64,000 nt of DNA from positions 4,511,330 to 4,575,329 of the forward strand of contig CP141140.1 in NCBI GenBank assembly GCA_035235625.1, in the 5' to 3' direction. Shown here piece by piece: positions 1-64,000 of this stretch (the stretch's first letter is position 1; each line of letters starts with the position of its first letter). Origin of the DNA: Saururus chinensis (Eukaryota > Streptophyta > Magnoliopsida > Piperales > Saururaceae). The notes below the pieces were generated by a model, which searched no databases, was not told the origin of the DNA, and worked only from the letters and a program-made list of their open reading frames with translations. A program made the translations under genes and the position numbers.

Positions 1-190
1 CAGTTTTTCTAGTCTCTTACTCTCTATCTGACTTACCACTTACTAAATTACCCAGCGGACGAATGTTTCTGGGCCAAATGGCTTGAGGGGTACTTATTGG
101 AAGCAACAGAATCATTCAAAGATTAATTGTGAATTTAGATTTGATACAAATTCTTTTTTTCTTTCTACATAACGATATTTCTCTTTATAT

Positions 191-395
191 TACTCCCTTC
201 ATCCTAAATTAATAGCTCCATTTGGTAAAAATATTTATTCCATATTAATAGCTTTAATTTATTCAATTTAATTAATTGGGTACTTAAAAAGAGTATCATA
301 AGCTTATTTCTTCTTCTCTTAAATATATGCTTCACCGTTCAATAAAAATTATTATTTTTTTAAATATAACTTTAATATAAGACAAAAAGAATATA
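191..395. repeat. Stowaway-like MITE (copy 1)
   Basis: The left end TACTCCCTTCATCC and the right end ATATAAGACAAAAAGAATA are decayed forms of the Stowaway terminal repeat (CTCCCTCCGTCCC), with AATTAATAGCTCCATTT and TTTAATATAAG just inside. It lies in the RBOH intron upstream of the first visible exon. Confidence 0.6.
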
Positions 396-693
396 TAAAA
401 AGTGTAAAAATATTGACCATTACTACTATGAAACCTAGTACTTAGCTGGCGGTAATCGTAACTTCAGGACTACAAAAGCATGCAATCAGAAGTGGAAGTT
501 GCAGCGGACGAAAAATCAATTCTTTTTACCCTCCTAAAGATGTAGTATATATATGTGATTATTGTCAATGAAAGAAATTTTTGTATTTTGAAAAAAAAAT
601 GATCAAAAGAAGAACATAGAAAGAAGGCACATAGTCCAAGCATTCTTAGCTTTTATAGTGCAGGTCTTAGCTGACTGTTTTTATGCGTGATAG

Positions 694-2806
694 GTTTCTG
701 TGCTGCCTGGGAACGTACTGAGCTTGCTCATGTCCAAGCCCCAAGGTTTTCGGTACAAGAGCGGGCAATACATTTTCTTGCAGTGTCCTAGCATCTCCTC
801 ATTTGAATGGTGGGTGGCTTAGAACTTAGCACTCTCCAATTAATAGCCTTTTTTTGGGTTAATTTTCATAGCTTCATCTAACCATGCGAGTATATTACGG
901 GAAATTGTCAGGCATCCTTTCTCTATTACTTCTGCACCGGGAGACGATCATATCAGTGTTCACATCAGAACCGCGGGAGATTGGACTTGGGAGCTAAAAA
1001 GGGTTTTCACAGAAACAAGCCGTTCTCCAACAATGATTGGGAGAGCGAAGTTCAGTGAAAAAGGAACCATAGATCACAGAGAGTAAGTTCAAACCAACAT
1101 TGAATATCATTTTAGATGTTTTGAATTTACTGAATAGAACCAAATAACTATATATAAATTTATACTTGAGCCTTTTGTATCATTTCCTGAAGTTTGCCAA
1201 GACTGCTTGTGGACGGCCCATACGGCGCACCAGCGCAGAACTACAGAAACTACGACGTCTTACTGCTTGTTGGGCTTGGAATTGGAGCAACTCCTTTTAT
1301 AAGTATTCTCAGAGACCTGCTCAACAATATAAAAGCAGCAGAAGACCAGGCAGTGAGTTGTACTCTTCATTCAACGTTCGAGTTCGTTATCTTATACTGT
1401 ACATTTGTAGTTAATTTCCGATGCTTCTGAATGGGGACGTGGACTAGGACTCTGTAACGGATACAAGCAGATCTGACGATAGCATGAATAGCTTCGCGTC
1501 AAGTACAACCAGTGGCAAGAAGAAACCCCAGAGGACCACCCATGCACATTTCTACTGGGTCACTAGGGAGCCTGGCTCTTTTGAATGGTTTAAAGGAGTT
1601 ATGAATGAAGTAGCAGAGATGGACCTGAAAGTAAGCCTGCCTTCGTTTTTTTAATGAATTCCCAATATGTTTTTTTTAATGAACTTAAGAAGAAGGTAAG
1701 GCCGGTTAGGTTAATTATGAAATGTATATAATTACTAGGTCAAATGTCACTCTCAATTCAAACCACTTCTATTGATGTCACTCCTAGAAAGGTAGTGACT
1801 GTGTCGCCCTTACCCTTTGAATACGACCACGGCTCCACAATCTCTCAGGACAGTCCCCTCTGCAATAAACAAGTTGCTGAAAAGTCCCAGTGCTGATTGT
1901 AACCCATACTTGCCGCCCTCGTTGGACCGGTATGATGGGGCGTCACCACATTAACCTACTTTGTATTCCTACTTATAATTTGCTCCAATGTACAAGTTGA
2001 TTGTTACAGCTACTAGCACTGATCCTCTCTTTCAATACTTCAAACCCTTCATAGTGGTGGCAACTAATAAAGGATGCTACTTGAGGTTTACATTTCGATG
2101 AATTGAGAAGTAAAGCTATATGTCTTTTTGTTGAAACAGGGTATCATCGAAATGCATAATTATCTAACAAGTGTGTACGAAGAAGGCGATGCTCGGTCCA
2201 CGCTACTGACGATGGTGCAGGCTCTCAGCCATGCCAAAAACGGGGTCGACATTGTCTCTGGAACTCGGGTATGCATGGGTACTCTAATATCATCAGAAAT
2301 TCTTGAGAACGAAATCAGACTTTGTTTTATTATAACTAATGTATTAAATGACAACGATTGACTGCCACTAACATGAATAGAAAATTGATATATGTTCATT
2401 TCATTAGCGAAAACTTGTGAAGAAAGGAAAACCTTGTTAAATATAGCTGATTTTTTTTTATTTCCTTGTGCAACACCTAAAGTGTGATATGATAAAAATT
2501 ACCTTGACAGGTCAAGACTCACTTCGCAAGACCAAACTGGAGAGAAGTTTTCTCGAAAATAGCTTCCAAACATCCGAACACCACTGTTGGTAATGCATTG
2601 TCTAATATGTTCTCCCTGTGTGTAGAGAGAGAGAGTGAGAGATGCAGGGGGTCACATGTCCTGAGTCTTATACAATGGTTTGCATCTCTGCTACAGGTGT
2701 ATTCTACTGCGGTATGCCCGGATTGGCTAAGGAGTTGAAGAGGCTGGCACATGAGCTCGGTCACCGCACCTCTACGCGTTTTGAGTTCCACAAGGAGTAT
2801 TTTTGA
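694..2806 (+). CDS. RBOH: Respiratory burst oxidase homolog (plant NADPH oxidase), C-terminal part, RBOH H/J-like
   Basis: The family makes superoxide at the plasma membrane, passing electrons from cytosolic NADPH via FAD and two haems to O2. Visible exons with GT..AG borders and continuous phase are 694-809, 912-1082, 1193-1352, 1448-1630, 2140-2268, 2511-2589 and 2697-2806, giving about 315 residues. They hold the FAD-binding stretch [12 protein letters not shown], the NADPH-binding [14 protein letters not shown] and [13 protein letters not shown], then [23 protein letters not shown] and the family's terminal FHKEYF. The piece [10 protein letters not shown] before the NADPH loop, a Ser-rich insert ([16 protein letters not shown]) and [15 protein letters not shown] resemble the pollen RBOH H/J clade as I remember it. 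The N-terminal EF-hands and most membrane helices lie upstream of the window, so the gene is cut by the window edge. No break is seen in the visible part. Clade placement is less certain than family. Confidence 0.93.
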
Positions 2807-5300
2807 CTCTGGAAGATAAACTTCTAAAGTAGAATTAAGGGATGGATATCCTCAAAATTTTCAGTATTTTTTGTAATTTATACAGAAAGAGGAAAGGGCA
2901 TCTGTGAATGTAAATGTAAATAACATATGATTAAAATAGTGATTTGTAAGAGTAAAAAAAGGATTATATTATTTTTCCACAAAATTATTCCGTCAAATAT
3001 ACTATGTTGTCCAAAGGCATTCAAGCTTGACAAAGAAACAGGCTTTTGCACAAGTCTGAGCTTCAACACCCATCTCTTAAAAAAAAAGGAATTTACAAAC
3101 CTTCTGGCAAACACATTTGTTGGACATGACACCTTGACAAATAGTACGGTTGACTAACAAGGTAAAACAATCACCACATTTATTGGACATGACAGACACC
3201 TTGATAAATTACAATGCAAAATAATCACCGCCCTCCGCATACCTTGCTCGTGAACTAGGAAGATTCTTCCTAACCAAATGTTTATACAAAATAATCATTT
3301 TTTAGCACGTCTTAACTTCTTTATTATTTTGTAGCAATGAGCAGTTGAGCACGTCTTGACTTCTAGTTTTCGTTTTTGTAATACTGCCGCACAATCTCAG
3401 CAATATTCCTGGACAAAACTTACAAGATTGAGTTGTTCTTAAAAACTGTAAAATCAGAAAGAGTAGTGCTACTCTTACGGTAATCTATCTATCTTCAACA
3501 TATAGCCATGCACGAACATTCAAAGTACGCCGTGGAAGAAACCCGTATCTTTTGGTTTAGCAAATGTAACGCCCAAGTGACACCTTACTATCATTAAGTG
3601 ACTTTGAAGGAAAGTCTTAATCAAACGTCGGTGAGAAATCCATATCAAATTTGTGAAGTGAAAAATGTGTCATTTTTTCCACATGAAACATCAATTGACG
3701 TGTATGATGTATCCCAAACCTAGTGCATGGAAAGGGGTGATCAGTATTTGCAAACTCAGAAGGATATATACGACATTATATAATCATAATAAGGCAACCC
3801 TATTCATGAAAATTATTGAAATCATTATTCTGTCGAGAAATATTTTTTGGCGTCATAAACCATTTCTCAAATAAAGCAATTGGCTTCTTCAAACTTCAAA
3901 ATCAACTCATTCGTTCACTCTGAAAACAAAGTCCGCCAAATACATCCCATGACCCTCATGTTACACTTGAGAATAAATCAATGTGTTACGACCCGCTCTA
4001 GAGCATGTTTACTTATTGGGGCTACTTAATTAGTGATTTATTTAATTATTTGATAAAAAATATTAGGGGCTTATATATATAAGAGTTTGATTAGTTTGCC
4101 TCTAGGCTAGTTATTTATCCACTTAGAATTTTAACTTATTATAAGGGAGCATCCTTAATTCTATTTAGTTAGTGAGTCGATAGAAATTGAGTATGGTAGA
4201 GTACTAATTCCCTTCGTCCTTTCTCGTCATCGTCTATAAATTCTCCCATTTCGTTATATTATCTCCCCTTTCGTCAAAATTCACCTTTAATCTCTAGTTT
4301 GATGTAGTCTTATCTATCCACGACCGGCTCAAGTTGGCTAAACCTTTGAGAATCTCACAAATTTGTGATAAGGCAAACTTTTGACAAAAGAAATAAAAAA
4401 TTAGCTAGATTGTATATGAATAATTACAAAAGATCCGTATGTTTAAAAGAATTAATACACATCAAAGAAGAAAGAAAAAACAGGAGCTTACATATAACCA
4501 CCTGCCCTCCCTTGGCAACAAACTACAAATACGTACCCACCCATTGTAATTTTTGCTCGTTACTACCTAAAGTGACAACAAAACAAATCAACAACCAATA
4601 GTACCCCAATTCCGTCTTGTTGCCTCAATATTAATTTGATATTTTAAAATGGAAGAAATGCCCTACAAAAGAGAAAATTCTCGGCCCAATTAGTATTAGT
4701 TATATGAAGAATGTGATGGTAGAAATTTATGTTGTCTTACGTGGGTTTTCATTATAAAATAATGTAAATAATCAATGTTCCTTTTGTGTTGCCTATTATG
4801 CAAACACAAGCAAAAAACGAAAATTTTCTGTGTTTAGTCTTGCCCATTTAACCTCAAACAAGAGATGAAACCAGAATAGAAGCGTAAAAATTGAGAAATA
4901 AGAAGGATAATTAAAAATGATCTTAGGGCCCACATTCACCACGGTGAAAAAAGGAGTCAATATTATCAAACAAAAGCCTTGACAAGAGTTCGATCAAAAA
5001 ATGCCTGACAAGATGCAAATGGGTCTCCCATTGGGTGTTATTTGCCAATTTATGCAGAAAATCTTCTGTTTCTGGGAAAATTTTGGGCCTCATTTTCTTC
5101 TCCATCAATTGTGGCGGTTATGCGTAGGTTGGCGCTTCACTTAAATCGGGTATGGCCACTGCTCACTTGTATAGTTGTATTGAAAATTGAAATGCGATTC
5201 CCGGTTAAGCCACCAACTGTGAGAGACAAGGTTTTCTTGCGCCATCCCTTGAAATGCACGATTACTCAGTGGTTACGTGCCTGCAGAGCAAAGCTTCGTG
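2807..5300. other. Intergenic, AT-rich, no gene seen
   Basis: Between the RBOH stop and the likely 5' leader of the DUF936 gene only short open frames without recognisable motifs occur. No tRNA or clear repeat was identified, though some of the AT-rich sequence could be decayed repeat. Confidence 0.5.
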
Positions 5301-6366
5301 GTTGAGGGAAGAATCGGTAGACGGACGGGGGAAAGAAGATGTTGAGTTCGCATCTCTCCGACAGAAACCTGTTGACATCCTCCATTTACGATCACCCGTT
5401 TGCGTTCTGGGTTCTTTCTTCAGGTATTGATAGAACTCTTTTATTTGTTCTTTTTCCTCATTAATTACTATTAACTCCTAATGCTCAGTGGACCTTCCAT
5501 TCCGATGCACGAACCTTCGAGTGAGAGTCTTACAACTTTGCATTCTTCACCTTTTTGTGATTATTTATGTTCTACGAATGTTTTGGTCATCTGTTTCCTG
5601 CTCTAGGGACTGTTCCTTTTCTTGGTATCGGCTAACTTACTTTGGTTCTTCTGCATGTATTTATATCTCTGCATCTGTTTGTTCGTGTTTATATCTCGGA
5701 CTATATTCTTTGCACTTACAATTATGTTCCACGATTAATTCTTAAACAATCTTATTTCACAACAGTACTACACTGATTAAATATATATATGGCAGTACAT
5801 TTAGCTGGCACTAAAATTTGTAATCTAGACATTGGAATGGAATTTATAATTTAAGATAGCATTTCTTTTTTCAGTTAAGACAGCTGATTCGATGCATATT
5901 TAAATATAGTAATCCAGTAACTCATCACTCATTTTCTTTTTAAAATGCGGCCATGGCGAGTTACTGAGACTCTCAAGTCTTTACTGAATGATGGTCATTG
6001 TGAAACATCAGTAATTTGGGTAGTCTGTTAGTCTATAGCGAATTTCTTGAACTAATTTCAGTACAGAGAAAACTTGATGACTCACTTCACTTTCAAAGAT
6101 CGAGGGTACAGTCTTACAGAGCATGAACTAATGGGATATATGGTAAATTTATGTTTGAAATGAAAAAAAAAAAGACAAAAAAAATATAAGAGGAAAATTT
6201 ATCTAATTTTACCTTGAACGAACCAATTTTAAATGTTTCCGTTCACTTTTTAATTTTTCTCAGATATTACCACCATTCGATTGAAGATCCTCAAATGGGT
6301 AGAGCTACAAACTTCCTTTAAACTCTATGAAATTGAAATATCTGGAACAGGGGAGAGGAGAATCAA

Positions 6367-8431
6367 ATGGCGGCTCTTACACCAGGGGTGCTAGTGAAGC
6401 TTCTCCAGAACATAAACTCTGATGCAAGGGTGTTTGGAGACCATCGGTCTGTTCTCCTGCAAATAATCAGCATTGTTCCTGCTCTTTCCGGGTCTGAGCT
6501 GTGGCCTAATCAGGGCTTCTTCCTCAAGGTCTCAGATTCTTCTCATTCCACCTATGTCTCTCTGTCCGACAATGATAGTGAGCTCATCTTGACCAACAAA
6601 CTACAACTCGGTCAGTTCATCTACATTGATCGGATGGAGGCAGGAAACCAAGTTCCGGTACTAGTCGGGGTGAGGCCGGTGGCAGGAAGGCACCCTTTTG
6701 TTGGCACACCAAAGGATTTAATGCAGATGGTGGTGCCTTCAGAGGACCTGCATTCAGCTGACCGTGACATTTGTAGTTCAATGCCGAACCAATCGTCAGA
6801 GAAAAAGCAAAAGATAGTGATTAAGATGGAGAAGGTTGCGGTTGCTTCCAGGTACATGCAGGGACTTGCAGGCTCAAAGGGGTCTGCGGACGAACCTCCT
6901 ACTGTTGGTAGTGTCGGTGAAGGAAAATCCGATGAAGCAGGAGGAGGCAAGAAGATTTTGTCTTCTATAAAAAGCAAGCAAGAGCTGAAAGGTCAGGTGC
7001 GGCACTTGCAACCTACATACACACACACACGCTCACATGAGCTACATAGCACAAGAAGTTTTTTGGAACAACTAGCTTTATATATTTGCAACATCATTCT
7101 TGTAGATTTGTACTTGATGAAGCTACTAACACTGGTGATACAGGCAAGACCTGTCACTCCTCAAAGTGGAGGTCACCATGACGATGTGTCGTCAAGAGCA
7201 AGGTCAGAGATCAGTGGTTCCACAGCCAAGGAGGCATCCAATTCTTCAAAAAGCTCCAAGTCAAGGATCACAGCAGCTGCCAAGAAGCCTGCTTCAACAA
7301 CTCCTACTATTCTTGATAAGAAGCTGAGACAGGATATGCCCTCTTGGGATTCTCTGCCTCCTAAATTTGTCAAGCTTGGCGAGGTGCATTTTGGGATTTT
7401 GGTCAAGAAATGTTGATGTTCTGTTCATTTCATTTGTATTCATTAGTAAGTTATTCCTGACACTGATGTTCTTTGTATCCCTTTTTTTCTGATTAAATTA
7501 AAGAGCGTGGTGAGAAGAAAGAATGTGGCTTTGTTGGTAGCCGCTGAGGCTCACAGAGAAGCATCTATAGCTTCGTCTCTCGTCAAAGCCCTCAGGTAAC
7601 TCTTTAAATCATTCCTCTGTATTTGTCCTTGCTGTCCTCAATTTTTCTGTACCATTCCGACTACCTTTCATTTCTTTGAAGTTCTTCACTCTTTTACTCT
7701 ACAAACTAAAGACATCCCCCGCAAATAGGATTCTGTTTGAATTGGAAATGTACTGCATCAGTGTATTACTGCTGTCAACTAAGTTCTGCAACTCCTCCAG
7801 CATGTTTGCAGAGCTGCGCCGGTATGCGATGTTGGATAACCCTCAACAATCGCTAGCGATGTTCTTTGCGCTCTATCGTCTAATCGATCAGCCCGTCAGT
7901 TCGGCAACGTCCCTGAAAGATAGCTTCAACTACGTCCCAATCTCACCATCTCAGGACAAAGCGAAGCCCAGCAAGAAGGGCACTTCGGATGCACGTAACA
8001 AAAGCGTTCCAAGTTCTCCAAAACTCCCGCCAGGACCTCAAGGCATTGAAAGGCTGGAATGGGTAAAAGGTGAAGGCATGAAAGAGATACAAGAACTGAG
8101 AAAGCTGCTTTTGAAGGAAAGTCAGACATGGTTTCTGAAATTCTTGGAAGGCGCTTTGGATGCTGGGCTGCGGCCAGCAGCTCAGTCAAAGAAAGGCAAA
8201 GATGGAGGCTGCCGAGGGCGGCAAGCGGAGTCCAGTGATCACATTGCTGTGACTCTGTCTCAACTTAAGCATGCCAATGACTGGCTGGAGCAGCTGCGGG
8301 GAACCATTCGGTCCGATGAGGATGGACTGGTAGGAACGATAGATGGGCTGAAACAAAGAATATATTCATGCCTACTTGGTCACGTAGATTCCGCAGCATC
8401 GGCATTGGAGAGCCGGTCTGACCGTGGTTGA
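6367..8431 (+). CDS. DUF936 family protein (plant-specific)
   Basis: Four exons are visible: 6367-6996, 7144-7383, 7504-7595 and 7801-8431, giving 530 aa with phase kept at every junction (for example LKGQ joined to ARPVTPQ). The N-terminus [19 protein letters not shown], then [30 protein letters not shown] and [15 protein letters not shown], is the hallmark of the plant DUF936 family. A Ser/Lys-rich linker follows, and then the conserved C-terminal helical region ([23 protein letters not shown], ending in the HANDWLEQL helix). Biochemical function is unknown for the family. The start was chosen because the family begins MA.LTPGVL; the gene reads intact. A polypyrimidine stretch and GT at about 5425 after a GC-richer leader (about 5330-5424) suggest a 5'-UTR intron ending near 6264, which is inference only. 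An in-frame extension through intron 1 is an intron read-through, not protein. Confidence 0.93.
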
Positions 8432-8558
8432 TGATTTATAATCTAAGCATTGTAAAGTATAATTTATTGTTTCCCTTGTGGATATGATGGCCACATAATT
8501 TACCCCTTACACTTCCACAATCAACTATACCAAGGAAGTATGTGCTTGACAAACTGTA

Positions 8559-8564
8559 AATAAA
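8559..8564 (+). terminator. Candidate polyadenylation signal AATAAA
   Basis: An AATAAA hexamer lies 128 bases after the DUF936 stop codon, in a T-rich 3' region; position and context fit a plant near-upstream element. Confidence 0.45.
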
Positions 8565-8809
8565 AGTCTTGTTTGCTCATTAAAAAAATGAAAAGATGAC
8601 TCCGAAATACGGAGGGATCAGTTTTTTTCATCATTACTGTAATGAAAATGCAGCTTCCAAGACGGGTTCCAAAAGGATAATGATTTTCTTAGATTGCTTT
8701 AAAAATCCTAAAATTTTAATATGGTCTAAGATGCTGATATTTCTATTACACTTTTTCTACATTAAAACTTTTGTCCAATTTTTTATTAGACAAAAAAAAA
8801 CTTAAAATA

Positions 8810-10260
8810 AGAATATCATTTTCCTATAATCTATAATAGGACGATTAGCACATACAACCATTAGCACACAGGTTGACTACAGTGCAGTCACGGCATATAA
8901 TTTGCATTTGTATTGGGAACTTTTAAAGTGTTTGAAGTTTTTTAAAAAAATATTTGTCACGGCAACAATCTAGGAAAACTCCCAAAGATTTCAACAAAAG
9001 ATAAAGCTCTTACCTCAAGGATGCATGTCTTGCATTGCAATATCCCCTGCTGTGGAAATGGCTCTTTTGCCCAAGGTGGAATGTAGGTAGGATGAGCATC
9101 CAAGGTGGAGAGGGAGAGTACGTGACAAGTCTGGCTCGGTGGACCCGCACCATGTCTGGCACGTACCCTGCTTCTCCAACCCGGCTGCTCACCCTTCTTA
9201 TGTTGCCCGGCCTGAGCTCCTTAGCACTCAGCGTCGGCACTGGCAACTACCAAGGGCCGTCGAACCCAGAGGTGCTGGACTCCCACTTTTGGTTCAAGGG
9301 AGAGAAGTGGATGGTCTGGAAGCATTGCAAGTATAGCTATATATACCGTTTCCATTGAAGGAAGTGCCAAGCAGGGAGAAAAGAACCTTTGGGACAAGAG
9401 AAACATTGGCAGATGCAGGAGTTGTTGATCCTTTGGACGTTAACGAAAGCGAGAAAGGCATGCAGTGATAGGGGACTTAAATTAGAAAGTGATTGTTAAA
9501 GTTTGGCAGCCAGAAGTGTCTGATCTTGTTGGGGGTGTGTAAGTGTGTTCAAGTTCATGCGCAGCGATTGCTTGCAATGCAGAGGAAAAGCACCGGGTAG
9601 TCTACCAGTCACCTACCTTAAAGTGTCATTTCCCCCCTCGCCAAGGGCAGGCAGACCACCCACCCGGCTACTGAGCCAATTTGCCCGCAACAGAGTTCGC
9701 AACTCCAGCGATCGAATACTTCTTCCATCGTGTATAGTGTGCCCAACAAAAAACAATTCAATCGCGTAAATTAACCAAAAATAGAATAATCAGAAGAATA
9801 GCGACCCGTTGTTTGTGTAGTGATTTTCTTCGCTAGTTTGCCGTGTTAGACTATATTCTTTGCTCCACTCCCTCCTACTTAATGCGACTCGGGCTGGGAG
9901 ATGAAACACGCCCTCGATTTTAAAAAATCGATTAGGGAAGGCAGACGTAGCAACTTACAACACATAGCATGACACTTTAATTTCCCTGCCTTTTTATTCG
10001 AAATAAATGGCAGCGTGAAGAGCGTTTCCCATCCGGTACTATAACGAGGTCCACATGTGCAGCTTCCCTACGCACGTGATTACGTACTTTTGCTCTGAAC
10101 AATCTGCTCCCGCCCCACCTCACGCTAACATAATTTAAATTTGACGGTGTCCGACTACACAATATCTACCAACTTGTGACGTAGATTTCTCTTCCCATCG
10201 ATCCCAATCAAGTTGCCGCGCATATGAAGGCCATTCAGCTTCATAATAAAGAAAGGGATT
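8810..10260. other. Intergenic stretch, no supported gene
   Basis: A moderately GC-rich block at 9010-9360 gives overlapping open frames on both strands (up to 107 codons). None shows a known motif or a plausible splice structure, so I leave it unannotated. Confidence 0.4.
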
Positions 10261-10273
10261 TGTCTAGCTTCTC

Positions 10274-10481
10274 GATTTTTTTTGTGAAGTTTATAATACC
10301 TTTTAGATTGGTCAAAGGTGAGTATTGGGATAGTGGGAGTCGATTTTTTTTTGGTGAAGTTTATAGTACATTTTAGGTTGGTCAAAGGTGAGTATTGTGA
10401 CAGTGGGAGGTCATGGCCCTCCTATTTTAAAATTTTTTTTGTGAAGTTTATAGTACTTTTTAGGTTAGTAAAAAATGAGCC
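10274..10481 (+). repeat. Three diverged tandem units of about 70-85 bp
   Basis: The phrase TTTTTTTGTGAAGTTTATA, followed by TTTTAGATTGGTCAAAGGTGAGTATTG and GGGAG, occurs three times (starting near 10274, 10342 and 10432). The third unit is shorter and more diverged. No coding sense. Confidence 0.7.
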
Positions 10482-10809
10482 TAACTTCCCCCTTCACATG
10501 AAGTGATCTTGGTTCTGCCCTTTTGTGGGAGGATGCTACATCACTAAGGAAAGTGGTGAGAGAGAACCGGATCTAACATTTTCCAAGCTTCCCTCCTCTA
10601 TGTATCCACTGGTCATACATTGTGATTATGATAAATAGCATATTTAAAAGAAAAAATAAAGACAACTCTGTTGGTCTGAGTTTTGCTCCAAAGCTCAAGC
10701 TTAGGCTGGAAAAGTCCTAGCTTCACGACAGCTCCAACCAAGAGGCTTGAGTCCTTTTTTAGGCAATAAAAATATTACATCGTATAAGTATATATTTTTT
10801 TCTTAAATA

Positions 10810-10975
10810 TATTCCTTCTATTCTATATTAATAATTATATTTAAAAAAATGACAGTTTTTATTGAATGGTGAAACTCATATCTAAGAGAAAGAAAAATAT
10901 ACTTTATCCTCGTTTTTAAGTACTTAACCATTTAAATTTAACAAAATAGAGTTATTAATATAAAACAAAAAAAAC
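10810..10975. repeat. Stowaway-like MITE (copy 2)
   Basis: Starts with the ATTCCTTCTATTCTATATTAATAATTATATTT form of the family and ends with GAGTTATTAATATAAAAC. The inner GAATGGTGAAACTCATAT and TAAGTACTTAA motifs match the other copies in this window in the opposite order. Confidence 0.5.
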
Positions 10976-11989
10976 GTAAATATAACTCACTTTATAAACC
11001 ATAAATTCATAAAAGAAGGCATTTCGTTTGGGAAAGTAGAACAGAAGTGAGAAACTACACAACATGGGAGAGATTGTAAAGAGCAAGAAATAGGTTTCTT
11101 GGTAGAGGAAGAAACTGTTGGAACCCAAGTTAATACAAATAAAAGGCAATTTAAGTGTGGTTTATGTTAATAATATTTTCTCCATCTCTGTTTTGTGTTT
11201 TCTGCTTTGATTGAGAGATCTTCATTGTATGTAAAGGAGGTAATTACCCTCAATGTTGCACTCTCTGCAAGGTATAATATAATCTCATTGTTAATAGTAA
11301 AATTGGTCTACATAGACCTTGTATATATAGTTGTTGTTTAATTTGGTAGTGAATCATATAAATCTTGTGTCTTATATGCATTTGATAAATTATCTCTTTC
11401 ATTGTCTTTTCTCGTGGGTGTGATAATCTAAGTAAAGAAGTATATGTACGACACTAATGCGGCTAGGGGAGACATACAAAAAAAAGAAAAAGATATAAAA
11501 GTACCGAGAAATAATAATAAAAAATATATATATGTAAAATGTAACCCAAAATACTAAAAATAAGATGTCCTCTTCTTTCAAAGTAGTACATTGAAAAATA
11601 GCAGCTCCATTATCATAAATTTAGAAAAAGATTAGTATTAAAAAATATCCTTAAAGTGCTCACTAGCCAATCAGAACCAAAAGATTATAGAACTAGAAAT
11701 TTTTTTGTCAAAGGGCTATGTGACAAAGTATGGGTATAATACACATTTTAAATGTAAAGTACACATATTAAATGCTAAGTATGGGAATAAAATGTATAGT
11801 ATGTGTTTTTTTTAAAACACAATAGCACGGCATTTTCTACTCTGAAGTACACGTATAAAATGCATATTATATTATTTTTTGTCATTTAGTAATTTTTTTA
11901 TCCTACACTTATGAATTGTAGATGTCATAGTATATTTTTGGGTGTAGAAATTATGTATTTTATTGTGTTATTTTATTTGCACAAAAGAG

Positions 11990-12440
11990 GGAAATAGTAT
12001 TGTTTTCAAAACTATGTGGTATCAAAGCTTGAGTTGAAGGTTGTCTTTGTGTTAGCTATGGTGGAGAATCACACTCTTAAGAGGATTAGCTTAAACATGA
12101 ATAATTTGATGATGTGAAAAGCTTAGGCAAAGAATCTTTTATATTTTAAGGATAATTTTGAACCATTTTGGGAAGTGAAATACGAGGCAACATTAGATGA
12201 TGATGGTACTGAGGATTAGAAAAGTTATAGCATGCATTAGGCAATGGAAGGATGATATGAAATTTTACTGTGTGTCTAATGAGGTAGACGCAAAAGCTTT
12301 ATGGGAAGAACTTCATGAATTATATGAAATGAAGGCTATGGGAAACAAAGTCTTCTTGATCTTAAAACTTGTGGACTCAAAGTTTAAGAAGAGTGGTTTT
12401 GAACCGACATGGCAAATGGAGCGCTGGATCTGAGTGACTT
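11990..12440 (+). mobile_element. Copia-type LTR retrotransposon relic (primer site and gag part)
   Basis: A primer-binding-like site TGGTATCAAAGCT at 12017 (initiator-Met tRNA type) is followed by gag-like coding sequence; segments such as DAKALWEELHELYE and GNKVFLILKLVDSKFK recall the copia UBN2 gag domain. The element is broken and ends within about 420 bp; no pol part is seen. It looks old. Flanking LTRs could not be delimited. Confidence 0.55.
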
Positions 12441-13110
12441 CGTGGCTATTAGTGAAGAAGAGAGAGAAGGGGCGGGAGGCGAGACCCAGTCGAAGGCAGA
12501 GCGCCACCCGTGGTGGGATATAGGAGGTTAGAGGGAGGGTACGTCAGCAGTGGGCAAAGATGAGGGTGAGACAATGAGGAAGAGAGGGAGAGTGCGGTGG
12601 AAGGAAACTAGACAGAGGCAAAAAGAAAGGTTGTGGCTTGGTGAAGAAGGATGAAGCCCCGATGGTGGCGAGGCGAAGTCCTGGCAGCGGCAAGGTGGTC
12701 GTGAGGTGGCAAATAAGTAGGGAGAGTGGTGGAGTCGTGGCTGAAGGGAGGAGATTTGGCGATCGACAAGTGGTAACAGCCACAAGAGGCGGAGAAGGGG
12801 CGGCGACCATGGGCGAGGGGCGATGACCGATGGTGCGAGGCGAGGTAAACGGAGAGAGAAAGGTGGTATGGACAGTGGAGGAGACTAACGGGAGGAGAGG
12901 ATTGACAGAATAAGAATGGGATGGAGGAAGAAGAGGAAGGGCAAGTTTGGGGTAACGACGTAGCGGGCGGTGGGAAGGTGGAGGACGGAGCAGCGGCCCG
13001 TGGGAGCATTTTTGGAGGGTGAAGCCGTAGAGCAGAAGATTAGAAATAGAGTCTGGAGGGGAGGGAGTAGGGAGTGGGTGGGAGGGGTTAGTGTTAATAA
13101 GAAGAGAGTT
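12440..13110. other. Purine-rich block (GGAG/GAGG-rich on plus strand)
   Basis: About 670 bases with strong G+A excess on the plus strand. The complementary Pro/Ser/His-rich frames of up to 189 codons have the low-complexity composition expected from this bias and are not accepted as genes. It directly abuts the copia relic. Confidence 0.5.
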
Positions 13111-13396
13111 CATCTCGACTGTTCATTCAAATGAACGATTAAGATTACATTAGAAATAAAAAAATACAAAAAGATATTCAGTTCGGTTCCGGTTTTTTAT
13201 AAGTTGAAACCAAACCGAACCAACTAACTTTTACTTGGTTCAATTCAGTTCTATTTTTTGGTACAGCCCTACCCCTAACAAACTCTTGCAAGTTGTAAGT
13301 GCTTAAGTTGGGTGAAGGGATAGAAAGATACGCAAAACCAAATCTCGCACAAGAATTGCAAAAAAGAACCTCATATGGATCTTGGGGCAGGATGTT

Positions 13397-15020
13397 AAGG
13401 TTGCAAGCGGGTCAAGCCTTGACTAGCCAAGGGTGGGCCTAGGCCTAAAAAATAAATTTATAAGGTCGGGCTTGGTTGTAGTCATGGCCAAAAACCTGGC
13501 TCCACCCTAAATTTAGACGAGCTTGAGCTAGGTCACAAGCTTTCGAGCCCAAAGTGTAATTCAGGGAAGAGTGACATAAGCGCTATGAAACCTAGTTCAA
13601 AGTGCTTCTACACTGGTCTTAACCTCAACAAAAATGGTGGAGATAGTCAAATAGGGGAATCAACGAGTAGAGTATGGGTCTAGTTAGGTTTTACCCACAT
13701 CCATACCCGCTTCTAAATATTTTACTTATACCCTACCCATTTCCTTATTTATTACCCATATACTACCCATTACCCATTAGGTAAATTGGCAGGTAATGAG
13801 TAAATGACCAACCTATCAATAAATAATAAACAATACAAAATAAATTATTGTAAATAATTTATATTTTTTAAAAGCTTGTCCGATGTATTACAAGTTCAAT
13901 TATTAAAGAAACAATATTTGTATACACAAACCTTACTTTATGCAACAAATATGCATTCTTTTTTATTTTCTCTATCCAATGTATCACCAAAAAAAGTTCT
14001 AATGATAATACAAAATGTTCCAAAATATTTCATATATAAGATATTATCCTTATGTAGTATATGCAATTATGTTTTTATATATTATTCATTGGGTATGGAT
14101 AAGTGTTTAATCATATCCTACTTGCTAAATAAATAGGCGGGTAAAATTACCCACTTATTTTACCCATTACCCATTTATCAACTATCCGCTTACGAATTTT
14201 AGATCAGGTGAGCAGGTAAGGCGAGTAAAGTTACCCTTTAATAGCCTTACAACCAAATCTGTGTTTAGTTATGCTTCAATGAACACCTTCGCTGGGAATT
14301 TAAGGTGTGTAACAACAGAGTGCACATCGTTGTGTTCTCGGGGTGGATGGCGTTCTTCGAAGCAAGTTCTTTGAAACAAATAAGCAGAGATATTTGATAT
14401 ACTGTTGTAGTGGGGTGGGGATATGGAGGAATTTGAGGAGTGAAGGTGAGGATGGGCTGGGCGAGGGCTGCGATCACTCATTGTTTGCAGTTATTTAGTC
14501 ATTCCTACATTGGCCTCCCAAATGGGGATGAAAGTTGGACACTTTGGTGAGTTATACTCTGGCCAAGATTGCTGAACATGTTACTTATACAGGGATAGAA
14601 GAGGATGGAGTGTTGTTATTGGTGGAAACGAATTTAGTGAAGTGCGGAAGCGCGGAAGCACTGTATGTGCTTATATTGAGACAGAAGAAGCCCTTCCTTT
14701 ATTCTGACTGGGAGTGGCAGATTGAGTAGGCCAGGGAAGTTATGGTTTAGGTTTCATATGAGAGGTTGGGCAATGGGCTTGGATAAGTGGGTAACTGGGT
14801 TAATATTTAGTAACTTAGATGGGCTTGGTATGGGTTACGGTAGCAGGCCTTAAAATCTACGGGGCTGGCTGGGCTTCTATGCTTTTTTTGATTAGGCCCG
14901 AGTCCGACCCTAATATCAACGGGTTTTTAAACTTCAGGGCCAGCCAACAATAAATATTTTAAGGCCCAATTTTTGTAAATTTGCGGGCCGGGTTGAGCTT
15001 GCGGCCAGCTTGTATTACGT
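13397..15020. mobile_element. Decayed hAT-like element (copy A of a family shared with 47326-47859)
   Basis: The left end (AAGGTTGCAAGCGGGTCAAG, then TGGGCCTAGGCCTA) matches the reverse complement of the right end of copy B near 47859 (AAGGCTGCAAACGGGCTGGG, TAGGCCTAGGCCTA). The right part (GTAGCAGGCCTTAAAATCTACG and the AGAAGCCC complement) matches the left part of copy B. Subterminal GGGCC/CGGGC repeats are typical of hAT-type non-autonomous elements. The copy carries about 1.1 kb of extra interior sequence, including another AT-rich insert at about 13676-14250. No transposase was recognised. Confidence 0.6.
13676..14250. repeat. AT-rich nested insert with TACCCATTACCCATT motifs at both ends
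   Basis: Both flanks carry clusters of TTACCC/GGGTAA words in opposed orientation (GGTTTTACCCAC at left, GGCGAGTAAAGTTACCC at right) around an AT-rich core, as in small hAT-like elements. Exact ends and target duplication could not be fixed. Confidence 0.35.
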
Positions 15021-15792
15021 GTTGAAGAATGGACCCATAAGCCCTGCCAAAAGGGAAGCTTTTTTTATGCTATGCGATCATTATGAGAGCCGAACAATAA
15101 AGAATTTTTATGAGGTATTTATTTTTAAAATCGACGACATACACATAAATTCACGTTAACGTAAATAATATACACACTAACGTGTTCTAATATGTGATCT
15201 TAAAAATAAACACCTCACATGCATTCCTTACTCGATTCACTGTCAGCGCAGAGCATAACATAAAAAGCTCTTTATTACCAAAGGCTCAAGCCCAGGTGTG
15301 CTCTAAGGCACATATTTTCACCTCATGTATGAAAGGCCGTGAATGTAAGTAGCCGGCGATGATATATCTTTGGTACGCTCGAAATGTCCAGGAAATGGGC
15401 CTTCAGATCATGGTCTGCCGGCCCACTTCCTCGCTGTGGACAGTTTTTTCATGAAAAAATGTTGCAAGTCTGATGGCTGGAATTAGTTAATTCCTTCGTT
15501 GCCCCGGCGCGGCTCTTCCTTCTTCCATCCTCTTACGTCATCCTCCACAAATCACAATCCATCTCCTCTGAATTCAGTTTGTCCGCTTCAATTCCTTCAT
15601 TTGTTCTGGCTGAGCATCTAAGTAGTTCCACAATATTCATTCGGGTTTGAGCACCTAACGTATTGATCTGTCTTTTGATACTTTTTGGTTTTGTCTAGTG
15701 GAAGTTTTCGTTGTCCATATAGCTAGATGCAGGGACATCGTAATTCTCATTTCATGGACTCTGTTGGTTATTGTGGGAGTTTTGTGTCAGGT

Positions 15793-26754
<10,962 letters not shown>

Positions 26755-27049
26755 ACACAGAAGTTTACGTTCTTGAGTGCAGATGAAATACGTCATGTAG
26801 CATTTTGTTTTCGCCCCTGCAGCAGCAGTTTTTGGTTTTACGGGAAATTATTTATTGTGATTTTTTAGATGAGCATTGGCTGTTTTCAAGTTCACCTTAT
26901 GTCTCCAGTCGGAAGCAAAAATGAACACTTATCAGAAGTGTGAATGAAATCTTCGTTTATTTTTCTTGTTGCTGCGTGAGATCTGTACTTTTTTGTTTTT
27001 ATTACTGGAGTGCACATTGGTGAATGATACGAATAGGAATAGAATGAAT

Positions 27050-27570
27050 GTTGTTTTCTTAGATTATTTGTCTTCACTCATCGCCTGGTCTTTCACTGGG
27101 GAATCTTGGAAAATGTGCTTCTGACCAGTCTCGGGTTCCCGGACTGTCACGGGTTCGAAGGCTTGGGCAAAAGCAGAGGATGGCTTCGAGAACGGGTGTC
27201 CAAAGTCTCCCTTCTTCTTCGACATCCCTTATCTTTAGTGGGTGCTATGAAACTAGCCTCTCATAGCAGTATCTCACCGTCAATCCCCGTACACACGTCT
27301 GACGCACTAGTTAGGTTCACATACATAAGTTAAGTTGGGATATAATCTTCAAAGGTGGGCAATAGAGTTGGGGTTTATCACTTCTTGTTTTCTTAGTTTA
27401 TTTGTCTGCACATCTGTTGTCTTTCTGGAATTTTGAAAAATATATTCCTGATCACCTACTATGACCAGAGAACACGTGGAGGGGAAACCTGATGCCGGGT
27501 TCGCAACTTTTCATCACTTCTCTCCTTTGTTAACGTGACAGCCTCTCATAGTTAGTCATAAAGATAGTAA
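27050..27570 (+). repeat. Diverged tandem duplication (unit about 335 bp) after the USP gene
   Basis: GTTTTCTTAGATTATTTGTCT followed by TTCTGAC near 27050-27125 recurs as GTTTTCTTAGTTTATTTGTCT followed by TCCTGATC near 27387-27455. The word AGCCTCTCATAG appears in each half (about 27257 and 27540). Similarity is partial; no coding sense. Confidence 0.5.
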
Positions 27571-27924
27571 GAAAATCTGTTCAGGCTAGACGAGTCTACT
27601 GGCTTCCATTATCATCCGTCTCACTTTCACGAGACTGACCATCTCATGGGAGGGAAGTATACCAAAAAAAATTCGGGGATAAACTTTTTGAATGATCTGT
27701 GTCATTCACCGGTAACTCCCGCCAACAAAGAACGTCCACTTCTTTTAAAATTTTTGGGGAAATATCTCAATAATCCAGTTTTAAATTATTTATTTTCATT
27801 ATACCAACTAATTTTTCATAGATACAGCTTGCCCAAATGTGTCAGCTTTTTCATGATTCTTGCCTGGCAATCGTCATCTAACCTGCCTGAAGGTATATAA
27901 TATAAAACTGCATAATAGTACTGG

Positions 27925-28095
27925 CAAATTACAAGTTAATAATAGCTCTATTTAGATAATGTTTCATATCAATTATTTAGCTCAATTTAAGTGGCTAACT
28001 ACTTAAAAAGTGTCTTAAAGCTATTTTATTTTTCAGGTCTCACCATTTAATAAAAAATATTATTTTCTTAAATAGAACTATTAGTGTAGAAAAGG
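27925..28095. repeat. Stowaway-like MITE (copy 3)
   Basis: AATAATAGCTCTATTTAG, then AACTACTTAAAAAGTGTCTTAAAGCTATTT, CACCATTTAATAAAAAATATTATTTTCTTAAATAGAACTATTAGTG; this is the same internal order as copies 1 and 5. The ends are decayed. Confidence 0.5.
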
Positions 28096-28527
28096 GTTAG
28101 ACAACCATTCAACCAAGTTTACTGCTGATATGTTGATTTTTTTCAACCAAGTTTACTGCGGGTCGCGCTTACTAGTAAAGTTACATGCGTTGACCCCTCT
28201 CCCGCTCTGTCTCTATCCTCCCTACAAACATTATTGACTTCAAGCGGTATTGGAAAAAAACAAACAGGACAGAAAATTTTGGGAAGAAAAGTCAACACAT
28301 GCCTGAACTCTGTAAGTTCTTTATTAAAACTTGTTTATTACTCCATCTTATTCCTTACACTTGGATATTGTATTGGATACATTAAAAAGATTTTGTATTA
28401 GGTAATAAACTAAGTCATACATTTAGATTTTACCAGAAGGCTCTTGCTTATTTTAGACACTCCTATTTTAAATGCAATCAATTTGATAAGGGAATTTAAA
28501 TTTATCAGACTAGGGTTGATGCAGTCA

Positions 28528-31351
28528 CTATTCCTCTTTGTAATCTTGGCTGCTGTATGGGCAAAATGCTTCAGCAAGCCAATTTTTCTTCCTCCAAGAT
28601 TCATACCCCATCTCTTCGCATATCTCATCACTATGGTTGATACTGAAAGTTGAAATGCAGTGCCTCTTGTAGAACCTTGTAGTCCTTTTCATAACCTCCA
28701 TTTCTTCATCCGTCTGCTGGAGCATTTCCTTCACGCTTGGGAGCGTGAAGTGGTCATCTAGTAGTCGAGATAGCCATTTGCACCGTAGCTCCGCAGTGTG
28801 CAAGTTTGACACGCTCTCTATGTACCCAACAAAAGCCATGTTTGGGATCAAAGGATGGATGGTGCCCCTGCAACATAAATTATAGCATGTGAAGAAAATG
28901 ACGATTGACGAAGATGTATTGATGTTATGAACACAGATTATTAATCATTTAGTATTACCTGTACAAGGGCATAACACCAGAAACGTTTTCAATCAAATCG
29001 CGGTATGGCTCAGGTAGTATTGACTTGAGCTTCAATTTCCCGTCATAACCCGTTGCAAGAATCACGACATCTGCTTCCAGCTTAGTACCGTTGTCCAATT
29101 CTATTCCTCCCTCCCAGAACCGCCATTTGGATGATTTCTTGAACAGAATTCGCCCCTGATCAGCCTCAGCAAAGAATTCCTCAGGCAAGATGGCCATCTG
29201 GCATGAAGCATAGTCCTCCTCAAATGGGTGATCCGGAACCAATCCGTACTTTTGTAGTGGTAGTTTCCATTTCAAGTACGACTCAATGAACTTCGAAACT
29301 GCTCTTCTCTGTCCAGTTATGTGGGGAAAGTTAGATTCCAAATTGTCAGATGTTGCCGTATGTAACAGAATCAAAGATATTATTATGACTAATTAGCTTA
29401 ATACGTGAAAAAAAATTACCAAGGGAGATGAGAGGAGGCAGGAGATGTCCCGTAGTAAGCTCGGGTTGGGCCTTTCGTGGAGAAACTGGGAGCTCCTTGT
29501 CGAATAGAACAAGAAAAAAGGCAATCCCCATATCTGATAGGATGGAACAGTCCAATGCAAGGTCCTTATCACCATCGTGCAGGGTTGCCCCTCCGGTCCT
29601 ACAAGTGCGTAACCCATCCAATAAACACAAGTCAATGGCTACCGTAACTTTCTAATAACATCCTATTTCCTTTTAATACTACGTGAATTTATAAGGAAGA
29701 TAAAAGCACGAACATTTTTTCACCATTAATTATATGCTTCAATCTGGTGAACTCATTGGATTGGGGGGGGGGGGGGGTGGTTGTAGACTATAGATGATAT
29801 TACACATTTATTTAATCTGTGAACATGGAAATGTAATTAGAATCTGATCTTGGTTTGTCGCCTTGATATAACCAAAGTGTTGAAGTCAATGGGTCCACAG
29901 TCTCGCGACAGCAATCTTAATGTGTGACCAAGTAATCGAGTTTTCCCTGTTTGGTGGTCTTGTAACTGGAGATCAGAAACTGATGGGAGAAAAGGCCAAA
30001 AAGGTTGACAACGACCACGCCCTGATGACCACCAATTTCTCAGCAGCCTAAAGACTGCATGTGTAGAAACTACTTTTCACTTACCATCATCACGTAAAGA
30101 TTTTGAAGACTGGTCTCGATCCACTGCCGGACGAGCGGAGCGCATTGCAATTGCAAAAGATACAAAGGTTTACGTAAGTGGATTTGAACATTCGCTTTCT
30201 GATAGTTTATGGTGAATTAAAATAGAAAACGAACAAAATCGTTATGTTATACTATTATGACTGCCTTCTAAGACAGACTTGCAATATTATAATCCTTAAA
30301 TATAAGTGGTATTAACTTTAAATTCCAGCTATCCCGATTTGCCTTGGCACATTCTATAAGTTAACGTATAAGAAGGGTATTAATTACTTTGAATTCCATA
30401 GCTACCTTGATTTGCCTTGGCACATTCGACAGCTAAATCTATAGCTGATTTTTTGTAACCGACGACGACCACCTTTTTTCCTCTCATAAGCTGATCAGAA
30501 GCTTCCTGGTCCAGCTTACAGTAATCTAAAGTATGCATCAACTGGCCGCGAAATACTTCAGGCCCTTCTTCTAGAGGAAACGATGGCAACTTTGGTATGT
30601 CGCCATATTTGCCGATGCACATCACCAAGAAATTGAAAGAATACCACTACAATCAAAAAGGGAAGCAATAACAAGCTCTTTAGGGGCGAAAAGACTATAT
30701 ATACATGAGAAAAAAAGCTCCTCCCTGTTAAAAGTTTATGTAGAGAGGAATGAATGCAAAGAGAAGAAGATATCCTGACGATAGTAACAATATTGACAAT
30801 AACATCAACAAAAAATAAGAATAATAATAACGACAATAATTATAAAGATAACAGGAATGATGTAAGATATATTCGAGTGGTTATATGCAAACCTGTATGA
30901 TCTCTGAACCATTCCTCTTCACACCTATTTTCCAGAGGGGTCGACTAGCCGCCAATGGCCGCGGGAAGAGTCCCCACCCCTGGTCGGAGGCAGACTCATC
31001 CGGTTCACCGAGGTACTGAACCTCCACGACTTTGGAATTCAGCTGGACGAACTTCAACACATCAAAATGAGTTGCATAGTCATTCAAGTAGTCGAGGATT
31101 TCAGTGTAGGTCGGGAAGCTCGTGTCTTCCGTGTCCGACCACGGAAAGTCAGAGAACTCAAAGTCCCGGCGGGGTGTCTGAAGCCTGGTAGAACGATACG
31201 AGCAGTGCCTCCAGACACCACCGATCGAGTCCGAGGCTTCAAACACCACCGGGTTGTGTCCAGCAAGCTGTTTCGCAGCGGCGATGCCACTTATTCCGGC
31301 TCCGATGATGGCCACCTTTGACTCCCAAACACAGTTTTGCTCGGTAGCCAT
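28528..31351 (-). CDS. FMO1-like flavin-dependent monooxygenase
   Basis: Plant class-I FMOs hydroxylate small N- or S-substrates using FAD and NADPH; Arabidopsis FMO1 makes N-hydroxypipecolate in systemic immunity, but this copy's substrate cannot be read from sequence. Exons on the minus strand are 31351-30893, 30646-30406, 29598-29420, 29308-28959 and 28867-28528, giving 522 aa with matching phases. The FAD motif GAGISG is at residues 17-22, the FMO signature FRGQLMHTLDY at about 185-195, the NADPH-site segment VVVVGYKKSAIDLA (the Gly-poor form normal for this subfamily) at about 212-225, and LATGY at 377-381. GPEGQPCTMVIRTLHW and STRSSQFLHERPN are typical of the FMO1 group. An in-frame ATG at 31444 would add 31 residues; 31351 fits the family start. 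The gene appears intact. Confidence 0.95.
29763..29777 (+). repeat. Homopolymer run of 15 G
   Basis: Fifteen consecutive G on the plus strand (C on the gene strand) inside the intron between FMO exons 2 and 3. Confidence 0.95.
30308..30432 (-). repeat. Duplicated end of FMO exon 2 with its splice donor region
   Basis: On the plus strand, 30376-30432 spans the intron start and the last 27 bases of exon 2. The neighbouring 30308-30359 repeats it with changes; GATTTGCCTTGGCACATTC is identical in both. The intronic copy no longer has GT at the donor position, so only the exon-proximal copy should splice. Confidence 0.75.
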
Positions 31352-31431
31352 TAGAGCTAGACGGTTGCAAGGGAAGGTGTGTAAAGTAGGGTGTGGGAGG
31401 GTTGTGTGCTCTGCATGGAGGGCAGGCAAGC

Positions 31432-31440
31432 CTTTATATA
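31432..31440 (-). promoter_or_regulatory. TATA box of the FMO gene
   Basis: TATATAAAG on the minus strand, about 80 bases upstream of the ATG at 31351, which allows a leader of roughly 50 bases. It supports 31351 rather than 31444 as start codon, because 31444 would lie upstream of the TATA box. Confidence 0.65.
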
Positions 31441-31460
31441 GCATACGAGGGAGGGGGAGG

Positions 31461-31466
31461 CACGTG
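31461..31466 (-). promoter_or_regulatory. G-box CACGTG upstream of the FMO TATA box
   Basis: The palindromic CACGTG core lies about 20 bases upstream of the TATA box; bZIP and bHLH factors bind such sites in plants. A functional role is inference. Confidence 0.35.
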
Positions 31467-31559
31467 AGAATTGCGTGAGGTGGGGTGGGGGAGACAAGTT
31501 CAGGAACAAATTACTTGGAAAATTGTTAGGTGCAGTCAACACCCATTCTTTATAGGCTA

Positions 31560-34500
31560 GCTACTGTGCAGTGGTCCAAACCAGACACTGATCAAAATTG
31601 GAAGGTTAAAAATTATAGGGCAATTACTTAGCGTAAGCCTTTGCTTATTAAAAGTATAATTTGATGTAATGGAAGTGGTTAGACAAAACAGAGTTTCAGT
31701 ATTAAAATGGGTGAGTAGTTATGTGAGAAAATTTTGAGATTCTTCGTTGAATGACTAGGGAAATTACTTTGGCTTTTTTGAAGTTAAACATGGTTGGAAG
31801 ACCTTGAATATTGACTAATTATATGACTGTATGAAGCCATTTATCCCAAATTGGAATGGTGTGAACTGCAAAGCTGGTCTTGGCATGTGCACGTTATTGA
31901 GGCATATAAAACTCTAAAGTGGTATTTTTTTAGCGAGATCGAAAGCGGTATTTTGCTCATGCATGGGCAACCTACTTAAGAATGACCCGGGCGTTGGGCA
32001 TGGGTAGCTAGAGAGGACTCCGTCTGTCATAGGACGCCAATCTGAATCTCCATCAGCTCATTGTATTTGGGCTTGTTGACTCTATGAGTAGAATAGAACC
32101 TAGCTAGTACTCGTACGAGTTGAAACTTGGATGATTACTTCATAAACACATATAATACGAGGCGTGAACTTGAAACTCTTCGGTCGACCCTGATTAGAAT
32201 TTTAAGCAAGTGATGAAATTAAAAGTGGATCATCAAAAAACTGATCGCGTGTTCCTTTTCCAAATAGTATCTGCTAATAAATAATAATAAATCTCTCCTA
32301 TATCTTGTTTTGCTTTGGTGGGTAAGTGAGTTGATTCAAGCTACTAGCCTAGCGAGCTGATAGGACGTATAGCACTACCATCTTTCTTCGAAATATCGTG
32401 GAGGGGTTTTGTTTAATTTGGAGGAGGTTAATTAGACCAATGCATGTGGTAGTTAATTGCTGAGGGCCACTTATTAAGGCATGAACACAGTTTAGTTTGT
32501 TCGCGCTGGCTGTCATACCAGTAGAAAGAAATGATCAATCCTTAAATAAGCGTAGATTGTATATGCATATATAATGTTAAAAGATTTGAAAGTCAGGTGA
32601 GTAGTGACAGAAATGAAGCATCCAAGAAATGCAGATTGAGTTGTGCAGAATGAGAATCCTGCTGGCTGTTTGACATATGCCAATTAACGAAATGAACATT
32701 CTCGTTGGAAGTTGGACGTGGAAAAGTAGACTAAATGAAAGTCACTTCAATATTCTTCCTGTATGGCAATCCAAATAGGAATGGAAGAGAAGATGGAAAG
32801 AGGAAACAACCGGGAAGCCCAGCAGCTAGTCTCTGCAGATCATACAGTACTTGTTCCAAGAGTTCTAAGTCTAGGCTTTGTGTCTCGACCCGCAAACAAC
32901 AATGATTCATCAATCACGTCATCTTCCTAGTTACTACTGTTTTCAGCATGTTTTTTAGAGGAAATTTGTAATTTCTAGAAGAGGCGCAAAATTCTCCTTC
33001 CTAGTCTGTGTGCAACGAAAAGCTCCTCATGACCATCACATGAAGTTTGGCTTAGGCCCACCAAAATAATAGAAAGTGAATGATCCCCGGAAATCAACTT
33101 GCTTTGTGTTGTGTGCATGGGATTAAGAAGAAGGGAGTAGTTTTTGTCCGGTTGACTAATACTCCATCAGTCTTTAATTAATAGCTTTATTTAATTTTTA
33201 AAAATAAATTAATTTAAATTTATTTTGAAAAAATAAATACAGTAATTAGTATAAGACGGAAGGAATATTAATTAACAGACAACTAGGCAATTGAAGAACA
33301 AGTAGCTGGCGGTTGGGCGTGGGAAGCCTCGGGGAACTTAGGATGTGGCGATGCCGGAAGTGGTTTTGACCACACATTAATAAGAGACAGAACAAAACAG
33401 GGAAAAGATTATATTTGTCCGAAGATGCAATGACTTATCAATCGCGCGCGTCATCAGCCAGCCTTCCGAGCAAGTTTCACGCTACGACCCCTCGCGCACA
33501 ACCATAGCCGGGAGGGCTAATTCAGCCTTCGCGTCATCAGCTGTCTTCGTCTTCCAATTGCTACGACCACCGGCAACGACACTCGCCAAACGCTCGCCAC
33601 GGCCCATGCCCAAATAGCTGGCCGTCATACTTACTAGTGGTACTTTCATTAGAAGAACACCCTGTCCCTGCTGCTATCACGTCCAACTTGTTTACGGGAT
33701 GGAGCTACACGGCTTTTCATAGCAGGGGGGTGGCCATCTTTGAAGTTTGAAGTAAAGCCTGTATGCCGCCCCGTGGACGGAAGCCCGTAATCTAAAAGAA
33801 TACGTTTGCTCATTTATTGTGGTCAAGCATCCACGAAGAGGCCTTATCCGTCGTTGGTATGGGGTCCAACCTGCTCTTTAAATCAAATCGTACCCAGCCA
33901 AATTGTTGCGCGGGCTGTCATCTTGTAGAGTCCTCTCAGCTTTCTTACGTGTTCATGACCTTGTCCTAAGGATCAACGTCGAAGCCTTTCACGTGCCCAA
34001 ACTCCAAAGTCCATCAATCCACGCCCCTAAGCATACGTTACTTAATAAAAGAAAAGACTCATCAATTAAGATTGTTTTTACTTTTTCCTTTTAAAGGAAA
34101 GTGAACTGATTCGATCGTCGTCGTTCTTTACTGTAAAGTTGAATCTCTGCACGGCTGCACCACATTTTCCTTAACTTTACAAACTTTACCACCAATTCAT
34201 GACCAAAGCCAGTGATAAGTCCAAGCATAAACGGGGCAGCCCGCAGCCATGGCCCGTGCGTAAGGATTGAGGCCCGCACGATTTTCCACTTCGGCCCACT
34301 TACCTGGTGACAATTGCCAACATATGCCAACTGTGGGCTGTGACAAATTTATAATAATATCTACCACGTGGTTGAGAATAAGTCCATTCACTTTTTTACA
34401 CGTAAATTAAAATCAAAATGTGAATTTACTTAGGTTTAGATACATAAAAAGGATTATATTAAACAGTAAGTAGGCTTGTGCAATGTGCATTGGATAATTT

Positions 34501-34800
34501 CTCTTCCATCTTTTTAACTTCATTGGCATATGCATAAAAAACATATGCATCTCTAAATCTAGGTTTTCATTGTTGCTCTAATGCGTATTACCAGTTAGTA
34601 ACGTCTTGCACACGCCGGCACATGGTGCGTTCAAAATCCACTCGTTAGGAATATTCTAGTGGAGATGCCTGTTCCTCGCCCTTCAATTGTGAGTCAGTTA
34701 GAACTCCAATTTGGATTACTTTGAATTCAAAGTCTGCGATGTCTACCCAGGCCAGATCTGCCGATGAGGTGCTTCACCGGCAACAACGCTAAGTGGAGCA
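31560..34800. other. Intergenic, no gene seen
   Basis: About 3.2 kb upstream of the FMO gene with only short open frames. It includes one Stowaway-like MITE (33161-33269) and a GC-richer part at 33300-33900 with no recognisable coding motif. Confidence 0.5.
33161..33269. repeat. Short Stowaway-like MITE (copy 4)
   Basis: Left end ACTCCATCAGTCTTTAATTAATAGC and right end AGTATAAGACGGAAGGAATA form terminal inverted repeats of the ACTCC..GTC / GAC..GGAGTA type. At about 109 bp it is shorter than the copies at 191 and 43521. Confidence 0.65.
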
Positions 34801-34952
34801 ACCAGTAGACAGTTATGAGGTAGCGAAATATATTATTTGTGATACGTATTGAGGCGTATTGAGGCATGTATATGTATAGAAGTGTTATATATTAAGTATA
34901 TATATTTTGCGGGAACTACCATAATGTTACACACTATAACATGTATTACAAA

Positions 34953-35688
34953 CATGGAAGGCTGTATTGATACGGATGAGAGTATCAATGACTATAGATA
35001 CGGGTACGCGCCGATGATACGCTTGGTACGAGCCAAAATGGGCATAAACCCTTGTATAAACATAAAAAAATATTATAACTAATAATATAATATTATAATA
35101 CTTCTTTTAGATCATAATAAGACCGTATAATGTCGTATCAACCGATACGAGTATTCTAAAATTAGTTCATTTAGAACCATACACTATTATGCTCTTCATC
35201 TTATATGAATTATTACTCATTCTTTTTCATATTAAGTGTTTTAAAATTAGTTTATTTTAAAAATAAATAATATACTTAATATGAGTCTAAGTTGTATGTT
35301 TAAATAAATGTATATTTGTGGAGCACTATATGTAAAAAACAATTATATAAATTGCATGGACCTACCCGTATTGATCTCATATAATTTTAAAAATATTATT
35401 TTTAATATAATAAAAACTTAAAATTTTAAAGAAGTTGGGTTTGAATTGTGTTTTTGTTTTTAAAGAAAAAATTTTCAAAAAAAAAATTAATTTTTTAATT
35501 TAAAAAATAATTTTTTTAAATAAAAAATTTATTTTTTAAATAACATATCGGCCGTATCAATATGGTACGGCCGTTACGTACCGATTTTTTATGTGGGGGG
35601 CTTATCGCCCCCCGTACTGTACTGGTATCGACCAATACGGGTACTATCAACTTATACGCACCCGTACTAGCCGATACGGTCTTCCATG
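34953..35688. mobile_element. hAT-like non-autonomous element (736 bp) inside the 5' LTR
   Basis: It begins CATGGAAGGCTGTATTGATACGG and ends, on the complement, CATGGAAGACCGTATCGG, giving terminal inverted repeats of about 18 bp with few mismatches. It is flanked by a perfect 8-bp target duplication ATTACAAA (34945-34952 and 35689-35696), the hAT length. The 3' LTR lacks this segment, confirming insertion. The interior is AT-rich with CGATACGG/CCGTATCG words near both ends; no transposase. Confidence 0.85.
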
Positions 35689-36408
35689 ATTACAAAAGGC
35701 CTGCAATGTTATACAACATATGTGCAATATTGCACAAAATACATGTAATGATGTGCATACATAGTTGGGATGCTTTGTTGGTTAACACATATTTAGAGTA
35801 TTAAGATGTATCATCCCCCCCTAAATAGTGTTAGAAAGTCTTGTGAAGTGTTTTGGGGCCGTTTGGCAAACTTTGGATAGACTATGTCCTTACAGCCGCT
35901 ACAGCTGACACTCCAGTAGAATGTAAAAAATTTCTTATACTATATAGGGGAGACTTGGTGAGCTGAAATATATAAGTTGTTAGTATAATGCCTAGCCTTG
36001 CAATTGTCTGTTTCGTATGATAAAGAATGTTTGTTGGGTTGCTACCTATCATGTCAGGAGACCCGTCTGCTGAAGGATGGGGCTCTTTGACCCATAGGTC
36101 GACCGTTCAGTTTTATGGCCTTGTTGGAAAGAATGACTCTTCCATGCACTTGGCTTAGATGGAATGTATTGTCTAAGTTGGATATGTGTATTGCAAGGCT
36201 ACATCCCCCTCTCGCTAGTTCGCTTGGAAAATGTCTTGGCACTTTTGCACGCCCGCCTTGGACGGGTTCGTCGCTTGGCTTTGCTGGCTAGACACTCAGT
36301 CCAATGGCACGAGGTCATGACTTTGATGAAATAGGCTTACTTGCTTGGATATTTGACCTTGTAAGTACCGCATGGACGGTGCTTCCTTGGTGCCTCCATG
36401 ATAAGTGG

Positions 36409-36425
36409 TATCGGAGCTAAGGTTT
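36409..36425 (+). other. Primer-binding site of the LTR element
   Basis: TGGTATCGGAGCTAAGG directly after the 5' LTR differs little from the usual initiator-Met tRNA complement (TGGTATCAGAGC). Confidence 0.7.
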
Positions 36426-37654
36426 TGTCTTGTTGGGCGATCTAGACAAACATTTGGACGAAGAGTTTGAAAGTGCTGAATGCGATGTTCTTCGACCTAG
36501 GTAGTACGAGGCGTCGGACTAACATGCGACATACAAGTTGATGGAAAGGTGTACTAAAACGGATGCGTATAGATGATGGCCGATCGGGTTCCCTTCTTGT
36601 TTCGGACTGAGTGTGCGGTACTTACCATCATGGGTGCTGTTTTTATAGGGACCTCATGTAGTAGTGTTCTTGTTCCTTGGCCATTGGTGCAACAATGTTA
36701 CCGAAGCAATGTAGAGTCATGTTGGGTCTCAGAAATGGTGTAAATTGAGGCAAGCTCTTGCTAATGGTGCGGTATAGGGAATATCGGCGACAGGAAATCT
36801 TATGAATCTTGAGACATCTCTACCCGATAATATTGTGGGTGGAAGAGCATATTGGAACCAAGTTGATGGGTATGAAGCTAGTTATCTATACAAGTGTAAT
36901 GTGTGCCTCCTCGGTGTGAGCATGGGCTGAGATTAGGCCCTAAGTGAGGTGGTCGTGTTGGGAAGGGATGCGCAGTCCATTTGAGGACAAAGTATATAAC
37001 CAAGGTCAGTTGGGTTCTTTTTTTTTAACGAGGTATGAGAATCATTGGTAGGTAGTTTCAGGCTGAACTTGATGTTAAAAGAAAAGACATGTTTAAAGCT
37101 ATAAATCCTCGGAACGGAACTTCCTGGGATGATAAATTGAGGAATCACTACAACATAATGTAGTATTAGCGACGCTTAATTCCTAATGTCGCTATTAGTT
37201 GACCTATTTGCGACGCTTAATAAAAACATCGCTAAAATATCTATTTTTTAAATAAAAAATAAAAAAATTGATAACTAGTAGCGACGCTTGTTGTAAGCGT
37301 CACTAATAGCTCTAGTATTAGCGACGCTTATTTGTAAGCGTCGCTAATAGTTATTAATTATAATAAAAATAATTATTTTTTTATTTTTTTTAAAAAATAA
37401 AATAAAAATAAATACTAATAGCGACGTATAAATAGATGCGTCGCTATTAGTATATGTATTAGCGACGTATATAAGTATACGTCACTAATATAATTTCTTT
37501 TAATTTTTTAAAATTATTTTTAAAGAATAACAAATTCTAAAAAATTGAAATTAGAGGAGAGAGAGTAATTTTTTTAATAATTTATATGTATTAGCGACGT
37601 ATATAATTATACATTGCTAATACATATAATATTAGCGACATATATTTATATAAG

Positions 37655-37855
37655 TCCCGTTTATATGAGCTCGGGCTCATATACGCCTACGTGAGCCCGG
37701 GTTCTATGGGCCGTTGGATATACATCCGGCGGCCCATAATACTTATGGGTTTAAATGCCCATGAGTATTATGGGCCACTCGATGTAAATCCAACGGCCCA
37801 TAGAGCCCGGGCTCACGTAGGCGTATATGAGCCCGGGCTCATATAAACTTTTTTC
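37655..37855. mobile_element. Near-perfect palindromic MITE inside the CACTA element
   Basis: Two arms of about 93 bp starting GTTTATATGAGC fold back on each other with about seven mismatches around a centre near 37753 (GGGTTTAAATGCCC). The flanking 12-mers TATTTATATAAG (37643-37654 and 37856-37867) are identical, which fits a target duplication in a CACTA repeat unit. The length suggests a MULE-like or other long-duplication element; the family is uncertain. Confidence 0.75.
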
Positions 37856-37929
37856 TATTTATATAAGTTGCTAATATGATTTTTTTTATTTTTTAAAATT
37901 AATTTGAAGGAATAAAAAAATTTTAAAAA

Positions 37930-39110
37930 TTAAAATTAGAGGAGAGAGAGAGAGGAGAGAGAGAGGAGAGGGAAGGAGAGAGAGAGGAGAGAGAGAGAGG
38001 GTGGAGAGAGAGGATAGAGAGAGAGAGAGGGAGAGAGAGAAAGGGTGGAGAGAGAGAGGATAGGGAAGAGAGAGAGAGAGAGGGAGAGAGAGGATAGAGA
38101 GAGAGAGGGTGGAGAGAGAGGGAGAGGAGAGGGAGAGATAAAGGGTGGAGAGAGAGAGAGTGAGAGGAGAGGGGAGGGGAAGAGAGAGGGGGTAGGGGAG
38201 GGAAGATAGGAAATTTATTTTGATTTTTAAAATTTTTATTTTATTTTTAAAAATAAAAAATAATTAAAATAAAATATTAATAGCGACATATAAAACTATA
38301 CGTCACTATTAGTGGCATGTATTAGCGACATATATAACTATACGTCACTAGTAAATATACTAATAGCGAGGTATATGGTTATACGTCGCTATTAGTATTT
38401 TTATTTAATTATTTTTTAAATTAATTTTAAAGAATAAAAAATATTAAAAAAAAGGGAGGGAGAAGAGAGAGAGGGTGGATAGAGAGGGAGAGGAGAGAGA
38501 GAGAGGGAGAGGGAGAGGGAGAGGGAGAGAGAAAGGGTGGAGAGAGAGGATAGGGAAGAGAGAGAGAGAGAGGAGAGGATAGGGAAGAGAGAGTGAGAGG
38601 AGAGGGGAGGGAAGAGAGGAATTTTAAAATTTTTTATTTTTAAATTTTATTTGAAATTAGAGGAGAGATAGTGTGTAGGTAGATAGGAGAGAGAGGGGAG
38701 GGAAGAGAGAGAGAGGAGAGGAGAGAGGAGAGGAGAGAGGGGAGAGAGATGACATTGAAGAGAGAGAGAAGGGAGAGAGAGGACATGGAAGAGAGAGAGA
38801 GAGAGGAGAGGGAGAGAGGAGAGGAGAGAGATGACATTGAAGAGAGAGAGAAGGGAGAGAGAGGACATGGAAGAGAGAGAGAGAGAGAGAGGAGAGAGGA
38901 GAGGGAGAAGAGAGATGAGAGGGAGTGTAATTTTTTAAAAAAAAATTTAATTCTTTTTAATAGTTTTATGTTTTTACTATAATTTCTTTTAAATTTTTTT
39001 ATTTTTTAAAATTATTTTTAAGGAATAAAAATTTTAAAAAAATAAAATTAGAGGAGAGAGAGAGGAGAGAGAAAGGAAAGAGAGAGGGAGAGAGGGTAAA
39101 GAGAGAAATG
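37930..39110 (+). repeat. GA-rich simple-sequence tracts
   Basis: Long imperfect (GA)n and GAGAGAGG runs separated by AT-rich and GCGACG-repeat spacers. Within 38753-38890 a unit with GATGACATTGAAGAGAGAGAG followed by GGACATGG is duplicated. Charged or Ser/Leu-rich open frames here are artefacts. Confidence 0.85.
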
Positions 39111-39148
39111 GAGGAGAGATAGTAGATAGAGGTGGGATATATTAAAAA

Positions 39149-39500
39149 ATACTATTAGCGACGCTTCAAACTGAGCGTCGCAATTAGAACAATTAATAGC
39201 GACGCTTATCGGTAAGCGTCGCCAATAACAAAACTATTAGCGACGTGGCTGATGTAACGTCGCTAATAGGTTGTTCAAAATAATTTTTTTGAAGCGGCCA
39301 ATATTGTAATTATTAGCGACGCTCGAGATTGAGCGTCGCTAATAATGATAATATTAGCGACTGTCGTAATCAAACGTCGCTATTATTATCCTTATTAGCG
39401 ACGGTCTTGATTGGGCATCGTTAAAATTTTTATTATTAGTGACGCTCGAATGATAGCGTCGCTAATTTATATATTTCTCGCGACGCTTCATTTGAAGTAT
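39149..39500. repeat. Array of small GCGACG hairpins (right subterminal part, first block)
   Basis: Successive units such as ATTAGCGACGCTC..GAGCGTCGCTAAT form short inverted repeats of 12-15 bp arms separated by 5-10 bases. At least seven can be read. Another block lies at 40227-40630, and the left-end counterpart at 37165-37500. Confidence 0.85.
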
Positions 39501-39589
39501 CGCTAAAAGTCTTACGTGGGCGGAAATTCGCCCACGCGGGAAATTTCGCGCTCAGGCGAATTTTCGCCCCTGCGTTTATAAACACCTGT

Positions 39590-40165
39590 TGTTGCCTCCC
39601 CTCACCGTCGCCGTCCGCTGGATGATCCGTACGAGGTGAACCCTCCGCCCGTGCCCTGCTCCCACTCCCGGCCTCGCACCCTGCTCCAGCTCCCAGCCTC
39701 GCGCCCCGCTCATAGTCCCGGCGCCCGCGCCCCACTACCGCTCCCAGCACCAGCGCCCTGCTCCTGCTCCCCTCGCCCCGCTCCAATTCGAAGCGACCCG
39801 TGCCCCACTCACGGTCTCGACGCCCTCGCCCCACTACCGCTCCTGGCACCCGCGCACCGCTCCCCCGCGCCCTGCTCCTGCTCCCCGCGCCCCGCTCTAG
39901 TCCGAAGCGACCCGCGCCCCGCTCACGGTCTCGGTGCCCCGCTCCAGTCCTAAGCGACCCACGCCCGTCGCAGGGCAGCGGAGACCTGCGCCTCGCTCAC
40001 GGTCCCGGCGCCCGCACCCCACTACCGCTCCCAGCACCCGCGCCCTACTCCTGCTTCCCGCACCCCGCTCCAGTCCGCAGCGACCCGCGCCCTGCTCCAG
40101 TCCGCAGTGACCCACGCCCGTCGCGGGGCATCCGAGATCCGCGACGCAGGTCAGACCAAATGCCA
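39590..40165 (+). repeat. GC-rich degenerate tandem repeat in the CACTA element
   Basis: Repeats of a CCAGTCCGAAGCGACCCGCG-like unit followed by CCCCGCTC and CGGT.TCGGCGCCC. Open frames of up to 137 codons on both strands are Pro/Arg/Ser-rich and follow the composition; they are not called as genes. A TTTATAAA word precedes it at about 39577. Confidence 0.6.
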
Positions 40166-41113
40166 AACCGGGTCAATAGACCCGGTTTGGTCTATTTTTC
40201 TATTTTTTAAAAATTATTATTTTTTAGCAACGCACTTCAAGTGCGTCGCTAATAGTGCGTCTCTAATAATGGTCTTTTTTTTAATTTTTTTAATATACAT
40301 TAACGACATTTAAGAAATGTCGCTAATATTATACTATTAGCGACACAAATTTATAAATGTCGCCAATAATTATTTCGTAAATATTTTTTTAAAAAATAAA
40401 AAATATTTAAAAAAATATGTTTAATTTTTTAATATTTTATTATTAGCGACATATGCGCTATACGTCGCTAATAATAGATTATTAGCGACGTATTTTGTTT
40501 ATTAAAGACATAGTAATAAACATCGCTAATAATGAGCAATAGCGACACTGTTTTTATCGACGCATGTAGCGACGCTTTATAAGCGTCGCTAATATGTATT
40601 AGCGACGCCTAAAAGCGTTGCTAATAGTCATTTTTGTTGTAGTGAATGTTGGATATGAGCATAGTGGAACCTATCGAGCTTAAGCGATGAAAATGGAAAT
40701 ATTGATGGGTAAAATATAACCCATTCGGCGTGTAAATGTGCATCTGAAGTATGAAAAAAGAAAAAGAAAAGAGTTGGCACATGATGGCAATGAACAACTG
40801 TGCCTTTGATTGGGAGTTGTTGCAGCAAGAGGGAGTGCATTTCTTTGGGTGAACAAGAGTAAAACACTCCCACCCTTGATTTCTTTAAGTCAGCATGCAA
40901 GCAGTGCATCTGAAGCATATTTGATCAAGGTGAACAGGGACAAACGTGTTCCCACCCTTGGGTTATTAAACATAGCCTTGTATGCCATATTTGGTTATCA
41001 GAGTGACACCCATGTTGATTTGCTAGTTTTAGGTAGTAGCCTAACTAGTTGGGCGAAGTGGCCCTCATCTCCCAGCGGGCAACATACACAAGGTGATTGC
41101 AACATCATGAGCG

Positions 41114-41480
41114 GTGTAGGAGTTTGGTGACTATGTCAGTTACTTGAAGCTTATGTCAAGTTGTTGCTCCTAAGGTGGAGTAGTCCTCTTGAGGGGATCA
41201 CGAGAGGAAGCCTGATGGCATGCTTCATCAATAGTGATGTAGTAGCTTGGTGACCATACTAGTCAAGTGAAGCTTGTGAAAAGTTGTTTCTCCTAGTGTG
41301 GAGTATACCTCTGGAGGGGATCGTGAGTGGAAACCTGATGGTATGCTACATCAAGAGTGGTGTAGTAGTTTGGTGACCATACCAGTCACTTGAAGCTTGA
41401 GCAAATTTACTGCTCATAGGGTGGAGTAGGCCTCTCGAATGTATTGCAAAGGGAAACATGATCGAATCGGATGGCCTAAA
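41114..41480 (+). repeat. Three tandem units of about 123 bp in the LTR element interior
   Basis: GTAGTAG(T/C)TTGGTGACCATAC.AGTCA..TGAAGCTT, then a GTGGAGTA..CCTCT core and a CCTGATGG.ATGCT..ATCAA end, recur from about 41114, 41236 and 41359, with the third unit most diverged. Confidence 0.8.
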
Positions 41481-43520
41481 CTTTATAAGCAATAGAAACA
41501 CAACGAGGATGTCATTTTGCAAGACTCTTGGTTGGTGAAGGTCCAGTCTAAGGCTTGCACTATAATACATTAACGAGCATCTTGGGAGATGTCACGGGAA
41601 CAAACAAGAGTCTTGAAGCCCGACGTCATGGTGTCAACTTGTCGGTGGGAGTGGCAAGGTGTGACAGAATTGTAGGAAAATTTTGTTTGAAGTGTAGGCA
41701 ACTTGCCAGTGTCTAGAGTACAAGGACGGCTTCAGAAGAGGAAGTTGAGCATCATTTGGTTTATCCTTTACCAATAGATGTGTAGCACCAACTCAGATGG
41801 AGCAATTGGGCGCACCTTCTTATCGAAGCAATCATTACCATAGAGTACTTTTGCATCTGCTAATGTGGGCATGGCACATTGAACAACAAAGTTCTATCAT
41901 GCAATGGTTCAACCGAGTCAAGGGCCAATGGGTGGAAGTTGGCTTTTTCAAAGCAAGCAATTCATGGGATTATCCAAGCCGTGGTATGAATAGATTTCAA
42001 GTGTCACAAGACAAGAGTTAAACATTTGTTGCAATTTTGTTTCATGATTGGAGACAAGAGTATGACCCCCTGGAGGCACATCGTCGACAAGGGCGTGGAT
42101 GAATCAAGTAGGGGAGAGTGTCATGGGGTAGCGAAGCGTACTATATGTGGCACGTGTTGAGGCACACACACATGTGGGAGTGTTATATACTAAGTGTGCT
42201 TGTGTTACGGGAACTTCCCGCAACATTGCACATCATGTATGGAGGCATTGTAGGGAAGATCCGCAATATTGTGCAACATGTGTGTGCAACGTTGTGTAGA
42301 ATGCACACAATGATGCGCACACACGGTTGGCCACGTTGGGACACTTAGTTAGCTAGTACATATTTGGAGTCTTAAGATATCTCATTTCCCAATAAATAGT
42401 GTTGGGGAGTTGTGGAGTGTTTTGGGGTCATTTATCAAACTTTGGAGCATGGAGGGACCATGACCGTACAACCAATTTTGCTGCTACTCCAGCAGAATGC
42501 AAGAAATCTCTTATGCTATATAGAGGGACTTGGTGAGCTAAAATGTATGAGCTATTAGTATGATGCCTAGCCTTGCAACCGACTTTCTCATATGACAAGG
42601 AAGGCATATTGGGTTGCTAGTCATCATGTCAGGAGCCCTATCCACTGGGGGATGGGGCCCTTTGACCCACGGGTCGATCGTTCGGCCTTATAGCCTTATT
42701 GGAAAGAACGACCCTTTCATGCACTTGGCTAAGATGGAATGTTCGGATGTCCGAGTTTTCCTAAGTTGGATATGTGCATTGCAAGGCTACGTCCCTCTCC
42801 AGCTAGCTCGCTTAGGAAATGTCCCGACACATTTGCCTTGGATGGATTCATTGCTTAGCTTCGCGGGCTAGACGCTCGGTCCAATGGCATGAGACCATGA
42901 CCTTAATGAAATAGGCTTGTTTGCTTGGCTATTTTTCCTTGTGAGTGCTGCACGAATGATGCTTCCCGAGTGCCTTTGTAATAAGACGCCGCTTTGCCAT
43001 ACCACGTGATGTCACTTGGGTTTTCAATGCCTGAACCATGTAGCAAAGAAGCGCCACATTCTATTGAAGTATTTTTAGAGAACTTTCCAAAAAAGTGAAA
43101 GAGGAATACATGGAGCATGCTCACAACTTCTCATGGTGTCCCTCTCACATAAACCCTAGCAAAGAACACAACTTCACCCTCTCCCACAAACCCTGGCTGC
43201 CCTTTTTTTTTCTTCCTTCTACTTTTATTTAACTTTCAAGTTTGAAGAGAGGTGATGTGGCCATCGTCCTCTCGCATATGTGTATATGGAAAAAGTTTGT
43301 ATGAGTTTTAAGTTTACTTGTATCAAAGTAAGCTCAGATATAATGAGTCATCAGATTGAGATTTGGCAAAGCAGAGAGCAAAAAAATAATCTAATGTCCG
43401 CCATTGAAATCTGAGTAAAGTTCACCAAATATCGATCTAATGGCCAATGATACCCGCCAGTGGTAAAATTAGGGATGAAGAATCAAAGGGGTCAACTAAA
43501 GATTTACTTCTTATTTTCTA

Positions 43521-43723
43521 CTCCCTCTCTCATAAATTAATAGTTCCATTTAGCAAAAAAGCTTGTTCCATATTAATAGTTCCAATTTATTCAATTTGAG
43601 TGATTGAGTACTTAAAAAAAGACTATTATAAGCTTATTTCCCTACTACTTTAGAGGTGAGTTTCCCCATTTAAAAAATTATTATTTTTTAAAATATAAAT
43701 ATTAATATAGCACGGAGCAAATA
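43521..43723. repeat. Stowaway-like MITE (copy 5)
   Basis: Left end TACTCCCTCTCTCATAAATT and right end AATATAGCACGGAGCAAATA; inside are AATAGTTCCATTT, TATTAATAGTTCCAATTTATTC and the ATTATAAGCTTATTTCC motif shared with copy 1. A TA duplication is plausible at both ends. Confidence 0.65.
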
Positions 43724-43739
43724 CTATACAACTTAAGAA

Positions 43740-46700
43740 ATCAACACTAATGCTGTAAAAAAATTTCCGCAAAAGCTACGGGTCCGCCCCTAATGCGCAT
43801 GAGCCATATAGTTGTTGGCAGGTCCGTGCCAGGCTGCGGAAGGGGGATCAGATCGTCCAAGACTCCAAGCCCACCAGCCAACAAGGAATCTAGAGCCAGC
43901 GAGTGGTGGTGCCGTGGATAATGGCCCACGCCGACGGGTGACTGCGTTGGACGTAGACTGCGTGCCTTTGCAATTGTCGGGCCGGACAAGTATTCATTTC
44001 TGATTTTTCTACTGCATTGTATGGTACGGATAAGAAGCCCTCGGAAGTGAATGTAATAGCAATCTGTGCCACCCGCTGTACCCAGATTGGGTTTTCTGTT
44101 TTGTTTGTGCCTCCCAGTATAAGGAGTCTGACATTGATAAAGTTCACAAATCAATTAACTGGCAGCCCATATGGCTTTGACTGAAACAACTGAGGGTACG
44201 AGCATCAAGTGCCAAAGTTTTTGTCTGGCTAGTTTGGCGCCAACTCTTGGTCTGTAGCAAGCTCTTGAAATTGCATCCAAATCTTGTGGCATCAGCTCGT
44301 TTTGTGGCTGATGAGGCCATTGACGCAGACGGTAGTAGTAACACGTATACACTTCGCAGACACATGGGCCCCTCATGTAATCTACTAAAAGGTTGAGTGG
44401 TTGACCTGGGCCCTTCACTGATTAATTTTATCATGGGCAAGCCCAAGGAGTAAGGGGGTGAAAGAGAAAACTCTCAGCCATGCAGGATCTTTGTGAACAC
44501 GCGGGTATGACAGTGAGGATGACGCAGCTGATGGGCACATACCTCATAATGGTGAAGCACTTCAAACTGATTTAACGACAGAGCTTGAATTGTTGGAACG
44601 AAAGAACGATTCAATTTTCCTCAGTCCTCGTTAAACTCCCGGATATGATTTGCAAATGAGGACGACACAGCTAATGGGCGGGCACATACCCCTTGTGAAA
44701 TGCCGCATGGCCAGGTTATAACACTTGAACAATACCAGTCGACTGCGACTCCTTTTGAATGTTGAACGCTTGCATCAACTCCCTTCTTTTGGACTTGTCT
44801 TCGTTCTGCTTTTTTTGACAGAGACAGTGGCGAAAGCGCCCGCCCCTTGGTTTACCATTCTCGCCCAAATCCAAATTGCCCGAGAGCTTTATATTTTTTA
44901 ATTGTTTTATCTTGTTATTAAGGGTTTGTTAGACAATTACTTTGAAAACCTAAGGCCTTTTTTTTAACTTTTTTTATATTTTTGAAAGTGATTTTATTAA
45001 TGACGTGACATATTACACTTTAATTTAACTTACAAGAAACTCAATTTGTGAGGGATAAAGTAGATTTGACTACTCAGATCATGCAAGGGGGAGTACCTGT
45101 ACGACTTAGGCGATGGCGAGGAAGTAAAGCAGAAAATGATTTTGGATTGAGCTTGAGCGTCGAAAGCTGGACTCTAGGGGAGTAGGAGGTTTAACAGCAA
45201 GAGATGTGTGAGGAACAAAAGTCTTCACCCCTAAAAAGTGATGAAAAAAAGCCGATTTCTTTAGAGAAAAAAACTCAATATTTGATTTTTTTTCTTTAAA
45301 AAAAACAAACAGAAGAAGATGAAGAAATAAATTTTAGAATGGGCATCCCTGTAGTAGCATACATGATACATACAATGACAGCTTTCATAAAAAAAACAGA
45401 GCTCCCTTGCAAAAAGAAGGAGCTTTAAATCTAGTCGTACGACCAGCCAAATCGGCCGGCCGGGATGCAGCCTGTAGGTGAAACACCCAGCCTAGCAGCC
45501 ATCCTTCCAGGAGATTCAATTTCTGTTTCAAGTTTTTGAGAGTCCTGGCAGATGTAGGTATTAATGCGACAAAGTTTTCCGGTGAGGTACAGCATGCGTG
45601 GCTGGCGGACTTGAAAGTGGAAACCCATCATCTGTGTTTGTAATTTATGTATGCGAGGTCTCCAGCCACATATTTCTTCCTGGTGGGCGATGAAGGTGTT
45701 AATGTTCGGCCACCAGCGTGGAAAATGAGGGTGACTGCCAACCCCGTGAACTTGTGATCGTAACTTAACGAAAGTTAAGAAGACAATTCTTCCCCACAGT
45801 GATTCTTCTCCGCACAGCCGCCGAAGTGGCTTACAATTATCCCCGTCAGCCCAGCTTATGTACTGCTTACATCATCTCCTCTCTACTCAGCTGTGCTAAT
45901 GGATTCTAGACAGTCTCAGCTCCACTCTTCACGTACAGATGGGAGACATCTCAACGATCCATGCATTGCCTCCATAACTCTCTCTTCATCATAGTTGCGG
46001 ATTGCAACCATTTTTGTTTTTTTTTTTATGTTTTCTGAACTGGGAAGTAGGCGCTATGTACAAGAACTTCAGTAGTTCAGTATATGAAGAAATATTGTCT
46101 CGGTCTCAATTGAGCTGGGAAAACTCATTTCAATTCAAATTTGAATACTATCAAAACTGTGGGTTCAATGAATGTAGCTTGTCATTAAAGAGATGAAACT
46201 GCCAAATTTGGATTCCAAAAGGAGGAATACTAATCCGCTCCATCAGCTTGAAGCAACACTACTAGTTGATCATGGCAAATCGCATGCGCTAGGATCAAGT
46301 GTGATTTTTTGCGCCACCAAATGCTACTGTGTGTGCCATTAAATTTTCACGATTAACAGTCGTGAAAGTTTCACCAACTAATTAAGTTTCAAAAAGAAGA
46401 TTTTTCCGGCTAGGAGAGAATAAGGGGTTTTGACTAATGAACTTAAAATAAAAGGTAAAAGAATTAAAAAGGCCAATTACACCTTTAGAAACCCTAGTAA
46501 AAACAGACTGAAACTACACCATATTTTACTTTTAACTTTTTTTAAAAAATGTCATCCCCTAGGACCATCACCCCATCTTTCCTCTTTTCATTGTACAACA
46601 GCCGCGGTGGCCGTGAGCAGGCTAGTCGCACTAGTCACAATCTAACCTATTTCCAGTGCTTGTCCACGACCCCACCACCAGCATCATGGCCACAAATTTT

Positions 46701-47310
46701 TTTTTAAGAAAATAATTGTAATCTTAGTTTTGGATGGGTAAACTCTAAGAGTAATATTGTCATTTTATTAGTATCAATGTAAAATTAGAAAATAAATAAA
46801 ATATTTTAAACAGAGCTTAATTAAGCTCATACAATTCACGTCAATGTGACTATGTGAGGATAGGCATCATCGACGATCAGATTGAAATATGACAATAGAC
46901 ATTATTTAGGGACAGCTTGGTTTTTTGCCCCTTCCGCAAAGAATTCTTAATCTGAAGATTCATGATACCCGAGCCCAGGCTCACCAACTTTTTCTATTTT
47001 AAAAAGTTTTAACATAAAATAAATTTATTAGGCCTCCAACTTATTATCATATATTATATTATCCTATGAATTAGGCAGGATCAAATAGCCCAAGCCCAAC
47101 TGATCAAAAAAATTGCTCAAGCCCAACATGAGTAGTTTTCGTATGCTAGAAGCAGTAGAGTTTTCCCAATCGAGGGAAAACACGATATGCAATGTAAAAT
47201 GAGAACAGACGTCGGACTTGTTTAGACTTTAGCCTAACGAGTTTTTCTAACTAAAGCTTAATAGAAGGCTACCACATTAACAGAGAGACAGTGAGATAAA
47301 CTAGGGAATA
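43740..47310. other. Gene-poor stretch, nothing confidently annotated
   Basis: Overlapping open frames of 85-135 codons at 43747-44450 show no recognisable motif. A stop-free minus-strand frame at about 45434-45867, ending RLGVSPTGCIPAGRFGW, is long but unrecognised. The remainder is AT-rich. Confidence 0.4.
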
Positions 47311-47325
47311 TTCAAGATATACAGT

Positions 47326-47859
47326 TTGGCCCGCAGCCCGGCCTGACCAGGCCAGTAAATGTACGGGCTTGGACCTTAAAATATAAGCTACGGGTCGGGC
47401 CGGGCTTAAAATTTTAAAATTTATTGTTATTAGGGCCGGGCTTGGGTCTGGAAAAAAAAATATAGAAGCCCGGGCCGGCCCGTAACTATTAAGGCCTGCT
47501 ACCTATAACCTGTATACCAAGTTACTAACCTAGTTACCCTAAGCCAAAGCCCAAAAATCTCAGTCCATCCCTAAAATCTCAGTCCATCAATGACCCAGTT
47601 ACCCTAACCTATTTACTTAGCTTTATTTAATCTCAGTCCACATCTTAATTAAAATCTCAGTCCATCACACATAGACTGGCTAGGAGTAAAAATAGTTTGG
47701 GCCCGAAAGCCCGGCCCGAGCCCATTCAAATTTAAAAATGGGCCAGAATTTTTGCCTTGGCTCCGGGCCCAAGCCGGGCCTTGTAATTTCTTTTTTTTTT
47801 CGGGCTAGGCCTAGGCCTATCTTGGCCCGTCAGGGCCCAGCCCGTTTGCAGCCTTACTA
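47326..47859. mobile_element. hAT-like non-autonomous element (copy B)
   Basis: Dense CGGGCC/GGCCCG words at both ends, with the left end TTTGGCCCGCAGCCCGGCC and the right end (complement) AAGGCTGCAAACGGGCTGGG. The interior includes AAGGCCTGCTACCTATAACC, matching copy A at 13397-15020. Two or three direct copies of AAAATCTCAGTCCATC occur in the centre. No transposase. Confidence 0.65.
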
Positions 47860-48214
47860 GGGAACTAGATCCCATCGAGTCGGGGACGAGTTTTGTCAAA
47901 TCCGAACCTGATATCACTTTAAAAAGAATGTAACTTGAACCTAACCCAACCCAATCCCAACCTGACCCGTTTGACCCGAATAGAATAAAAAATATTTTTT
48001 AAACTATTTATTTGAATATTTTTTTAAAAATAATATAAAAAATTATAAAAAAATAAAATTTATATTTATAATTATATTTGGGTCAGGTCGGATTAGATCA
48101 CTAAAAACCCAAACCCGACCCAGATAACTATTCAGGTCAATTTTCAAAAACTACCCCCGACCCATTAGAGTCGGGTTGGATTTTACCATTTACCCGACCC
48201 TAGTAGCATCCCTA
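47858..48214. repeat. Second small hAT-like MITE abutting copy B
   Basis: Starts TAGGGAACTAG and ends (complement) TAGGGATGCTACTAGGGTCGGG, with subterminal GACCCG and CGGGTC words and an AT-rich centre (about 47975-48070). It begins at or within a few bases of the end of copy B. Confidence 0.5.
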
Positions 48215-48712
48215 TTCCCAGGTTTGTCCATATATCCACGGGTAACGGTGGCCGGTGGGTAGTAAAAAAAATTATTATTATGAAAACACTCCCCCGAGAG
48301 GCCCACAGTCACTTGAATCACCCTTATATACATGGGCCAACTATTGCCATAAGCTTTATCCAGTTCGCGTGTGTATAAGTTGTGCAAGCTCAAACCTCTT
48401 GAACCATCCAAGTGAATTGATTGTGCATGCATTTGAGATTAGATTTCTTTTGTTCACTTTCATATGCTTTCATGTAGGCACAATGCGGTATAAGATGTAT
48501 GGTAATTGTGTTAGGACAAGGTTCCGCAGGAAAACATTACATGTAATAAGGTAAAGAAAATAACCACTAAAAATGAGGAAATCATATTCCATCCTTCTCG
48601 TGGCAGAACTAGGGGTGAAGAATCGGGGGTTAATTAATATAAGCCCCAAGTCAAGTCTCACAAGGTCGAACATGAGTCGTGACGTCATATTTTGATCTAA
48701 CGGCATAAGCTT

Positions 48713-48985
48713 TATGTTTTCTATTGTATAACCTAAGAAATAATACGAACTTTTTTCTTTTTTTATTTACTCCTAGTTTTCAATTGCCTAACCAAATAAA
48801 TAATCCAAACTTTTTCCATTATATATTTACTCTATGTTTTTTATTTCCTATCCCAATAAATAATAAAGACCTTTTTCATTATATATTTACTCTTTATTTT
48901 CTATTATCTAACCTAATAAATAATATGAACTTTTTCATTATATATTTACTCCATGTTTTCTATTGCCTAACCCAAGAAATAAATA
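48713..48985 (+). repeat. Tandem repeat, period about 61 bp, over four units
   Basis: Each unit reads roughly TTTTCTATTGCCTAACC.A, then ATAAATAAT.C.AACTTTTTC and ATTATATATTTACTC. The 96-codon Phe-rich open frame across it is a product of the repeat. Confidence 0.85.
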
Positions 48986-49064
48986 TTGGAGGTATATATA
49001 GAAAATTTTACTAAGCAGACAGGGGCATAGCCCCCTACTGTCATAAAGTAGGTTTGCCCTGCCT

Positions 49065-49162
49065 GCGACCCACATTAATAGTTTTATTTAATTTTCAAGC
49101 ATATATAAATTTAATTTAGTTTAAAAAAATTAATTGATCTAATATTGTGGGATGAAGGGATT
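49065..49162. repeat. Short Stowaway-like MITE (copy 6)
   Basis: CCCACATTAATAGTTTTATTTAATTTTCAAG at left and TTGATCTAATATTGTGGGATGAAGGGATTA at right form diverged terminal inverted repeats. Confidence 0.45.
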
Positions 49163-49192
49163 ATATGTAAAAGTTTCTTTTAATTTCAAAAG

Positions 49193-49350
49193 TTGAGTTT
49201 ATATGAGCTAGGCTCTTGGGCCATTGATTTGTGATCCGATGATGCGCATAACTCATAGTTCAAATAAGTCTAATCACTACTTGTCCTTTAATGCTTTAGA
49301 TTAAAATTTGACGACCCACAATTCAAGAGTTCAGCTTGTATGAGTGTGGG
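49193..49350. repeat. Relative of the palindromic MITE at 37655
   Basis: AGTTTATATGAGCTAGGCTC, then TTGGGCCATTGATTTGTGATCC, parallels the 37655 element (GTTTATATGAGC, TGGGCCGTTGGAT, ACATCC). The complement of the right end reads CTCATACAAGCTGAACTCTTGAAT, so the arms are much more diverged. Confidence 0.45.
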
Positions 49351-49978
49351 CTCATACACGTCCAATATGGGAAGAGTTTTTAATATTTCACACTAAGCAT
49401 GAGCCCATGTAAAGAACATATATTGGATTATCCGTCTATGAGATTGACGGTGCGTACATTAATATCAATATTATTAATGTAATGTATGCTATCATATATA
49501 AGTATTGATGCTAATATACACTAATATATACGTAATTAATATAAAAAAATAAATCGTCCACATGCATTTATTAGACTGGGCTAATGTTGAGTACCAAACA
49601 TTAAAAGGTCTTCCGTCAAAGTGAACCTAGACCTCGTATAACTCGTGCAGAAAATTTTGAATCCCCTCATGCCCTTTGTCGTCGGATCGACGGAGACCTA
49701 TGTCATATTAAGGGCTCATCAGGTAGCTCGGCATGGTCGTAATTAAATGTAGAGTGCACGTCGCCACATCCCCAGGTGACAAAAACTCCTTCGGCATCTA
49801 ACTCGGATCTGCCTCAGCATCTTCCATGCCCGATTCCCAGCATCTTCTTCTTAGATCCCTACCCAATCAAATCCATTCAGCGGCCCACACATTCCCGTGC
49901 CCGTATTAAAATGCATCCATCCCTTCGTTCCTTCTGCGGCAAGTGCAGGAGCCGGGAACACAGAGAAGTTATTTGGCC

Positions 49979-50554
49979 ATGGAGGTTCTGGACCCTCTGG
50001 AATCCTTGGTTCGAACTCTTTACTTCTCAGCCGCGCTTCGGAGCTTCTGCACTTGGTTCTCCGTCCACGCCGCGACGATTGGTCTGTGGGTTGGACGTTT
50101 CTTCTCACAGACCAATCTTTTCGCATCCGAATCCTACCCCCGCCTTAAGCCATCTTCTACTTTTGTCCATAAAAGAGCAGATTCATCTGTCATCTCCGCC
50201 GAACGTCCGGCCTCCTGCTTGTCAACTGCCGTGGAGGATAAAGCTCGCATCGGCTGGCACCAAAGTGAGGAGGTTTACAGTGTGAGGAAGAGTAGGCTCA
50301 CAGCATATTACTACTGCGAAGACGTTGCCGGTGTGGCCAGGGACGGGGAGGAGGATGAGGAGGAGATAACGGTGTTAATGACGACGGATGGGTCCGTGGA
50401 GATGCACAGCAGGAGTACGACGTTGCCGGTGAGAAGGACGGCGGACTTGGGATGGTACGGGTCGCAGGACATGAGGGTGTTTGACGGCAGCGTCGTGAGG
50501 TTGTGGAAGGGGGATAGTCTGAACCTGAAAGCGTGGCCAATGGCCACCCGTTGA
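49979..50554 (+). CDS. Uncharacterised plant protein, 191 aa
   Basis: Single-exon frame MEVLDPLESLVRTLYFSAAL to SLNLKAWPMATR. It is preferred over the competing frame 49776-50285 because it has ordered protein character: a hydrophobic N-terminal segment (residues about 10-45), a middle with EEVYSVRKSRLTAYYYCED, an acidic stretch DGEEDEEEI, and a compact C-terminus VLMTTDGSVEMHSRSTTLPV and LGWYGSQDMRVFDGSVVRLW. The ATG at 49979 (context GCCATGG) is better than the upstream in-frame ATG at 49943. I have a faint recollection of similar small plant proteins but cannot name a family or function; the N-terminus could be a membrane anchor or transit peptide. Confidence 0.7.
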   Translation: MEVLDPLESLVRTLYFSAALRSFCTWFSVHAATIGLWVGRFFSQTNLFASESYPRLKPSSTFVHKRADSSVISAERPASCLSTAVEDKARIGWHQSEEVYSVRKSRLTAYYYCEDVAGVARDGEEDEEEITVLMTTDGSVEMHSRSTTLPVRRTADLGWYGSQDMRVFDGSVVRLWKGDSLNLKAWPMATR

Positions 50555-50599
50555 GTGTATGTATTGTAAGTTGTAAGCAATTATTGGAAGTCTTTCATT

Positions 50600-52430
50600 A
50601 AAAGGACACAGATTTCCTCAAGTTTCTGTACAAATATTTATTTGGATATTTGAAAAGCATCAAATCTCGCATTTTGAGTTGTCCATTTTCCGCTCACCCT
50701 TTCTTCGTTCTTGACATTAAAACAGGAAGATATGGCGAGTTAGGGTTGGCTGATATCAACAGAGCAATCTACACCCTTAGGACTGCTACTCCGGCAAAGA
50801 AAGAATGTTGTGTTCATAATTTTTATCAGTTGTTTTTTAAAAATTATGATACCGGCTCAATATTGAAGATTTTATAAATTACCTAAATTTATAATGATTA
50901 TTATAAATCATTTAGATTTTAGAAATTTCAGGACCAAAACACCTTCCTCTTTTCATTGAATTCTAGGTGTGTTCATGGTTGTAATGCAAAATCGATTGAA
51001 TCATACGAACATATATGAATTCATCGTCAAATCAACTTGATAATATTATTGAACTGTTTCGTGATTAAGATTAAGGGGTGTTTTGGGCAAAAATAGATGA
51101 TTTATAATTTTCAAAACAAATTCATCAACACGGATCCAATAACATAAATTTTTTTTAAAAAAAACAACCTATTACTGTTTTAATTGTGTAAGTGCGTGCG
51201 TATATAGACTTTAGACAATTTCGACTATTGGGCAATATTATAAAGTGCAGGTCATGCGAGCCAACGTATAGGCCCCACACAAGGGACTTCTGCATCATTA
51301 CCAACATCTTGTCAATCTATGACTTGCCATACCAAGTCATATCACATACTATTTTCAAACCATTAAACCTTTTTCTATCATAAATCCCTTATGTATAAAG
51401 CGTCAAAGGGTATAAATAGGCTTTTGTCAAAAAAATTTATATTTTTTTAATAAAAAATTGAATTAGTATTAGGTATTTTAATAAAATTATTTATTTAAAT
51501 CCTTTTAAATTGCTATTGCACGTCAACCTAATATTAGCTCTTGATAAAATATGGTTCACGATACAATCCATATTTTTACGTTAAGTTGAATTTGACTATG
51601 TAAGGTCATATATTGCACTTTCAAACTAGGATTGGTACGTTCTTCGTATCATTGAAAAACTCTCAATATCACATGCTTAAAGATTTTAAAATTTATTTTA
51701 ATAAATAAAATAATAAAAATATTTTTTTTAAAAAAAATGTTAAACATTAGACAAGTTATCTTGGTACGAATCAACCGTTTTTCGAATAAATAAATAATAA
51801 ATCAGATAACAATACTAATCTAAGCTAAATTATATATTAAATCCTATATGATCTTGCCCGAATATATATCTGAATATTATAATACAAATACAAATAGATT
51901 AACACGCATGTGCCTAAAGTCATCTACTTTTAAGTAATAAAATATTAAACATGTCAAGTAACCTAGCAACATCGTTTTTTCCGCATATCCAAAGTCTAAA
52001 AGTAACTTTAACTATATAAATAATCTACATTGCACATATATTGAGTAAACAAATATACCCCGTGTAATGACTAAACAAATACTACGTAATAACAATGCTC
52101 ATTATTATACATCATCACAAAATCATTAACTATCATATTTAATAACAAACATTAACATCATTATACATAAATGGAATAGACATAATATCATCAACACCAC
52201 AACACATAAATATGTAGAATAAGCACAACATTTACAAATGTATTTCTCATTATTTCACAATCATAATGTGACCTCACCCACGAGTCTCCTATTTCATAAA
52301 TGTAAGCCTTAAAGTTCTCTATAACATTGTAATCAAGTATAAGAATACAACCTCACCTTATTATACTATGAACTACTCACCACTGACTTCAAGTATTTTG
52401 AGACAAGTCTGCTTCATCCACATCATGAAG
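50600..52430. other. AT-rich intergenic stretch, nothing recognised
   Basis: Strongly AT-rich with only short open frames; no MITE ends or gene motifs were identified. Confidence 0.5.
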
Positions 52431-52439
52431 CTAAGGTGT

Positions 52440-54300
52440 AAGAACTGTAAAGTTTTATTTTTTACTTTTTGGATTAATTTTGTGTATTGGGTTGGTTTAA
52501 TTGTGATTTTTTTTTGTTTATTTTAAATTTAGTTGGAAAACATTAGTGTCTAGCATAATGCACTAAGTTACCACACTAATTATAGTCATTTTTTATGTAA
52601 TTTCTTTTATTAAAGAAGTGTGCCCCACCCTAAGACCCACTATTTTCTTGGGCAATGTGCCAACTTCTTGGGCCGACAACCCTTACTTAATATCTTAGAT
52701 GGGCTTGGGCATTGTCAAATTCATTTTTTGGTCCATTTCACTTGGTAGGTTCACTTATTCAATTGTTGGGCTCATTTCAAATCCACTTAGTTGCCCTAGC
52801 TATAAATAGAAGCATTGGTCATCTCCTCATTTGGGGTGGGTTGCGATTTTGGAGGCTTTGGAAGCGCTCTACCCCATCTTAAGAATGGAATGCTTATAAT
52901 TCAAGGTAATAACACTCAAATTTCTCAATATTTTCATTTTTTTACCATAAATCTTATAATCTCCTCATCTTGAATAAGATTTTAAGTTCTATTATTCCCA
53001 AGTTCATTCTTTTACTCACATTTTAAAACCCTAGATTAGGATTCTTGATTCTACTCTTCTAATTTTTGTTCTGGGCACAAGAGGATGCTAAATCTACATT
53101 TAATTAGTAATTTTGAGTATCTATTTAGTAGAAATGTGAGATTTTTGTTTAGGGCTAATGTGATTTAATTTGTTGGGCAGAGACTCCTTGAGCTTGGGAG
53201 GATTTTGAAGGGTCTATAATCTGATTTAAAGTAATAGGTTTTTATTTGATAAGGTTTTACTCACATTAATACCATATTTGTGAGTGAAATCATGTTCTTA
53301 AAATTTATGGATGCGTGAACTTGAATCTTCTTGAATGGATGATTTAATGGTATTTTTACATGCATGAGTTATGTTAGATCTATCATGTTTAAAACTTAAA
53401 TAATGATTACTTAAAATTTGATGAAGTTTTATGATCTTTTATGAAATTTTAGAATGAATTCGAATTTGTTTCGTGCAGGAGAAAATAACTATTTTTAGGT
53501 TTCTAGGCCGACCAATTGACCGGCCAGCTGACATGTTGGCCAAACGGTAAATTTGAAAGTCTTCATTCTCGGTAGATCTCCCCTTTAGGCCAATTGATCG
53601 GCTATACAAAAATTGACTTCATGCTTATTTGTAAGGCGGATTTTGATAGTTTCTTCATGTTTATTCCATGATACTAGTAGAGTATGACCATGTTGAAGTA
53701 TGAATGTTTACACCTATGTGACATTAATTATGTATAACCATGTTTCGTTTACTTTAAATTAAATATGAGCATGACCATTTAGGTTTACACGCACTTATGT
53801 TTACATGATCTTATTAGTCATGTATGGATCATGTCTTATGCATGACAGGGTTATTATTAGCATGACTGCGTATGCTTGCATATACTTAGCATTGTTCACG
53901 TATGAATCATGTCACATACAACATAAAAATGATATATTAAGTTGTGATCAATAGTTATTAGCCATAGTTTTTCGAATTAGTTCTATAAGGGATTTGAATG
54001 AATAGGTTTTACATCCAAAATGATGAGGTTTTTTATCCAATAGGCAGGGTTTTATGTCCGAAAGGGTAGGTTTCTATAAGATCTCAAACTTTAAACTGGT
54101 TTAATTTTGTGTTATTATGTGGTTTTGCTTAAATTTGTCAATTTGACTTAATTTTGGATTAAGGGTTGGTAATGATGGTTTCAACAATGTTTAATTTTAT
54201 TTACATGGGGTTTAATATCAAACTTAATTTATCCTATTTTTTGGGATTTTATGAGAATTTTTCATAAATTAAGGGTGCAGACCCCACAGTAGGCCCCACA
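52440..54300 (+). repeat. LTR-like repeat region with TATA box
   Basis: CTATAAATAGAAGC at about 52800 is followed by a long T-rich leader with AAACCCTAGATTAGGATTCTTG and TTGGGCAGAGACTCCTTGAG. A region at about 60235-61060 has the same order of features (TATATAAAG, AAACCCTAAAAGAGG, TTGGGTAGAGATTCTTGA), and both are followed by GGCCAATTG/CGGCC-rich text. It could be the start of decayed LTR elements; no gag or pol is visible. Confidence 0.35.
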
Positions 54301-55369
54301 TTCATGTTTGAATGGTGAGTGTCCCACATGACCCTAAACTTTAATTATTTCATTTTAACAAGTTTCAAAATTTTTAAACTCATTTTTAGCCTTAAAATGA
54401 GCTTAATTAGCCATTAGGGCATTTTAATTCGTCTCAACAACTTACAATGAGGGCGTTCGGTAAACAATTTAAAGTAGCAAGAAAATAAATTGGTTTTAGA
54501 ATCGGTTTTAGAATCGATTTTTGAAAAGAAAAGCAAAAATGAAAGATATTTGGTTCAAGTTTTAGTGGATGATTTTAAAGGGAAATTAGATTTTAGCTCA
54601 CTTTTGATTGTTGTATGTAAAATTACGAAAATATCCTCCAACATAATTGTTATACAAAGAAAGTAATGGGCATAATGTCTTTTCAAGTCATTTTAAAAAT
54701 TAAATCGTTTTCTTCAAGAACTCACCTCTTGAGGTGAGTTCTTGAATAAATCGGATTTTGGGTTAATTCGGTTTGAATTGACCCAAAATGTGATTTTTGA
54801 CAGTAAAACGATTTTACCCTTATTTGACTCTTCTATACGGGCCTGTTAGGGGTTTTAGAAAAAAAAATCCAAGAAAAGTAACTTTTCTAGGAAAATTATT
54901 TTTCTAGGACAATAAATTTCCATTGAAATAAATATTTCTAGGGTTAGGGGTTTATTTGAAAAATTTTCCTAGAAAACTTTATTAATATAAGTAAGAGAAT
55001 GGTAGAAACCATGGTGAATGAAAGTAGAATAAAAAGGGAAAGTAGAGTATGGAAGGAAGGCAAGAACATATGGGTCCAGGGGAGAGAAGGGAGAAAGATT
55101 ATAGCCAAATTATCAAACAGAGAAGAAGGAGAGGTGGGAACTACTGCAAATGAGGATTTTTACAGTCTTCAATGTAGGTAAGAAAATGACAATAATAAAA
55201 TTTGTCTCAACCTTAAGTGTGACTCCTGACTATGCCTTGAAAATTGTTTGCATGAGCAGTAAATATGACTAGTAAATATAGTCATATTTTCCTTAAATTG
55301 TTTCACAACCGATTCTTCACAAAAACATACGTAATCATAAGTAACATTTTTTGCAATAATTTAGGGTCC

Positions 55370-55955
55370 ACAAGATAGATCTTATGCCTCCATTTTAACT
55401 TATTTTATACCAACTCTTTTGTAAAAGATAACATAGTTATATCTTTTTTTATTAATTATATCAAAGGTCTCTTAGGACTTCATCTCCCTTTTTTAACATT
55501 ATTTACATAAAACCTTTTAATTTTTTTATTAAGATATCCATTAATCTTTTTTGTACATACTCATACCAATACAACCTACACTCTCTAAACTTCTCTTCTA
55601 AATATACACATCTACCTTAACATCCCCATTTCAACTACATTTTATTTATATATATAATTTTTCTTTGTTACCCAACATTTTACTTTATAAAATATTACAG
55701 GCTTAATAGCAATCTAATAAAACTTACTTTTAAGCCTAATTAGAACACACATATCACACAAAACTCCTAACACCATTCTATTTTTCCCACAAAGTAATAA
55801 TCTTATGTACCACATCACTAAGTGATATCTCCCTTTTTTGTAGATAATAGAGTCAAAATATCCAAATTGCTCACATCTCAGAACTTCTTACCCATCTATT
55901 TTGACTAAAATTCTACTTATAGTTTCACTATCCTTAAAGTTAAATTTCATATACT
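55370..55955 (-). pseudogene. LINE RT C-terminal fragment, antisense
   Basis: The complement matches the 3' part of the LINE at 23397-24825: AACTATAAGTAGAATTTTAG, then GAGATATCACTTAGTGATGTGG, GTAAAATGTTGGGTAACAAAG, GTAGTTGAAATGGGGATG and ATCTTTTACAAAAGAGTTG. It is 5'-truncated and full of stops; it belongs to the same or a closely related family. Confidence 0.75.
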
Positions 55956-57749
55956 CTTAACACGATTTTGCCTAGGCCATGCAATTCATATTCGGAATAT
56001 TATTGCCTAGGCCTAGTGGATATGCAAGCTTAAATTAGATGTAATTATAGAGGCTCATAAAACACCATAGTTACTAATTCAACATTTGGAACCGGATAAT
56101 TTGTCATGAAGCTGTAACATGTCCAAAAAAAGTTATACTTTAGGAAACTGGATCTCTTAAACATAATAAATATAATGGAAAAAGAAAGCTCTTCAGTTTT
56201 CATTTACTTTTGTTTTTTCTACAATGAAATGAGATTTTTCAAGTTTTGACTGAGAATTCCCTCACGGTGATTTCTTTTGTGGGTCATCCCAGTAGTCCAC
56301 AAGCCATTCATTACAACAATTATAAACTGAATGTACCTATAAACCCAGTATGCGTAACTATCTTCGGCAGCTCCTCTTTTTCATTTAAGGATTGTGAAGA
56401 AATCAACTGATTCTGCTATGAGATTTATACTTCACACCTGATCATATAGCAACTACAATTTCGGAATAAACAATGCCCAAATGTCAGTTATCAGATATCA
56501 ATTAAAAATGAATGAACTGGACCCTGTTTCATCAACTATATTAGCAAAATCAAATGCATCAATCCTTTTGAAAAGATAGAGGTTAGAAGAACAGAAAAAC
56601 ATGAGTAGAAATGCATTTAGGAATTGACATATACAAATTGAGGGGACTTTTGATTATACAAAGGATAAATACAAAGGAGACTTTTGATTATCAAACCAAT
56701 TCGTCTATCTATAAAATGGGATGTTGTCCTAGCACTTTGTGCAGTAGTTTACTCCAAATTTGAAGTTGTCATAGAAGTAAATTATTGCGAGAATAAGTGG
56801 AGATAGAAAGTTGAAACATCATCTTAAGGAGTAGCTTCATGTATTCCCATTGCCACTCCGTCCAACCATTAGTACTATTCTGTTTAGAGTAAATTAATAT
56901 TCAACATTATGCAGGATTCAACACTAGAAACACCATCAATCCTTTTGGCATGCAAGCCTTGGATGTATAATACCTACAAGATTTCTAATAAGGGTTGTGT
57001 CCACAATGATATTATTCAATACATTTAATTCGGTCATCTCAAATTGTGCACCAAAAGAAAAAAGAAAGAGTAAAGACAGCCAATATGATAATGCAGCCCT
57101 TATATGTGATAGTCATGGCAAGATGACTTTCACACAAGGGTCCTATACAATGTGGTTAAGGCTAACAGGCGACACCTAGGTGATGGTCATTATTGCAAAT
57201 TGTGATTAAACATAAAAAACAAAATAAAAGTACCTTTAAATATTATTTCAGAAGAGCCTAGATGCACAAAAGCAAGCTCAAAATATAAAGTTCAAACACG
57301 TATCCTAGCTGCCTGAGTTCAACAATGCAGATTCACAATTGAGTTTGTTACACGTGGATAGTTATTATATTTAAATTCATATAAAATTGTCAAGGTATTT
57401 ATGTTCCAAACCTTTCAGAGACAACCCACTTAAAAAAAATTAAAAAAATTGGGTAATGTCTACAGGGGCAAGGTTGTTATGGTGAAAATAGGCGCATCTA
57501 ATGACAAACTGACCAGATGGCTTCATGGCAAAAGAACCTGATGTTGCTCCAACACAAAATGTTAATACTAGTAAAAATACAAAGTAGCTACCCTGTGTTA
57601 TTGGGCTTTGTTAAAATCAGACATTTAAGCACGTTGTATTAAACATTTATGGTTTTCAAGTAAATGATATGACACTGTGTTGTGTTAGGATTTGCAGCAG
57701 TTAGATATAGATCCACTTTTCAAGAGAAGAGCATGTGTAGGTAGCAAAC

Positions 57750-59345
57750 CTTGTCAAAAGATCAATAAGATTTATCTCTCTCACACGACATGAAATTTCA
57801 CCAAGGACACCATTTATAATCCCAACAAGCTCCTCTGGTCCATCTCTATCAGGAGTTAAACGAGAATACCAAAGATCTGTCACCCACTCTGAAACCAGAT
57901 GCCGTGAGAATTGATCAACCGCTGCCTCAACAGCAGGAGAATCCACTTTTCTCCTCCAATCAGACTTTTCTCGCAAAGCTTTGGATGCCTCAAAAGGAAT
58001 TTGGGCAGTGAGAACTCTGGGGGAGGAATATTTGTTGGGGGCTGCATTTCTTCTTCGCATCTCAAGCTCATATGAGATATAGCAAATAAAGAGAACTAAA
58101 GAGGTAGCAGCAGGCAGATTGACCAAAACAGAGGAGATCGTCACTAGAAATAAATAAATAGTTAAAAAGTGTATGATGTCTGTAACAAGTAATAAATACT
58201 GTAATATGATAACTAAATTTGTACACATAACAAGAATGACTCAGAGCAAATACAAGCCATAAAGTATAGAATACAATAACTAGTGTACTTTTTAAAAGTT
58301 GCAAAAGAATACAACAATTTTTAGTTGCACACAACTTCAAAAAAGAGTGTGACTGAAGTATTTTTGTGCCAGCATCTTAAGCCTCACGAACACTCATTCT
58401 CACATCGAAATTATGAAGTTTGTGATTCACTATTAACGAAAGTATGAAGGTTGTCATTTAATTCCATAAAAGTTACACTTATAATATGCATATGCATTTC
58501 CTGTCTCATAGACGTAAGCTTGCCACAAAAATGTTTGGATAATTCCTAGGCACAAGACTATGACCCCAGATCAAATCAGTTCTTTAAATTGCAGTTTCAG
58601 AATCACACTGTTTTTGCAGGAAGAAAAAAAACCATAATGTACAAGTGCTAAGGAAATAAGTGAGGGAACTTACAGGACATAAGGTACGATAACCCAATTA
58701 CACATATAAACAAGAGGACGATCCGCTTCTTCGCTTCCTCAACCAGGTCCCTCGCAGTCTGTCTTCCCGAACTCACTGAACCACCATCAACATCTTCATG
58801 AGCTTTCTCCAAAACATCATACTTGTTTTTTTTTATTTTGATAGGTAAGACTCGCACAGGCTCACACCCTTTAGGTCAATGGAATTTGATCTAAGAACCA
58901 CTCCCACAACCGGGAGAGATCCAACCAGCCCCACTAAGTCTGAATAGGCAAAAACATCATACTTGGAGCTACAGAAGTCAAGGTCCCTGCTAATAGTATC
59001 ATAATTACACAACAATGTAAAACCAATTGATGGATTAAGTAAATTTCACAATATAAAAAGTCAAGTCAAGGCATCAGGAAGAGACACATGAAATTAATAC
59101 AAGCAAATTCCTTTTTTCTAATTATCAGAATTCCTCAAGTAAACTAATTAAGAAAAAAAGGGAAATTGTAAAGTTTTTCTTGCCACCAGTTTATACTCCT
59201 CTGAGAACCATAATGAAGACAGCAGATAGAGAAAGAAAGAGTACCCAATATGCTTGAAAACAAGGTAAACAAAGAGGGCAATATTGAGGCGCTCGTTGTA
59301 GGTAGGTACAATGATGCTGTACTTATTGGGGCTTTTCTCTTCCAT
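57750..59345 (-). pseudogene. Chimeric gene remnant: DPMS1 exon 1 joined in frame to PXA-domain exons, split by a SINE-like insert
   Basis: Exon 59345-59245 encodes MEEKSPNKYSIIVPTYNERL then NIALFVYLVFKHIG, the N-terminus of the catalytic subunit of dolichol-phosphate mannose synthase (ER, GDP-mannose to Dol-P-Man). The next acceptor, at 58986, continues in phase as GDLDF, like the DPMS1 second exon, but then reads CSSKYDVLEKAHED and GRQTARDLVEEAKKRIVLLF to the donor at 58674. Exon 58143-57750 continues in phase with SLTISSVLVNLPAATSLVLF, SDWRRKVDSPAVEAAVDQF and INLIDLLTR, the start of a plant PXA (Phox-associated, sorting-nexin-like) protein with two hydrophobic segments. The DPMS1 catalytic DDGSPDG and DADLSHHP parts and the later PXA, PX and nexin-C parts are absent. 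A 125-bp retroposon interrupts the joined frame. Function is unlikely now. Confidence 0.75.
58826..58950 (-). mobile_element. SINE-like retroposon with 15-bp target duplication
   Basis: A 125-bp insert is bounded by perfect 15-bp direct repeats AAAACATCATACTTG (58811-58825 and 58951-58965). Its A-rich tail (CAAAATAAAAAAAAA on the minus strand) abuts the left repeat, so it was inserted in minus orientation. The body (GTGGGGCTGGTTGGATC, GGGTGTGAGCCTGTGCG) has no sure tRNA-type A and B boxes, so it may be a 5'-truncated copy. Confidence 0.85.
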
Positions 59346-60234
59346 CCTTCTCTTCAAATCCCTCTCTGATAAAAATGAAAAAGAAATGGCACCTGAAGAT
59401 GTAAGTAAATGGAGTCCGGCCGACGAAGAGAGTGGCGATCGCAGCCGGTGGCGGTAAATTTGGCAGATTGCACAATTTCCTACATGTTTTGGAGCAATAA
59501 CCCTCACCCCATCAACATAAATCAACCCTCCTCACTGAACCACCAAATACAGAAAGATCGACTTAACAGTGCACAATTTCACGTCATTTACTTCGCAAAT
59601 TCAAAGTTCCCGATTCAAAACTCGAAATCATGGTCAAATTCTCTCCTCGTTGCAAATTTAAAGTTATACGTAGTTACTGCAGCAGTACTGGAGATTGAAT
59701 GTAAGCATAATATTTATAATGACATACTGTAATGGTGGTGGCTGTCCTTGGCGTGACGTCCTGTGCTCGCTGGAGGCGGAGCATTTATGTTAGAGGAGAA
59801 CGGCAATCTTCGACGGAGATGGCAGAGGCAAATCAGAGAGGGAGATCGAGAGAAGATGACAGAAGATTACATAAATAAATCCCTGGAGGCCAGAGAGATC
59901 GAAAGGGAGAAAAAGAGAGACATACCGGGGAGGGGGATGAGGATCTCCTCGAGACCAAACCCGATGCTCGGAAAAAATGGTTTCCAGAAGGTCGGGGGTC
60001 GGGAAATAAATGCCACATCTCCACCCACTTTTCCCGCGGTCGGAAAAATAAAATTTTCCGTTTTAAAATTTTTTAAAATCTCTAACAAGGTATAAAGTTA
60101 TTTTCTGAAAAATTTATTTTCCGACTTATTTTTCCCTGACCCCTAACAGGGCCAACGGTTTTTAGTCGGAAAAGCCATTTCTAACCTAAACAAATGACTT
60201 TTAAGCTTAAAAACTTATATCCCAAACGGGTCCT

Positions 60235-61060
60235 ATATAAAGGAAACCAAAGTTTATTTCTCAATTAGGAAAGGGTTCTACTAGAGGCAAAGTGGTGCCT
60301 TAATCCCCATTGTCCAAAGAGGAAACTCGATATAGGTATCTTTCAAGTCCTAATCTTCACTAATCTTTTAAATTTTATCTTAATCTTTCTTATTCCCACT
60401 TCTCCCAAATAGATTCTTTATTTATTTTATTAAAAATATTATTTTTAATTTCAATTTCAAACCCTAAAAGAGGGATTTTTATTTTTAAGCAATAAAAATA
60501 TAGATCTACTAGTTTTCAAGATTATTTAAACTTAATAGTTAATTTTAATTAATTATTAATTAAACCTTAATTTTGGGTAGAGATTCTTGAAAAGTAAAAC
60601 TTTGATTTTGACCCAATAACTTCTTAAAGGTAAGAAATTTTCATCTCAAATGATTTTATACTTTGAATTTTGTGTTAGAATAGATTCAAGTGGGTTCTTG
60701 CATATTATGTATTTTAATAGTAATTTATTAAAAATATTATTTATGTTGATTTTCTTGTAATTAAACTTAAGAATGGGTAAATATATCATGTCTTAAATTT
60801 ATATTTTGATATAACAAAGTTTTAAAGTTATTTTAGAATTTTTTAAATATTTTTTAATATTTTTATTTTAATATTTATTAGGTTAAAGATGAACTAAATT
60901 TAGGCATAAAGTGAGTAATTGAACAGGGAGAAGAAAGGAGGGGAACCAGTGGCTAACTGCCAGTCCTTCACCCGCCTCCCTTAGGCCTACCGCTCAAACA
61001 GTGGGCGGCTCACTATTGAGTGGGCAATTGGCCCACCGGCCAAATTCAGCCGGTTGATGG
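60235..61060 (+). repeat. Second LTR-like region related to 52440-54300
   Basis: TATATAAAG at about 60234 is followed by T-rich text with CAAACCCTAAAAGAGGG, TTTTGGGTAGAGATTCTTG and CTTCTTAAAGGTAAG, and later CCCACCGGCCAAATTC. The order matches 52800-53600 but identity is low. Confidence 0.3.
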
Positions 61061-61594
61061 CTCAACCCTTCCCTAGTTTTTCTTACTTCAAAATATGACA
61101 ACAATTTATAATCGCATACGCTCGTATGCGACTGGGTGAGCCCCGACCTTTAAAACCATCGAATCTAAATCCAATAACCTACGTTATTTATGGATTAAAT
61201 GTCTTTTGAATAACGTGAGTTGTTGAATTTAAAATGACAGTCCTGAAGGCCTGGCCTCAGAGCATATACACTGGCCTCTTAAAATATTATTGGGGTTGAG
61301 AGAGTATTTGGAGTAATTGAGGTACAGAAAAAGTGGAGGCCCAGGGTATATGTTTTAGTTCTATGTTTTAACTTCTGCCGTTGATTGTCTTTGCGTGGCC
61401 GTGGTCCCCCCTGGCCCTCAGAAAAACCATAACAATGGGCCAATGGCGATAATTTTATGAGAGTTGTGTGACAGTAGGAAGAAGGCCTGGAATTGGAATC
61501 TGGACGCACCGCTTCTTTAAGCCCTTACCAACCCTTGCAATCGCCTCTGCTTCACCACCATTGAGTCTTGCTGAAGATCACTATCTCTCTGACA

Positions 61595-62176
61595 ATGGCC
61601 CTGTCCAAGACCTGCCTGTTGCTCCATCTTCTCTTCCTCTCCTTATTCTTCTCGAAAACCCAGGCTGTTAGCGCCCGCCGTCCAGGGACGTCGCCTCCCG
61701 GTGATCTCATCAGGGCATCGTGCGCCAGCGCCCGGTACCCCAAGCTCTGCGTCCGCACCCTTTCCACCGGGGCCGCCTCCGCCAGGACCCCCGCCGACCT
61801 CGCCCAGGCCGCCGTCTCTGTCTCCCTATCCCGTGCCCGGCGCTCCTCCTCCTTCCTCTCGCGCGTCCGGGGCCGGAGCGGCAGAGAGAGCGGGGCACTC
61901 AGGGATTGCGTGGAGCAGCTGTCGGACACCATGGACCAGCTCCGGAGGACACTCACGGAGCTGAGGCATCTCCGATCGGGGACGTTCCGGTGGCAGATGA
62001 GCAACGCGGAGACATGGGTGAGCGCGGCGCTGACGAACGAAGACACGTGCCTGGACGGGTTCCAGGGGGTGGGGGGCAGCGTCAAGGCGGCCGTCAGGAA
62101 GAAGGTGGCGAATGTGGCTCGCGTGACGAGCAATGCCCTCTATCTCATCAACCGCTTGGCTTCCACACGCCCCTGA
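61595..62176 (+). CDS. Pectin methylesterase inhibitor-domain (PMEI) protein
   Basis: Secreted four-helix-bundle proteins of this family (plant invertase/PMEI superfamily) bind pectin methylesterase or acid invertase in the apoplast. A single exon of 193 aa has the normal length for a lone PMEI domain. Residues 1-27 (MALSKTCLLLHLLFLSLFFS onward) form a signal peptide. The four conserved Cys are visible at C43 and C52 (ASCASARYPKLC), C105 (ALRDCVEQLSD) and C152 (NEDTCLDGF); TWVSAALTNEDTC is a typical PMEI helix. The ATG at 61595 (context ACAATGG) is preferred to 61568 because the hydrophobic signal follows directly. GC content at third positions is very high compared with the neighbouring genes. 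PMEI versus invertase inhibitor cannot be separated by eye, although PMEI is favoured. Confidence 0.92.
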   Translation: MALSKTCLLLHLLFLSLFFSKTQAVSARRPGTSPPGDLIRASCASARYPKLCVRTLSTGAASARTPADLAQAAVSVSLSRARRSSSFLSRVRGRSGRESGALRDCVEQLSDTMDQLRRTLTELRHLRSGTFRWQMSNAETWVSAALTNEDTCLDGFQGVGGSVKAAVRKKVANVARVTSNALYLINRLASTRP

Positions 62177-62444
62177 AGATGGAGATGGTCCAGATGCAGT
62201 TTACCGCCGGTCAGGCTGATAATAGTAATTAAATTACTATAAGATTAATAAGGTTATTATATTAGGGAAAAGTTAATATCAGCCTGGTAACATATTAAAA
62301 AAATATGCGCCGTGCCTGGCCTATTGCGAGCTGTTGGATTGTTGGCCTTCATCAAAATGAGAGGAGGCAGATAGGTGATTAAAATCAGTGATGTATCGTG
62401 GGTAATTAATGCATGGTAATTAAAAAGGAGGGTTTTGCCTTTCA

Positions 62445-62530
62445 TTATTACTCTGTTTGCTTTTATGTATGATCCAGTTTGAGACAATTACTCTGTTTGC
62501 TTATATGTATGATCCAGTTTGAGACAATTA
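62445..62530 (+). repeat. Perfect-looking tandem duplication of about 41 bp
   Basis: TTACTCTGTTTGCTT.TATGT followed by ATGATCCAGTTTGAGACAA occurs twice in direct succession, differing at one base, 270 bases after the PMEI stop. Confidence 0.9.
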
Positions 62531-62934
62531 TGGTAAGCTCATAAAATCGACCGAAAATAAGCTGTGAAAATTGGTTGTCTATTACGTTTTGAGCCAGCTA
62601 ACCTATAGTGTCTCTATCAATGCATAAACGTAACAGTGGCGTGTAAAATCACAAGAGGCAGCCGAAGCTTATCTTCTTCCTCTAGCTTTCAGGCTATTTA
62701 ATTGTTCTATCTACACTGTGTTGCTTGCTGAATTTCTTCTATTGGTTGTTTGCTTTTTCCGTGCAAAGTACATTTTAGCACGCTAGTGTCGGCGAGGGAA
62801 CCGTTTCTGCATGTTCTGACAAGAAAGGCAGGAGCACGTTGATTGATGCAGCTCCGTAGACGATAGAACCAATCAGATGGGCCCACCACCCAACAATAAG
62901 TGAGCACTAAAGTGTGTTTTGAGCCAGGCTCCGC

Positions 62935-63155
62935 ATGTACTGGGCCCTATTTAATATTGGGCCGCTATGAGCTTGAAATTCATCACAACATATTTGGCCC
63001 ACTATGAATGAAGGGTCCTTTACTTCACTTTTGAGTAAGGCAGTAAAGCGTGGGCTCCGGATGTACTTGGCCCTATTTAATATTAGGCCGTTATGGGCTT
63101 AAATTCATCACAAAATAATTGGCCCACTATGAACGAAGGATCCTTTAATTCAACT
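62935..63155 (+). repeat. Tandem duplication, period about 124 bp
   Basis: GTACT.GGCCCTATTTAATATT.GGCCG, followed by TTCATCACAA and TTGGCCCACTATGAA and then GA.GG.TCCTTTA, occurs from about 62937 and again from about 63062. Confidence 0.85.
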
Positions 63156-63279
63156 AACCATGTAGGTTTTCTGCAACATGGGAGAATTTCAGTGGCTGAA
63201 ATTCCAACTGAAATTCCAAGGCTTGGTGAGCATTATTCAAAATTATCCATGAATCTCGACCTCGACAGCCATTAGGCCA

Positions 63280-64000
63280 ACTGGGCCCCAATTTTCTGCA
63301 TCGATGGGCTCAATTATTATCCGGTGGTGGCACTGCTCATAGGTAAAATCACTTTTTGGATAGAGAGGGGTACAATTTTACACAGCTCATGTGGGTATTT
63401 TTCATAAATTACACTACTGGCAAATGAGTTCTTTTTGTGGTATATCCTAACCCTCAAACAATAAATATCAATCTAGAAAAGGGTCCCATATTCAGAGTAT
63501 TATAATTAAAATTTTAATTATTATTAATAATATTTTAAAATAATTATGAGTTATTCTTATTGGGCTTAGGCTAGTGTTAGAGGCTCATTCTACTTAAAAA
63601 TTCTATTAAGATTAGGATTCTTGTTTGAGGTATGTATATATATGTAAGGGTTATGCCCTGATTAATTAATTAAAATTTAATAAAAATTAGATTAGTTACT
63701 TTTAGTTTTCTCTTATGTTTAAATTTCTTGTGTAGACCTCATGGTCAACAATAGTAGTTGAGGATTGGGATTTGCATGTGGTTGGCCCTATTGCAGGATG
63801 TTGTTCTTGTAATGTCGATGATGATAATGCCATTGGAGTGGACGACAACAAGGTACCTTCGTCCTAAGTTTGACCAGCGGATGGTGGTAGTGGGAGGGTA
63901 CCCATAGTGGCAAACGAGGCGGGGATGGGAGTCGGCTCTAGTATGCAAGATGATCCTGGGAAAAGCTGGATTCCATTAGGGACGTACCTAGCTGGAAGAT
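63280..64000. other. Terminal stretch, nothing assigned
   Basis: AT-rich with a TATATATA word near 63634; an open frame on the minus strand at 63745-63948 has no motif. It could be the start of a further repeat that continues beyond the window. Confidence 0.35.

Follow-up and report, generated by a model that had tools for sequence, protein, structure and literature searches.

A PIF/Harbinger-type transposon carrying pieces of three host genes in the genome of Saururus chinensis

Introduction

On contig C1 of the Saururus chinensis genome, exon 1 of a DPMS1 gene lies beside exons of a gene for a PXA-domain protein. The locus raises the question of how these two sequences came to lie together and whether they form a gene. 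A preliminary description of the window (the whole 64,000-nucleotide stretch of DNA that was analysed, C1:4511330-4575329) had read them as the remnant of an in-frame chimeric gene that arose by exon shuffling or gene-fragment capture. Pack-PIF elements are TIR elements of the PIF/Harbinger superfamily that contain host gene DNA, and Pack-TYPE elements holding DNA from multiple loci are described in the same source (sections of PMC8903248 drawn on here). These sections also report that PIF target duplications are mostly TTA/TAA (52.4% in rice and 81.2% in maize), and capture by neighbouring insertions is proposed there for Pack-CACTA and other Pack-TYPE elements (PMC8903248). According to the relevant part of PMC2528002, PIF elements of grapevine (Pifvine-3) hold captured exons and introns, some of which are common to several copies. 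Template switching has been proposed for animal Pack-TIRs and plant Pack-MULEs (PMC8277862, available text). In this study, the origin and the coding potential of the DPMS1-PXA locus were analysed.

Materials and methods

The sequence searched was the 516-Mb genome in 11 contigs. The terminal-region repeats comprised at least 40 left-end matches from 200 candidates and at least 41 right-end matches from 123 candidates; the best 40 of each were scored. Relatives with paired ends (n = 7) were those with a left and a right end no more than 9 kb apart among the matches listed. The target duplication was testable in six of the seven, one right end not being recognisable.

For transposase linkage, the best 150 of 452 candidate places were taken, of which 45 close and 42 more distant matches were tested and 63 were left out. 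Seventy-five of the 81 end matches were used as family ends; two at the window, two in the second copy of the element (copy B), the C6 locus, and one duplicate piece were dropped.

Results

The DPMS1 and PXA sequences lie inside a TIR transposon of 5315 bp at 54839-60153 (unstranded). Its inverted repeats, 54839-54902 and 60153-60094, are 72% identical, and the TIR GGGCCTGTTAGGGG is matched by 14 of 14 bases at the left end and 13 of 14 at the right end. The left flanking trinucleotide is TAC (54836-54838; unstranded flank sequence), presumed to be a target site duplication; it agrees in two of three bases with AAC on the right (60154-60156). Copy B was found at C1:15068036-15075131. Its homology to the window element starts and stops about 8 bp or less from the TIR ends, and ATA stands on both sides of it as an exact 3-bp duplication. 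The two copies have unrelated flanks together with common ends and common DPMS1/PXA junctions, which indicates that the element was mobile as a unit. About 1.4 kb past the right end of the window element, 61595-62176 (plus strand) holds a pectin methylesterase/invertase inhibitor frame (PF04043, 147.5 bits).

The ends belong to a dispersed family. Genome-wide repeat matches mark out a left terminal region at 54839-54983 (plus strand) and a right terminal region at 59669-60153 (minus strand). Among the 40 listed left-end matches, 37 stop matching at about 54989, the three exceptions being the window, copy B, and the C6 locus. The right end is present in at least 41 matches including the window, the others being 72-90% identical over all or part of the region. 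An island of transposon interior at 57635-57689 (unstranded) is common to copy B and six other family members, in each of which it lies close to a listed right end. Exact 3-bp duplications were seen in four of the six testable relatives (ATA, ATA, CTA, and ATA); one of the remaining two has a mismatch at one base, and the other is without match. In a by-eye count of 29 left flanks, including those of the window and copy B, ATA/TAT (14) was commoner than TTA/TAA (9), which counts against a textbook PIF assignment; CTA was seen twice and other trinucleotides four times.

One relative, C2:24133296-24135859, has both TIRs and an ATA duplication, and encodes a fragment of DDE_Tnp_4 transposase (40.6 bits against a cut-off of 24.8), which is of the PIF/Harbinger type. 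Of the 45 close transposase matches, 13 have one of the 75 family ends no more than 8 kb away and are on its inner side, where 0.05 were expected, and none of the 45 lies on the outer side only. No more distant transposase was found near a family end (0 of 42 tested). The 63 matches left out include 12 that are close or partial, and four of these 12 (C1:6236069, C1:21482790, C2:37092374, and C4:29487416) proved to be on the inner side of a family end in a comparison with 8 of the 75; the matches at C2:37092374 and C4:29487416 are second pieces of elements counted already. Within the window element itself, no transposase was matched among the best 150 of 452 places found with one PIF transposase as the query. 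The carrier is thus non-autonomous and belongs with the Pack-PIF elements, the published Pack-TYPE transposons of the PIF/Harbinger superfamily. Given the 3-bp duplications and the linkage to PIF transposases, neither Mutator nor hAT is favoured as the carrier. In another relative (L068, C9:11506300-11508760), the interior has a protein-kinase-like stretch (PF00069, 22 bits, below the cut-off of 31.7); the transposon family may therefore have captured further genes.

Pieces of three genes are present in the window element, all in the same orientation (minus strand), and the source genes still exist at C1:13.90 Mb (DPMS1), C4:14.64 Mb (PXA), and C6:11.48 Mb (leucyl-tRNA synthetase). The DPMS1 piece at 58784-59471 (minus strand) comprises 5' flank/UTR, the start codon, exon 1, and part of intron 1, and is 98.1% identical to C1:13899374-13900061 over 688 bp without a gap. 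Exon 1 lies at 59345-59245 (minus strand), where the preliminary description had placed it, and its 101 nt are identical to exon 1 of the parent (C1:13899500). None of the six exon matches in the parent, C1:13899503-13902536, has an internal stop, and together they span query residues 3-241 bar short gaps. Exon 1 is the only one of eight genome-wide DPMS1 protein matches that lies at the window; a functional DPMS1 would have all coding exons, and the further exons that could have contradicted the reading as a remnant are missing there. Long matches to a 461-bp DPMS1 query are confined to three loci, namely the window, copy B, and the parent. The captured intron contains a SINE-like repeat (about 58825-58950, minus strand) with an A-rich tail and a 14-bp duplication, AAGTATGATGTTTT. 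This repeat is also present in intron 1 of the parent, and 37 of its 40 scored matches lie outside the window, copy B, and the DPMS1 parent. Within the DPMS1 piece, 59245-59471 (227 bp of 5' flank and exon 1) has no difference from the parent, the 13 differences being confined to the intron part; this uneven spread was seen after the fact and is possibly due to chance.

The DPMS1 piece is nested in a copy of the PXA gene. The larger PXA piece, 57690-58775 (minus strand), contains the end of exon 1, intron 1, exon 2 (58143-57752), and part of intron 2; it is 98.3% identical to C4:14640033-14641118 over 1086 bp, far beyond chance. On the other side of the DPMS1 piece, 59493-59653 (minus strand) was captured from the 5' region of the PXA gene, shortly before the start codon (99.4% identical to C4:14641137-14641297 over 161 bp). 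In the parent, the two pieces are adjacent apart from 18 bp. It follows that the DPMS1 piece replaces 18 bp, the last of which is the A of the PXA start codon, and the window copy has GTG at the position of ATG. Remnants of PXA exons occupy about 58771-58674 and 58143-57752, with their splice sites kept, and a 179-aa frame matches the Pfam PXA profile with 40.1 bits against a cut-off of 27, so the PXA sequence reported earlier is real. The match covers only profile positions 1-63 of 181; with ATG changed to GTG, the copy has neither the start codon nor the complete PXA domain of a functional gene. Long matches to a 1151-bp PXA query are again limited to the window, copy B, and the parent. The search for the parent genes that had been suggested thus yielded both, DPMS1 on C1 and the PXA gene on C4, and both match at 98-99% over exons and introns alike.

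The third gene contributes two pieces. The first, 54984-56642 (minus strand), is the 3' flank of the gene (94.2% identical to C6:11481461-11483103 over 1660 bp). The second, 56664-57637 (minus strand), is upstream, presumably intronic, sequence (98.4% identical to C6:11483755-11484729 over 975 bp). The window copy lacks the last coding exon, whose place in the parent is between the two. This exon (C6:11483473-11483222) matches leucine-tRNA ligases with an E-value of 9.5e-10 and TIGR00396 with an E-value of 3.5e-10 (38.7 bits, where the cut-off for the whole protein is 548), and no Pfam match was found for it. The C6 gene is called a putative leucyl-tRNA synthetase on these last-exon matches, and the name is weak. 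An older dispersed repeat at about 55320-55960 in the captured flank has approximately 69-81% identity to many places.

Copy B bears on the age of the captures. In a three-way comparison of the PXA piece (1086 columns), the window had 10 changes of its own, copy B had 5, and the parent had 8. For the DPMS1 piece (542 columns), the counts were 5, 7, and 7, respectively, with one column all-different. These counts suggest that the parents and the copies split at roughly the same time, at a divergence of about 1-3%. Between the window and copy B, the divergence is 1-2% for the PXA part and about 8-18% for the outermost 440 bp at the right end. For the first leucyl-tRNA synthetase segment, the divergence from C6 is 3.7-6.6% in the window and 3.5-7.8% in copy B; this larger divergence suggests that its capture may be older or that the repeat-bearing stretch changes faster. 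Given the uneven divergence, the three captures may differ in age. In copy B, the second segment comes from another part of the C6 gene (11485290-11485520), so the copies do not have every internal junction in common. DPMS1 exon 1 of copy B is interrupted by about 2.27 kb of inserted DNA (about C1:15072067-15074340, locus L017) with inverted TAGGGCTGCC-type ends and an 8-bp duplication, GCTGTACT, which is hAT-like. Since this signature belongs to the insertion in copy B, it is no argument for a hAT carrier.

Seven junctions were examined for templated filler, and a repeat of at least 14 bp was found at one only. This is the 15-bp patch TGGTGGTTCAGTGAG at the DPMS1-to-PXA junction (58772-58786, minus strand), which recurs in the captured PXA 5' region at 59531-59545. 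For comparison, when 2000 random 25-mers were taken from the element, 47 matched it a second time on the same strand over at least 14 bp. At the PXA-to-DPMS1 junction there is a 21-bp filler (59472-59492, minus strand); GAAATTGTGCA (11 bp), which overlaps the filler end, recurs in the PXA 5' region. The 56642/56664 junction has a filler of which 13 bp recur just downstream. At the other four junctions, no repeat longer than 12 bp was found in the sequences compared. We infer that such fillers were left by repair synthesis in which the template was switched.

Discussion

The ends and the family of the element, the three parents, the nesting of DPMS1 in PXA, the DPMS1/PXA junctions common to two copies, and the junction fillers are all directly observed in the genome. 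They are best explained by a gap-filled Pack-TYPE PIF/Harbinger element that carries three gene pieces and was mobilised in trans, a reading to which we give a probability of about 0.93. A break in the interior of a non-autonomous PIF/Harbinger element would have been filled with copied host DNA, the templates being the leucyl-tRNA synthetase gene on C6, the PXA gene on C4, and the 5' end of DPMS1 on C1, nested in the PXA copy. Transposase supplied in trans would then have moved or duplicated the composite, which would account for the existence of two copies.

The preliminary description had instead proposed an in-frame DPMS1-PXA chimera made by exon shuffling and spliced at 59245/58986 and 58674/58143. 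Its first exon and donor are indeed identical to those of the parent, and the PXA splice sites are kept. However, the bases of GDLDF, taken as the start of DPMS1 exon 2, belong to intron 1 of the parent (C1:13899859); the true exon 2 starts about 0.8 kb beyond them at C1:13900656, where the protein continues GNVVDFEVIVVDDGSPDG (GNVVDF). This rules out exon shuffling at GDLDF. The frame does not hold either: the proposed junctions lead to TAA at 58835-58833 after 84 codons, before any PXA codon, and RQTARDLVEEAKKR is in another frame. That stop falls in the A-rich tail of the SINE-like insert, which sits between GDLDF and the PXA part, and splicing as proposed would yield a peptide of 84 aa that includes no PXA sequence. 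The pieces, moreover, hold introns, end mid-intron as in DNA copying, and sit in a transposon, and such a chimera is extremely improbable. Of the two origins once offered, gene-fragment capture stands, as both parents lie elsewhere in the genome; exon shuffling gives way before a TIR transposon carrier, a third gene, and a second copy. Joining exon 1 directly to PXA exon 2 gives a frame that stops after 58 codons. A fusion transcript could still arise from the exon 1 donor and an AG at 58771 or 58762, with an open frame of 194-197 aa to 57752; the predicted product, very unlikely to be made, would join the N-terminus of DPMS1 to the membrane segment of the PXA protein and the beginning of its PXA domain. 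Three of 32 AG sites scanned (58771, 58762, and 58750) keep the frame open from exon 1 through 57752 (190-197 aa), and the first two, but not 58750, hold RDLVEEAKKR in frame. Three open sites in 32 are unremarkable, and exon 1 of copy B is broken by the hAT-like insertion. The candidate acceptors are without a pyrimidine tract (by eye) and the PXA domain is shortened, for which reasons we regard this transcript as having a very slim chance. Equally slim is that of a single complex repair event that made a head-to-tail, minus-strand composite of PXA and DPMS1 5' ends with the leucyl-tRNA synthetase 3' part and so opened a new acceptor (58771/58762) for a DPMS1-exon-1/PXA membrane protein of about 200 aa. 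Judged from sequence, the DPMS1-PXA fusion is very probably not a working gene.

If the composite is transposon cargo, it could have been assembled in ways other than gap filling. Helitrons can join exons and introns from several genes, which would suit the composition of the element. Helitron ends have the form TC...CTRR, with insertion between A and T. The inverted termini, the 3-bp duplications, and the linkage to PIF transposases make a Helitron, or a segmental duplication, a practically negligible alternative to a TIR element. Joint mobilisation of two neighbouring transposon insertions with the DNA between them is a more serious candidate, having been proposed for all DNA superfamilies studied in the cited sections of PMC8903248; still, it is unlikely here. 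Each of the three source genes (DPMS1, PXA, and leucyl-tRNA synthetase) is on a contig of its own, and the DPMS1 piece sits precisely within the PXA copy, without terminal sequence of the family separating the two. This nested order and the templated patch at the DPMS1/PXA junction speak more for gap filling with template switching than for joint mobilisation under the neighbouring-insertion model set out in that part of PMC8903248.

An element of this kind is already known, since Pack-PIF elements and captured gene pieces are in print (PMC8903248 and PMC2528002, in the sections cited). The window element resembles Pack-PIF elements in being a TIR unit with host gene DNA from several loci, and differs in the mostly ATA-like duplications of its family, in contrast to TTA/TAA (PMC8903248, same sections). 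It shares with Pifvine-3 the captured exons and introns within a PIF element; as described in the relevant part of PMC2528002, the captured DNA of Pifvine-3 is an extra 5' region beside ORF1 and transposase regions, whereas no transposase match lies inside the window element (best 150 of 452 places, one query). Captured host DNA, microhomology at breakpoints, and multiple copies by later transposition are features in common with animal Pack-TIRs and plant Pack-MULEs, but the word PIF is absent from the available text of PMC8277862, in which plants are left as a question by the authors.

For annotation, the locus is a warning: a pipeline unaware of the transposon could call a DPMS1-PXA fusion gene at this element. 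It is also a clean and fairly young case, in which the three source loci, both product copies, and the junction fillers are all readable, and for this reason it bears on gene acquisition by plant TIR transposons.
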